Shown here one piece after another: positions 1 through 45,057 of a DNA stretch of 45,057 bases. A program made the position numbers and the translations under genes. This DNA comes from Chromatiales bacterium (GTDB lineage Bacteria > Pseudomonadota > Gammaproteobacteria > Chromatiales > Chromatiaceae): contig JANQLO010000024.1 in assembly GCA_028280505.1 (NCBI GenBank), forward strand, positions 1 to 45,057. Reading direction: 5' to 3'. How positions within the stretch are numbered: position 1 is the first letter of the stretch; each line of letters opens with the position of its first letter. The notes beneath the pieces are model-generated. The model was not told where the DNA came from. It searched no databases and was given only the letters and a program-made list of their open reading frames with translations.

Positions 1-201
1 CCCATCATGCGGCAGTGGTACCTGGTCTATCCGCGTGGCAAGGAGTTGTCGCTGGTTGCGCGCGCCTTTCTCGAATTCGCGATCGAAAGCGAGGTCGCGA
101 TGCGTGAGCGCATGGAAACGATATGGCCCTGGTTGAGCAAGTACATTCAGCGTCCGGCATCGAAGAAAAAGACCACCAAGCGGCGTACGAGTCGTAAGTA
201 A
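1..201 (+). CDS. LysR-family transcriptional regulator, C-terminal end (probable CbbR)
   Basis: Only the last 66 codons are in the window; the frame is open from base 1, so this is the 3' end of a longer gene. The segment WYLVYPRGKELSLVARAFLEF is the usual C-terminal end of the LysR effector-binding domain and closely resembles CbbR, the activator of Calvin-cycle genes. It is followed by a Lys/Arg-rich tail (KKKTTKRRTSRK). The neighbours on its 3' side are carboxysome-type genes on the opposite strand, which supports CbbR, but the DNA-binding half lies outside, so the assignment as CbbR is inference; LysR family membership is firmer. Confidence 0.8.
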   Translation, partial: PIMRQWYLVYPRGKELSLVARAFLEFAIESEVAMRERMETIWPWLSKYIQRPASKKKTTKRRTSRK

Positions 202-253
202 GACCTTTGTCGTCCGGCCGGTCATCCGGAAGCTCGCGCGAGAAGGCTGAACC

Positions 254-817
254 TTAACCTGTCCGGTTTGTCCGCATACGGCGGGTCTTTTCGACCATCC
301 GATAGGTCGAGCGACTGTTGTTGAATCGTGCGACCTCGTTCAGGGCTACCCAGCCGACCTGATGCGATTCGTCATTGCCGGGCAGCGGCAGTTGATCGTC
401 GATCTCGACCAGAAAGCGCACGTCGAAATGAACATGTGGCGGGTCGCCGGCGACCTCGGGGATGGCGTGTACGTCGACATCGAATACGTTGTCATTGACC
501 AGACGGATGTGATCGGGCTCGAGCCCGGTTTCTTCCGAGGTCTCGCGTAGCGCGACACGTAGGATGTCGCCATCGCCATCGGCGTGGCCGCCCGGCTGAA
601 ACCATTGATCGTGTTTGCGATGGTGCAACATCAATACGTGATCGCGTGACGGATTCACCACCCAGGTCGAGCCCGTGACGTGACCGTGCCAGTGGTGGCG
701 TTCGAAACAGTCTTCGTGGTTTTCGACGAAGTCAATGGCGCGCGCAAGGTAGGCTGCTTCATCGTTGAAGTGGGTACGATGGTGTTTGAGATGTTGCAGC
801 AGTTCCTTGCGGTGCAT
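254..817 (-). CDS. Nudix hydrolase
   Basis: A 187-residue protein with a Nudix box around residues 76-98: a GGHADGDGD stretch followed by REtsEETGL. The Glu expected before the REU part is Gly followed by Asp, a pattern that I recall from the GGHxDGD-type subfamily, while the metal-binding REXXEE core is intact. Nudix enzymes hydrolyse nucleoside diphosphates linked to another group; the substrate here cannot be read from sequence. Translation begins at an ATG 3 nt after the csoS1D stop, so the two are almost certainly co-transcribed. That neighbourhood raises the possibility of a metabolite-cleaning role near RuBisCO, which is speculation. The 3' end faces the LysR gene, convergent. Confidence 0.88.
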   Translation of the reverse strand: MHRKELLQHLKHHRTHFNDEAAYLARAIDFVENHEDCFERHHWHGHVTGSTWVVNPSRDHVLMLHHRKHDQWFQPGGHADGDGDILRVALRETSEETGLEPDHIRLVNDNVFDVDVHAIPEVAGDPPHVHFDVRFLVEIDDQLPLPGNDESHQVGWVALNEVARFNNSRSTYRMVEKTRRMRTNRTG

Positions 818-820
818 GGC

Positions 821-1435
821 TCAGGTTCCGGACGGGTTTTGTACTGCCGCGATTGCGGCAGCCGCGGCCTCGTCGACATCGCTTTCGCGTCCGGACAAGG
901 TTAGTCGTCCGAAGGCACCTACCGCGCGTACGTCGATCAGGGTGATGTTGGCTGCTTTTTCGGCCTGGTTTGCGGCATAGATCACGTAGCCGGCCGGTTC
1001 GGTTTCGAGTATGAACATGCTTTGTCCGGGCAGAATCATGGAGCCCCGTCTGTCCTGACGGTTGATCAGTACGGTGTGATCCGGTGTCATGCCGCGGATG
1101 ATCTCCTGCCAGGCGATACGACAGGTTTCGCGGTCTTCCAAGCGTGCGTTCATCCGCGACAATAGCAATCGGCCGGCCTCGCGTACGTCGCTTTGATCGC
1201 GCTGGTGTATGACCATCGAGCCGAAGGCACGTTCCACCACCTGCTGCGCCAAATGCACCCGGGTTGCTTTCAATGCGATATCCGTCAGACGGTGCACCGC
1301 CATACCGGGTGATACTTCGATCCACAGACAAGCGTCACCGGGCACCGGTAGAAAGCCCTGTGAAACGGTTGCCATGTACTCAGCCAGCTGCGGTTGCAGC
1401 GAATCGATGTAAACGTAGGTTCTGAGCTTGATCAT
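821..1435 (-). CDS. csoS1D: Carboxysome shell protein CsoS1D (tandem BMC domain, BMC-T)
   Basis: A 204-residue protein built of two bacterial-microcompartment domains: a divergent first one (residues about 1-100, beginning [17 protein letters not shown]) and a canonical second one (about 105-198, with [16 protein letters not shown] and [11 protein letters not shown]). Tandem BMC proteins form pseudohexameric trimers, and CsoS1D trimers stack to give a gated pore for large metabolites in alpha-carboxysome shells. A Glu-Arg pair at residues 68-69 lies where the pore-gating pair of characterised CsoS1D is expected; that alignment is inference. Without the N-terminal extension of cyanobacterial CsoS1D the length fits proteobacterial forms. 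It lies between an RbcS-like gene and a Nudix gene, all leftward. The main carboxysome operon is not in the window. Confidence 0.93.
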
Positions 1436-1567
1436 GACAGCCGTACATCCAAATTGCGGCCGCCATGATAAACCGTCGGGATGCGGGAGTTCCCGTCGAA
1501 TATGGCATTTATGATTTTTGGTTCGAGACCTAAGGCTGCGCGTTCCGGCCTCGGGGCACGGCTATCG

Positions 1568-1891
1568 TCAGCGTGATTCGCTTTCTGCCTGATGTACCAC
1601 GAAAGAGAAACGGCTCTTGCAGCTATAGTCTTCGACGTTGAGTCGTATGTGGTGACGACCCTCGTGGGTGTCGCGACAACGCGCGATCTCGCCGTATACC
1701 ATGTCCGGGTTGCCGTCGTAACAACTTGGCGTGCCCCAGACCTGCCAGGGGGTGTAACGCGGCGATACCGACGGTGTGTGTTCGATGCAGATGACGCATC
1801 CCCGGCGCAGGCAGTGGCCGATCTTTCCCAGTACCGGATCGGGTTGCTGAGTGCCGATGTTCTCTTCCGTCGGTTGTTTGATGGCTTGCAT
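1568..1891 (-). CDS. RuBisCO small-subunit-like protein
   Basis: A 107-residue protein with the conserved order of a RuBisCO small subunit: a G-x-x-x-CIEHTP strand at about 31-40, SPRYTPWQVWGTP at 43-55, MVYGEIARCR at 64-73, HHIRLNVEDYS at 80-90 and SFVVHQ at 96-101. It lacks the N-terminal ETxSYLPPL segment of true CbbS and has a short polar N-terminus instead. No large-subunit gene is adjacent; the neighbours are SulP upstream and csoS1D downstream on the same strand. It may be a divergent small subunit, or an SSU-fold adaptor that binds RuBisCO or recruits it, comparable to the SSU-like domains of CcmM; that is inference. A GGGGA sequence lies upstream of the ATG. Confidence 0.75.
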   Translation of the reverse strand: MQAIKQPTEENIGTQQPDPVLGKIGHCLRRGCVICIEHTPSVSPRYTPWQVWGTPSCYDGNPDMVYGEIARCRDTHEGRHHIRLNVEDYSCKSRFSFVVHQAESESR

Positions 1892-2044
1892 GAATGCGTC
1901 CCCGTATCTGCGAGTGGCGGTGCCACGGACGGTCTGGACGCAGGGTGTCGAGAATCGATGCCGTTGTCCCTGGTTCGCAGATTAGTCAGCGGGCCCTGCA
2001 AACGGAAATCGGTCATTGCCCACCGATCTATAGAGAACTCTCTA

Positions 2045-2069
2045 TGTGGGAAGTAATTCCACAATGTGG
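2045..2069. promoter_or_regulatory. Overlapping dyads built on TGTGG/CCACA, possible operator
   Basis: TGTGG at 2045-2049 can pair with CCACA at 2059-2063 (arms TGTGG(G)AA and TTCCACA, one bulged base), and the same CCACA can pair instead with TGTGG at 2065-2069. The site lies in the 220-base gap between sulP and the RbcS-like gene, on the upstream side of the latter. It could be a regulator site or alternative RNA hairpins. No regulator is assigned. Confidence 0.35.
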
Positions 2070-2111
2070 TTATGGGCTTTATCCGGACGCTCCGGTAGTG
2101 GTTTGAACAGG

Positions 2112-3794
2112 TCATGCAGCGGCGAATCCGTCTTTGTCACGCGACGGTTGATCCGCTGCCAGCAGGTTGCCCGCATGCGCTAGCGCATCCTGGCGGTTGG
2201 CGAACAAATTACCATCGACGGCTTTTATTATTCCAAGCTTTTCAAGACGTTGTAGTACGTCTCCTTCGGCGCCTGCGATCAGTACGGTGCGGGCACGTTC
2301 GAGGTCTTCCATAACCATGCGTTCCAGCGCCAGAGATGACGAGACGCCGAGTACCGGGACGTCCGTAAAGTCGAGCACCAAAACCTCGTGATCCGCCAAT
2401 ACGGCGTGTTGCCGTGAAATCGCCTTCGCCAATCCGAATATCAATGGACCGCCAAGGGTAAATATCAAAATGCGCCCACGGGCCTGTTCGAGGATGGTTT
2501 GTTCGTCGCACGAGAGATGTTCGGCGGTCTCCGGACTTTCGATCGTCTTCACCGATTTACTTTGCAGTTTGATCATGCGCTCGATGGTCAGGATGTTGGC
2601 GACGAACACACCGAGCGCAACCGCGGTGACGAGATCGACGAACACCGTCAGGCCAATCACGCCATACATAATCGTCGCGGCCTTGACGGAGACACGGTGA
2701 GCACGGCCGATGAACGACCAGTCGATAATGTCGAAGCCGACCTTCATCGCGATGCCGGCCAATACCGCCAACGGGATGTGTGACGTGAGACCGCCGGCCC
2801 ACAACACGACGATGGCAAGCAGTCCCGCTCGGGTGAGTCCGGACAACGCACTACGCGCCCCGGTCTGGATGTTGACTACGGTGCCCATGGTCGCGCCGGC
2901 ACCGGGAATGCCGCCGCACAGACCGGATGCCAGGTTGCCTACGCCCTGGCCGAGCAGCTCCTTGTCGGCCTTGCTTTCTTTGTGCGTCAAGTTTTCCGCG
3001 ATCACCGAGGTCAGTAGGGCATCGATACTGCCGAGCACCGCAAGCACGGCGGCGTCCATGACCATCAGCTGCCATTGTTCGGCACTGAATACCGGAAGTT
3101 GCAGGTCGGGCAGTCCGGTCGGTATCGGACCGATTAACCTCAAGTCGCTGTTGCCGAAAATAAAAATCGCGGCCAGAGTCCCGACAACCAGCGCCACCAA
3201 TTGAGGCGGCATGAGGCGGGCGAAGCGTTTGGGAAACAGCACGATCAGCACAAAGGTCGCCACGGCGAGTATGGTCTCGGCGGGTTTGATCGACTGGATC
3301 AGGTCGGGCAACGCCTTTAAGGTGCCGATAACGCCGCCGGCAGGTGGTGTGTTGCCGAGAAAGGGGGCGAGCTGTAGCACGATCAGGATGATGCCGATGC
3401 CGCTCATGAAGCCCGAGACGACCGTGTACGGCATCATGGTCACATAACGCCCGAGCTTGAGTACGCCGAAGGCGATCTGGAACAGGCCGGCCATCATCAC
3501 GACCGTGAATGCCATCGCCATGCCCTGTTCCGGATTCGATGCGATGAGATTGGCGATGACCGCGGTCATCACCACGGTCATCGGGCCGGTCGGTTCCGAG
3601 ATCAGGGTGGGCGTGCCGCCGAACAAGGCCGCGAACAGACCGACCAGCACCGCGCCGTAGAGCCCGGCGACCGGACCCGCGCCGGAGGCGACCCCGAAGG
3701 CCAGCGCCATCGGTAACGCAATGACCGCTGCCGTTACCCCGCCGAATATGTCGCCACGGAGATTGTCAAATCGGATTTCGTTAAGTAAGTGCAC
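2112..3794 (-). CDS. SulP-family anion (probable bicarbonate) transporter with STAS domain
   Basis: A 560-residue integral membrane protein. Hydrophobic helices fill residues about 10-410, with the SulP features ALPMALAFGVASGAGP near the first helices and ISEPTGPMTVVMTAVIA around 65-80. The cytoplasmic STAS domain follows (about 435-535, LIFTLGGPLIFGLAKAIS and LDFTDVPVLGVSSSLALE). SulP carriers take up sulfate, bicarbonate (BicA type) or other anions. Because the gene is next to csoS1D and an RbcS-like gene, bicarbonate uptake for a CO2-concentrating mechanism is the likely role; in sulfur-oxidising autotrophs SulP genes are known near RuBisCO/carboxysome loci. Substrate is inferred from context only. 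The start is a GTG preceded by AAAGG. Confidence 0.9.
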   Translation of the reverse strand: MHLLNEIRFDNLRGDIFGGVTAAVIALPMALAFGVASGAGPVAGLYGAVLVGLFAALFGGTPTLISEPTGPMTVVMTAVIANLIASNPEQGMAMAFTVVMMAGLFQIAFGVLKLGRYVTMMPYTVVSGFMSGIGIILIVLQLAPFLGNTPPAGGVIGTLKALPDLIQSIKPAETILAVATFVLIVLFPKRFARLMPPQLVALVVGTLAAIFIFGNSDLRLIGPIPTGLPDLQLPVFSAEQWQLMVMDAAVLAVLGSIDALLTSVIAENLTHKESKADKELLGQGVGNLASGLCGGIPGAGATMGTVVNIQTGARSALSGLTRAGLLAIVVLWAGGLTSHIPLAVLAGIAMKVGFDIIDWSFIGRAHRVSVKAATIMYGVIGLTVFVDLVTAVALGVFVANILTIERMIKLQSKSVKTIESPETAEHLSCDEQTILEQARGRILIFTLGGPLIFGLAKAISRQHAVLADHEVLVLDFTDVPVLGVSSSLALERMVMEDLERARTVLIAGAEGDVLQRLEKLGIIKAVDGNLFANRQDALAHAGNLLAADQPSRDKDGFAAA

Positions 3795-4107
3795 GCAATT
3801 TGCCTTTCTTCTGCGTATCTGAACGTTATAAGCGCGCTTGGGGATTAGTTAAAAAGAGATAGTTTTGATCGAATATATCGACGATTATCGATGAATACCT
3901 TGTAATAGGGCAATAGCAGGCGAAGATGCGATCCGGGCGCCGCCAAGCGAGGTATCCAAATCCTTACTATTCCGTCGGTAATTCACGGAAGTTTGGTGCG
4001 ATAGTGCCCGTTGGGTCGCCGATGTTGACTTCGACAGAAAGTACGGCCGGCAAGCGGGATGGCTCAAGGAGCCGGTTGGACGGCCGTCACACTGTTGAGG
4101 AAGTAAT
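3795..4107. other. Divergent intergenic region between sulP and a GGDEF gene
   Basis: A 313-base stretch without a convincing gene. The part next to sulP (about 3840-3900) is AT-rich and holds three ATCGA repeats, so it probably carries the sulP promoter. The end at 4107 holds a GAGGAAG ribosome-binding site for the GGDEF gene. A short open frame at 3926-4111 has no recognisable protein features. Confidence 0.5.
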
Positions 4108-5103
4108 ATGACGATCGACGCGCTAGAGCAGTTCATCGCGACAATGCGACTCAGCCGGCAACAAGACGGTGTCGCGCTCACGCATGCATTGATCGAGAAT
4201 CTCCGCCTCCAGGTGTCGACCGCTGAGGTGTGTGTACTGGAAGTGTTCGGCAGCCGTCGCCTGGCGGTCGCCGGTGCCGAACTGAGCACGAGCGAGATCA
4301 CCATTCGGCGGTTTTCCGACGTCGGTCAGCGTATGCCGCGGTCTGAACTTGGCCCCGGTATCATGCGAACCATTCGCAAGCTCACGCCTACAGCGGTGGA
4401 AGCCGAAGAATTGGGCGTCGGACGTGTGGTCTTCCCGGTGGTCGATAAAATCGGCCCACTACGTCTCGTGGTGCTCGACCATGTTCCCATGGACCCCTGG
4501 GTGCGTACGCGTATCTTTCAGCTGGTCGAAATCTACGGGAATCTGATTGCCCTGATGGACAGTCGTGAGCGAGATCAGCTCACCGGGCTGCTCAATCGTC
4601 ATTTGTTCGTGAGTCTTTTCGAACTCGCAGCAAAACGCGCCGTCGCGGACGACAACAAGCGTTTGTGGTTGTGCGTGCTCGATATCGATCATTTCAAAGA
4701 CATCAATGATAACTATGGTCATCTATACGGCGACGAGGTGTTGATCCACTTCGCCTATCTGATGGAGCGGTCTTTCCGCTATACCGACGATTTGTTCCGC
4801 TTCGGCGGTGAAGAATTCATTGTCTTGCTAACTTCCGAATCCTCGGAACCGCCGATGCTGCCGTTGGAACGTTTTCGGCAGATCGTCGAAACACACGATT
4901 TCCCGGACGTCGGTCGTCAGGTCACCGTCAGCATCGGTTTCGCCGAATGCGAACGCGGGGCCTTGCCCACGAGCATCATCGACCGCGCGGACAAGGCGCT
5001 ATATCACGCCAAGCAAAACGGCCGTAACACAATCGTGAATCATGCCGATGTTCGGCCGAAGCGCACCGAGGGCTTCGGCAAGGTCGATATATTCGAATCC
5101 TGA
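4108..5103 (+). CDS. Diguanylate cyclase (GGDEF domain) with N-terminal GAF-like region
   Basis: A 331-residue soluble protein. The C-terminal half (about residues 150-315) is a complete GGDEF domain: DxLTGLLNR, LDIDHFKDINDNYGHLYGD, the active-site GGEEF at 233-237 and YHAKQNGRN near the end. An RYTD motif (224-227) sits five residues before GGEEF, the position of the inhibitory c-di-GMP site, so product inhibition is expected. The N-terminal 150 residues have no membrane segment and look like a GAF-type sensory region, but no ligand can be assigned. It makes c-di-GMP from two GTP. A clear GAGGAAG ribosome site precedes the ATG. It converges with SOR, leaving 8 bases between the two stops. 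Confidence 0.9.
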   Translation: MTIDALEQFIATMRLSRQQDGVALTHALIENLRLQVSTAEVCVLEVFGSRRLAVAGAELSTSEITIRRFSDVGQRMPRSELGPGIMRTIRKLTPTAVEAEELGVGRVVFPVVDKIGPLRLVVLDHVPMDPWVRTRIFQLVEIYGNLIALMDSRERDQLTGLLNRHLFVSLFELAAKRAVADDNKRLWLCVLDIDHFKDINDNYGHLYGDEVLIHFAYLMERSFRYTDDLFRFGGEEFIVLLTSESSEPPMLPLERFRQIVETHDFPDVGRQVTVSIGFAECERGALPTSIIDRADKALYHAKQNGRNTIVNHADVRPKRTEGFGKVDIFES

Positions 5104-5111
5104 AACCGTTC

Positions 5112-6053
5112 TCAGCGCAGGCCCTGCAGAATCTCGCGATAGGTATGTTCGCGGAACATGCTGTCGGAGATGCGCACCGTGGGCATGGTCAAACAGTTGT
5201 TCAGCACCTTGGGGCCATGCACGAACAGGATCTCGGGCTTGACGTTGACGTGTGGCATGCCGCCCTGCGCCGAGGCCAAGTCCTCGAATTCCACCATAGT
5301 CAGATACTCCGCCGGTATCGTATAGCCTTCCCAGACCTCGGCCGCGCGCTTCAGCTTGGTGCCGGAGCTGTCCTTAAGGTCTTCCATCAGCGACTCGACA
5401 GTGGCGTGACCGCTGCCCAGGGTCGATAGACCGATGCGTTTCAGAATCTGGTAGCCGACCACGCCGGCAGTCTCTTTCAGCATTTCCATGGTCTGGATCT
5501 CACCTTCTTCAAACTCGGTCTCTTTACCCGGTTTGATGCGATGACTGGCCAGCACGGTCACCGTTTCTCCCGTGTCCATGGCGTAACCGCGGGTGTCGCC
5601 GTTTCGCTCGAAGCCGAGTTTCATCATCTGATTTTTCGAGATCAGTTTCGGTAGATCGCTTTTGACGATGCGATAAACCGGTTCCTCCGGCCCATCGAGC
5701 AACACGCTGCCGCATTTGGCGCAGGAATCGACGACGACATCTTCGAAGGTTTCATGAAAATCTTCATGCGCATCCAGCGAATCCCAATAGGTGAATTGAT
5801 CGATCCAGATGTGCGACAGCTCGTTCGACATATCGGATGCGGCGGCCCAACGCATGCCCATGGGGCAAGTCCCGCGCTGGCGCATCAGATCGAAGCCGCG
5901 GAACCCGGGGGTGAGAGCAGTGGCCAGGCACATCTTGCTGCTGGCCTCTTTCATCATGCGCATCAGGTTTGGGTCGTTCAGCACCAGAACCTTATTGATA
6001 GCGACATACAGTGGCGATTTCGGCTCGGCATCGAAAAGCGCTTTGATATCCAT
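5112..6053 (-). CDS. sor: Sulfur oxygenase/reductase (SOR)
   Basis: A 313-residue cytoplasmic enzyme that, in this family, disproportionates elemental sulfur with O2 to sulfite, thiosulfate and sulfide without external cofactors. The family's key residues are present: the persulfide-bearing Cys at 42 in KMCLATALTPGF, the mononuclear iron ligands His96 and His100 (AHEDFH) and Glu124 (EEPVY), and the CxxC pair at 111/114. Length matches archaeal and bacterial SORs (about 310). SOR forms a hollow 24-mer in characterised cases. The gene stands alone, divergent from a quinone oxidoreductase gene across 191 bases; a GAGGA ribosome site lies upstream of its ATG. Assignment is strong from the motif set. 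Confidence 0.94.
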   Translation of the reverse strand: MDIKALFDAEPKSPLYVAINKVLVLNDPNLMRMMKEASSKMCLATALTPGFRGFDLMRQRGTCPMGMRWAAASDMSNELSHIWIDQFTYWDSLDAHEDFHETFEDVVVDSCAKCGSVLLDGPEEPVYRIVKSDLPKLISKNQMMKLGFERNGDTRGYAMDTGETVTVLASHRIKPGKETEFEEGEIQTMEMLKETAGVVGYQILKRIGLSTLGSGHATVESLMEDLKDSSGTKLKRAAEVWEGYTIPAEYLTMVEFEDLASAQGGMPHVNVKPEILFVHGPKVLNNCLTMPTVRISDSMFREHTYREILQGLR

Positions 6054-6244
6054 TGATGGCAGTTCCTCGTTATTCGGTGTTGGTTTCGTGCCGTATGGTC
6101 GACATGCGATGTGCTCAAGAGTGCCGCAATCCTCGCGTGCAAGTCCATGGCGATTTCAGGGTGATGTTCAATCGGTTTGTCATCCGCGCTTGTTTAGCCG
6201 GCCGCGGGCTAAGAGAATGTCGTCTTTGTCCGTCGGAGTTCGAG

Positions 6245-7219
6245 ATGAGCAACGCAATCCGTATCCACCAATACGGCGGTGTCGAATGCCTGGTGCGGGA
6301 AGAGGTCGCGGTGCCCGATCCGGGACCGGGGGAGGTCTTGCTTCGGCAAACCGCCTGTGGTCTCAACTATATCGATGTTTATCATCGTACCGGGCTGTAT
6401 CCCGTCGGTGACCTGCCGGCCACTCTGGGCATGGAGGCTGCGGGTGTGGTGGAGGCCTTGGGCGAGGGCGTCGATTCGGTCGCGACGGGTGACCGCGTTG
6501 CCTATCCCATGTGTCTGGGTGCCTATGCCGAGCAACGGGTAATCGCCGCCGACAAACTAGTGCGACTGCCGGATACGGTGAGCGAGCGTCAGGCTGCGGC
6601 GATCATGCTCAAGGGGCTGACCGCGCAGTACCTTTTGTTTCGTTCTTATGCCGTCAAACCGGGTGATGCCATTCTGGTCTATGCCGCGGCCGGTGGTGTG
6701 GGTTCTTTGCTGACCCAATGGGCCAAGCATTTGGGTGCGACGGTGATTGCCTGTGTCGGTTCGCAACAGAAGGCCGAGCTAGCACGCGTCAACGGTTGTG
6801 ATCATGTCATTTTGTATCGTGACGAGGACATTCCCGAACGTGTGCGCGAACTGACCGACGGTGCCGGTGTCTCAGCGGCCTATGATTCGGTCGGCAAGGC
6901 GACCTTTATGGACTCGCTCGACAGCTTGCGACCCTTTGGCGTCATGGTCAGCTATGGCAATGCCTCCGGACCGGTCGAGCCCTTCGATCCCGGTATGTTG
7001 GCGGCCAAGGGTTCGTTGTATTTCACCCGTCCGACCTTGGCGACCCATGTCGCGACGTCTGAGTTGCTTGCCGATGGTGCCCGTCATCTTTTTGGTGCCG
7101 TGACCGATGGGCTGTTGCACATCCAGATCAATCAGACCTATGCGCTTGCCGACGTCGCACAGGCGCATAGTGACCTCGAGGCGCGTGCGACCACCGGATC
7201 GAGCGTGTTGTTGTCGTGA
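6245..7219 (+). CDS. qorA: NADPH:quinone oxidoreductase, zinc-independent MDR family
   Basis: A 324-residue protein of the medium-chain dehydrogenase/reductase superfamily, quinone oxidoreductase branch. It has the N-terminal GroES-like fold with GLNYIDVYHRTGLY, and the nucleotide-binding segment YAAAGGVGSLLTQWAK around residues 145-160. No structural or catalytic zinc cysteines are visible, as expected for QorA. It reduces quinones with NADPH. The start is ATG at 6245, with GGAG six bases upstream; the frame is open further upstream but that extension is low-complexity and not conserved in kind. It ends just before tsaB, 13 bases apart. Confidence 0.9.
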   Translation: MSNAIRIHQYGGVECLVREEVAVPDPGPGEVLLRQTACGLNYIDVYHRTGLYPVGDLPATLGMEAAGVVEALGEGVDSVATGDRVAYPMCLGAYAEQRVIAADKLVRLPDTVSERQAAAIMLKGLTAQYLLFRSYAVKPGDAILVYAAAGGVGSLLTQWAKHLGATVIACVGSQQKAELARVNGCDHVILYRDEDIPERVRELTDGAGVSAAYDSVGKATFMDSLDSLRPFGVMVSYGNASGPVEPFDPGMLAAKGSLYFTRPTLATHVATSELLADGARHLFGAVTDGLLHIQINQTYALADVAQAHSDLEARATTGSSVLLS

Positions 7220-7232
7220 GTGGGTTGTCGTC

Positions 7233-7910
7233 ATGAAAATTCTGGCATTGGATACTACCGAGGATGCGTGCTCGGCTGCGTTGTTGCTCGGCGAAGAAGT
7301 GGTCGAACACTATGAACTGGCACCGCGTCGGCATAGTGAGATCGTGCTGCCGATGATGGATCGTCTATTGCACGATGCCGATGTGCGATTGATCGACCTC
7401 GATGCATTGGCGTTCACGCGTGGGCCGGGTTCTTTCACCGGCGTGCGTATCGCCACCTCGATCGCTCAGGGGACGGCCTTTGGTGCCGGTCTACCGGTGG
7501 TGCCCGTGTCGAGCCTGCACGCATTGGCTGTCGGTTGCCGTCGCGAGTGCGGCGCCGATGCGATACTGGTCGCGCTCGACGCCCGCATGCACGAGGTCTA
7601 TTGGAGCGGCTTCCGGGCAGATGCCGACGGCCCCCTCGAGCCTGCAGTCGCCGAGGCCGTCGTCCGGCCGGATGATGTCGAAATGCCCACTGGCGGGGCT
7701 TGGCATGGCGTCGGCAGTGGCTGGGCCGCGCACGGGGACGTTCTGCGCGCGCGTTGTCCCGGTGTGGTTGAAATCCATTCCGATGCGCGAGTGCACGCGC
7801 AGGACGTCGCGCGTCTGGGTGCCGAGTTGTTCGCCGCCGGTGCTCATGTATCGGCTGTACAGGCGTTGCCGGTTTATCTGCGTGACGAGGTGGCCTGGGC
7901 CAAGCAATGA
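7233..7910 (+). CDS. tsaB: tRNA threonylcarbamoyladenosine biosynthesis protein TsaB
   Basis: A 225-residue protein with the TsaB/ASKHA N-terminus MKILALDTTEDACSAALL and the hallmark RGPGSFTGVRI at about residues 66-76. TsaB is the non-catalytic partner of TsaD in making t6A37 on ANN-decoding tRNAs. Length and motifs are normal. The start is ATG at 7233; the open frame extends upstream into the end of qorA, but the conserved N-terminus begins here. Its stop codon overlaps the ATG of sbcB by four bases (ATGA), indicating translational coupling. Confidence 0.94.
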   Translation: MKILALDTTEDACSAALLLGEEVVEHYELAPRRHSEIVLPMMDRLLHDADVRLIDLDALAFTRGPGSFTGVRIATSIAQGTAFGAGLPVVPVSSLHALAVGCRRECGADAILVALDARMHEVYWSGFRADADGPLEPAVAEAVVRPDDVEMPTGGAWHGVGSGWAAHGDVLRARCPGVVEIHSDARVHAQDVARLGAELFAAGAHVSAVQALPVYLRDEVAWAKQ

Positions 7911-9346
7911 ATGCCCCGCGCAGCTTCTATTGGCACGACTACGAGACCTGGGGTGCGCAGCCGGCGATCGACCGGCCGGCGCAATTCGCCGGTCTGCGTA
8001 CAGATACGGCATTCAATCCGATCGGTGAGCCCTTGGTCGTGTATGCGCGGCCGGCGGACGATTTTTTGCCTCACCCCGAGGCCTGCTTGATCACGGGCAT
8101 CACGCCCCGGCAGGCGTGTGAAAAAGGTGCGCCCGAAGCTGATTTTTTTCGTTTTATCCATGAAGAAATGGCGCAGCCCGGCACCTGCTCGCTCGGATAC
8201 AATTCGATGCGCTTCGATGATGAGGTGACGCGTTACGGCCTGTATCGTAACTTCTATGATCCCTATGAACGGGAATGGAAGAACGGCAATTCGCGTTGGG
8301 ACATGATCGATGTCGTACGCCTGACTCGTGCGCTGAGGCCCGAGGGTATCGAGTGGCCGGAACGCGAACCCGGGGTGACCAGTTTTCGTCTCGAGGCCCT
8401 GACCGCGGCCAACGGTATTGAGCACAGCGGTGCGCATGATGCATTGGCCGATGTGAGGGCGACCATCGAGATCGCACGACTGGTTCGTGAACGCCAGCCC
8501 CGTCTTTTCGATTTCGTAATGAACAATCGCGACAAGCGCAAGTTGGCGACGCAACTCAATGTGCGTGCCGCACAGCCGGTGCTACACGTATCGGCACGTT
8601 ATCCGGCACGCCTGGGGTGTATCGCCGCCGTGGTGCCGTTGGCTTTGCATCCACGCAACCGTAACGGTGTCGTCGTTTACGATTTGCGTACCGACCCGAG
8701 TCCCTTGCTGGACCTGTCGGTGGAGGAGATACGGGCCCGTTTGTACACGCCGGGCAGCGAGCTTGCCGATGGTGTCGAACGCATGCCGCTCAAGGTCGTT
8801 CACTTGAATCGCGCGCCCGTGGTGGTGCCCATGGGTACCGTGAACAACGCGGCACGGGAACGTTGGCAAATGGATGCGGAGAGTGAACGACGTCATCTCG
8901 AGATCTTGCGTGCGGCACCACAACTTGCAACCAAACTGGCCGAGGTTTTCGATGATCGTGATGCCTTTGCACCGCAGTCCGATCCTGATCGCGATCTCTA
9001 CGGCAGCTTTCTGTCGGACGATGACAAACGCCGATGTGACCAGGTTCGCGCCGCCAAGCCTGAAGAACTTGCCGGGCTGCATCCGGCCTTTGATGCGCCC
9101 AAGCTGGCCGAATTATTGTTCCGTTATCGTGCGCGCAATTGGCCGGAGAGCCTGAGCGGCGAAGAGCGCGGGCGTTGGGAGGACTATCGTCGCGCACGCC
9201 TGACGGAGCCCGGTGCCGGCGGCTCGATTACCCTCGACGAGTATCGAAGGGTATTGTCGCGGATGGTCGTCGATACCTCGTTGACGCCAGGACAGCGCGA
9301 GGTGATCGACGCATTGCTCGATTGGCCGCAGGAACTGGGGCTTTAA
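7907..9346 (+). CDS. sbcB: Exodeoxyribonuclease I
   Basis: A 479-residue single-strand-specific 3'-5' exonuclease. The DEDDh catalytic set is visible: HDYETWG near residue 11, GYNSMRFDDE around 100-106, and SGAHDALADV around 177-186 with the general-base His. The rest, including the SH3-like and C-terminal helical domains, is collinear in length with E. coli ExoI (about 475). It acts in recombination and mismatch repair. The ATG overlaps the tsaB stop. Confidence 0.95.
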   Translation: MNAPRSFYWHDYETWGAQPAIDRPAQFAGLRTDTAFNPIGEPLVVYARPADDFLPHPEACLITGITPRQACEKGAPEADFFRFIHEEMAQPGTCSLGYNSMRFDDEVTRYGLYRNFYDPYEREWKNGNSRWDMIDVVRLTRALRPEGIEWPEREPGVTSFRLEALTAANGIEHSGAHDALADVRATIEIARLVRERQPRLFDFVMNNRDKRKLATQLNVRAAQPVLHVSARYPARLGCIAAVVPLALHPRNRNGVVVYDLRTDPSPLLDLSVEEIRARLYTPGSELADGVERMPLKVVHLNRAPVVVPMGTVNNAARERWQMDAESERRHLEILRAAPQLATKLAEVFDDRDAFAPQSDPDRDLYGSFLSDDDKRRCDQVRAAKPEELAGLHPAFDAPKLAELLFRYRARNWPESLSGEERGRWEDYRRARLTEPGAGGSITLDEYRRVLSRMVVDTSLTPGQREVIDALLDWPQELGL

Positions 9347-9421
9347 ACGGCATGGCGCTGGATGTTGCGCTCCGGCGAGACAGTTTGCCGTAACATCGGT
9401 GCCGAAATGGGTTAAATTAGG

Positions 9422-9440
9422 GTCTTCCGAGACGGAAGAC
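9422..9440. repeat. Perfect 7-bp inverted repeat upstream of the BON/OmpA gene
   Basis: GTCTTCC-GAGAC-GGAAGAC, a 7-bp stem with a 5-base loop, between sbcB and the next gene. No T-run follows on either strand, so it is not a typical intrinsic terminator; it could be a regulator site or part of a 5' leader. Confidence 0.6.
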
Positions 9441-9478
9441 TATAAGGCGTGCGGAGCGCGCGACTGGGGAGGTTTTTG

Positions 9479-10207
9479 GTGTCGAGAAGTACGCTCGTCC
9501 TGGTTGGGGTGGCGAGCCTGTTATTGCTGACCTGGATCACTGTGGCGTTGCGTCACGCGGCGATCGAGCATGATCTTGCACAACGTGTCGAACAGGCCCT
9601 TGCGTCACATGCGATCACCGGTCTGGCGGTCATCGCCGACGGTCGCGATCTCCAACTGAGCGGCGAGATCGCGCGCGGACTGGAATCCGACTACGTCGTT
9701 GCGTTGGCCGGCGAGGTCTGGGGCGTGCGTGTGGTTGACGGTAGCAGCCTGGTCTCGCGTGCATCGCTGCGTCATCCTGACGACCCTTTGTATCCCCGTC
9801 TCGATCGAGATCGCATCAAGCGACTCGGCGGAGATCTGTCGAATCCCCTCGACGCCGGTGCTTGTCAGCGTACGCTCGCCCGTCTGGCATCCGTCGGCAG
9901 CTTGCGTTTCGAACGCAGCGGCGCCTCGCCAATGGGCGAGAGCTACACGCTGCTCAATGATCTGGCAGCGGTCACCTATCAATGTCCTCAGACCCGTTTG
10001 GTCATCGGTGCACACACGGATGTTGCCGATGAACCGGCGGTGGATTTGAGTCGAGCACGGGCTGAAGCCATCGAACGCTTTTTCTTTCTCGCCGGTATTC
10101 CGGCGTCGCGTATGCAGATTGTCGCTTATGGCGATAGTCAGCCGATCGATGATGACGGTTCGGCAGCGAATCGGCGTATCACTTTTGATGTGCTTCCCCT
10201 TGAGTGA
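9479..10207 (+). CDS. Membrane-anchored BON/OmpA-domain protein
   Basis: A 242-residue protein with one N-terminal membrane segment (about residues 4-24), a BON-like region (about 28-85, HAITGLAVIADGRDLQLSGEI) and a C-terminal OmpA peptidoglycan-binding domain (about 135-240, with VDLSRARAEAIERF and NRRITF). This fits an envelope protein anchored in the inner membrane that contacts peptidoglycan. The GTG at 9479 is chosen because GGGGAGG lies six bases upstream; an earlier GTG at 9449 would add ten residues but has poorly spaced signals. The next gene starts 27 bases on and probably forms an operon with it. Confidence 0.85.
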   Translation: MSRSTLVLVGVASLLLLTWITVALRHAAIEHDLAQRVEQALASHAITGLAVIADGRDLQLSGEIARGLESDYVVALAGEVWGVRVVDGSSLVSRASLRHPDDPLYPRLDRDRIKRLGGDLSNPLDAGACQRTLARLASVGSLRFERSGASPMGESYTLLNDLAAVTYQCPQTRLVIGAHTDVADEPAVDLSRARAEAIERFFFLAGIPASRMQIVAYGDSQPIDDDGSAANRRITFDVLPLE

Positions 10208-10234
10208 CCCTTGGCTTACGACCCGGAGCGGGAC

Positions 10235-10990
10235 ATGAGTTATCTGATTACCCAAACCTTTATGTTGTTGTTGATCGCCGGATTGCTCGGTTTGATCTTG
10301 GGATGGTATCTGACCCGAATCTCGGCGCGATCCATGTGTGAGTCCTTGCAACACCGTTTGCGTCAGGCCGAACAGGAGAAGCAGGATCTGCGTGCCGAGC
10401 GCGATGCCGCGGTGACGGCGCGTGATGCCGTCGAAACCGAACGGCGGCTGCTATCCGACGATTTGAATGATTTGAAGGCCCGCCAGCAGGGTGGCGACGA
10501 TACCGAGTTGCGCGAGACATTGGCGCAATGTCAGGAAGCATTGGCTGCCGCGATTGATCCGGATGAGCACGCGGCGCTCAAGGATGAGTTGAATGCCTGT
10601 CGCGATGCGCTGGAAGGTGCGGTCGCACCGGTACCGACGGTGGGCGATCAGGATGTCGACATCGCCAAGATTGCTGCGGCTGCCGCTGCAGCGGCCTCGG
10701 GTGCCAAGGGGCTGATGGATACCGATACCGAAGCGGCGGCACCCTCCGCGGCACCGCCCTTGGACGACGGTGACGGGCCGTCGGACGATTTGCGGCAGAT
10801 TAAGGGTATCGGACCGAAAATCGCCGGTATTCTGGATGAACTCGGTATTCGGCGCTTCGATCAGATTGCGGCTTGGACGCCCGAAAATGTCGACTGGGTA
10901 AACGAGCGTTTGAAGTTCAAGGGCAGGGTCGAACGCGAGCAATGGATCGAGCAGGCCCAGGCATTGGTTTCCGAGCGCTCGGCATCGTGA
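10235..10990 (+). CDS. Membrane-anchored coiled-coil protein with C-terminal helix-hairpin-helix
   Basis: A 251-residue protein. Residues 5-27 form a membrane helix, 38-130 a charged coiled coil, then an Ala-rich and acidic linker, and the last 60 residues (DLRQIKGIGPKIAGILDELG onward, ending near EQWIEQAQAL) form a helix-hairpin-helix-type domain seen at the end of several membrane proteins of unknown role. The function is unknown; the domain could bind nucleic acid or protein. ATG at 10235 is preceded by CGGAG; a TTG eight codons earlier is less likely. Co-oriented with the BON/OmpA gene. Confidence 0.8.
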   Translation: MSYLITQTFMLLLIAGLLGLILGWYLTRISARSMCESLQHRLRQAEQEKQDLRAERDAAVTARDAVETERRLLSDDLNDLKARQQGGDDTELRETLAQCQEALAAAIDPDEHAALKDELNACRDALEGAVAPVPTVGDQDVDIAKIAAAAAAAASGAKGLMDTDTEAAAPSAAPPLDDGDGPSDDLRQIKGIGPKIAGILDELGIRRFDQIAAWTPENVDWVNERLKFKGRVEREQWIEQAQALVSERSAS

Positions 10991-11018
10991 ACGACTGATT
11001 TTCCGAGTTCGGTGTTGT

Positions 11019-11303
11019 TTACTCTTCCAGCCACTTGTTGAGGGCGCTGATCAGCTGGCGTGCCTGATCCGGGCTCGAGATATTGAACTTGGATTTTTGC
11101 TGGTATTCGCCGCTGCGCTTTTGATAGCGACGAATCGAATACTTGTCTTTGCTGTATTCTTCTTTGCGCGCATCCCAGTCCTGGTAGCGGAAAAGAATCG
11201 TGGTCCAAGCGCCTTTGGACAACACTTCTTTATCCAATTCCTTGACGACGTCCACTCCGCCTTCGCTGTAGTTGATGGTGAGTTCGTCGGGCGTGCTGGC
11301 CAT
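11019..11303 (-). CDS. Conserved hypothetical protein, 94 residues
   Basis: A soluble 94-residue protein beginning MASTPDELTINYSEGGVDVV and rich in charged residues, with a KGAWTTILFRYQDWD strand region and a SIRRYQKRSGEYQQ segment. I recall closely similar small proteins in many sulfur bacteria and other proteobacteria but know no function. GGAG lies nine bases upstream of the ATG. It faces the preceding operon tail to tail, 28 bases apart. Confidence 0.8.
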   Translation of the reverse strand: MASTPDELTINYSEGGVDVVKELDKEVLSKGAWTTILFRYQDWDARKEEYSKDKYSIRRYQKRSGEYQQKSKFNISSPDQARQLISALNKWLEE

Positions 11304-11380
11304 GGACTTTTCTCCGTTGGGGACTGTGGTCTCGAGGCGCGCGACCTTAGCAAAACTGCCCGGTGGCTGCCACCTTGCGT

Positions 11381-12016
11381 TCAGCGTGCGCCCTGGCGTT
11401 CGAGCAGGCTGATCAGCTCGGGTACCCGAAGTTCACGTGCCAGGGTGAGCGCGGAGCGGCCGTCTTCGGTGGCGGCATTGACGTTCGCGCCGCGGTTGAC
11501 CAGATGGGTGGCGAGACGGTGATTATCCTGACGGATCGCAACCAGCAGCGCTGTATCGCCGTTTTGGTTTTGGGCCTCGGTATCGGCACCGCTGTCGATC
11601 AGAAAGCGCACCACGTCACGGTCGGTCACGCCAATCTGCGACGCTTTCAACAAAAGCCTCGACGCATCGAGTTGGGCGCCTCGGGAGATCAGCAGTTCCG
11701 CAAGCTGGGTGCGGCCGGAGAGTAGCGCCAGATCGACCGGCGTATCGCCATTGTCCGTGGTCCGGTTGATCTCGGCGCCGTGTTTCAGCAGGGTGCGGAC
11801 CATGACGATACGGCCCTTCTCCGCGGCGACGTGTAAGGGATACTGGCCGTTCGGCAATACCGCGTTGATGTCGGTCTTCCAATAGATATGGCGTTCGAGT
11901 TGATCGAGGTCGCCGCGTTGGACCGCGAGGTAAAGCGCGACGCTGGGACGATCGGGTTCACTGCATGCAGTCAGGAACAGGATTAAGGGCAAGGTAATGA
12001 TAATCAGCGCTTTCAT
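11381..12016 (-). CDS. Ankyrin-repeat lipoprotein
   Basis: A 211-residue protein with a lipoprotein signal (LPLILFLTACSE, lipidated Cys at 18) followed by about five ankyrin repeats; clear repeat starts are NGQYPLHVAAEKGR, NGDTPVDLALLSGR, NGDTALLVAIRQDN and DGRSALTLARELR. It is expected on the periplasmic side of a membrane and to bind another protein. It lies 15 bases after the rhodanese gene on the same strand, so both are probably co-expressed. Confidence 0.9.
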   Translation of the reverse strand: MKALIIITLPLILFLTACSEPDRPSVALYLAVQRGDLDQLERHIYWKTDINAVLPNGQYPLHVAAEKGRIVMVRTLLKHGAEINRTTDNGDTPVDLALLSGRTQLAELLISRGAQLDASRLLLKASQIGVTDRDVVRFLIDSGADTEAQNQNGDTALLVAIRQDNHRLATHLVNRGANVNAATEDGRSALTLARELRVPELISLLERQGAR

Positions 12017-12031
12017 CGACTGGTATTCCGT

Positions 12032-12688
12032 CTATTCCGGTTTGGCCGTGGTGAGTCCGACAGACTCCCAGGATTGCATACCGCCGCGATACCATTTGAG
12101 TTTGGATGGCGGATAGCCAATTCGCATCAGTCCCCGGATGTTGGTTGGTGACTGGCCGCACCAAGCGCCGTTGCAAAATAGTACCAGGGTCTTGGCACGG
12201 TCGAAGCGCCAGAATTTCTCGGTGCGTTTGGCGCCGAATTGTTGTTCGAGTATTTGCGCGATATCGGCCTCGTCGGCGGAACGCAGGTTGAGCCGTTTGA
12301 AATTAACGTTGATCGAGCCGGGAATGGTCCCATGGGTGACCCAGCCGGGGCCACGCGAATCGACAAGCAGTATGTTCGGGTCACCATCGGTGGCCCGCTT
12401 GAGATAATCCAGCATCTCGATTTCACCGATGGTCTCGACGCCGTTGGGCATATGCATCGGCTGGATACAAAACGGTGGGCATTTGCGTGAGGTGCGTGCG
12501 AACTTGGGGTGAATGGTATTGCTTCGATCCTGATTTCGCCGGATGGTGACGGGTTGCCCTTCGTGCTGCACCGCGACCTGAGCCGTGTCACGGGTGATTT
12601 TTACCGCCAGTTCTTCAGCGCTTGCCGCACCTGCGCATGCGATCAGCAATACAGTGGTAACGGCAAATCGCCAAACTTTCATGTCCAT
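12032..12688 (-). CDS. Periplasmic rhodanese-like protein
   Basis: A 218-residue protein with a Sec signal peptide (cleavage expected after AGAASA) and a C-terminal rhodanese domain holding the active-site loop LFCNGAWCGQSP with the catalytic Cys. Rhodaneses transfer sulfane sulfur, and a secreted one fits a sulfur oxidiser. Several cysteines lie before the domain in SRKCPPFCIQP. Start chosen at the ATG with GAGGAGG upstream (11-base spacing); an ATG two codons later is also possible, and upstream extension lacks a signal peptide in the right place. First gene of a pair with the ankyrin lipoprotein. Confidence 0.88.
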   Translation of the reverse strand: MDMKVWRFAVTTVLLIACAGAASAEELAVKITRDTAQVAVQHEGQPVTIRRNQDRSNTIHPKFARTSRKCPPFCIQPMHMPNGVETIGEIEMLDYLKRATDGDPNILLVDSRGPGWVTHGTIPGSINVNFKRLNLRSADEADIAQILEQQFGAKRTEKFWRFDRAKTLVLFCNGAWCGQSPTNIRGLMRIGYPPSKLKWYRGGMQSWESVGLTTAKPE

Positions 12689-12836
12689 CGACGGCAAAAC
12701 CTCCTCGAACAACGCGATGTTTGTCAATGATAACGAATTCGGGCGGCCGCTTCCGGGCACTTTGTGGGTGTTTGTCGAAGCGGTGTATTGTCTTTATCGG
12801 CGCGCGTTAGTTAATGCAACGGAGTAAGATGCGCCC

Positions 12837-13238
12837 ATGATTGGCAAGATACTCTTCACCATCGGGGTGATTTTGGTCGTAGCCCTGATCTGGCGGACAC
12901 GCCAGCCGCGTACCTTGAACGGCCGGGAACCTCCTCGATTGATCAATCCCGTGCGCAAGACGCGTATGCCGGTGCGTGTGTTGGCGATCGCCTCCGTAGC
13001 CGTGCTTGTGCTGGCATCGGTTTATCTGTTGTACGACTATTGGCGCGACAACAACGAGGTGATCTTCATCCGGGTGGTCGATGCGGCAAGCGGGCGTACC
13101 GCAGAATATCAGGCACAGCGCGGTGACATCGAGGACCGTGAATTCACCACGGTCGACGGTCGGCGAATCGTGCTGGCGGATACCGAACGGCTCGAGACTT
13201 CGACAGTCAGGGCGCCGAGTTCGTCGGGCCGAAATTAA
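12837..13238 (+). CDS. Small membrane protein of unknown function
   Basis: A 133-residue protein with two membrane helices (about 5-20 and 45-66) separated by a basic cytoplasmic loop, then a hydrophilic C-terminal domain of about 65 residues (VIFIRVVDAASGRTAEYQAQ). The fold and role are unknown. CGGAG precedes the ATG by about ten bases. Its 3' end overlaps the convergent oxygenase gene by 32 bases. Confidence 0.75.
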   Translation: MIGKILFTIGVILVVALIWRTRQPRTLNGREPPRLINPVRKTRMPVRVLAIASVAVLVLASVYLLYDYWRDNNEVIFIRVVDAASGRTAEYQAQRGDIEDREFTTVDGRRIVLADTERLETSTVRAPSSSGRN

Positions 13239-13740
13239 AGGCCACCGATAGACGCGTTTTGTCGCTGTCGTTTCGCCCGACTTCGTGCGGTAAATCGGGC
13301 GGAAACAAAATCAGCAGCCCGGGACGCGGCTCGATCGTGATCCTGGCCTCGTCGTCGTGCAGCACAAGGTCGCCACCGTCCGGTGATGTCTTGATGTAAT
13401 AGACGGCCGATAAGAGTTCGTCGTTTTCCTCATGGGTATGCAAGGTGGTGCTGTGTCCCGGCGGCATTTCGTTGAACCAGCAACCCATGTGCAGTGATAC
13501 TCGATTCAAAATACGGCGCGCGGTGGTAAGGGCGAAGTCACTGACTGCTTGTAGCTCGGGCAGACGTTCGTGCGAAATATAGATGTTCTCGAAACGGCCG
13601 TTGAACATGTGCGTGCGTTTGACGTCGTCCTTGTCTTTTTCACGTGTGAATCCGGCGTCCAGCGCGCGATTGATGTCTTCGGCATTCGCCAAATCAGTCA
13701 AATGGATGCCGGCGAGCGACCGGATCTCCGGTTCAACCAC
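13207..13740 (-). CDS. Putative 2-oxoglutarate-Fe(II) oxygenase
   Basis: A 177-residue protein with a double-stranded beta-helix core. THTHEENDELLSAVYYI supplies candidate iron ligands, and PHEVGRNDSDKTRLSVAFN near the C-terminus supplies the distal His and the 2-oxoglutarate-binding Arg. This pattern matches the putative 2OG-Fe(II) oxygenases related to phage and marine proteins. The substrate is unknown. The start is a GTG that overlaps the stop of the small upstream gene by eight bases (GTGGTTGA). Confidence 0.82.
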   Translation of the reverse strand: MVEPEIRSLAGIHLTDLANAEDINRALDAGFTREKDKDDVKRTHMFNGRFENIYISHERLPELQAVSDFALTTARRILNRVSLHMGCWFNEMPPGHSTTLHTHEENDELLSAVYYIKTSPDGGDLVLHDDEARITIEPRPGLLILFPPDLPHEVGRNDSDKTRLSVAFNFGPTNSAP

Positions 13741-13879
13741 CGGTCTGCTCTGTCGGCGGGCAGTGCACCAGGCCTCCGCTGATGCGTTCGCAGCCTTCAG
13801 CCAGCACGACAGGTGTGCGGCAGGCCGCGCCGATATTGATCAGCACATAAAGACCGAGTGTGAGGTAGATGATGCGCAT
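13733..13879 (-). CDS. Small predicted membrane or secreted peptide, 48 residues
   Basis: An ATG-initiated frame of 48 codons directly upstream of the oxygenase gene and overlapping its GTG start by eight bases. It begins with a hydrophobic stretch (MRIIYLTLGLYVLINIGAAC) and continues with a polar part having Cys at 20, 30 and 40. A weak GGGA lies about ten bases upstream of the ATG. The overlap suggests translational coupling. I recognise no family; it may be a signal-anchored or lipoprotein-like peptide. Confidence 0.5.
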   Translation of the reverse strand: MRIIYLTLGLYVLINIGAACRTPVVLAEGCERISGGLVHCPPTEQTGG

Positions 13880-13959
13880 GGCGAAAGTTTCCCGATCACA
13901 GCGGGTGAAATCAACCGATATGGCGTGATCGCCTGAACTTCAGGCGTTCCATTCGGCAC

Positions 13960-13996
13960 AAAAGAAAACCCGGCTGCCGTTTGCACGGAGCCGGGT
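13960..13996 (-). terminator. Intrinsic terminator for the leftward 112-residue gene
   Basis: ACCCGGCT (13968-13975) pairs with AGCCGGGT (13989-13996), with an inner CCGT/ACGG pairing. Read leftward the stem is followed by TTTTCTTT (13968-13961). Two further hairpins flank it, GCCTGA/TCAGGC at 13931-13945 and GGCGAGA/TCTCGCC at 14001-14019. Confidence 0.8.
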
Positions 13997-14042
13997 AAAT
14001 GGCGAGAGTTGATCTCGCCTGTGCCGAGCTGGTTAAGGCCGT

Positions 14043-14381
14043 TCAGGCGGCGGGTCGTGCCGTGGCAGCCTCGAAGAAAGCGTTGTCGATATTACCGTGA
14101 GCGCGGTTTGCCGTCTGCGGGTCGGCCGCAATTTGGGCTTTGAGTTGCGCCACACGTTCGCGGGCCTGCTCCGACGAAGTGATAGCCGGCTCGCGAGTCT
14201 GTTCGGTTTCCTGCGACAGCAATTGTTGTGCGCGATGGACGTCGGGTCTGTCGTCTGCACGTGCCGCAGATTGTGCAGCGCTATCCGAGGAGGGCTGGTG
14301 CTCTCGATTCTGCGCGTCAATCTTGCGTTCTTTTGCGACCGGGGGCGTCGAAAAGTTGTCGCTGGAAATGGGTTTAGTCAA
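14043..14381 (-). CDS. Small acidic/polar protein, weakly FlgM-like
   Basis: A 112-residue hydrophilic, probably disordered protein. The C-terminal part RERVAQLKAQIAADPQTA followed by HGNIDNAFFEA resembles the helical end of anti-sigma-28 factor FlgM, but the match is too weak for a name. No signal or membrane segment. It is followed by an intrinsic terminator 47 bases after its stop, which supports a real leftward transcript. Confidence 0.65.
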   Translation of the reverse strand: MTKPISSDNFSTPPVAKERKIDAQNREHQPSSDSAAQSAARADDRPDVHRAQQLLSQETEQTREPAITSSEQARERVAQLKAQIAADPQTANRAHGNIDNAFFEAATARPAA

Positions 14382-14527
14382 AATCTTGTCCTAAGATCGT
14401 CAATTATTTGTCGTTTGAACGGTACTTCGGCACCCCTCAACACTTACAAAGCACCAGTCATGCCAATATTGAACTCATCATGCCGATGCCACACTAAACC
14501 AGGCAGAAAATCCAAAGGGATTAATCA

Positions 14528-15397
14528 ATGCCGCGATCAATAGCGTTCCGGCTGGCCATTTCTTTAGGGTGTCTGCTGATCGCTACCGCCCCGGTGGCTA
14601 CGCCGCTTGAGTACAGTGTGGTCTATCGTGGGGTTTTTTCCATGGGGCAGAACATGCCGATTGCGGACGTGACCCTGCAGCAGATCCGAGAACCGGATGC
14701 CCGTTCCGTTCATGATTTGCAGGAATTCGTGCTGGAGGCCAGCTCGGCGGCTTATCCGGTAGTCGAGTCGCTGTATCCACTGCGCTATCGCTTTCGGACC
14801 TGGGTCACCCATGACGGTAACGTGATCGGTTTCGAAACCTATGAAAAGACCCGAAAACGGCGCCACCGTCTGTATCTCCGCAATACCTCGGACAGCGGCT
14901 TCTCGCGTCACGACCCGGGTGAGGCCGACGCCGCGAGTGCAATGGAACGACTGCAGGCCGGCGAGTTGCCGCGGCAGATTCCCAGGGGGGCATTGGGTGT
15001 GCCGCCGTTAAATGACCTGTTGCTCGATCGGCTCGGTCTGTTGCAGTACATGCGGGATCGTCCCTTGCGAGAAGGTGCCGAGTTCCTTTTGCCGGTCAGT
15101 AACGGCCGCGATCGTCTGCGTTATCGCGTGCGTGTGGAGAAGTCTCGATCGCTCATGTTACGCGGAGCGCGTATTCCGGCCTGGAAGCTGCGCTTCGATG
15201 GGTTCGAGAGCGATGCGGACGGGACCGAGAAGCCGGCGCATCGTGCCATGTTCATCTGGTTTAGCCGTGATCCCGCACGTGTCCCCTTGCGGGTGGACGC
15301 CCGCCACGCAATCGGTTTGTTTCGGGTCGAGTTGAGAGACCCCGTGGCCTATCCGCAACGGGTGAAACTGGACGCGGGTCAGTCGTCGACGAGGTGA
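14528..15397 (+). CDS. DUF3108-type secreted protein
   Basis: A 289-residue protein with a Sec signal (cleavage near residue 24) and a beta-rich body beginning LEYSVVYRGVFSMGQ, the typical opening of DUF3108 proteins: a periplasmic or outer-membrane beta-barrel-like fold resembling lipoprotein carriers. Later VPPLNDLLLDRLGLLQYMR and a DPARVPLRVDAR segment are also typical. The function is unknown. Its end overlaps the convergent gene by 19 bases. Confidence 0.8.
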   Translation: MPRSIAFRLAISLGCLLIATAPVATPLEYSVVYRGVFSMGQNMPIADVTLQQIREPDARSVHDLQEFVLEASSAAYPVVESLYPLRYRFRTWVTHDGNVIGFETYEKTRKRRHRLYLRNTSDSGFSRHDPGEADAASAMERLQAGELPRQIPRGALGVPPLNDLLLDRLGLLQYMRDRPLREGAEFLLPVSNGRDRLRYRVRVEKSRSLMLRGARIPAWKLRFDGFESDADGTEKPAHRAMFIWFSRDPARVPLRVDARHAIGLFRVELRDPVAYPQRVKLDAGQSSTR

Positions 15398-15891
15398 AGA
15401 TGGCTGATGTCGGGGATCGGTCTTGGCGCTTTGTCGGCACGACAATCCTCCAACGAACCCGTATTGGGCGGTAAAGCCTCAAGGTTGCCGGTATCGATTT
15501 CGGCAGCCGGGGGGGGTGGGGTGTGGTCGATGATGGCGCCCGGTTCGGCGAGCGTAATGGCTGTCGATTCCATATCGGCTGCGTTTGCTTGCGAGGTGGT
15601 CTTCGTCGGTGCGGAAGCGTTTTCCGCCGGCGTAATCGGCGGTTTTGCGGCCGGTGGCGGGCTGTCCTCGGGCACGATCTGTATCAGTGCGCCGGCCTCC
15701 CGAAAGGCTGCGCGATAGCGGCTGGCGGCATCGGCATCGACCCCCTTTTTGACCCGTAGGGGTTTGCCGCTGAATAGTCTGTCGACTGCGTCGTCCGCTA
15801 CGTTGAACAGTTTCGCGACACCCTGGCGGACTTGAGCCGGATCGGCATCCGGCAGTGTTTCACCGAGAAAATAGACGTCGAACGAATCCAT
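15379..15891 (-). CDS. Protein with N-terminal FLGE-type domain and disordered tail
   Basis: A 170-residue protein. Residues 1-75 (VYFLGETLPDADPAQVRQG, LFSGKPLRVKKGVD, YRAAFREAGA) form a small domain that I recall from the N-termini of several gammaproteobacterial membrane proteins, often linked to Yip1/DUF805-like regions. Here it stands alone with a Pro/Ala-rich, acidic tail and no membrane helix. The function is unknown. Confidence 0.75.
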   Translation of the reverse strand: MDSFDVYFLGETLPDADPAQVRQGVAKLFNVADDAVDRLFSGKPLRVKKGVDADAASRYRAAFREAGALIQIVPEDSPPPAAKPPITPAENASAPTKTTSQANAADMESTAITLAEPGAIIDHTPPPPAAEIDTGNLEALPPNTGSLEDCRADKAPRPIPDISHLHLVDD

Positions 15892-16161
15892 ACCTGTCTC
15901 TCGCTGGGTTACATCGTGGTGTATCGGGCGCTCGATGGTCGATTTGCGCCAGTACGGTTGTTTGACGGCAGTTGTCTTTCAAACCTTTACTCCGGGCGCT
16001 TCCAACACTGGTGCACAAGCAGCTCGCGTACGCAGTGTGCCGGCTTTTCGTTGTACGTCTTCGCGATAGCGCACGCGCGTTCGGTTTACGCCTCGATCCG
16101 GGCCATTTGGTATCGCAGTCCGACTCACTCCGGGTTGTCGGAAGCCGCCTTAACGCCGGCA

Positions 16162-16500
16162 TCAGACGTGCGAATCGATCCACTTGCGTAGCTGACAGAT
16201 CACCAGTTCGCCGGTCTCGTTACGTTCATCATAGGCACGCATGGTGATAAATATCTCGATCAGTGCCCGGCGCAAGGAACGAGCATCCTCGCGTGACCGC
16301 GGGCTGAAGCCGCCGTCGATCGACAAATCGATTGCCGCCAAAGATTGCGTGTCGTTCCACCACTCCTCGTTGTTGATCTGCCGACAGGCGTCTGGTGGAT
16401 TGTGGGCAAAGGTATCGCGTGCGATTGCCGCGAGATCGGCTTCGTAGGTGCGCCCATAGCTGCGCGGCAGTTTTTCGACCCGGGCCGGTGCCGATTCCAT
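16162..16500 (-). CDS. Conserved hypothetical protein, 112 residues
   Basis: A soluble 112-residue protein with no motif I recognise. Its ATG shares one base with the stop of the upstream lipase gene (TAATG), so the two are translationally coupled. A 270-base gap follows (15892-16161), in which I see no gene. Confidence 0.7.
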   Translation of the reverse strand: MESAPARVEKLPRSYGRTYEADLAAIARDTFAHNPPDACRQINNEEWWNDTQSLAAIDLSIDGGFSPRSREDARSLRRALIEIFITMRAYDERNETGELVICQLRKWIDSHV

Positions 16501-17381
16501 TAGTCGGCTTTCGCGGCATTCCCGGCTTGTGTCGGTGCGGTGCGCGACTTGGCCATCGTCAGCAGATTGCCGATCAGATCGCCGTCTACGGGTGTCAAAA
16601 GGTGGCCCTGTGCCATGGTGTAAGTGGTCGCCTTGCCCGCCAGTGCAGGAACCCGGTTGAGATCTTGACTGAGTGGCGGTACGACCCGATCGCCCGGCAT
16701 GGCGAAGGTCCCGATACGCATGATGCTGGTATAGGCGATGTCCGGATGCGGCTGACGATTCAGCCAGAACAGCAGATTACCCGGCCCGGGTGGGGTCAAA
16801 TCGATCAACACGCCGCGGCTGTGTTGCAAGGTCGCGTACAAGGCGTCGCCGGTCGCGCGCCGTGTCAGCCAACCGCGTACGAAGCCGAACATACCCCCGT
16901 TGTCGGTCGCATCCAGTGCCTGGGCCGCGCGTCCGGTGCCCAGGTGGGGGGCAGCGATCGTGATGAGATGGTCGATACTCAGTTTGCCGTGCCTGACCAG
17001 GGCCATACGGGCGACGATACCGCCGGCGGAATGTGCGGCAAGCTGGATGGCTTCGCCGGGATGGCGCGCCTTAAGCTGATGCAGATAGGCCGCCAGCCAG
17101 TCCGCCTGGATGACCACGGGGGCCTGAGATGGCAGGTTCACGCTGTAGATGGGTTTTTTCGGCGGAGATTCGGCGAGTGACTGAAACAGCACGCCGCGAG
17201 GACTGAAACCGTATATGCCGGCCGTTCGATAGCCGCGCTTGTGGAGGCGATCGAGCACGCCGGACTCGGCCCAGCTCTGGGCGCTGCCGAGATAGCCGTG
17301 GACCAGGACCAGTACATCGGCACCGGCCGTTTTGATTGCGCCGAAACAGATTAAAGTGCAGAGCAAAAGGGACTTCTTCAT
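16500..17381 (-). CDS. Secreted alpha/beta-hydrolase, lipase-like
   Basis: A 293-residue protein with a Sec signal peptide and an alpha/beta-hydrolase fold: oxyanion region VLVHGYLGSAQSW, nucleophile elbow AAHSAGGIVARMAL (Ser in HSAGG), and later PGDRVVPPLSQ and GHLLTPVD supplying the probable Asp and His. The pattern fits the triacylglycerol lipase/PGAP1-like group. The start is ATG with GAGG nine bases upstream; a longer frame adds a basic N-terminal stretch before the signal. Coupled to the downstream 112-residue gene. Confidence 0.85.
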   Translation of the reverse strand: MKKSLLLCTLICFGAIKTAGADVLVLVHGYLGSAQSWAESGVLDRLHKRGYRTAGIYGFSPRGVLFQSLAESPPKKPIYSVNLPSQAPVVIQADWLAAYLHQLKARHPGEAIQLAAHSAGGIVARMALVRHGKLSIDHLITIAAPHLGTGRAAQALDATDNGGMFGFVRGWLTRRATGDALYATLQHSRGVLIDLTPPGPGNLLFWLNRQPHPDIAYTSIMRIGTFAMPGDRVVPPLSQDLNRVPALAGKATTYTMAQGHLLTPVDGDLIGNLLTMAKSRTAPTQAGNAAKAD

Positions 17382-17589
17382 TGCATTTTTCCTCGGCAAA
17401 CGGCGTCGCCGAATAAAATTCAGTAATGACACGGGCCTATATGGTCGGATCTTTGGCTCGTCAGTTCAAAAAAATTTATCGGGCGCGGCGCGGTCGCGAT
17501 GGCTTCCTATACTGGGATTTGTGAACTGTGCCGGTCGGGCGCGGGTGAAGGGCTCGGTTGGTGCGCCAAGCAACGCGGAGGTCAGTCAT

Positions 17590-18102
17590 ATGCGCAGAAG
17601 GCTTTACTTTGTCCTGCCGGACGTGGGTTCGGCGGAAACGATCGAAAAGGAATTGTTGTTGGCCAAGGTGGACGACCCGCACATTCATTTTCTCGCCAAG
17701 GACGGTATCAACCTGAGAGGGCTGCATATCGCCAATCTATTGCAGCGTTCCGATCTATTGCACGGTCTGGGTATGGGGTTGGTCGTGGGCGGTATCACGG
17801 GCGCTGCCGTAGGATTGGCGATGTCCTTTTATCCCCAGCTCGGCGATTTGATCGGTTTGGGCGGTATTCTGGTGATGTCGGTGTTCTGTGCCATGGTTGG
17901 TGCTTGGGTGTCCGGGATGATCGCCGTGAGCTTGCCGAACTCGCGTCTGCGGCGATTTCAGCCGGCGATTGATCGCGGTGAGATATTGCTGATGATCGAT
18001 GTGCCGATGCGGCGGGTCAAGGAAATACGTGAGCTCATCATGAGCCATCATCCCGAGGTCAAGGCCAAGGGACAGGAGGCACAAATCCCGGCATTCCCCT
18101 GA
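17590..18102 (+). CDS. DUF1269-like membrane protein
   Basis: A 170-residue protein: a soluble N-terminal ACT/ferredoxin-like region (RRLYFVLPDVGSAETIEKEL), two glycine-rich membrane helices in the middle (about 60-80 and 90-115) and a soluble end. This resembles the DUF1269/general-stress-17M-like proteins. The function is unknown. GGAGG lies eight bases upstream of the ATG. The frame is open far upstream, but only this part looks like protein. Confidence 0.78.
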   Translation: MRRRLYFVLPDVGSAETIEKELLLAKVDDPHIHFLAKDGINLRGLHIANLLQRSDLLHGLGMGLVVGGITGAAVGLAMSFYPQLGDLIGLGGILVMSVFCAMVGAWVSGMIAVSLPNSRLRRFQPAIDRGEILLMIDVPMRRVKEIRELIMSHHPEVKAKGQEAQIPAFP

Positions 18103-18142
18103 ACCGTTGAGTTATGGTGCGGAGCCTTCGCGCGCTCGACCG

Positions 18143-18571
18143 TCAGTGTAGCGGAGGTTGTGGTTCGGGCCTCGGGTCGACCAATGGCAGACTGGCGTGG
18201 TGTGCCAACATACGCCAGCTGTCATCGACCAGAGTGTAGATATTGGTCGCCAACACAAGCGCATGGCGGTCGCTTTCACCGCTTTTGACCCGCTCTTCGA
18301 CGGTATGTACCACCAGGTTTTGGTCACGGGTCGTCTGGATCAGGCGGTAGTCCACCGTCGGCGGCTCGTGGGCACGAAAGATTTCTTCCCAACTGCTCAT
18401 AACGGCATTGCGCCCTCGTAGCAGCTTGCCGCCGGGATGGATGCAACTGATCTGATCGCTGAGCCACCATGCACGGCGCATCGCCACGATATCGAGTTTG
18501 CCGAAGGCGGCATAAAAGGCGGCTTCGGTGGCTTCGGGTTGGGTGTATGTCGATGGCGTGTCGGCTGTCAT
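18143..18571 (-). CDS. SnoaL/NTF2-like (DUF4440-type) protein
   Basis: A 142-residue NTF2-fold protein: AFYAAFGKLDIVAMRRAW, then SCIHPGGKLLRGRNAVMSSW and a C-terminal sheet ending NIYTLVDDSWRMLAHHAS. Such proteins bind small molecules or act as accessory domains; many accompany unrelated enzymes. The ATG at 18571 lies two bases after the acyltransferase stop, so the two genes form an operon. A longer start would overlap the upstream gene. Confidence 0.85.
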   Translation of the reverse strand: MTADTPSTYTQPEATEAAFYAAFGKLDIVAMRRAWWLSDQISCIHPGGKLLRGRNAVMSSWEEIFRAHEPPTVDYRLIQTTRDQNLVVHTVEERVKSGESDRHALVLATNIYTLVDDSWRMLAHHASLPLVDPRPEPQPPLH

Positions 18572-18573
18572 TG

Positions 18574-19320
18574 TCAATCCAGGTAACGGGCTTGCCATTG
18601 CTGATAAAGGCCGTAAACGTGATCGCAATAGCTGGCCTTGTCGTCGAAATCATCTGGATAGACCGCGTCGAACACGTAATAGTTCGCACGGCTGTTGCGG
18701 GTCAACATGATATTGCGAATGTTCCGTAGCAGGCTGTGACGACCCCAATGGAAATCATGCAGGGCCTCGTAATGGAGATACACGGGTACGATGGGTACGC
18801 CGGTTTCCAGCGCAATCGCGAACGCGCCGTGGCGGAACAAGGGTTGGAGCCGGGGCCCTTTGATGCCGCCTTCCGGATAAAGTGCGATGTTGCGACCCTG
18901 TTCGAGTCGCTGACGAATGATGTCGGCCGCGGCCGATCGCGAGTGACGTGATTCACGTTTGACAAAAACGGTACCGGCGGCGGCGCTGATACGTCCGACG
19001 ACCCACCAGTCGCGCACCTCGATTTTGGCCAGACTGTCCACATCGAACAACGCGGGAATACCGACGTCTTCAAATGACGACGGATGATTGGCGATCATGA
19101 TGAAACGTTCGGGAAGTCCTTCGCGGTGCTTATGATGCACGCGCAGGTCGACCCCGAGCGCATGTACCCAGGTGCGGCTCCACAGGTGGAACCACTGGCG
19201 ATACCAGTTCCGTCGCCAAGGTGTCGGCAAGAAACTCAGGACGTACAGCACTGCGGTGAAGAGTATGAGTTCCGTCCAACCGATCAGCATCCGCAGTGCT
19301 CGGCCGGCAGTCGCGATCAT
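18574..19320 (-). CDS. PlsC-type lysophospholipid acyltransferase
   Basis: A 248-residue membrane-associated protein with an N-terminal hydrophobic helix and the acyltransferase blocks: NHPSSFEDV (block I), TVFVKRESRHSRSAA (block II), LYPEGGIKGPRLQPLFRHGA (block III) and VPIVPVYL (block IV). The usual HX4D motif is altered: after His the fifth following residue is Glu and Asp comes one later. It probably transfers acyl groups to a lysophospholipid or related acceptor. Same-strand NTF2-like gene follows. Confidence 0.85.
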   Translation of the reverse strand: MIATAGRALRMLIGWTELILFTAVLYVLSFLPTPWRRNWYRQWFHLWSRTWVHALGVDLRVHHKHREGLPERFIMIANHPSSFEDVGIPALFDVDSLAKIEVRDWWVVGRISAAAGTVFVKRESRHSRSAAADIIRQRLEQGRNIALYPEGGIKGPRLQPLFRHGAFAIALETGVPIVPVYLHYEALHDFHWGRHSLLRNIRNIMLTRNSRANYYVFDAVYPDDFDDKASYCDHVYGLYQQWQARYLD

Positions 19321-19384
19321 CGAGCGTCAACCGAGGCGTCGTCCCGCCGCATACGTAACGGTGCCGGGCGTCGTGCCTGATCTT

Positions 19385-19810
19385 TCAAGAGGCGGGTACC
19401 GATATGAGTTCGTGCATGAAGCGCGCGGTTTTCGCGCCGAGCAACATGCGACAGATGGTGCCTGTTTCCACCACGATCAGTGTCGGCGTTGCCCGTATAC
19501 CCAGCTCGCGTGCGAGCGCCGGTTGCTCGCTGATGTCCAGTTTGAAAATCGGTGCGCCTTCGGCGATCAGTGCATCGACCTCTTTCGACATCGGTCGACA
19601 CGGGCCGCATTGGGGGCTGAAACAGTAAATCAGTGCCTTGCCGCGATGTTCGCGTAGTTTTGGGAAGGCCTCGAAAAGCGGTTCGGCGGATCGACCTTCC
19701 GCAGCGCGTGTCGCAACATACATATAGCCGACGTATAGCAGCCAGGTGGCCGCCAGCCCGAATACTGCGTAAACCAACAGATCCAATCGCACCACCTTTT
19801 TGTTGTTCAT
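19385..19810 (-). CDS. Membrane-anchored thioredoxin-like protein
   Basis: A 141-residue protein with one N-terminal membrane helix (about 8-32) and a thioredoxin fold carrying the CGPC redox motif (YCFSPQCGPCRPM) and the cis-Pro loop GIRATPTLIV. The redox domain should face the periplasm. Start chosen at the ATG before NNKKVV; the frame runs far upstream but overlaps another gene. It probably reduces or oxidises periplasmic thiols; the partner is unknown. Confidence 0.85.
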   Translation of the reverse strand: MNNKKVVRLDLLVYAVFGLAATWLLYVGYMYVATRAAEGRSAEPLFEAFPKLREHRGKALIYCFSPQCGPCRPMSKEVDALIAEGAPIFKLDISEQPALARELGIRATPTLIVVETGTICRMLLGAKTARFMHELISVPAS

Positions 19811-19910
19811 TCCGTGCCGCCGATGGCGGTGGATACTGGGAAACCCGATCCTTGCGGCAAGGGTAGCCTTTGCCTGGTGACGAGGATAGTCGGAAAAGGC
19901 CGAATTGACG

Positions 19911-20183
19911 TCAGTCGTCTTTTTCCGGCGGATCGATTTCCTGATCCGAATGCCGAGCAGGGCGCTGGCGGTTGTCGGGCGCCATACGTTTATGGCGCAG
20001 ATCGCGCAAGTTGCGTGCGCCCATGATGATCGCCCATACGCCGAGCACGACAAGCAGTGCGGCGGCATTGGAGCCAAAGCCACCCTCCAGCGGTGCAGCG
20101 TTCGCCTGCGTTGTCGCAACGATCGAACCGGCCAATGCGACCGACCGATTGCGATACCGATGATTTGGCAGGGTCTTAACCAT
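19911..20183 (-). CDS. Small membrane protein, 90 residues
   Basis: Signal-like N-terminus (SVALAGSIVATTQANAAP) then one membrane helix (AALLVVLGVWAIIMGARNL) and a charged cytoplasmic tail ending EIDPPEKDD. No family recognised. It lies 100 bases upstream of the thioredoxin-like gene on the same strand. An opposing frame covers the same bases but has no protein-like features. Confidence 0.6.
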   Translation of the reverse strand: MVKTLPNHRYRNRSVALAGSIVATTQANAAPLEGGFGSNAAALLVVLGVWAIIMGARNLRDLRHKRMAPDNRQRPARHSDQEIDPPEKDD

Positions 20184-20376
20184 TATTGCGTCCGCAAATA
20201 GCTTTCGTGGGGTAGAAGCAATATGCGTGCCCCAAGCATTAATATTTTTGTAAACAAGATGTTGTAGGGCCGCTGGGGTTTAGCTTCCGATGAGGTGTAA
20301 AAGGCTTCGACATTCGCGGCGCATTGGCGGATAGACGGTCAGGTTTCGTGGTTTTTTGCCGCTACCCGGAGAGTAG

Positions 20377-21132
20377 GTGGATTGCGGGGGAACAACGACG
20401 GTGCCTGACGAATGGGGCGTGCTCTTGGCGGTGCTGGGCATGGTGGTGGCGACCTTGCTGATGGCCGCGTTTGTCAGTCGCTACCAGGCCTATCAGGCGA
20501 TGGTGCGGCATCGTGTTCGACATATCGAACATCGCTTAATCGACATCGCCAGTGCTTTGCATGTCTTGCGCCCGGTTCCCTTGTCGCGTGAACTGCGTGT
20601 GACCTTGCGCGGTGAGGTGTTGGCACGGTATCGACGTATCCGGCGGCTTTATCGCGGTTACCCCGATGTCATGAACAAGATTGCCGAAGCCGAAGTCGCA
20701 TTGAACGGTGAGGGTGCGTCGGTTGGCAGCGGTGTCGGTAGGATCGAAAGCGAACAAATGTTCCGTGCCATGGCGAAGGCGTTCGTCGATTTGATCGATC
20801 TGATGGAGCGTGGCGATACCCTTCAACCGATTCCCCAGGACGTGCGTGCGATATTCCGACGTGAACTAGGGGAGCGGCGCGCCGAGGTTTATTCGCGCTA
20901 CTATTTGGTCGAAGCGGCGCGTTGTGAACAGCGCAACAACTTCAGCGGTGCACGTATAAACCTGTCGAACTTGATGCAATTGTTGCGTCACCGTGGGCCG
21001 CAGACGGCATTCGTTCGAGAATTGCACGCGGAAACGGAACGTGCCCTTGCGCAGCTGGGTTTGCGGATCGCTGCCCAAGCCGAGTCCAAAAGTAGCGGAC
21101 AGATGGGTGATGAAGCGGCGTTGGCGAGATAA
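20377..21132 (+). CDS. Single-pass membrane protein of unknown function
   Basis: A protein of up to 251 residues with one N-terminal helix (WGVLLAVLGMVVATLLMAAF) and a long, mainly helical, Arg-rich cytoplasmic part. Two starts are possible: GTG at 20377 (GGAGAG close upstream) and GTG at 20401 (GGGGG ten bases upstream). No catalytic motif is visible. Convergent with the DUF6455 gene. Confidence 0.7.
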   Translation: MDCGGTTTVPDEWGVLLAVLGMVVATLLMAAFVSRYQAYQAMVRHRVRHIEHRLIDIASALHVLRPVPLSRELRVTLRGEVLARYRRIRRLYRGYPDVMNKIAEAEVALNGEGASVGSGVGRIESEQMFRAMAKAFVDLIDLMERGDTLQPIPQDVRAIFRRELGERRAEVYSRYYLVEAARCEQRNNFSGARINLSNLMQLLRHRGPQTAFVRELHAETERALAQLGLRIAAQAESKSSGQMGDEAALAR

Positions 21133-21145
21133 GGCGACAGCCGGC

Positions 21146-21526
21146 TCAGCTCGGACGATTGTCGCTATCCGATTCCCGCATTTTTTTTAGATCGTCGATG
21201 TTGGCGCAAAACCCCAAAGCATCGACATCTGCCGGCGCCTGGTTCTCGAGTACGTCATCACAGCGTTCTTTGTCATCGCAGGCGTCGCAGCGCTCCATCT
21301 GTCGTTGGATTTCCAATCCCTGTTCTTTGTGCAAATAGTGCGCCTTGTTGATGCCGAGGTATTGCAGCATGCGCGCGAGACGAAGTTCGTCCAAGGCGTT
21401 GGAAAGCCCCTGGCGGAAGCGGTGGCCGGCGCGCAGATTGCTCATGATGGCGAGAGGCAGGCGCACAACCAGATACAGCATCAAAGCCGCCAGAGCGAAG
21501 GTGATAATGAAGCTGATGATGTCCAA
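21146..21526 (-). CDS. DUF6455-type membrane protein
   Basis: A 126-residue protein: one N-terminal membrane helix (ISFIITFALAALMLYLVV), a helical linker and a Cys-containing C-terminal domain (RQMERCDACDDKERCDDV, then DALGFCANIDDLKKM) of the DUF6455 type, which probably binds a metal. Start is a TTG with GGGAG seven bases upstream. It lies 113 bases after the zinc-ribbon gene on the same strand. Confidence 0.75.
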   Translation of the reverse strand: MDIISFIITFALAALMLYLVVRLPLAIMSNLRAGHRFRQGLSNALDELRLARMLQYLGINKAHYLHKEQGLEIQRQMERCDACDDKERCDDVLENQAPADVDALGFCANIDDLKKMRESDSDNRPS

Positions 21527-21639
21527 TGCCGGTCTCCCGATTGTTGGGGTAGGATTGTTTGTCGCCCAGATTGACCTTACCTTGATCTGAATCAGTATTC
21601 CATTTCGGATCGTTTGGCCGGCATGTCCTCTCGTGCCGA

Positions 21640-21933
21640 TCAAAGGTCGAACAGATCCTCGGCGGCAGCCCGCAAACGATCGGCATCGGCAGCGGGTTCA
21701 TAAGTGTTTGACGATGGTTCGAAATAATCGCAGAAGTTTGCGCGATCTTTGTCGCGCACCGGTTCTGCAATCGGTTCTTGGCAATCGTTCGGCCGGCCGG
21801 GCTCGTAGAAGCGGCAGTTGCGGCAAACGTGAGTTTGCTTTCGGCAGCTCGGGCATTCCCCCTCACGCTGGTATTGGCTCGCGCTCAGCTTCTCACCACA
21901 GGCCCAGCAGATACCTTCGGCATTCGGTGTCAT
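21640..21933 (-). CDS. Zinc-ribbon protein, 97 residues
   Basis: A small protein with three CxxC pairs or near-pairs: ICWACGEK, ECPSCRKQ, VCRNCRFYE, plus later Cys in NDCQEP and NFCDYF. It should bind one or two zinc ions. The acidic C-terminal part is probably helical. The function is unknown; similar proteins are common in gammaproteobacteria. Confidence 0.8.
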   Translation of the reverse strand: MTPNAEGICWACGEKLSASQYQREGECPSCRKQTHVCRNCRFYEPGRPNDCQEPIAEPVRDKDRANFCDYFEPSSNTYEPAADADRLRAAAEDLFDL

Positions 21934-22063
21934 GGTCGTGCTCCCTTTCCGACGAATGATGGCACATCGTCACCTACGGTGTTACCGATGAGGCTTTTGA
22001 CAGGTCTGCTTGACCCGATGTTCCACGATCATCGAGACTGGAGGCCCGGCCAATGGGAGATTC

Positions 22064-22492
22064 ATGGATACATTTTCCCTAGACCCCAGACTTGCCGCCG
22101 ATTGTCATTGGGTGGGCGATCTCGCGTTGTCGCGTGTGTTGTTGCTCGATGATTGTCGTTATCCCTGGGTGTTGCTGGTACCGAGGCGGGCGGATGTGGT
22201 CGAGCTCTTTCAGCTCGCGCACGAAGACCGGGTGACCTTGCTCGAGGAATCCTGTCGTTTGGGTGCACTGCTGATGGCGGAGTTCCGGGGCGACAAGCTG
22301 AACATCGGCGCTTTGGGCAACTTGGTGTCCCAGCTGCATTTGCACCACGTCGTCCGCTATGAAGGCGATCCGGCCTGGCCCGGACCGGTATGGGGGCATT
22401 CGTCCGCCCAGGGCTACGCCGAGCATAGCCTGAACGAACGTTTAGACCTGATCCGCAATGGCCTGGGTATCGAGGTGAACGACGTCGGCTAA
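22064..22492 (+). CDS. HIT-family hydrolase
   Basis: A 142-residue protein with the histidine-triad nucleotide-hydrolase signature, here QLHLHHVVRYEGDPAWPGPVWG. The active His lies in the LHLHH run. Substrates of related proteins include diadenosine polyphosphates and other nucleotide conjugates. ATG at 22064 with GGGAG five bases upstream. Its 3' end overlaps the convergent GIY-YIG gene by 51 bases. Confidence 0.88.
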   Translation: MDTFSLDPRLAADCHWVGDLALSRVLLLDDCRYPWVLLVPRRADVVELFQLAHEDRVTLLEESCRLGALLMAEFRGDKLNIGALGNLVSQLHLHHVVRYEGDPAWPGPVWGHSSAQGYAEHSLNERLDLIRNGLGIEVNDVG

Positions 22493-22738
22493 CGCGAGCT
22501 CGCCACGTACCAGTCTTTCCTTGTCGGATTTGTTCAGTTGTTTGATTCGGTACTCGGCCCGCATGGCGGTGGCCCGGTCACCGATCACCTGTTGATAGAC
22601 GAGTTGCAAGGGGCCGCGACCGCGCAAACGGCGTGCGCCACGCCCGCGTTGGTGGGCCTCAAAGCGTTGTGCCACATCGGTGCTGATACCGGTGTAGAGC
22701 GAGCCGTCGCTGCAGCGGACGAGATAGAGATGCCACAT
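22442..22738 (-). CDS. GIY-YIG nuclease-fold protein, UPF0213 (YhbQ-like)
   Basis: A 98-residue stand-alone GIY-YIG domain: HLYLVRCSDGSLYTGIS with the paired Tyr residues, then RFEAHQRGRGARRLRGRGP and an AEYRIKQLNKSDKERLV helix with the catalytic-type Glu. Homologues such as YhbQ have structure-specific DNA-binding or nuclease ability. The ATG at 22738 starts the domain; an earlier start adds an unrelated leader. Confidence 0.88.
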   Translation of the reverse strand: MWHLYLVRCSDGSLYTGISTDVAQRFEAHQRGRGARRLRGRGPLQLVYQQVIGDRATAMRAEYRIKQLNKSDKERLVRGELALADVVHLDTQAIADQV

Positions 22739-22831
22739 GACTTTTATTCGGCCGGTATCGCGGTCGTCGTGTCGACCGGCGGTGATCACCGGCCTCAATG
22801 TGGCGGCAGTATAGCGCTTTCTCGGTTCGGT

Positions 22832-23155
22832 TCAGCGAGTGGTGTGCTTGACGTCGAGGTAGCCGCGTTGAATGGCTGTTTCCATTGCCTGCGCAGCCTT
22901 GACCAACTCTTCGTATTCGGTACGTAGCCGGGTCAATTCGGTGAACTCTTCCGATGTCGGCGATCTGTCCTGGGCATTGTCGCCCAACTCGAACCAAGTC
23001 TTGAGATAGCGGGCCCGTGCGTTCGCTACCAGACGTAGCACAGGCTCCAGCCCATCCAGCGTCAGCTCTTTAATGCCGGGGTTGATGATTTCGTGGTTGA
23101 TGTTGCGCCTATTGCGCTCGACTTCCATCAACAATCGATTGGTTTCTTGGCTCAT
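22832..23155 (-). CDS. Conserved hypothetical protein, 107 residues
   Basis: A soluble, largely helical 107-residue protein (MSQETNRLLMEVERNRRNIN), ending in a basic segment. No motif recognised. It stands between the GIY-YIG gene and the 129-residue gene, all leftward. Confidence 0.65.
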   Translation of the reverse strand: MSQETNRLLMEVERNRRNINHEIINPGIKELTLDGLEPVLRLVANARARYLKTWFELGDNAQDRSPTSEEFTELTRLRTEYEELVKAAQAMETAIQRGYLDVKHTTR

Positions 23156-23248
23156 TGCGGTAGTCCCATCGCAGCGTGCAGTCGAACCGGGTATTCAATG
23201 TCTGTATCGGCAACTAGCTGCGGCTGCTTTAATGGGCGAATGTGGTTG

Positions 23249-23638
23249 TCAATGAGTGTTTTTGGTGAGAACGGCCGTTAAATCCGTCAGATCGGCAGGC
23301 AGTGCCACCACCGCGTGCAGCATGAACAGTTCGGCGAGCTTGTCGACGTGCATCAATTCGTTGCGGTCGGCCAGCACCACCATTCGTGCCTCGGGCGCAA
23401 AGCGCTGCAGGCTGCGTAGCAAAACATCGAGATTGCTGACGTTGGCGCCGGCATAGTTGTTTCCGTAACCGTAGAAGAAATCGGCGACGACATATTGCGG
23501 CGGACGTCGTTTGAGCTGGCTGAGCGCCTTACGCTGACCACTGAAGGCCAGACGTTCATAGCCCAGTTGCTCCGTGAGTGCGGAAAGATCCGGATGCAAC
23601 GGGGATTCCGCGATGTCGTAAAGCAGTGGTTTGGCCAT
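23249..23638 (-). CDS. Receiver-fold-like protein of unknown function
   Basis: A 129-residue soluble alpha/beta protein (KPLLYDIAESPLHPDL, YVVADFFYGYGNNYAG, ARMVVLADRNEL, VVALPADLTDL). The alternation of strands and helices resembles a response-regulator receiver but no phosphorylation Asp can be assigned. It lies six bases after the small membrane gene, so the two form an operon. Confidence 0.7.
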   Translation of the reverse strand: MAKPLLYDIAESPLHPDLSALTEQLGYERLAFSGQRKALSQLKRRPPQYVVADFFYGYGNNYAGANVSNLDVLLRSLQRFAPEARMVVLADRNELMHVDKLAELFMLHAVVALPADLTDLTAVLTKNTH

Positions 23639-23644
23639 GGTTAT

Positions 23645-23785
23645 TCAGGGGTGTTTTCCTGCATCGGTTTGATCCTGTTCGGTGTCATGCTTACGCTGTT
23701 GGCGCCGTTCGAGGTATTTCATCGCCTGGATTGCGCTGCTTACGGTGCCGACCACGAACAGGATCACAAGCAGAACGATTTCCAT
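23645..23785 (-). CDS. Small single-pass membrane protein, 46 residues
   Basis: MEIVLLVILFVVGTVSSAIQ begins a membrane helix, followed by a charged tail (YLERRQQRKHD). GGAG lies five bases before the ATG and the stop is six bases before the next ATG, a convincing operon arrangement. The family is unknown; it may be a regulator or anchor for the downstream protein. Confidence 0.72.
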   Translation of the reverse strand: MEIVLLVILFVVGTVSSAIQAMKYLERRQQRKHDTEQDQTDAGKHP

Positions 23786-23876
23786 GGGGACTCCATTAAC
23801 GGTCGGCACATATCAGTTTACCCGGGGATCGGCTGCATGTTGTGGTTCAACGGTTCAAGCGACTGGAGGGATTGCT

Positions 23877-24650
23877 ATGGGAAGAGTGTCCGGGACGATA
23901 TTGTGGGCTGCTTTGCTGGCGGGTATGACGGCGGGTGCGAGCGATCTGGCGAAGGAGAAACGCTGGGCCGATCAGGTGGTGGATGCATTGCTGGATGGCG
24001 AAGCGGTGTATCTCGATGACGGGCGAGCCCCTTTTCTGGCAATCGAGACCGAGAGTGCTGTCGACAGCGATGGCGACAAGGCCGTGATCGTGATGCACGG
24101 TACCGGCGTTCACCCGGATTGGCCGACGGTGATATTGCCCCTGCGGGTTGGGTTGGCCGAGTCCGGCTGGCATACCCTGTCGATTCAGATGCCGGTGCTG
24201 GCGAATGAAGCATCGCATGCCGATTACGCGGCAATTTACGACTGGGTGCCGGACAGAATCGATACTGCCGTGGCCCATCTTCGCGATAACGGCTTTGGAA
24301 CCGTCGTGCTGGTTGCGCATAGTCAGGGTGCGACCATGTCGGCTTACTACCTCGGCGGTGCAGAACGTCCGGTCGACGGTTTCGTTGCGATCGGGATGTC
24401 CGAAGGTATTGCCGGTGGGCCCATGGATACCTTGTCACAACTGCCATCGGTTCGTGTACCGATGTTCGATCTTTACGGTGGCGCCGATTTGCCCGAGGTT
24501 ATCGACAGCGCCGGTGCGCGCGCGGAAGCAGCCTCAAAGTCCGATGTTGCCTATCGGCAGACGGAAGTGCCCGGCGCGGATCATTTCTTCGATGGTGAAG
24601 AGAGCGAGTTGCTCGATGAGGTGAAAGCCTGGCTGGATTCGCATTTCTAG
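23877..24650 (+). CDS. DUF3530-type alpha/beta-hydrolase, secreted
   Basis: A 257-residue protein with a signal peptide and an alpha/beta-hydrolase fold: VIVMHGTGVHPDWPTVI, nucleophile elbow VAHSQGATMSAYYL, and GADHFFDGEESELLDEV with the probable His. This corresponds to DUF3530. The substrate is unknown. ATG at 23877 has GGAGGG six bases upstream. Confidence 0.82.
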   Translation: MGRVSGTILWAALLAGMTAGASDLAKEKRWADQVVDALLDGEAVYLDDGRAPFLAIETESAVDSDGDKAVIVMHGTGVHPDWPTVILPLRVGLAESGWHTLSIQMPVLANEASHADYAAIYDWVPDRIDTAVAHLRDNGFGTVVLVAHSQGATMSAYYLGGAERPVDGFVAIGMSEGIAGGPMDTLSQLPSVRVPMFDLYGGADLPEVIDSAGARAEAASKSDVAYRQTEVPGADHFFDGEESELLDEVKAWLDSHF

Positions 24651-24763
24651 GTTTGTGTCGAACCTTCATTCAGGCTTGCGGTTAAAAATGTACAGGCCGA
24701 TGCGTGGCTGCCGTTTGTGGCAGGTAATCATTCAGGCATGAATATGACGTGAGCGACCTTGAA

Positions 24764-25390
24764 TTATCGGGATAAAGGATCGCTACCTTGTGCCATAGGC
24801 CGCGGTTTGAGTTCACCTTGGCAACGTCGGCAATAGTATCGGGTCTTGCCGGCAGCGATACGATTGTGCCGCGTGGTACTGAGTTCGTGGCTTGAGCAGC
24901 CGCAGTCGTAGATCCAACACCGCTGGCGGCGAATGTCGGCCTCGTCGACCGTGAAGTCATGGCAACGGTGTACTTCCTTAACGCCGAAAAACGCCATGAC
25001 CGCCTGCCATTCACGTCCGTGCGGCCGGGTACGGCCATGACAGGCGGTCGTAACCAGATGGGCAATCTCGTGCGGTACCGTGCGTTCCAGGAAGGCTTGC
25101 TCATGGTTTTTGGCGATTGCCAGATTAAAGCGTATCAGGGGCCGGGTGTTTCGGCGCCATTGTGCCTGGCCCGCGGCAAGGCCCCGAAGATCGAAACGGA
25201 TCTCAGGGTCGGGTAAGCGCGCGCGGTGTGCGGCACACAGCGGTGCGGCTTTTTGCAATAAGGCCTGCGAACGTTCACGGATACTGGCGACCAACGCTTG
25301 TCGAGACTTGTTTGGGTTCGGCTTGGTCGAGACGGGCATGCGGGCTTCGATTTTGTGCTGGCGCGATAACTTATTCTGCCTGAGACGCAT
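24764..25390 (-). CDS. sprT: SprT-family zinc metalloprotease-like protein
   Basis: A 208-residue protein with the HEIAH zinc motif (His107, Glu108, His111) in FLERTVPHEIAHLV, followed by GRTRPHGREWQAVM with the family's third ligand region, and a C-terminal zinc ribbon (CWIYDCGCSSHEL, YYCRRCQGEL). The order matches E. coli SprT, and similar domains in SPRTN cleave protein-DNA crosslinks. It starts three bases after the folE stop; a shorter start at 25339 is possible. Confidence 0.88.
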   Translation of the reverse strand: MRLRQNKLSRQHKIEARMPVSTKPNPNKSRQALVASIRERSQALLQKAAPLCAAHRARLPDPEIRFDLRGLAAGQAQWRRNTRPLIRFNLAIAKNHEQAFLERTVPHEIAHLVTTACHGRTRPHGREWQAVMAFFGVKEVHRCHDFTVDEADIRRQRCWIYDCGCSSHELSTTRHNRIAAGKTRYYCRRCQGELKPRPMAQGSDPLSR

Positions 25391-25393
25391 AAA

Positions 25394-25971
25394 TCAGCGG
25401 TCGGCAATCAGCTGCAAATACTCCATGCGTGTTGCCTGCGATTCGCGGAAAGTGCCCAGCATGACTGAGGTTTTCATGGTCGAGTTTTGCTTCTCGACAC
25501 CGCGCATTTTCATACACAGGTGCTCAGCCTCGATCGTGACCGCGACGCCGGCCGGTTGGATGACCTCGCTGATGGCGTCGGCAATCTGGACGGTGAGATT
25601 CTCCTGGATCTGCAGTCGACGTGCATACATGTCGACGATACGCGCGATCTTGGACAGGCCGATGACCTTGCCGCGCGGCAGATAGGCGACGTGTGCCCGG
25701 CCGATGAAGGGTAGGATGTGGTGTTCGCAGAGTGAATACAGTTCGATATCCTTAACGATTACCATGTCGTCGTTGTCGGACGAAACACGGCATCGTTGAC
25801 GATGTTGCTAAGATCTTGCTGGTATCCGCGACAGAGATAGGCGAGCGCCTTGGCTGCGCGTTCCGGTGTTTTGATGAGACCTTCTCGGTCGATGTTTTCG
25901 CCCACGCCTTGAATTATTCCGGCGTAGAAGCTTTGGATTTGGTCGATTTGCATCGTGGCCCCGATAGTCAC
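25394..25971 (-). pseudogene. folE: GTP cyclohydrolase I (FolE), disrupted by a one-base frameshift
   Basis: The product's N-terminal part (25759-25971, MQIDQIQSFYAGIIQGVGEN) and C-terminal part (25394-25765, [20 protein letters not shown]) lie in different frames. Together they make a full-length FolE of about 190 residues, with the zinc ligands of SLCEHH and [11 protein letters not shown] intact. The shift lies at about 25779-25784: after TTT the sequence has CG where a three-base codon is expected before TCC GAC AAC GAC GAC ATG. FolE converts GTP to dihydroneopterin triphosphate for folate. Everything else is intact, so this may be a sequencing error or a very recent lesion; start is a GTG with AAGGAG upstream. 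Confidence 0.88.
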
Positions 25972-26051
25972 TGGCTCCTTGCGAGCTACTGTACCGGGAC
26001 CATGGAATGGAATCTATGTTCGGTTTTCCGGGTTTCGTCCTGGATCGGTGA

Positions 26052-26369
26052 TTAGAGTAACAGCGCCATAATCAAAGCCACCGCAGCGATAACGCCCATC
26101 ACGATGGCGGATTTTTTCCAGTTGTTGTAGTTGAGATAGAGGGCGTTCTTGCGTGGGTAAATCACCGCCAGTAATGCGCCCAGTGCTCCCAGCCCCGCAA
26201 CGAAGTACAGAAAGTACTGTAGCCATTCGCGCTTGAGGCCGCTTGACCCTGCAACGCCGCCGCCGATGGTTTCGAATTTGTTCGCCAATGCGGGTTCGAG
26301 CCACGCCATCAACACGACAAGCGGTAACCATGCGGTCGTTCGGGTTAGTTGTGTCAAGTCGCTTTGCAT
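26052..26369 (-). CDS. Small membrane protein with signal peptide
   Basis: A 105-residue protein with a cleavable-looking N-terminus (LVVLMAWLEPALA), a short external part and two membrane helices (YFLYFVAGLGALGALLAVI and SAIVMGVIAAVALIMALLL). No family recognised. It overlaps the end of the upstream GGDEF-EAL gene by 16 bases and precedes folE by 80. Confidence 0.75.
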   Translation of the reverse strand: MQSDLTQLTRTTAWLPLVVLMAWLEPALANKFETIGGGVAGSSGLKREWLQYFLYFVAGLGALGALLAVIYPRKNALYLNYNNWKKSAIVMGVIAAVALIMALLL

Positions 26370-28615
26370 CGGTACTCGACCTTCATTTGCCTGTTTCGGA
26401 ATCGTCGGCCGATCTCTTCCGCTGGCATGGGGCGCCCGTAAAGGAAACCTTGCAGATGGTCGCAGCCGCTAGCGCAAAGAAACTTGTGTTGTTCAATGGT
26501 CTCGACACCTTCGGCAACGACTTCGAGGCCCAATGTATGGGCCATCAGTATGATTGCCTTGACGATGGCAGAGTCATTGCCGTCGTCAGGGATGTCGGCG
26601 ACGAACGAGCGGTCGATCTTGAGTTTATGTATCGGCAGGCGTTTCAATTGACTAAGTGACGACTGACCGGTGCCGAAATCATCCATGGCGATACGCATAC
26701 CCAGGTTTTTTCGCATGCGTGTGAGCTGTTGCAAGCCACGTTCGCCTTCTTCAATCAACAAGGTTTCGGTTACTTCGAATTCGAAACGGTCCATCGGAAA
26801 AGCGCTATTGCGCAAGATCGTTTCGAGGTCGTCGACACATTCGGTGGTCAACTGGTACGGCGACAGATTGACCGACAAAGAAAACGCGCGCTCGCTTTGT
26901 GCCAGCCAGCGATTGGCTTCACGGCAGGCCCGGGCCGTCACCCATGCGCCGATATCCGCGATCAGTCCGGTGTCTTCGGCGACGGGGATGAAATCGTTCG
27001 GCGGGATCAGGCCGCGTTTGGGATGCTGCCAGCGCAGCAGCGCTTCCAGCGCGTTCAGCTCACCATCGGAGGACGAGAATATCGGCTGGTAGTGAAGTAC
27101 GAATTGTTCATGGGCGAGCGCGTAACGCAGATCGTGTTCCAGTTCGAGGCGCCGTTGTATTTCACGGGTCAACTCCGGCGCATAAAAGGCGATGCGATTG
27201 CGGCCGTCATACTTCGCGCGATACATCGCGGCATCGGCATGCTGCATGAGCGTTTCGGGGTCTTCGGCATCCTTTGGGTAAAGCCCGATCCCGACGCTTG
27301 CTGTGACCACCAAAGCACGTCCGTCGATTACGATAGGGGCTGCGAGCCGGTCGATCAGTCGACTGGCAATTCGACGCACAGCGTTAACGTCCGGCATATC
27401 TTCGAGGAGCAAGACGAACTCGTCACCACCCAGTCTCGCCACGGTGTCGTCTTCATGGATTTCATCGTGAAGACGTTGTGCGACGGTCTTGAGCAGTTTG
27501 TCCCCGGCGCAGTGACCGAGCGAATCGTTAATGGTTTTGAATCGGTCGAGATCGATGAACAAAATTGCCAGGAGGGTCTCGGTGCGGTGCGCGCGCTGTA
27601 TGGCGTGCTCCAGGCGTGCCATCAAAAGGAGCCGGTTCGGCAGATCGGTTAGGGCGTCATGATGCGCGAGTTGCCAAAGACGACGTTCTGAATTCTTGGT
27701 TTCGGTGATGTCGGCGAATACGCCGACATGACGTTTCGCATTGGGGTCCTTATCGGGAACGACGGTGATCGATAACCATTGGGGATAGACGTCGCCGTTT
27801 TTGCGTCGGTTCCAGATTTCGCCTTGCCACTCGCCCTGTTGGGCGAGCGAATGGTGAAGATTGAGGTAGAAGTCGTCGTCCTGATGGCCGGAGTAGAGCA
27901 GCTTTGGCGTTTGGCCGATGGCTTCTGAGGCCGCATGACCGGTGATGCGTTCGAATGCCCGGTTCACCTGGATGATATGGTTTTTCGCATCCGTCACCAT
28001 CACGCCTTCGCGCATATTGTTGAAAGCGGTGTCGACCGTGGCTTGGCGCTGCGCCTGGCGTTCGCGCTCGAGAACGATGCCGGCGATGTAGCTGCTGGTC
28101 TCCAAAAGTCGTTTTTGGAACCCATTGGGGGCACGGCTTTCGAAGCTGGTCAACGCGAAAGAGCCGATCACCGTATCGTTGGCCGTGCGTATCGGATATG
28201 ACCAGCAGGCGTGCAGGTTGAATTGCTTTGCCAGGTCTACCATCGATGCCCAGCGCGGATCGGTCATGGTGTTTTCGACAAAAACCGGTTCTTCAGTGTA
28301 GACCGCAGTGCCGCAAGAACCTGCGTTTGGCCCCGGTTGCAGGCCGTTTAATGCCACGATGCCCTCGGGTGGGATGCTCGGTGCGGCACGCACGTTGAGA
28401 TGAGCCTTGGATTCGTCGAACAGCATGATGGATGCCACTGAGTTTGGCAGCATGAGTTCGCTGGCGCGGCAAAGCTGCTGCAGCACGTCGTCGATCGCCT
28501 TGCCGAGCACCACGTCTTCCAGCGTGTCCCGTTGAAGTACCAGCAACTGTTCCAACTGATCGGTTGGAATCGGCGTGGTTTCCTTGGTGGGTTCTTCAAA
28601 TCGGAGGACGGCCAT
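26354..28615 (-). CDS. GAF-PAS-GGDEF-EAL c-di-GMP enzyme
   Basis: A 753-residue soluble signalling protein: GAF domain (about 20-190, with GLQPGPNAGSCGTAVYTEEP), PAS domain (about 195-310, EGVMVTDAKNHIIQVNRAFE), GGDEF (about 325-485, intact ARLGGDEF) and EAL (about 500-745, EALLRW, DDFGTGQSSL, KIDRSF, EGVET). All EAL metal residues look present, so a phosphodiesterase is likely; the GGDEF site is intact but the RxxD inhibitory site is replaced by HEDD. The start at 28615 is preferred: an open frame reaches 29110, but that part contains a strong terminator and another gene. Confidence 0.9.
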   Translation of the reverse strand: MAVLRFEEPTKETTPIPTDQLEQLLVLQRDTLEDVVLGKAIDDVLQQLCRASELMLPNSVASIMLFDESKAHLNVRAAPSIPPEGIVALNGLQPGPNAGSCGTAVYTEEPVFVENTMTDPRWASMVDLAKQFNLHACWSYPIRTANDTVIGSFALTSFESRAPNGFQKRLLETSSYIAGIVLERERQAQRQATVDTAFNNMREGVMVTDAKNHIIQVNRAFERITGHAASEAIGQTPKLLYSGHQDDDFYLNLHHSLAQQGEWQGEIWNRRKNGDVYPQWLSITVVPDKDPNAKRHVGVFADITETKNSERRLWQLAHHDALTDLPNRLLLMARLEHAIQRAHRTETLLAILFIDLDRFKTINDSLGHCAGDKLLKTVAQRLHDEIHEDDTVARLGGDEFVLLLEDMPDVNAVRRIASRLIDRLAAPIVIDGRALVVTASVGIGLYPKDAEDPETLMQHADAAMYRAKYDGRNRIAFYAPELTREIQRRLELEHDLRYALAHEQFVLHYQPIFSSSDGELNALEALLRWQHPKRGLIPPNDFIPVAEDTGLIADIGAWVTARACREANRWLAQSERAFSLSVNLSPYQLTTECVDDLETILRNSAFPMDRFEFEVTETLLIEEGERGLQQLTRMRKNLGMRIAMDDFGTGQSSLSQLKRLPIHKLKIDRSFVADIPDDGNDSAIVKAIILMAHTLGLEVVAEGVETIEQHKFLCASGCDHLQGFLYGRPMPAEEIGRRFRNRQMKVEYRCKAT

Positions 28616-28818
28616 CTGCGGTTCGGAGTGCTTCAACTCCCTAATGTATCGACTGAACAGCAGGAAATTAAAGTCGTAAATTGCAGCTTTTACGGTGTTT
28701 GAGGTGTCGGGCCGCGACGATCCTTTCGGGCGTTCCTCGGCGGTCTCCGAGGTGAACTGCCTGTAGGCAATGCCATCGGAAATCACGAGGTCAGGGCGCG
28801 CCAAGAAGCCGGCTGGCG
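28616..28818. other. Non-coding leader between terminator and GGDEF-EAL gene
   Basis: With the terminator and the zinc-ribbon 3' untranslated region this makes a 328-base stretch (28616-28943) without a convincing gene. The part nearest 28615-28700 is AT-rich and presumably holds the leftward promoter of the GGDEF-EAL gene. No strong ribosome site is visible before its ATG. Confidence 0.5.
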
Positions 28819-28854
28819 AAAAAAAACCACTCCCCAGGTGGAAGGGGGAGTGGT
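28819..28854 (-). terminator. Strong intrinsic terminator after the zinc-ribbon gene
   Basis: A perfect 10-bp stem, ACCACTCCCC (28826-28835) with GGGGAGTGGT (28845-28854), loop of nine bases; read leftward it is followed by eight T (28826-28819). It ends the transcript of the zinc-ribbon gene at 28944-29156. Confidence 0.93.
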
Positions 28855-28943
28855 CAAATGGTGCAGCTTTTCTTGTGGCGTCGTCCTTGTCGCCTGTTTC
28901 CCGATGCCCATGCCTTCTGCTGGAGAAGTCGGTGATACCTCGA

Positions 28944-29156
28944 TCAAATGGCGCCACGCCAGGGGCCGACCAACTGTGGTGGCCAGGCGCTGCTGCAACG
29001 TTGCGCGTTGCCCACCCGGCGGAGATCGGCTTCATGGGGTTGGGACACCGTCTGCACGGCGTCGCATACCGGGCAGCGATACCAGTCCTGACGCGCTTTG
29101 CCTTCTGCAATGCTGTCAGTTTGCTGCATCCGGGTGTGGCAATGATGGCACTGCAT
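28944..29156 (-). CDS. Small zinc-ribbon protein, 70 residues
   Basis: CHHCHTRM and YRCPVCDAV form a four-Cys zinc ribbon; the remaining C-terminal part is polar. ATG at 29156 has GGAG seven bases upstream and the strong terminator follows the stop by 89 bases, so it is a complete monocistronic unit. The function is unknown. Confidence 0.75.
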   Translation of the reverse strand: MQCHHCHTRMQQTDSIAEGKARQDWYRCPVCDAVQTVSQPHEADLRRVGNAQRCSSAWPPQLVGPWRGAI

Positions 29157-29480
29157 ATTCAATCTCCGCCCTGGGGTGCTGGCTGACCAAAAACCGTTTC
29201 GCGCTTGAACCGCGTGGCTCGCTTCAAGCCGGATTCAAGTGTTTGAAACAGTGTAGTCAAAAAACGCGAGAACACAACAAATTGTGGTCTTTGTTTTTCA
29301 CTTACACCATATGTAGTGTTTCGATCGATATTCGGGTAGTCGTTGAGATGTGCTGTTCAAGCTACTGATCACATACGCTTTTTATTGATATTCGTCTTGG
29401 CCGATCGTGGTTGGGGTTGAGTCGTTGCAATCGATTCAAGGCGGCGATTGCGCGGTCGATAAGGCGGCTTCATCGGTTCG
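29157..29480. other. Intergenic region upstream of the heme operon
   Basis: With the promoter region up to 29627 this is a 471-base stretch. I see no gene: a leftward open frame at 29369-29572 runs through the Fur box and has no protein features. The part from about 29250 to 29350 is AT-rich. Confidence 0.55.
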
Positions 29481-29508
29481 TTGACAAGATAATAATAATC
29501 GTTATCAT
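29481..29508 (+). promoter_or_regulatory. Sigma70-like promoter with Fur box in its spacer, heme operon
   Basis: TTGACA (29481-29486), 16-base spacer and TATCAT (29503-29508) make a near-consensus promoter. GATAATAATAATCGTTATC (29488-29506) differs from the Fur consensus 19-mer at two positions and covers the spacer and -10. Fur with iron would block RNA polymerase, so the operon should be iron-repressed. Confidence 0.9.
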
Positions 29509-29627
29509 CCGCATTAACGGCTTTCGATACCCCGGTTATCCGCTTGAGTCGTTGCCAGCAACCGAGCCGCAACCGGCGAGGTAGCCAGCGTGTTTTGTTT
29601 GGCTATGTCGTTCGGGAGGTGTCGGTT

Positions 29628-31682
29628 TTGGCAGCGATGCGTCGTCTTTCTCATCCTCGTTTCAGTCTCTACGGTATTGCGCTAGCCGCCTCCTGCGGCG
29701 CAGCGACCGTGGCCGTTGCCGATGAAGTCGGTGTGCATACGCAACTGCAAGGTGTCACGGCCACCGCGACCAAAAGTGTGCGCGATCCGTTCGATATCGC
29801 GGAATCGATCGGCGTCGTCGATCGTGACGACATCGAAACAGAGCAACCGACAAACCTGGGCGATCTGCTCGAACGTCTGCCTAATGTCAGTATTGGAGGC
29901 GGCCCGCGTGGGGTGGCGCAGCAGGTTTTCATTCGCGGGGTCGGCGATGAGCGCGTGCTCTTCCTGCTCGATGGCGCACGACAGAATTTCAGTCGGGCAC
30001 ACAATGGCCGGGTGTTCGTCGACCCGGATCTGCTCAAGCAGGTCGAGGTGTTGCGTGGCCCGGCGTCGGCGCTCTGGGGCAGTGGTGCCATCGGCGGTGT
30101 CGTTGCCTTGACGACGGTGGATGCGGCCGATTTGTTGACGCCGGGTGAAACGGCCGGCGCTAGGCTGAAACTCGGCTATCACGGCGTCAACGATCAGTGG
30201 CGAACCGGTGCGAGCGCGTACGGGTTGGTCGGTGACTCGGTCGACCTGTTGGCCGATATCAGTTATCGCGATGCCGACGATACCGACCTCGGCGACGGTA
30301 CCACGCTCGATAACTCGGCTTTCGATTCTCTCTCGGGTTTGTTCAAGTTCACTTGGGCGCCGACGACGGAGCACGATCTCTCGGCGACCCTGCAATCCTT
30401 CGAGGAAGATGCCGAGGTGCCGTCCAATCCGCAAGTGGCGGGCTCGGCGGATGATCTTGTCGATCGCGAAACCCGGCAACGCAATGTCTCCTTGCGCTAT
30501 AGCTTCAAACCGGAAGGCATACCGTCGTTGCGTCCTTCCGTGTTGGTGTTTCGCAACCGCATTGATATCTCGGAGAATCGTCTGCGGGACGATAGACAAG
30601 ATGACACTGAGCTGCGGACCTGGGGCACGGATGTGCGCAACACCTTCGCATGGCGCAGCGGTTCGATCGCCAATACGCTGGTTGTCGGTGTCGACTATTT
30701 TAAAGACGAGGCCGAGGCCAGCCGGAACGGTGTGCCTCGAGAGTCCTTCCCGGATGCCGAGCAGGACGTGCTCGGTGTCTACCTGCATGACGAAATTCTG
30801 ATCGGTGACCGTCTGACGATCGTGCCGGGTTTGCGTTGGGACAGCTACGAAAGCGAATCCGGCGATAACGTGGCGGAAGGACAGGATGAATCCGAGTTAT
30901 CGAAAAAACTCTCCATCAGCTATGACTTGTCGGATTGGCTGACGCTGCACGCGGCCTACAACGAGGCTTTCCGTGCGCCTGGGATCAGCGAGCTGTTCGT
31001 TTCAGGTACGCATTTTTCGTGCGGACCGGGCTGCGCCAATCTGTTCGTGCCCAATCCCGATCTGAAGCCCGAGAAGGCACACAATGTCGAACTCGCATTG
31101 AGTGCACGTCAACGCGGTCTCTTCCAAAGTGGTGATGAAGGTAGTGCGCGTATCAGTGTGTTTCAAAACGACATCGACGACTTCATCGATCAACTCGTGA
31201 ATTTTACCTTCGTACCCGTGCCGGGTAATCCGGGACCGGGCGGTGTCAGCTTTTTCGAAAATGTCTCGGATGCCAGGTTGGAGGGCTTCGAGGTCGAACT
31301 GGCCTATGAGACATCCGAGTGGTTCGCCAACATGGGGTACGGTCAGACGCGCGGAGAAAACCGCGACACCGGCGAAGCGCTTTCCAATATACCTGCGGAC
31401 GAACTCACCCTGGGTGCCGGCCTGCGATTCGGCGACCTGGTGTTGGGTTGGGACAGCCGCTTCGTCGATTCGCAGGATCGCGTACCCGACGGCGGGACGA
31501 CCACCGGCAGTTACGATCTGCACGACGTTTATCTGACCTGGAAGCCGCAGCGGTTCGGCAAAGACAAGCTGCGTGTCGATGTCGGCGTCGACAACCTGTT
31601 CGACGCAGACTACCGGCCTCATTTATCGCTAATCAACGGACCGGGCCGTAACGTCAAGGCCAGTGTCGCGGTCAGGTTTTGA
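29628..31682 (+). CDS. hmuR: TonB-dependent heme receptor
   Basis: A 684-residue outer-membrane receptor: signal peptide (to about residue 32), TonB box region (LQGVTATATK), plug (QQVFIRGVGDERVLFLLDGA, LRGPASALWGSGAIGGVV) and a 22-strand barrel ending in the C-terminal VAVRF. Heme-receptor hallmarks FRAP (about 448) and NPDL (about 476) are present with an intervening His in SGTHF. No STN signalling domain. Chosen start is a TTG with GGGAGG eight bases upstream; ATG at 29637 is an alternative. First gene of a nine-gene heme operon under the Fur-controlled promoter. Heme specificity rests on the motifs and the downstream genes. Confidence 0.93.
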   Translation: MAAMRRLSHPRFSLYGIALAASCGAATVAVADEVGVHTQLQGVTATATKSVRDPFDIAESIGVVDRDDIETEQPTNLGDLLERLPNVSIGGGPRGVAQQVFIRGVGDERVLFLLDGARQNFSRAHNGRVFVDPDLLKQVEVLRGPASALWGSGAIGGVVALTTVDAADLLTPGETAGARLKLGYHGVNDQWRTGASAYGLVGDSVDLLADISYRDADDTDLGDGTTLDNSAFDSLSGLFKFTWAPTTEHDLSATLQSFEEDAEVPSNPQVAGSADDLVDRETRQRNVSLRYSFKPEGIPSLRPSVLVFRNRIDISENRLRDDRQDDTELRTWGTDVRNTFAWRSGSIANTLVVGVDYFKDEAEASRNGVPRESFPDAEQDVLGVYLHDEILIGDRLTIVPGLRWDSYESESGDNVAEGQDESELSKKLSISYDLSDWLTLHAAYNEAFRAPGISELFVSGTHFSCGPGCANLFVPNPDLKPEKAHNVELALSARQRGLFQSGDEGSARISVFQNDIDDFIDQLVNFTFVPVPGNPGPGGVSFFENVSDARLEGFEVELAYETSEWFANMGYGQTRGENRDTGEALSNIPADELTLGAGLRFGDLVLGWDSRFVDSQDRVPDGGTTTGSYDLHDVYLTWKPQRFGKDKLRVDVGVDNLFDADYRPHLSLINGPGRNVKASVAVRF

Positions 31683-31691
31683 TCTGACGAA

Positions 31692-32567
31692 ATGACAGCT
31701 GTCGCCCTTCAATACCCGTCTTCTCATACGCCGGATCGTGCTCCGACGAAGACCGTCGCGGAAGATGTTGCGGAAACATCGCCCGTCAGTGTTTTTCCGC
31801 CGCCGGCGAGGCGCGACAACAGCTCGACTTCTCGAATTGGCGTTTGGATTGCGGCGGGTGTTTCTGCAGCGTTGCATGCCTGGGTGATCATGTGGGTGGA
31901 TGCGCCGACGCCACCGAGTCCTGCTGCCGATACCGGTGCAGTCTCGGTCGCGATCGGAAGCTTGGCGTTTGCATCACCGCGATCCGAGCCGGTCGATCCG
32001 GCACCGGTTCCCCCTTTGCCCGATCCCGCGCCACCCGAGCCGGTGTCCGAAAAGCAGCGGGAAGTAGTCGAAAAGTCCTCGATGCAACCGAGTAAAAAAA
32101 AGACTTCCAAAGCCATGAAGGCACAGCCGGCGCCACCAACCCCGCCTGTAAGGGAGAGCGAAGCGGCTTCATCAACGGCGGCTTCGTCGGATGCGTTTGC
32201 GCATCGACAGGATGTGCCGATGGCGTCGTCATCCATGCTGTCGGCGGAGGTGGTGCAACCCCCCTTTACGACACCGCCGACGGCGCCTGTCTTTATCACC
32301 AATCCGGATTACCGCAGTCCGCCGCGGCCACCGGTGTATCCGCAGCGTGCTATTCGATTCGGTCAAGAGGGCACTGTCCTGGTGCGTGCGCAGTTGTCCG
32401 AACGGGGTGATGTCATCGACGTCGAACTGCGCGAAGGCTCGGGCCATAGCCTGCTCGACAAGGCGGCATTGAAGGCGGTGCGTCAATGGTTGTTCAAACC
32501 GGCTACCCGGGATGGCCGAGCCGTACTGGCGACTGTCGACCTGCCGGTCCATTTCAAATTGCGATGA
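31692..32567 (+). CDS. tonB: TonB energy transducer
   Basis: A 291-residue TonB: a 48-residue cytoplasmic N-terminus, one membrane helix with the SxxxH motif (Ser58, His62 in GVSAALHAWV), a Pro-rich periplasmic spacer and the TonB C-terminal domain (PVYPQRAIRFGQEGTVLVRA, GSGHSLLDKAALKAVRQW). It links ExbB-ExbD proton-motive force to the receptor. Placement nine bases after hmuR implies a dedicated TonB for heme. Confidence 0.93.
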   Translation: MTAVALQYPSSHTPDRAPTKTVAEDVAETSPVSVFPPPARRDNSSTSRIGVWIAAGVSAALHAWVIMWVDAPTPPSPAADTGAVSVAIGSLAFASPRSEPVDPAPVPPLPDPAPPEPVSEKQREVVEKSSMQPSKKKTSKAMKAQPAPPTPPVRESEAASSTAASSDAFAHRQDVPMASSSMLSAEVVQPPFTTPPTAPVFITNPDYRSPPRPPVYPQRAIRFGQEGTVLVRAQLSERGDVIDVELREGSGHSLLDKAALKAVRQWLFKPATRDGRAVLATVDLPVHFKLR

Positions 32568-32583
32568 TGAGAGGTATCCACAG

Positions 32584-33651
32584 GTGTCACAGGTCATCAA
32601 CGCCGAACGTGATGAGTCATCGTCCGGCCTGGCATCGCGCTGGCAGCAGTATCGCGCGGCGAATCCGAACACCCGAACGCGCGATGCGGCCGCCGGTCTC
32701 GGGGTCAGCGAAGCCGAACTGGTCGCGACGGCCTGCGGTGGCGGTGCGACGCGTCTCAATGGCGACTGGCGCGGTTTGGTCGGCGAGTTGCATCGGCTCG
32801 GTCCGGTCATGGCCTTGAGTCGCAATGAACACGCGGTGCACGAAAAGATCGGTACCTTCGGCAAGCTGTCGCACAGCGGTGCGCATGGAATCCTGCTTGG
32901 CGATATCGATTTGCGGTTGTTCTTCAGTCATTGGGCACACGGTTTTGCGGTGCATGAAGCATCACCACGGGGGGCGCGCGATTGTCTCCAGTTCTTCGAT
33001 CAATACGGCGACGCGATCCATAAGATCTACCTTACCGGAGACAGCGACCGAAATGCCTTCGATACGCTGGTGGACGACTACCAAGGCGAAGATCAAAGCC
33101 GTGTACAGCCGGTATTGTCGCAGCTTCCCGATTTGCCGGAGCGCCCCGATGAAGACATCGATGCCGTCGCGTTGCTGGCGCATTGGCGCGCATTGCAGGA
33201 TACGCACGATTTCAGTGATCTGTTGCGCCGCTTCGGTGTCGGCCGTCGGCAGGCGTTTCGTTTGGTCGGCTTCGATCTTGCCCGGTCGGTCGGCAGGCAC
33301 GTGCCGCGCCGAGTGCTCGAACATGTTGCGGCCGAATCCATAGACATCATGTTGTTCGTGGCCAATCCCGGCATCGTGCAGATTCACACCGGCCCCGTGA
33401 AAAACCTCAAACCGGTCGGTCCCTGGTTCAATGTGCTCGACGAGACCTTCAATCTTCACCTGCGTGAATCCGGCATCGATTCGGCCTGGGTGGTGAATAA
33501 GCCGACCCGTGACGGTGTGATCGGTTCGATCGAAGCCTTCGATACCAAGGGCGGTCTGGTTTGTCAGATCTTCGGGCGGCGCAAACCCGGTCAAGCCGAA
33601 GACCCGGCCTGGCGGGCGGTGTTGGACAGTATCGTCGGTGCTGCGTCATGA
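32584..33651 (+). CDS. hmuS: Hemin-degrading/heme-transfer factor HmuS (HemS)
   Basis: A 355-residue cytoplasmic protein of the HemS/ChuS family, made of two related halves (KIGTFGKLSHSGAHGILLGD in the first, VKNLKPVGPWFNVLDETFNL in the second). Members bind heme delivered by the ABC importer and store or degrade it. The start is a GTG with AGAGG upstream; the open frame extends back into tonB. The stop overlaps the exbB ATG (ATGA). Confidence 0.92.
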   Translation: MSQVINAERDESSSGLASRWQQYRAANPNTRTRDAAAGLGVSEAELVATACGGGATRLNGDWRGLVGELHRLGPVMALSRNEHAVHEKIGTFGKLSHSGAHGILLGDIDLRLFFSHWAHGFAVHEASPRGARDCLQFFDQYGDAIHKIYLTGDSDRNAFDTLVDDYQGEDQSRVQPVLSQLPDLPERPDEDIDAVALLAHWRALQDTHDFSDLLRRFGVGRRQAFRLVGFDLARSVGRHVPRRVLEHVAAESIDIMLFVANPGIVQIHTGPVKNLKPVGPWFNVLDETFNLHLRESGIDSAWVVNKPTRDGVIGSIEAFDTKGGLVCQIFGRRKPGQAEDPAWRAVLDSIVGAAS

Positions 33652-34325
33652 ACGCCTGGCTCGATACCTTGGGCGTCGTTGCCTGGCCACTGGTCGTTTG
33701 CTCGGTCATCGGTTTGGCGGTGTTGCTGGAACGCCTGTGGTTCTTTGTCCGTACCTGGCGTATGCCGGTGACGGCCGCTGCGCTGGTCGGGCGTTTCGAG
33801 TCCGACGGTATGGCGTCGATCGAGGAATATCTGCTGCGGCGTCGTCATCCTTGGCGTCAAGGTTTTCGATTGTTGATCGAACACCGGAGTCATTCATCGG
33901 CGTTGCGGGAGCAGGTCGTCGGGCTTTGGGTGGCTGAACAACGTTTGTCTCACATGGCGAACCTGCGTTGGTTGACCATTGTGGCGGTCATCAGCCCCTT
34001 ACTCGGGCTACTCGGTACCGTGCTCGGCATGATTGACGCCTTTGCGGCCTTGGTCGCGCATAGTGGCCCGGTGCAGCCGGCCGTGCTGGCCGACGGGTTG
34101 CAACAGGCGATGTTCACGACCGCGGTCGGTCTGATCATCGCCGTTCCCGCGTTGGCGGCGGCACATGTTTTTCGCTTGTGGGGGGAGGCACGTGTCGGAC
34201 ATTTGCAACTCCTCCTGAACCATGTACATCTCGCATTCGACGGCGCCGTATCGCGGTCGCCCAAGACGGGTATCGCGGGAACCGTGGCCACAGTGGCACG
34301 TGACACGGCGGCAGTCTCGCCGTGA
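33648..34325 (+). CDS. exbB: ExbB-type proton channel protein
   Basis: A 225-residue inner-membrane protein with three helices (AWPLVVCSVIGLAVLLERLW, then two in the C-terminal half) and the ExbB/TolQ/MotA signature LLGLLGTVLGMIDAFAAL and TTAVGLIIAVPALAAAHVF. It forms the pentameric channel with ExbD. ATG overlaps the hmuS stop and the gene's stop overlaps exbD's GTG. Confidence 0.92.
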   Translation: MNAWLDTLGVVAWPLVVCSVIGLAVLLERLWFFVRTWRMPVTAAALVGRFESDGMASIEEYLLRRRHPWRQGFRLLIEHRSHSSALREQVVGLWVAEQRLSHMANLRWLTIVAVISPLLGLLGTVLGMIDAFAALVAHSGPVQPAVLADGLQQAMFTTAVGLIIAVPALAAAHVFRLWGEARVGHLQLLLNHVHLAFDGAVSRSPKTGIAGTVATVARDTAAVSP

Positions 34326-34783
34326 TAGGTGGCGATATCAAAGCGGGCATCGCGGACCATCCGGGAGCCGATCTGGCACTGGATCTGACACCGCTGCTCG
34401 ACGTGTTGTTCATGGTGCTGGTGTTCTTTTTGCTGACGGCCAACAGCGTCCCGATTGCGCTCCAGCTCGATTTGCCGCGCGAGTCGTCGAGCAGTGCGCA
34501 GCCGGTGCAACGTGACGACCTGCTGCGCGTCACCATTACCGATGAAGAAGCGAATTGGTTGATCAATGAACGATCGTTCGCGTCGTGGGAGGCCGCGCGT
34601 GAGCAATTACTGCTTTTGCATCAACAACAGGCCGAAGCGCCCGTCATCATTGCCGCGGCGCGCCAGGCGCCGCTCGAACGCATGGTTTCGGTACTCGCAT
34701 TTCTCGCCGACGAACATATTCCGATTGTGCAGGTGTTGCTCGACCCCGATGGGGCGGCGATGTCGTCCGACCAACCCCAGTAG
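34322..34783 (+). CDS. exbD: ExbD-type proton channel protein
   Basis: A 153-residue protein with one N-terminal helix LTPLLDVLFMVLVFFLL, in which Asp27 corresponds to the proton-carrying Asp25 of E. coli ExbD, and a periplasmic domain (APVIIAAARQAPLERMVSVL). GTG start overlaps the exbB stop (GTGA). Confidence 0.92.
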   Translation: MIGGDIKAGIADHPGADLALDLTPLLDVLFMVLVFFLLTANSVPIALQLDLPRESSSSAQPVQRDDLLRVTITDEEANWLINERSFASWEAAREQLLLLHQQQAEAPVIIAAARQAPLERMVSVLAFLADEHIPIVQVLLDPDGAAMSSDQPQ

Positions 34784-34795
34784 GAGATTTCATCC

Positions 34796-35350
34796 ATGAA
34801 TGCCAAGGTGAGCGGCCTCAATGCGATACGCGAGGATCTGGAGCTTTTGCGCAAAGATTTCGCGACGTTGTTGATGGCTACGACCAGTGAACAAGGTGAG
34901 CCCAACGCCAGCTATGCGGCCTATGTCGAGATGGACGGCGAGTACTTCGTCTACGTCAGTGAATTGTCGATACACACCCAGAACCTGTTGGCTAACGGTC
35001 GTGCCTGCGTCTTGTTCATCGAAGACGAGGCGCATGCCGGTCATTTGTTCGCGCGCAAACGTCTGACGTATCAGTGCGAGGCCGTCGAGGTCGCGCGGGG
35101 CAGTGAACTCTTCGGTGATGTGCTGGACAGGTTTGCCGAACGTTTCGGTGCGTTGATCGGGACATTGAGCGAGCTGCAGGATTTCCACTTGTTCAGGTTG
35201 TCGCCGAAACATGGTCTGTTCGTTGCGGGTTTTGCGAAGGCCTATGAGTTGGGCGATTTCCCGCGCGGCGAGATACGTCACATCCAAGACAAGGGGCACA
35301 TGAAGTCGAACGGCGAGTCCGTTTCGCCCGATGAAGCACCGATCGATTGA
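34796..35350 (+). CDS. hutZ: HutZ/HugZ-type heme-degrading protein
   Basis: A 184-residue split-barrel (pyridoxamine-phosphate-oxidase-like) protein: ASYAAYVEMDGEYFVYVSEL, NGRACVLFIEDE and KHGLFVAGFAKAYEL. In HutZ/HugZ this fold opens heme to release iron. Asp129 and His168 lie where the heme-pocket Asp and axial His of HutZ are expected (inferred alignment). TAGGAG precedes the ATG. Having both HmuS and HutZ gives two heme-handling routes. Confidence 0.9.
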   Translation: MNAKVSGLNAIREDLELLRKDFATLLMATTSEQGEPNASYAAYVEMDGEYFVYVSELSIHTQNLLANGRACVLFIEDEAHAGHLFARKRLTYQCEAVEVARGSELFGDVLDRFAERFGALIGTLSELQDFHLFRLSPKHGLFVAGFAKAYELGDFPRGEIRHIQDKGHMKSNGESVSPDEAPID

Positions 35351-35382
35351 CGGGAGCACATCCTTACCGACCGGGAGGCACC

Positions 35383-36282
35383 GTGTTGAGATTGACCCAT
35401 AGCACGTTCATCGTAGCGCTCGCGCTTTTGCTGTTGTTGTTCGGCATACGTCCCGCTGCCGCCGGGACCGAATCAGCGCAGCGTTTGGTGGTGGTCGGCG
35501 GTGCACTCACCGAGATCGTCTTTCATCTCGGTGCCGGCAAGCGGGTCGTCGGTGTCGATACGACCAGCCGGTGGCCGGCGGCGGCATCCGAATTGCCGAA
35601 GGTCGGCTATCAGCGATCGTTGGCTGCCGAGGGGGTGTTGTCGCTCAGACCCGATTTGGTGCTGCACAACGAGGACGCGGGCCCGCCGGCCGTGTTGCAG
35701 CAGATTGGGGCGGCCGGCGTCGGCGTCGCGTCTATCCAGGTCGAGGATTCGATCGAGGGCCTGTCGAAAAAGGTGCGGCGGGTTGCCGCGCTTATCGGTC
35801 GTGAGGCCGAAGGGGAAAAGCTTGTTGCACGGTTGGAACGTGATATGCGGCAATTGCATCGCCAATTGGCCGGGATCGAGCGGCGTCCCCGTGTTGCCTT
35901 TTTGCTCAGCGTCGGGCGCGGCAGCACCATGGCTTCGGGGCGTGACACCGCGGCCGACGCCGCGATCGCGCTATCCGGTGGCGTTAACGCGCTGTCTGGC
36001 TACAGTGGCTATAAGCCGCTGAATGCCGAATCCATGATCGCGGCAGCACCGGACGTATTGCTCACCACCGAGCGAACCCTGCAACAGATCGGTGGCAAAG
36101 AAAAGCTCATGCGCTTACCCGGTGTCGCACAGACGCCCGCCGGTCGCGCCGGCCGAATAGAGGCGATGGACGGATTGTTCCTGCTCGGTTTCGGTCCACG
36201 TACCCCGGCGGCGTTGCGCGAGCTGGCGTCGCGGTTACATACGACCGATATCGCCCGTGCAGATGGCCGGTTGGGTGAATGA
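35383..36282 (+). CDS. hmuT: Heme ABC transporter periplasmic binding protein HmuT
   Basis: A 299-residue periplasmic protein with a Sec signal (mature from about residue 28) and a class III binding fold (RLVVVGGALTEIVFHLGAGK, LSLRPDLVLHNEDAGPP). Tyr76 in KVGYQRSL corresponds to the heme-ligand Tyr of Y. pestis HmuT. Start chosen at GTG 35383 with GGGAGG upstream; an in-frame TTG at 35347 lies within the end of hutZ. Confidence 0.92.
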   Translation: MLRLTHSTFIVALALLLLLFGIRPAAAGTESAQRLVVVGGALTEIVFHLGAGKRVVGVDTTSRWPAAASELPKVGYQRSLAAEGVLSLRPDLVLHNEDAGPPAVLQQIGAAGVGVASIQVEDSIEGLSKKVRRVAALIGREAEGEKLVARLERDMRQLHRQLAGIERRPRVAFLLSVGRGSTMASGRDTAADAAIALSGGVNALSGYSGYKPLNAESMIAAAPDVLLTTERTLQQIGGKEKLMRLPGVAQTPAGRAGRIEAMDGLFLLGFGPRTPAALRELASRLHTTDIARADGRLGE

Positions 36283-36310
36283 GCTCGTCTTGAATCGCTG
36301 GCGGCCGGTA

Positions 36311-37369
36311 ATGATCGGTCGCCTTAAACCACGCGCGACCTTCGGTTTGCTCGTGTTGTTCGCGTCGCTTCTCGCCGTCGCCGTTGTTGCGCTCGGTATT
36401 GGTCCGGTCACGATATCGCCTGGCCAGGTGCTGGCCATATTGGTCGAGCCCCTGGGTATCGTATTGCCGTGGTCGTTCGATCCCGGCCAGGCCGCCGTCG
36501 TCATGCAGATCCGTGCGCCGCGTGTCGTCATGGCCATATTGGTCGGTGCGGCCTTGGCGGTGTCGGGCGCGGCGATGCAGGGTCTGTTCCGTAACCCGTT
36601 AGCCGACCCGGCGTTGATCGGGGTCTCGGCCGGTGGCGCCTTGGGCGCCGTCGGTGTCATCGTGCTCGGTGCCGGCGTGTTCTCGTTTTTCGATCCCCTG
36701 TTATCCGGCGGGGCCGTGCCATTGGCCGCGTTCACCGGCAGTCTGGCCGCCACGCTCCTGGTCAAGCGCCTGGCGACGGCCGAGGGTCGCACCGATGTGG
36801 CGACCCTGTTGCTTGCCGGTATCGCCATTCAGGCGATTGCGATGGCCGGTACCGGTCTGCTGACGTTTCTTGCCGACGACGAGCAACTGCGTACCTTGAC
36901 CTTCTGGACCATGGGTAGCCTGGGCGGTGCGACCTGGCAGTCCTTGGCATTTGCCGCACCATTGATGTCGCTGGCGATCGTCGCCATCCCGTTCACCGCC
37001 CGCGCATTGAATGCCATGTTGCTCGGCGAGGCGGAGGCCGGTCATCTGGGTTTCGATACCGAACGGCTGAAACAGATCCTGATTCTACTGGTCGCCGGCG
37101 CGGTCGGTGCCGCGGTCGCGGTCAGCGGCATCATTGGTTTTGTCGGTCTGGTGGTCCCGCATCTGTTAAGGCTGACACTGGGGCCCGATCATCATGCTTT
37201 GTTACCGGGATCGGCGTTGCTCGGTGCGACCCTGTTGCTGTTGGCCGATCTGCTGGCGCGCACCCTGGTCGTTCCGGCCGAACTGCCGATCGGCATTATC
37301 ACCGCGCTGGTCGGTGGGCCGTTCTTCATTTGGTTGTTGACGTCGCGACGACGGGGGATGGGCTTATGA
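36311..37369 (+). CDS. hmuU: Heme ABC transporter permease HmuU (FecCD family)
   Basis: A 352-residue permease with about ten helices and FecCD-family motifs IRAPRVVMAILVGAALAVSG, GLFRNPLADPALIGVSAG and VGLVVPHLLRLTLGPDHH. The start is uncertain: ATG 36311, ATG 36263 and GTG 36257 or 36275 are in frame; the earlier ones overlap the end of hmuT. The stop overlaps the hmuV ATG. Confidence 0.92.
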   Translation: MIGRLKPRATFGLLVLFASLLAVAVVALGIGPVTISPGQVLAILVEPLGIVLPWSFDPGQAAVVMQIRAPRVVMAILVGAALAVSGAAMQGLFRNPLADPALIGVSAGGALGAVGVIVLGAGVFSFFDPLLSGGAVPLAAFTGSLAATLLVKRLATAEGRTDVATLLLAGIAIQAIAMAGTGLLTFLADDEQLRTLTFWTMGSLGGATWQSLAFAAPLMSLAIVAIPFTARALNAMLLGEAEAGHLGFDTERLKQILILLVAGAVGAAVAVSGIIGFVGLVVPHLLRLTLGPDHHALLPGSALLGATLLLLADLLARTLVVPAELPIGIITALVGGPFFIWLLTSRRRGMGL

Positions 37370-38220
37370 ACCTGTGTGGCAATCGATTGAGCTATCGCGT
37401 CGGCGGCAAGACGCTACTCGACGCCGTCTCGCTCGATCTCGCACCGGGAGAGCTGCTCGCGATACTCGGTCCGAATGGTGCGGGTAAGACCACGCTGTTG
37501 AAATTGCTCTGCGGTGATCTGCGGCCGACCGACGGCGAGGTGTTGCTCAATCAACGGCGTCTGCGCAAATGGTCGCGACTCGAACTCGCAAGACAACGCG
37601 CGGTCTTGCCCCAACAGAGCAATCTGAGTTTTCCTTTCGACGTTCGGCAGGTTGTGGATATGGGATGCTCGGCACACCGTTGGCGTGACCCGGAAAGGGA
37701 CGCCGAAGTCGTCGATGCGGCAATGCGGGCTGCCGACGTCGTGCATCTGGCCGAGCGTGATTTTCTCGCGCTGTCGGGTGGTGAGCGCCAGCGCGTGCAT
37801 CTGGCCCGCGTGCTCGCGCAGATCTGGGATGACGGTAACGGTAGCCCGCGGTATCTGTTACTTGATGAGCCGACTTCGGCATTGGATTTGGCACATAAGC
37901 ATCAGGTTTTGAGCATAGCCAAAGACATGGCGAAGTCGGCCGATGTCGGTGTCCTGGCGATACTGCATGATCTCAATCTGGCCAGTGTCTATGCCGATCG
38001 ATTGGCGCTTATTCAGCAGGGTCGATTGGTGGCGTGCGGGGAGACCGGCCTCGTTCTTGATGCCGCGACCCTGACGTCGGTTTTCGATGTGCCGATGCAT
38101 GTCGCGCCTCATCCGCTGATACCGGGGCGTAGCATGGTCGTCAGCGGTTCGGCGACGATTGAAATGCCCGAAGACCGATTCCGGGCCGGCGGTTCATCGG
38201 CACGTAACGCCGCCGCATAA
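37366..38220 (+). CDS. hmuV: Heme ABC transporter ATPase HmuV
   Basis: A 284-residue ABC ATPase: Walker A GPNGAGKTT (about 34-42), Q-loop near LPQQSNLSFPF, signature LSGGERQRVHLARVL, Walker B YLLLDEPTSALDL and the switch His in AILHDLN. It completes the HmuTUV importer. ATGA overlap with hmuU. Last gene of the heme operon; a second Fur-type promoter follows. Confidence 0.93.
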   Translation: MNLCGNRLSYRVGGKTLLDAVSLDLAPGELLAILGPNGAGKTTLLKLLCGDLRPTDGEVLLNQRRLRKWSRLELARQRAVLPQQSNLSFPFDVRQVVDMGCSAHRWRDPERDAEVVDAAMRAADVVHLAERDFLALSGGERQRVHLARVLAQIWDDGNGSPRYLLLDEPTSALDLAHKHQVLSIAKDMAKSADVGVLAILHDLNLASVYADRLALIQQGRLVACGETGLVLDAATLTSVFDVPMHVAPHPLIPGRSMVVSGSATIEMPEDRFRAGGSSARNAAA

Positions 38221-38348
38221 GCGGGTGATGCCAACCGGTGCCCGGGTCTCGCGCTTGTTAAAAGCCAATCGTTGCCAACTGCTGGACAAACCCGTTCATC
38301 AAACAATTGTTCGGCAACGTTGCGGTGTTGGAGGGGCGTTTAACACAA

Positions 38349-38377
38349 TTGAGAAACATTCTCATTAGTGTTATCAT
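38349..38377 (+). promoter_or_regulatory. Sigma70-like promoter with probable Fur box, fecI1
   Basis: TTGAGA (38349-38354), 17-base spacer and TATCAT (38372-38377). The segment GAGAAACATTCTCATTAGT (38351-38369) matches the Fur 19-mer at 12 positions and resembles pseudomonad Fur boxes before FecI-type sigma genes. The layout parallels the heme-operon promoter. Confidence 0.72.
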
Positions 38378-38412
38378 GTCGGTTCTGTGTGTTCGTTCTT
38401 CATTGCCGCCTT

Positions 38413-38925
38413 ATGTCCGCAACCGCTGCCAATATCGGGTTTGAAACGCTGTACCAGGATCATCATCGCTGGTTGCATCGCCTGGTTCTGCGCCGGTTGA
38501 ATTGTGCCGATACGGCAGCGGATCTGGTGCATGACACCTTTTTACGGTTGCTCGTACGCGACCAAGATCTTGGTGCCATTGATGAACCGCGTGCCTATCT
38601 CAATCATATTGCGAACGGCTTGATCGCCAATCATTGGCGGCGACGCGATGTCGAGCAGGCCTATTTGGAGGCGTTGCACCAGCGGCCGCCTGTCGCATCG
38701 CCGTCGCCTGAGACGCGGCAAATAGTCATCGATACGCTGTGCCAGATCGACGCCATGCTGTGCGATCTGCCGGCCAAGGTCCGCCAGGCCTTTCTGCTTT
38801 CCCGGCTCGACGGTGTGCGTTACGCGCAAATCGCGATCACCCTCGGTGTTTCCGAGCGCATGGTCAAAAAGTACATGGCACAGGCGATGCTTCATTGCCT
38901 ACGTGTGGTCGAGGATGTTGCGTGA
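38413..38925 (+). CDS. ECF sigma factor, FecI-like (first copy)
   Basis: A 170-residue ECF sigma factor: region 2 with AADLVHDTFLRLLVR and EPRAYLNHIANGLIANHWRR, region 4 with LPAKVRQAFLLSRLDGVRYAQIA and LGVSERMVKKYMAQAM. This is the iron-starvation FecI group, activated through a FecR anti-sigma by a receptor signal. The ATG has no clear ribosome site. GTGA overlap with the next gene. No TonB receptor follows directly. Confidence 0.9.
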   Translation: MSATAANIGFETLYQDHHRWLHRLVLRRLNCADTAADLVHDTFLRLLVRDQDLGAIDEPRAYLNHIANGLIANHWRRRDVEQAYLEALHQRPPVASPSPETRQIVIDTLCQIDAMLCDLPAKVRQAFLLSRLDGVRYAQIAITLGVSERMVKKYMAQAMLHCLRVVEDVA

Positions 38926-39878
38926 GCAGATCGGCCGACATCGCGGAAGCGCAAAGCGAGCCGCTGGAGCAGGCTGCCGAGTGGTTCGCGATCTTGCATG
39001 ACGATACCGTCACCGCGCGACAACGCGAGCAGTGGCAGGGCTGGCTGGCAGCCAGTGCAGCGAATCGTGAGGCTTGGCGACGTGTCGAACGTATTGACCG
39101 GAAGTTTCGGGGTGTTCAGGCCGAGCCCGCACGCCAGGTATTGCGAACGGCGCAACGTGACCGTCGAAGGTTCGTTTCCGGCCTGGCCGGTTTCGTCGTT
39201 GCGGCGCCGCTGGCGTGGTCGGTCTGGCAGCTGTCGCCGATACGCTACGCATTTGCCGATATGTGCACCGTGGTGGGAGAGGTTCAAGAAGCCGCACTGC
39301 CGGACGGAGGGCGTCTTTGGCTGAATACCGATACCGCGCTGACCCTCGACTATGACATCAGCCAACGTTCGGTGACCTTGCTCCAAGGCGAGATATTCGT
39401 TGAAACGGCCGCAGATGAACGGCCGTTTCGTGTTGAGACGGTCAATGGTCATGCCGTGCCCTTGGGTACCCGCTTCGGTGTGCGGGTTCAAGACGATCAG
39501 ACGCATGTCTCGGTCACTGCCGGCGAGGTGGCGGTGACGCCGCGTCTGCGTCCGGAGGAGCAGGTTATCGTTCGGCCCGGTCGTTCGGTTCGCTTCGATG
39601 CGCACCAACATCTCGCACGTGCTGCGGTCACGTCTGCCGATACTGCCTGGCAGCGCGGTATGCTGGTCGCCGACGATATGCCGCTGAGTACCTTTTTGGA
39701 TCAGTTGGCGCGTTACCACCCAGGCATGATTCGCTACGATACCGCCGCTGCGAGGCTGCGATTGGTCGGCACCTTTCCGCTCGACGATACCGATCGCATT
39801 TTGAATACGCTTGAAGCGACACTGCCGGTCAAGGTAGCCCGGCTGACGCCCTGGTGGGTCACGGTGAGCGGCGTATGA
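38922..39878 (+). CDS. FecR-family anti-sigma/sensor protein (first copy)
   Basis: A 318-residue single-pass protein: cytoplasmic DUF4880-type N-terminus (EQAAEWFAILHDDTVTARQR), one membrane helix (about 85-105), the periplasmic FecR domain (LPDGGRLWLNTDTALTLDYD, LLQGEIFVETAADERPFRVE) and a C-terminal STN-like domain (MPLSTFLDQLARYHPGMIRY). FecR passes a receptor signal to FecI. Co-translated with fecI1. No cognate receptor is adjacent. Confidence 0.88.
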   Translation: MSRSADIAEAQSEPLEQAAEWFAILHDDTVTARQREQWQGWLAASAANREAWRRVERIDRKFRGVQAEPARQVLRTAQRDRRRFVSGLAGFVVAAPLAWSVWQLSPIRYAFADMCTVVGEVQEAALPDGGRLWLNTDTALTLDYDISQRSVTLLQGEIFVETAADERPFRVETVNGHAVPLGTRFGVRVQDDQTHVSVTAGEVAVTPRLRPEEQVIVRPGRSVRFDAHQHLARAAVTSADTAWQRGMLVADDMPLSTFLDQLARYHPGMIRYDTAAARLRLVGTFPLDDTDRILNTLEATLPVKVARLTPWWVTVSGV

Positions 39879-39918
39879 TCCCTTTCGATACGGCAATGGA
39901 TGTGCGTACGGTCGTCTG

Positions 39919-40419
39919 GGGCTAGCCGATGTCGCCGGACGGTCGTTCAGCGTGCATACACCGACCGGTGAGGCAACCGCATTGGGTACCGTCTACGGTG
40001 TGCAGCGTCGCGCGGACGACAGTCTGGTGACCGTGATCGAATCACGGGTCCGGCTTACGCCGAAAACACGACCCGATGCCGCGGTCACGCTATCCGCCGG
40101 ACAACGCGCCCCGCTGACCGGTGCAGCGGTCGGCCCGATACAGACGGCCGGTCGGTATGCACTCGACCGGGCCGATCGGCGCCTCGTGTTCAACGACGCA
40201 CCTTTGGCAGGCGTTATTGCGCAGCTTGATCGTTATCGACACGGTTGGGTTTTCCTGTCCGAACGTCTTGCGGATCACGACCTGCGGTTTACCGGCGTAT
40301 TGTCGGCCGACGACGGCGATCGCGCATTGCGGCTGCTCGGCGAAGCGTTGAGGCTCGATATACATCGCGTCACACCTTATGCGGCCTGGCTCGATGCCGG
40401 CCGGGGTACTTCGCCATGA
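39919..40419 (+). pseudogene. FecR remnant, 5' truncated
   Basis: An open segment that begins inside a FecR domain (DVAGRSFSVHTPTGEATALG, corresponding to about residue 165 of the intact copy) and ends with a normal FecR C-terminus (VFNDAPLAGVIAQLDRYRHG, TGVLSADDGDRALRLLGE). The N-terminus, membrane helix and first half of the FecR domain, and any sigma gene before them, are missing. It starts just after the stop of the first FecR. The only internal starts (such as GTG 39952) give a protein without an anchor. Best explained as the remains of another cassette after a deletion. Confidence 0.82.
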
Positions 40420-40483
40420 CTACGGTCGTGTTTCCGGTGGTGGGGACCATGTCGCCTGACGGGGCGGCCGGGAGGAGGGGCGC

Positions 40484-40984
40484 GTGTCGACAGTAGTCGC
40501 AGCGGGGGTCGGCACCCTGTATGCGGATCACGGCGATTGGCTGCGCGCTTATCTGATGCGTCGAGCCGCTTGTCCGCATACCGCTGCCGATCTTTCACAG
40601 GATGTCTTTTTGCGTCTTCTCGGCAGGCAAAGCCTGCCGCCGCTGCAGGAGCCGCGCGCCTATCTGGCACGCATCGCCCATGGACTATTGATCGATCAAC
40701 GCCGCCGCCAAGCGCTCGAACAGGCCTGGCTCGAAACCTTGGCGTCGATGCCCGAAGTCGTCGCGCCGTCGGCCGAGGAGCGGGCGCTGATCCTCGACGC
40801 ATTGGCGCGCATCGATGCGTTGCTCGATGGCCTGAAGCCGCGAGTGCGCCAAGCCTTTCTGCTATCACGACTCGACGGTATGAGCTATCCGACGATTGCG
40901 GCGCAACTCGGTGTTTCGCTGAGTACGGTGGAGAAGGATATGGCCAGGGCGTTGCGCCACTGCTACAACGTGTTGCTGGGCTGA
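40484..40984 (+). CDS. ECF sigma factor, FecI-like (second copy)
   Basis: A 166-residue ECF sigma factor with region 2 (AADLSQDVFLRLLGR, PRAYLARIAHGLLIDQRRR) and region 4 (PRVRQAFLLSRLDGMSYPTI, LGVSLSTVEKDMARAL). GTG start with a GGGAGGAGG ribosome site. It is followed 29 bases on by the second intact FecR and then the STN-type receptor, forming a complete signalling cassette. Confidence 0.9.
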   Translation: MSTVVAAGVGTLYADHGDWLRAYLMRRAACPHTAADLSQDVFLRLLGRQSLPPLQEPRAYLARIAHGLLIDQRRRQALEQAWLETLASMPEVVAPSAEERALILDALARIDALLDGLKPRVRQAFLLSRLDGMSYPTIAAQLGVSLSTVEKDMARALRHCYNVLLG

Positions 40985-41013
40985 AACATGCCGGCTGAAC
41001 CAGGTTCCAATCA

Positions 41014-42003
41014 TTGACTCGAGCCAAGCAACAATCCGGGAGCCTCGCGAACATTCCGGACGCCATTCTCGAGCAGGCATTCGAGTGGGCCGTTGTGCTC
41101 GGTTCGGGTGTCAGTCGCGATGCCGATCGCGATGCGTTTGCGGCGTGGCTCGACAGCGACCCGCTGCACCGAACGGCCTGGGGGCGTGTACAGCTTGTCG
41201 AACAGGAATTTGCGGCGCCACGCCTGGATGCGGCCGTGGGGCGCGTTGCGCTGGCCAAAGCCGATGCCAAACGTCGAAAAAAACGACGCTGGACGACGGG
41301 TACCGGCGGCTTGTTGACGGTGCTGCTTGCCGTCGTTCTCGTGTTCGGGGAGCCATTCCACTGGCAGGCCGATTACCGTACGGCGACCGGTGAGCAACTG
41401 CACCTGACATTGCCGCATGGCGGTACGCTCTGGCTCAACAGCAAGTCCGTCGTCGATATCGAAACCGAAGGTGCTCGTACCTTGGTGCACTTGCGTCGCG
41501 GGGAGATCCTGCTCGATTCGTCAAAGGTGCCCGCAGCGATCAAACCTCAGGTCGTGACGGCGCATGGGCGCTTTGTACCGATTGGCACGCGGTTTGTCGT
41601 GGCGCGCCGTGACGGCGTGAGTGAGCTCGCCGTCATCGATGGGCGGGTGAGGGCGGAAGCACATAAGGGTAGCACCGCCGATATCATCGCCGCCGGTCGG
41701 GGTTGGCGCCTTGACGAGACGGGTGCCGGCATCCTGCCCGCTTCCGGGCTGGAACCCGGCGCCTGGGTCGATGGTGTCATCGAGGCTGATAATGCGCCGC
41801 TCAGTGCGGTACTCGACGCATTGGCCGGATATCGATATGGCTGGCTGCATTATGAATCCGACATCGCGGCCTTACGGGTCACCGGTGTGTTCCGCCTCGA
41901 CGATACCGACAGTGCGTTGAATGCCTTGACGGCCACCTTGCCGATCCGCATCGAGCGCACGACACCGTTTTGGGTGCGGGTGACACACAATACCAATCCC
42001 TAG
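41014..42003 (+). CDS. FecR-family anti-sigma/sensor protein (second intact copy)
   Basis: A 329-residue FecR: cytoplasmic DUF4880-type domain (ILEQAFEWAVVLGSGVSRD), one membrane helix (GGLLTVLLAVVLVFG), FecR domain (LPHGGTLWLNSKSVVDIETE, GRFVPIGTRFVVA) and STN-like end (APLSAVLDALAGYRYGWLHY). TTG start with a weak AGG upstream; no better start is visible. Expected to link the downstream receptor to the second FecI. Confidence 0.88.
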   Translation: MTRAKQQSGSLANIPDAILEQAFEWAVVLGSGVSRDADRDAFAAWLDSDPLHRTAWGRVQLVEQEFAAPRLDAAVGRVALAKADAKRRKKRRWTTGTGGLLTVLLAVVLVFGEPFHWQADYRTATGEQLHLTLPHGGTLWLNSKSVVDIETEGARTLVHLRRGEILLDSSKVPAAIKPQVVTAHGRFVPIGTRFVVARRDGVSELAVIDGRVRAEAHKGSTADIIAAGRGWRLDETGAGILPASGLEPGAWVDGVIEADNAPLSAVLDALAGYRYGWLHYESDIAALRVTGVFRLDDTDSALNALTATLPIRIERTTPFWVRVTHNTNP

Positions 42004-42170
42004 AACCCGATGGTGCTCGTGGTCCGTCGAACGGGCTGCCGGCTGGTTCGCACCGGCACCGATCGGGTTGTCTACTCGTGTTACCGCTTGCGCTCGTAAT
42101 CTTGACTTTCCCTTTGACGGTCCCGCGGTAACCGCATGCTTTTTTACGGGTTCGTGCGGTTTCGTTCGGC

Positions 42171-44600
42171 ATGAGAAACAAACGGACAAACTCAGCCGAG
42201 CGGAACCCCATCATGTTGTTTTCACTGCATCGTATATGTCGCCTCTCTTTGCCCCGTATCTGTCTGGGGTTGTTGTTGATCGGTGCCTGGCCGGTCGGCG
42301 CGCAGAACGCGTCTTCGATATCGCCTATCGACAACCAACGGGTCATGCAGGTCGATTTACCGGCCGGCAGCCTGAGCGATTCGCTGAATGCACTGGCCCG
42401 CCAGGCCGGTCTGACGCTGTCGGTCGATGCCGGGCTGGTTTCCGGCAGGTCGGTACCCGCGGTTTCGGGTGCGTTTACTGCAGAACAGGCGTTGCAACGG
42501 CTGTTGACCGGCAGCGGTTTGTCTTATCGCTTTTCCGGTAACTCGACAGTGGTGTTGCAGACCGCCGCTGTGCCGGATCAACCGATGCAGTTAAGCGAGA
42601 TCATGGTCAAAGGCGAACTGCAGGAACGCACACTGCAGGACACTCAGACCAGCGTGTCGGTCGTCAGCGGTGAGGAACTGGATCGGAGTACCGACAAAGA
42701 TCTGTTCGATACCTTGGATCGGCTACCCAACGTCAATGCCCAGGGCGGGGGCTTTGGGTTCGTGATCCGCGGTGTCACCGATGGTGGCCCGGGAGGGGCA
42801 GGTTCGGCCCAGGCGATCAGTGTGCAGGTCGATGGTGCGGCAGTTCCGAATGGGCAGGCGCTTCGGACCGGGTCGTTGAGCACCTGGGATCTCGAGCAGG
42901 CCGAGATACTGCGCGGGCCGCAATCGACTCAGCAGGGCCCTAACGCCTTGGCCGGTGCCATCATCCTGCGCAGCAAAGATCCGGAGTTCGAGCAGGAATT
43001 CAAGGCACGAGCCGACTACGGGAGCTTTGATGAAACCCGTTTGGCGGCCGCGGCTAACCTGCCGTTGAACGATCAATTCGCGGTGCGCTTTTCTGTCGAG
43101 GACTATCGGTCGGACGGGGACATTTCGCATGTGATCACCGGTGAGGATACGGCCGATGAATATCTGAAAACTTATCGCGCTAAGTTGAGGTTCATGCCCA
43201 ATGACGACGTCGATGTCGTGCTTGGCTACACGCGTTCCGAGAACAAACTCGGTAATCAAAGCATCATCCAGGACCGCTTTCCCAGCGAACGGGTGGAAAC
43301 TCAGGTCACCGACGAGATCGGTAAAACGGATATCGTTAGCTTGCGATTTAGCTACGCGTTCAACGATCAATGGGCGCTTCAGTCCGAGACTGCCCATCTA
43401 ACCAGCGACTACAAGCTCGAAAATCCGGTCGAGCCGTTCAACCCCGCAAATACTCCCGCATTTCGCACGGTAGACGACACCTCGTTTAGCCAAGAGCTGA
43501 AATTGCAGTACGTTGCTGAAGCGCTCCGCGCCGTGGTTGGAGTTTATTATCTGAGTACCGACAAGGATGTCGAGTTCGAGGCATTCGTGCCGGATGCGTC
43601 AGTATTCAGTTTTCCATCTGGCAGTTCGGCGATTTTTGGCAATACGCTGGATGAGAAGATCGAGAACTACGCAGTGTTTGGCGAGGTCGAGTACGACGTG
43701 AGTGAGCGGTGGGTGGTTGTCTCCGGACTACGTTACGACACTGAAGAGCAAGATTCAGTGACGTCCAGTGCGTTCATCGTTACCCCAGAGCCTTTTCCCG
43801 GCTTCAATACACCGACACCACCTACAGCACTCGATGCAGAATACTCCGCATTGCTGCCAAAACTCGGCATCGTATATAACTGGACCGATGACATCAGCAC
43901 GGGCCTGATCGCGCAGCGTGGTTATCGTGCCGGGGGTAGCGGTACACGGACCGGTTTTGGTGCTTATACATACGATCCGGAGTTTACAAAGAACTATGAA
44001 CTGTCATTCCGCTCGCTGTTGATGAACGAACGGTTGCGGTTAAATGCAAATGTGTTCTATACCGAGTATGAAGATATGCAGGTCTTTATACCCGGACCAT
44101 CAAATACCTTCGCCGACGGTCTGATCGAGAACGCCGGCGAGGCAAGTCTCTGGGGCGGAGAGTTGCTGGCCAGCCTTGATGTAACCCGAGATCTCAGCCT
44201 TTTCACAAATATTGGTTTCACGAAAACGGAGTTCGACGATTACATCGGCAATGCCGGCGGTACACCCGTCGATCTATCCGGGAACGAGTTTGCGCAGGCA
44301 CCGCGTTGGACGGGCTCGATCGGTGGTGCCTATTACTTCGACAACGGCCTGGAGGCCGAGGTCGATGTGAACTACACCGACAACAGTTTCTACACCGTTA
44401 ACAATGATCCCGGCGAATTGAACAAGGCATTCACGCTGGTCAATGCGCGCGTCGGTTACCAGTCCGACAGCTTCTGGTCGGTACACCTGTATGCGCGCAA
44501 TCTGTTCGATGAACAATATCTTTCGCGCAGACGAGTAGACGGTTTCGGTACGGCCGGTGATTCTCGGGTGGTCGGCGTTAGCGTCAACGTCGAGCTTTAA
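42171..44600 (+). CDS. TonB-dependent receptor with STN signalling domain
   Basis: An 809-residue outer-membrane receptor with a signal peptide (cleavage near VGAQ), an STN domain (about 55-130, MQVDLPAGSLSDSLNALARQ), plug (SVVSGEELDRSTDKDLFDTL, VIRGVTDGG, LRGPQSTQQGPNALAGAII) and barrel ending VNVEL. STN receptors signal through FecR, so this is the partner of the preceding pair. The ligand cannot be told; a ferric siderophore is the usual case. ATG 42213 is an alternative start. Roughly the middle third of the gene is visibly lower in GC than its ends. Confidence 0.92.
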   Translation: MRNKRTNSAERNPIMLFSLHRICRLSLPRICLGLLLIGAWPVGAQNASSISPIDNQRVMQVDLPAGSLSDSLNALARQAGLTLSVDAGLVSGRSVPAVSGAFTAEQALQRLLTGSGLSYRFSGNSTVVLQTAAVPDQPMQLSEIMVKGELQERTLQDTQTSVSVVSGEELDRSTDKDLFDTLDRLPNVNAQGGGFGFVIRGVTDGGPGGAGSAQAISVQVDGAAVPNGQALRTGSLSTWDLEQAEILRGPQSTQQGPNALAGAIILRSKDPEFEQEFKARADYGSFDETRLAAAANLPLNDQFAVRFSVEDYRSDGDISHVITGEDTADEYLKTYRAKLRFMPNDDVDVVLGYTRSENKLGNQSIIQDRFPSERVETQVTDEIGKTDIVSLRFSYAFNDQWALQSETAHLTSDYKLENPVEPFNPANTPAFRTVDDTSFSQELKLQYVAEALRAVVGVYYLSTDKDVEFEAFVPDASVFSFPSGSSAIFGNTLDEKIENYAVFGEVEYDVSERWVVVSGLRYDTEEQDSVTSSAFIVTPEPFPGFNTPTPPTALDAEYSALLPKLGIVYNWTDDISTGLIAQRGYRAGGSGTRTGFGAYTYDPEFTKNYELSFRSLLMNERLRLNANVFYTEYEDMQVFIPGPSNTFADGLIENAGEASLWGGELLASLDVTRDLSLFTNIGFTKTEFDDYIGNAGGTPVDLSGNEFAQAPRWTGSIGGAYYFDNGLEAEVDVNYTDNSFYTVNNDPGELNKAFTLVNARVGYQSDSFWSVHLYARNLFDEQYLSRRRVDGFGTAGDSRVVGVSVNVEL

Positions 44601-44660
44601 AAGGCGGCGAACGAGCAGCGTGCAGAGGCATGTTCATTAGCGGCTATCCGATAATCTCGT

Positions 44661-44793
44661 GAGTTTCTGACGTACGACACGTTTTCGGCGCTCGATACCG
44701 ACCATAGCCTGTCGATGCTGACCCAGGCGCTGCCGATTCGGCTGGCGCCGTTGACCCGTTACCGGGTTTCGGTCGAAGCGCGCTGCCCCGTGC
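44661..44793 (+). pseudogene. FecR C-terminal remnant
   Basis: The translation FSALDTDHSLSMLTQALPIR then LAPLTRYRVSVEAR aligns with the last 40 residues of the intact FecR copies (FRLDDTDSALNALTATLPIR in the second copy). A stop codon at 44652 closes the frame upstream and there is no start, so this is a fragment of a further FecR gene. Its open frame runs into the terminal repeat. Confidence 0.75.
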
Positions 44794-44834
44794 TGTTATG
44801 CCGTCCGCCGAGCAGGCGGTTTATCCCGATACTA

Positions 44835-45057
44835 GGGCCTGTTAACACAAACTGAAACATTGCTGCCGGCGGTCCTTTTTTCGGCTGACAAGGCAGAGGG
44901 AGAGACGTTTAGTGTCGCTAAATGAACGACTGATAACGCCGTCAGGCGGAAAAAGGGCCCGGCCCTACGGGTTGCGCCTGAAAAAGCGCCACTCGGCGTT
45001 GCTCGTTGCTCATTTGGAGCGACCAAACGTCGCGCCTCGCGCCTTGATTGGCGCTTT
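44835..45057. repeat. Nested palindromic element, possible MITE or IS end (incomplete)
   Basis: Begins GGGCCTGTTAACACAAAC at 44835. A first large hairpin has 19-base arms (44871-44889 and 44941-44959, 16 of 19 paired) with an inner TTTAG/CTAAA. A second starts AAAGCGCC (44983-44990), has inner TTTGG/CCAAA (45013-45017, 45023-45027) and reaches GGCGCTTT (45050-45057), cut by the window end. I recall closely similar intergenic sequences and IS termini in gammaproteobacterial genomes, but cannot verify this here. No transposase is in view. Confidence 0.65.

Follow-up and report, generated by a model that had tools for sequence, protein, structure and literature searches.

Four leftward-reading genes at one edge of a contig from a purple-sulfur-type bacterium are an accessory arm of an alpha-carboxysome locus and adjoin its cso operon. 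The new part of this locus is a gene for an RbcS-like protein, here termed SSL, which we believe, with a probability of roughly one half, to dock on L8S8 Rubisco and to link or tune the enzyme during assembly. Alpha-carboxysomes are described as gathering Rubisco via disordered CsoS2 and CsoSCA motifs and beta-carboxysomes via a folded RbcS-like domain (available portion of PMC10614612). This divide would no longer hold with a folded RbcS-like protein in alpha-carboxysome loci, and SSL would offer a new handle on Rubisco packaging.

The window, that is, the whole stretch of DNA analysed (45,057 nucleotides), is the entire contig C20. It opens with the 3' end of a CbbR-type LysR regulator gene (positions 1-201, plus strand), the remainder of which lies at the end of contig C52. 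On the minus strand follow a Nudix hydrolase of 187 aa (254-817; PF00293, 54.2 bits), a CsoS1D/CcmP-type tandem BMC shell protein of 204 aa (821-1435; PF00936, 42 bits), SSL with 107 aa (1568-1891; PF00101, 41.4 bits against a cut-off of 27) and a SulP/BicA-like anion transporter of 560 aa with a STAS domain (2112-3794; PF00916, 310.1 bits; PF01740). An earlier sequence-only reading had placed the same four open reading frames and the CbbR-like LysR end here, and the domain matches bear it out on both counts; the C52 part of the regulator has the CbbR model as its top NCBIfam match (249.3 bits, below the cut-off of 450). That reading also found no core cso genes in the window, and none was seen in the annotated part, but it went on to call the cluster a satellite.

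This label does not hold. Comparison of contig ends revealed that the first 99 bases of C20 recur without a mismatch as the final 99 of C52, and the shared 99-mer matches the entire genome only twice, at these two ends. In the order cbbLS-csoS2-csoSCA-csoS4-csoS1(x3)-Bfr-ParA-CbbR, C52 carries all the genes by which an alpha-carboxysome locus was defined (cbbLS, csoS2, csoSCA, csoS4 and csoS1 together), and it stops within the LysR gene that continues on C20. Since the start of C20 is the end of C52 within one LysR gene, what joins the window to the left of base 1 is a contig bearing cbbLS and the cso operon, and the four-gene cluster adjoins this core. A relative (L150) has the same gene order as C52 plus C20 on one contiguous stretch, and in L149 and G015 SSL-CsoS1D-Nudix sits beside the cso operon. 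The overlap and the contiguous relatives such as L150 rule out a satellite locus with a shell gene distant from the core operon. The genome's remaining BMC, RbcS and csoSCA matches all lie on contigs other than C20.

What stands of the earlier reading is its assignment of the four genes to an accessory set of a CO2-concentrating system, which is backed by neighbourhoods in other genomes. Among the 28 loci that encode SSL (27 from 210 searched genomes of the window's order and one from outside it), the full order SulP, SSL, CsoS1D, Nudix, with no other labelled gene between, occurs in five (the window, L184, L193, L194 and L206), so the four are neighbours in related genomes as well. The partial neighbourhoods CsoS1D-Nudix, SulP-SSL and SSL-CsoS1D or SSL-cbbL also recur. 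The grouping of the four genes is more than chance. The Nudix protein may, as the earlier reading supposed, contribute to RuBisCO care.

The SulP protein scores 836.4 bits against the BicA model NF050096, under the curated cut-off of 880, and from this resemblance is probably a bicarbonate carrier. A SulP transporter likewise adjoining a carboxysome locus, SulP-CS of Thiomicrospira pelophila, was able at low CO2 to rescue E. coli deficient in yadF and cynT, according to the available parts of PMC12628692; these parts mention no RbcS-like gene at that locus, whereas the window locus has SSL.

The product of 821-1435 is matched by the CcmP model over residues 2-203 (237.8 bits, under the equivalog cut-off of 340), which identifies it at the sequence level as a tandem BMC protein of the CsoS1D/CcmP kind, and it shares 88% identity with its G015 relative. 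CsoS1D is described as a tandem BMC shell protein of alpha-carboxysomes that is encoded near, and often outside, the cso operon, with its frequent Nudix partner going unmentioned in the available text (PMC12918739, PMC9164163). In the window a gap of 3 bases separates the csoS1D and Nudix open reading frames, and of 59 CsoS1D loci, 32 have a Nudix gene as the immediate downstream neighbour on the same strand and 43 have one within the fetched stretch (about 7 kb each side). The class-wide search behind these counts matched 68 genomes, from which 60 neighbourhoods were fetched in addition to the window and G015; loci with weak or split matches (G006, G042, G190, G191, G214 and G295) were left out, and L147 and L148 were dropped at identities below 60%. 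CsoS1D and Nudix are a recurrent pair, of which no description was found in the accessible open-access literature.

SSL matches occur in 27 of the 210 genomes of the order, all scoring at least 89 bits with an 8-row profile; with a 28-row profile, matches outside the family at E 1e-14 peak at 62.3 bits. Two further matches at the E 1e-14 threshold, G410 and G141 (58.8 and 57.7 bits), were dropped as canonical RbcS. The class-wide search also gave RbcS matches of 148-152 aa; those that were opened proved to be ordinary small subunits of form IC/ID-like type, and most have a cbbL of their own next to them. In G036 (L131 and L154 are the same record), csoS1D adjoins a 172-aa RbcS-like protein whose tail is hydrophobic. 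This protein entered the first two profiles (A1 and A3), was excluded from A4 and from the counts of 28, and is absent among the A4 profile matches at E 1e-14.

Of the 27 SSL genomes of the order, 24 have csoSCA, compared with 73 in the full set of 210 (Fisher p 6.5e-10, uncorrected for phylogeny). This association may stem from shared ancestry, and the profile search found no SSL in 49 of the 73 csoSCA genomes. This patchiness, with SSL in 24 of 73, and SSL branches longer than those of CbbS in the tree are what one might expect of a functionless, decaying cbbS duplicate. Such a fate is hardly credible given that all 11 SSL pairs have a dN/dS of about 0.09-0.31, that 10 columns (Cys27, Cys32 and Cys72 among them) are invariant in the alignment of 28 sequences, and that all SSL fall on one side of a branch with an SH-aLRT of 85. 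SSL is under purifying selection.

Genes for csoS1D, cbbL or other cso components lie within the fetched stretch in 25 of the 28 SSL loci. The next labelled gene downstream of SSL is csoS1D in 11 loci, the carboxysomal cbbL in 13 and another gene in 4; upstream, SulP is the nearest labelled gene in 15, on the same strand and at coordinate differences of 116-221. SSL is not bound to carboxysomes in every case: G470, a complete genome, retains SulP-SSL alongside form I cbbL genes but has no BMC match at all. The adjacent SulP and the situation in G470 would suit a protein that acts on SulP or on Rubisco outside carboxysomes, for instance as a sensor coupling bicarbonate uptake to Rubisco. We regard this as quite unlikely, as 13 of the 28 loci (some cut by contig ends) lack SulP as upstream neighbour and carboxysomal genes lie near SSL in the 25 loci noted above.

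The SSL protein itself resembles a small subunit from which the N-terminal arm is missing. All 28 members match RuBisCO_small (PF00101) and no other family in a Pfam search, the AlphaFold2 model (pLDDT 82.4) has the RbcS fold, and a Foldseek search with this model returned, among the matches listed, Rubisco small-subunit chains exclusively. Core residues E37, W49, W52, C72 and R83 are common to SSL and canonical RbcS. The arm motif F-[SGR]-[YFH]-L-[PH], which we picked from the alignment, occurs in 48 of 49 canonical sequences and at the arm position of none of the 28 SSL; the string is present in one SSL open reading frame (L196), in an over-long upstream extension beyond the trimmed protein. 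The canonical frame lacking the motif (L054_19357) is counted among the 49 and was dropped from the tree and the column counts (48 rows). Cys27 is found in 28 of 28 SSL versus 5 of 48 canonical sequences, and Cys32 in 28 versus none.

With its RbcS fold, its shared core residues and a carboxysomal cbbL next downstream in 13 loci, SSL could substitute for RbcS as an alternative small subunit in a fraction of L8S8 complexes and alter their kinetics or shell sorting; the authors of the Allochromatium vinosum genome paper indeed name two small-subunit genes (accessible text of PMC3368242). This is unlikely, since the missing arm corresponds to a region, RbcS residues 3-17, reported to form much of the main RbcL interface (excerpts of PMC7059596), and 11 of the 13 SSL-cbbL loci have a canonical cbbS after cbbL, the gene being unlabelled in the other two. 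An armless RbcS-like fold could also bind transiently, as an assembly factor on L8 cores prior to CbbS binding, and CcmM M58 SSUL modules do interact with RbcL8 (available parts of PMC8580825). This role is very unlikely, as the Pfam search on all members returned no assembly-factor family.

CcmM links Rubisco through several SSUL domains, whereas SSL has a single domain. The SSUL/SSLD of CcmM and of an activase-like protein resemble SSL in having an RbcS fold without the N-terminal loop, a link to carboxysomes and conserved cysteines. They are domains of larger proteins in beta-carboxysomes, whereas SSL is a separate 107-aa protein of proteobacterial alpha-carboxysome loci; in the window its frame is open for 137 aa from stop to stop and thus does not encode a domain of a larger multi-domain protein. 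In the available parts of the respective papers, SSUL domains lack RbcS residues 3-17 (PMC7059596), and the conserved cysteines of CcmM SSUL form regulatory disulfides (PMC8580825). Equatorial binding to L8S8 and a redox-active cysteine pair also characterise these domains; in SSL the invariant Cys27 and Cys32 are a candidate pair. By sequence SSL is nearer to ordinary RbcS (60.8 bits with that of R. sphaeroides, 5nv3) than to CcmM SSUL (31.6 bits), so any SSUL likeness would be convergent. The best reading of SSL is a free-standing RbcS paralogue with an accessory role at alpha-carboxysome loci, and it may be an unrecognised carboxysome helper.

In the docking model that we prefer, SulP would probably import bicarbonate, CsoS1D would serve as a low-copy gated shell pore with the Nudix enzyme as its partner, and the four genes may be co-expressed. 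SSL, a conserved RbcS paralogue without the arm that clamps onto large subunits, would most likely dock on assembled L8S8 Rubisco, by analogy with CcmM SSUL in beta-carboxysomes. Once docked, it would link or tune the enzyme during assembly, with Cys27 and Cys32 perhaps providing a redox switch. A further proposal is tentative and falls short of probable: SSL as a redox-sensitive Rubisco-docking protein not characterised before, a free-standing SSUL counterpart that evolved separately from RbcS, mainly in Chromatiaceae, and that couples Rubisco either to the CsoS1D pore or to the bicarbonate supplied by SulP. If it were true, the small-subunit fold would have been taken up as an adaptor on two occasions, in two carboxysome lineages.

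One member of the family has probably been noticed before. The 2011 genome paper of A. vinosum DSM 180 places two small-subunit genes around the carboxysomal rbcL and leaves the role of the second undetermined; its accessible text does not separate SSL from true CbbS and does not mention the missing arm, the wider family or the links to SulP and csoS1D (PMC3368242). G472, which we take to be this strain, has the order SulP-SSL-cbbL-cbbS-csoS2-csoSCA, and its SSL is presumably the second small-subunit gene meant. This remark excepted, no description of the family was found in the accessible open-access literature, and the available parts of PMC5853799, PMC4725956, PMC10599003 and PMC10880623 contain nothing on SSL. 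In purple sulfur bacteria, small-subunit genes upstream of the carboxysomal cbbL may be misnamed rbcS.

A crude pattern count had hinted at fewer CsoS2 binding repeats in SSL loci. With a profile, 19 of the 20 distinct SSL loci (spread over 22 rows, since L152/L188 and L153/L187 are duplicates) show 2-4 Rubisco-binding repeats, and Thiococcus pfennigii shows none. The 16 loci of the SSL-free comparison, one of which (L154) carries the G036 RbcS-like protein, have 2-3 repeats in 15 cases and none in L142. Because the repeats persist alongside SSL in 19 of 20 loci, SSL does not replace CsoS2 and was rejected as a substitute for its binding repeats. Most SSL loci score lower for the repeats, which a profile built from genomes without SSL would lead one to expect.

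Four minus-strand genes of the window form a real cluster, with coordinates and names as the sequence-only reading had them, each name being backed by Pfam: a SulP transporter (2112-3794), an RbcS-like protein of 107 aa (1568-1891), a CsoS1D-type shell protein (821-1435) and a Nudix protein (254-817), separated by 220, 132 and 3 bases, respectively. NCBIfam points to BicA for the transporter (836.4 bits, curated cut-off 880) and to CcmP for the shell protein (237.8 bits, cut-off 340), and because these cut-offs are not reached we write BicA-like and CsoS1D/CcmP-type. SulP and CsoS1D are expected parts and Nudix is a recurrent partner; the interesting part is the RbcS-like protein, a family of its own, here called SSL, for which the literature searched gives a single mention. 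Divergent from SulP lies a GGDEF diguanylate-cyclase-type gene (4108-5103, PF00990), and a sulfur oxygenase reductase gene (5112-6053; PF07682, 203.8 bits; NCBIfam model below cut-off) is also near the cluster. A similar gene, matched by eye on its N-terminus only, lies beyond SulP in another locus (L150, 4522-5472).

The label "satellite" earlier given to this cluster is a misnomer. The window is the entire contig C20 of a 4.65 Mb genome in 85 contigs, and its first 99 bases are the last 99 of contig C52, with no third copy in that genome; we infer from this pattern that the two contigs adjoin in a k-mer assembly. Both ends fall inside a single CbbR-like LysR gene, upstream of which C52 encodes cbbL, cbbS, csoS2, csoSCA, csoS4, three csoS1, a bacterioferritin-like gene and ParA. 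Nine C52 proteins were compared with NCBIfam; cbbS had no match at 1e-10 and is covered by PF00101, and several others scored below model cut-offs. Other genomes support the join. A single contig of a Chromatiaceae MAG (L150; L184 is the same stretch) carries SulP, SSL, CsoS1D and Nudix, then CbbR and a facing cso operon, and SSL-CsoS1D-Nudix precedes CbbR and cso in L149, in G015, a genome outside the order, and in the single-contig genome G558 (L191). The window's genome also has a second form I Rubisco on contig C8 (L004), with its own LysR gene and, by eye, cbbQ- and cbbO-like genes.

A first three-row scan found six relatives of SSL among 34 candidate stretches (L149, L150, L151, L152, L153 and L154), including one from an isolate, Thiococcus pfennigii (L153), and a divergent protein of genome G036 (L154). 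In the 210 genomes of the order, an eight-row profile gave 29 matches at E 1e-14: 27 score at least 89 bits, five of them the same records as L149-L153, and the other two are canonical RbcS (58.8 and 57.7 bits). A 28-row profile matched 4 of 369 genomes in a class sample: the window's genome, G015 and two others, whose matches score 56.8 and 55.4 bits and lie beside their own cbbL. In a phylum sample it matched 6 of 398, the window's genome and five that score no more than 62.3 bits, taken from score alone as probable canonical RbcS. Across the order, class and phylum samples SSL is therefore restricted to a single family (Chromatiaceae, judging by the named matches) and G015. PF00101 is matched by every one of the 28 members. 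The G036 protein (L131:6357-6875, the same as L154), 172 aa long with a hydrophobic C-terminal tail, whose gene has csoS1D on one side and a second CbbR gene on the other, is possibly a separately evolved, membrane-anchored relative.

SSL is a selectively maintained RbcS paralogue that lacks the arm, and its gene accompanies a transporter gene together with csoS1D or the Rubisco operon. Neighbourhoods were compared in 28 loci (the window, G015 and 26 from the order), several cut by contig ends, so that where a neighbour is absent the counts are lower bounds. SulP is the nearest labelled upstream gene on the same strand in 15 of the 28, with coordinates 116-221 apart. Downstream, the first gene to carry a label is csoS1D in 11 loci (L189 among them, from tblastn) and carboxysomal cbbL in 13; the other four show CbbR followed by the cso operon (L203), CbbR only (L190), or no labelled gene (L196, L202). 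The full SulP-SSL-CsoS1D-Nudix order occurs in 5/28, followed in L193 and L194 by cbbL-cbbS-csoS2. Across eleven SSL pairs, hand-picked within SSL clades, dN/dS is about 0.09 to 0.31: selection maintains the gene.

csoSCA is found in 73 of the 210 genomes of the order and in 24 of the 27 with SSL (Fisher p 6.5e-10, shared ancestry left in). The exceptions are G375, where csoSCA is cut by a contig end, G398, a fragmented MAG, and G470 (L196), a single contig rated 99% complete in which a search for BMC matches returned none and which keeps SulP-SSL and form I large-subunit (cbbL) genes. Unless it is a relic, G470 speaks against SSL serving carboxysomes alone: either a carboxysome was lost, or SSL has a role without one. 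SSL is also optional, as it was not found in 49 of the 73 csoSCA genomes. In T. pfennigii (L187/L153), the N-terminal Rubisco-binding repeats of CsoS2 were not detected by a profile; of the 20 distinct SSL loci measured, each of the remaining 19 gives 2-4 with that profile.

Among canonical sequences taken from the fetched loci, 48 of 49 have the N-terminal arm motif; at that place 0/28 SSL do. SSL shares E37, W49, W52, C72, R83 and V99 with RbcS, and is set apart by C27 (28/28 versus 5/48 canonical), C32 (28/28 versus 0/48, with W in 47), G60 and S93 (each 28/28 versus 0/48) and H76 (27/28 versus 3/48). An AlphaFold2 model from 28 rows (mean pLDDT 82.4; first 15 residues below 50) finds Rubisco small subunits as its best PDB matches in Foldseek. 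A sequence profile, still including the G036 row, places R. sphaeroides RbcS nearest among PDB chains (60.8 bits), other RbcS next, and the CcmM SSUL at 31.6 bits. SSL forms one side of a branch in a 77-row tree, weak for its few columns (SH-aLRT 85).

According to the portions available of PMC7059596, a large share of the main RbcS-RbcL interface comes from the arm, and the arm-less SSUL domains bind at a separate equatorial site. By this analogy, SSL would more likely dock on finished L8S8 than replace CbbS. The same portions allow an SSUL-like domain to occupy a vacant RbcS site as well, and for that reason SSL taking the place of CbbS in Rubisco is kept as the less likely rival. If docking is right, SSL could use the patch, in contact with two CbbL2 dimers and one CbbS, that serves the known Rubisco partners of both carboxysome lineages except CbbQO (PMC10614612, in excerpt). 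The invariant C27 and C32, a putative disulfide, recall the redox control of SSUL (PMC8580825, in excerpt).

The excerpted A. vinosum genome paper (PMC3368242) mentions a second small-subunit gene downstream of carboxysomal rbcL, its role given there as undetermined. Because G472, taken as that strain, has the order SulP-SSL-cbbL-cbbS-csoS2, SSL is most probably one of the two genes counted. It is open to experiment in a culturable bacterium. The portions available of a 2026 alpha-carboxysome review (PMC12918739), a locus taxonomy (PMC4207490) and an atypical-loci paper (PMC9164163) mention neither an RbcS-like accessory protein nor Nudix. SulP adjoining a carboxysome locus was already known, and one rescued low-CO2 growth when expressed in E. 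coli (PMC12628692, in excerpt).

CsoS1D genes are repeatedly paired with Nudix genes. CsoS1D matches at E 1e-10 occur in 68 of 369 genomes of the class; 60 neighbourhoods were fetched, besides G015 fetched earlier, and six were left out. Two of the 60, L147 and L148, have CsoS1D-like proteins (43-48% identity) beside other shell-protein genes, none of the genes shown there being labelled cbbL, csoS2 or csoSCA. Labels come from BLASTP searches against the proteins encoded by the window's genome, and only relatives of those receive names. At CsoS1D identity of at least 60%, 59 loci from gammaproteobacterial carboxysome genomes were counted (58 of the 60, and G015): the gene immediately downstream, in the same orientation, is Nudix in 32, and a Nudix gene lies within the fetched stretch in 43, the remaining 16 including some ended by contig ends. 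A pattern search for the Nudix box succeeded in 28 of these 43 proteins; its commonest forms, with 3 each, are GGHADGDADILRVALRETAEETG and the variant of it with TSEETG.
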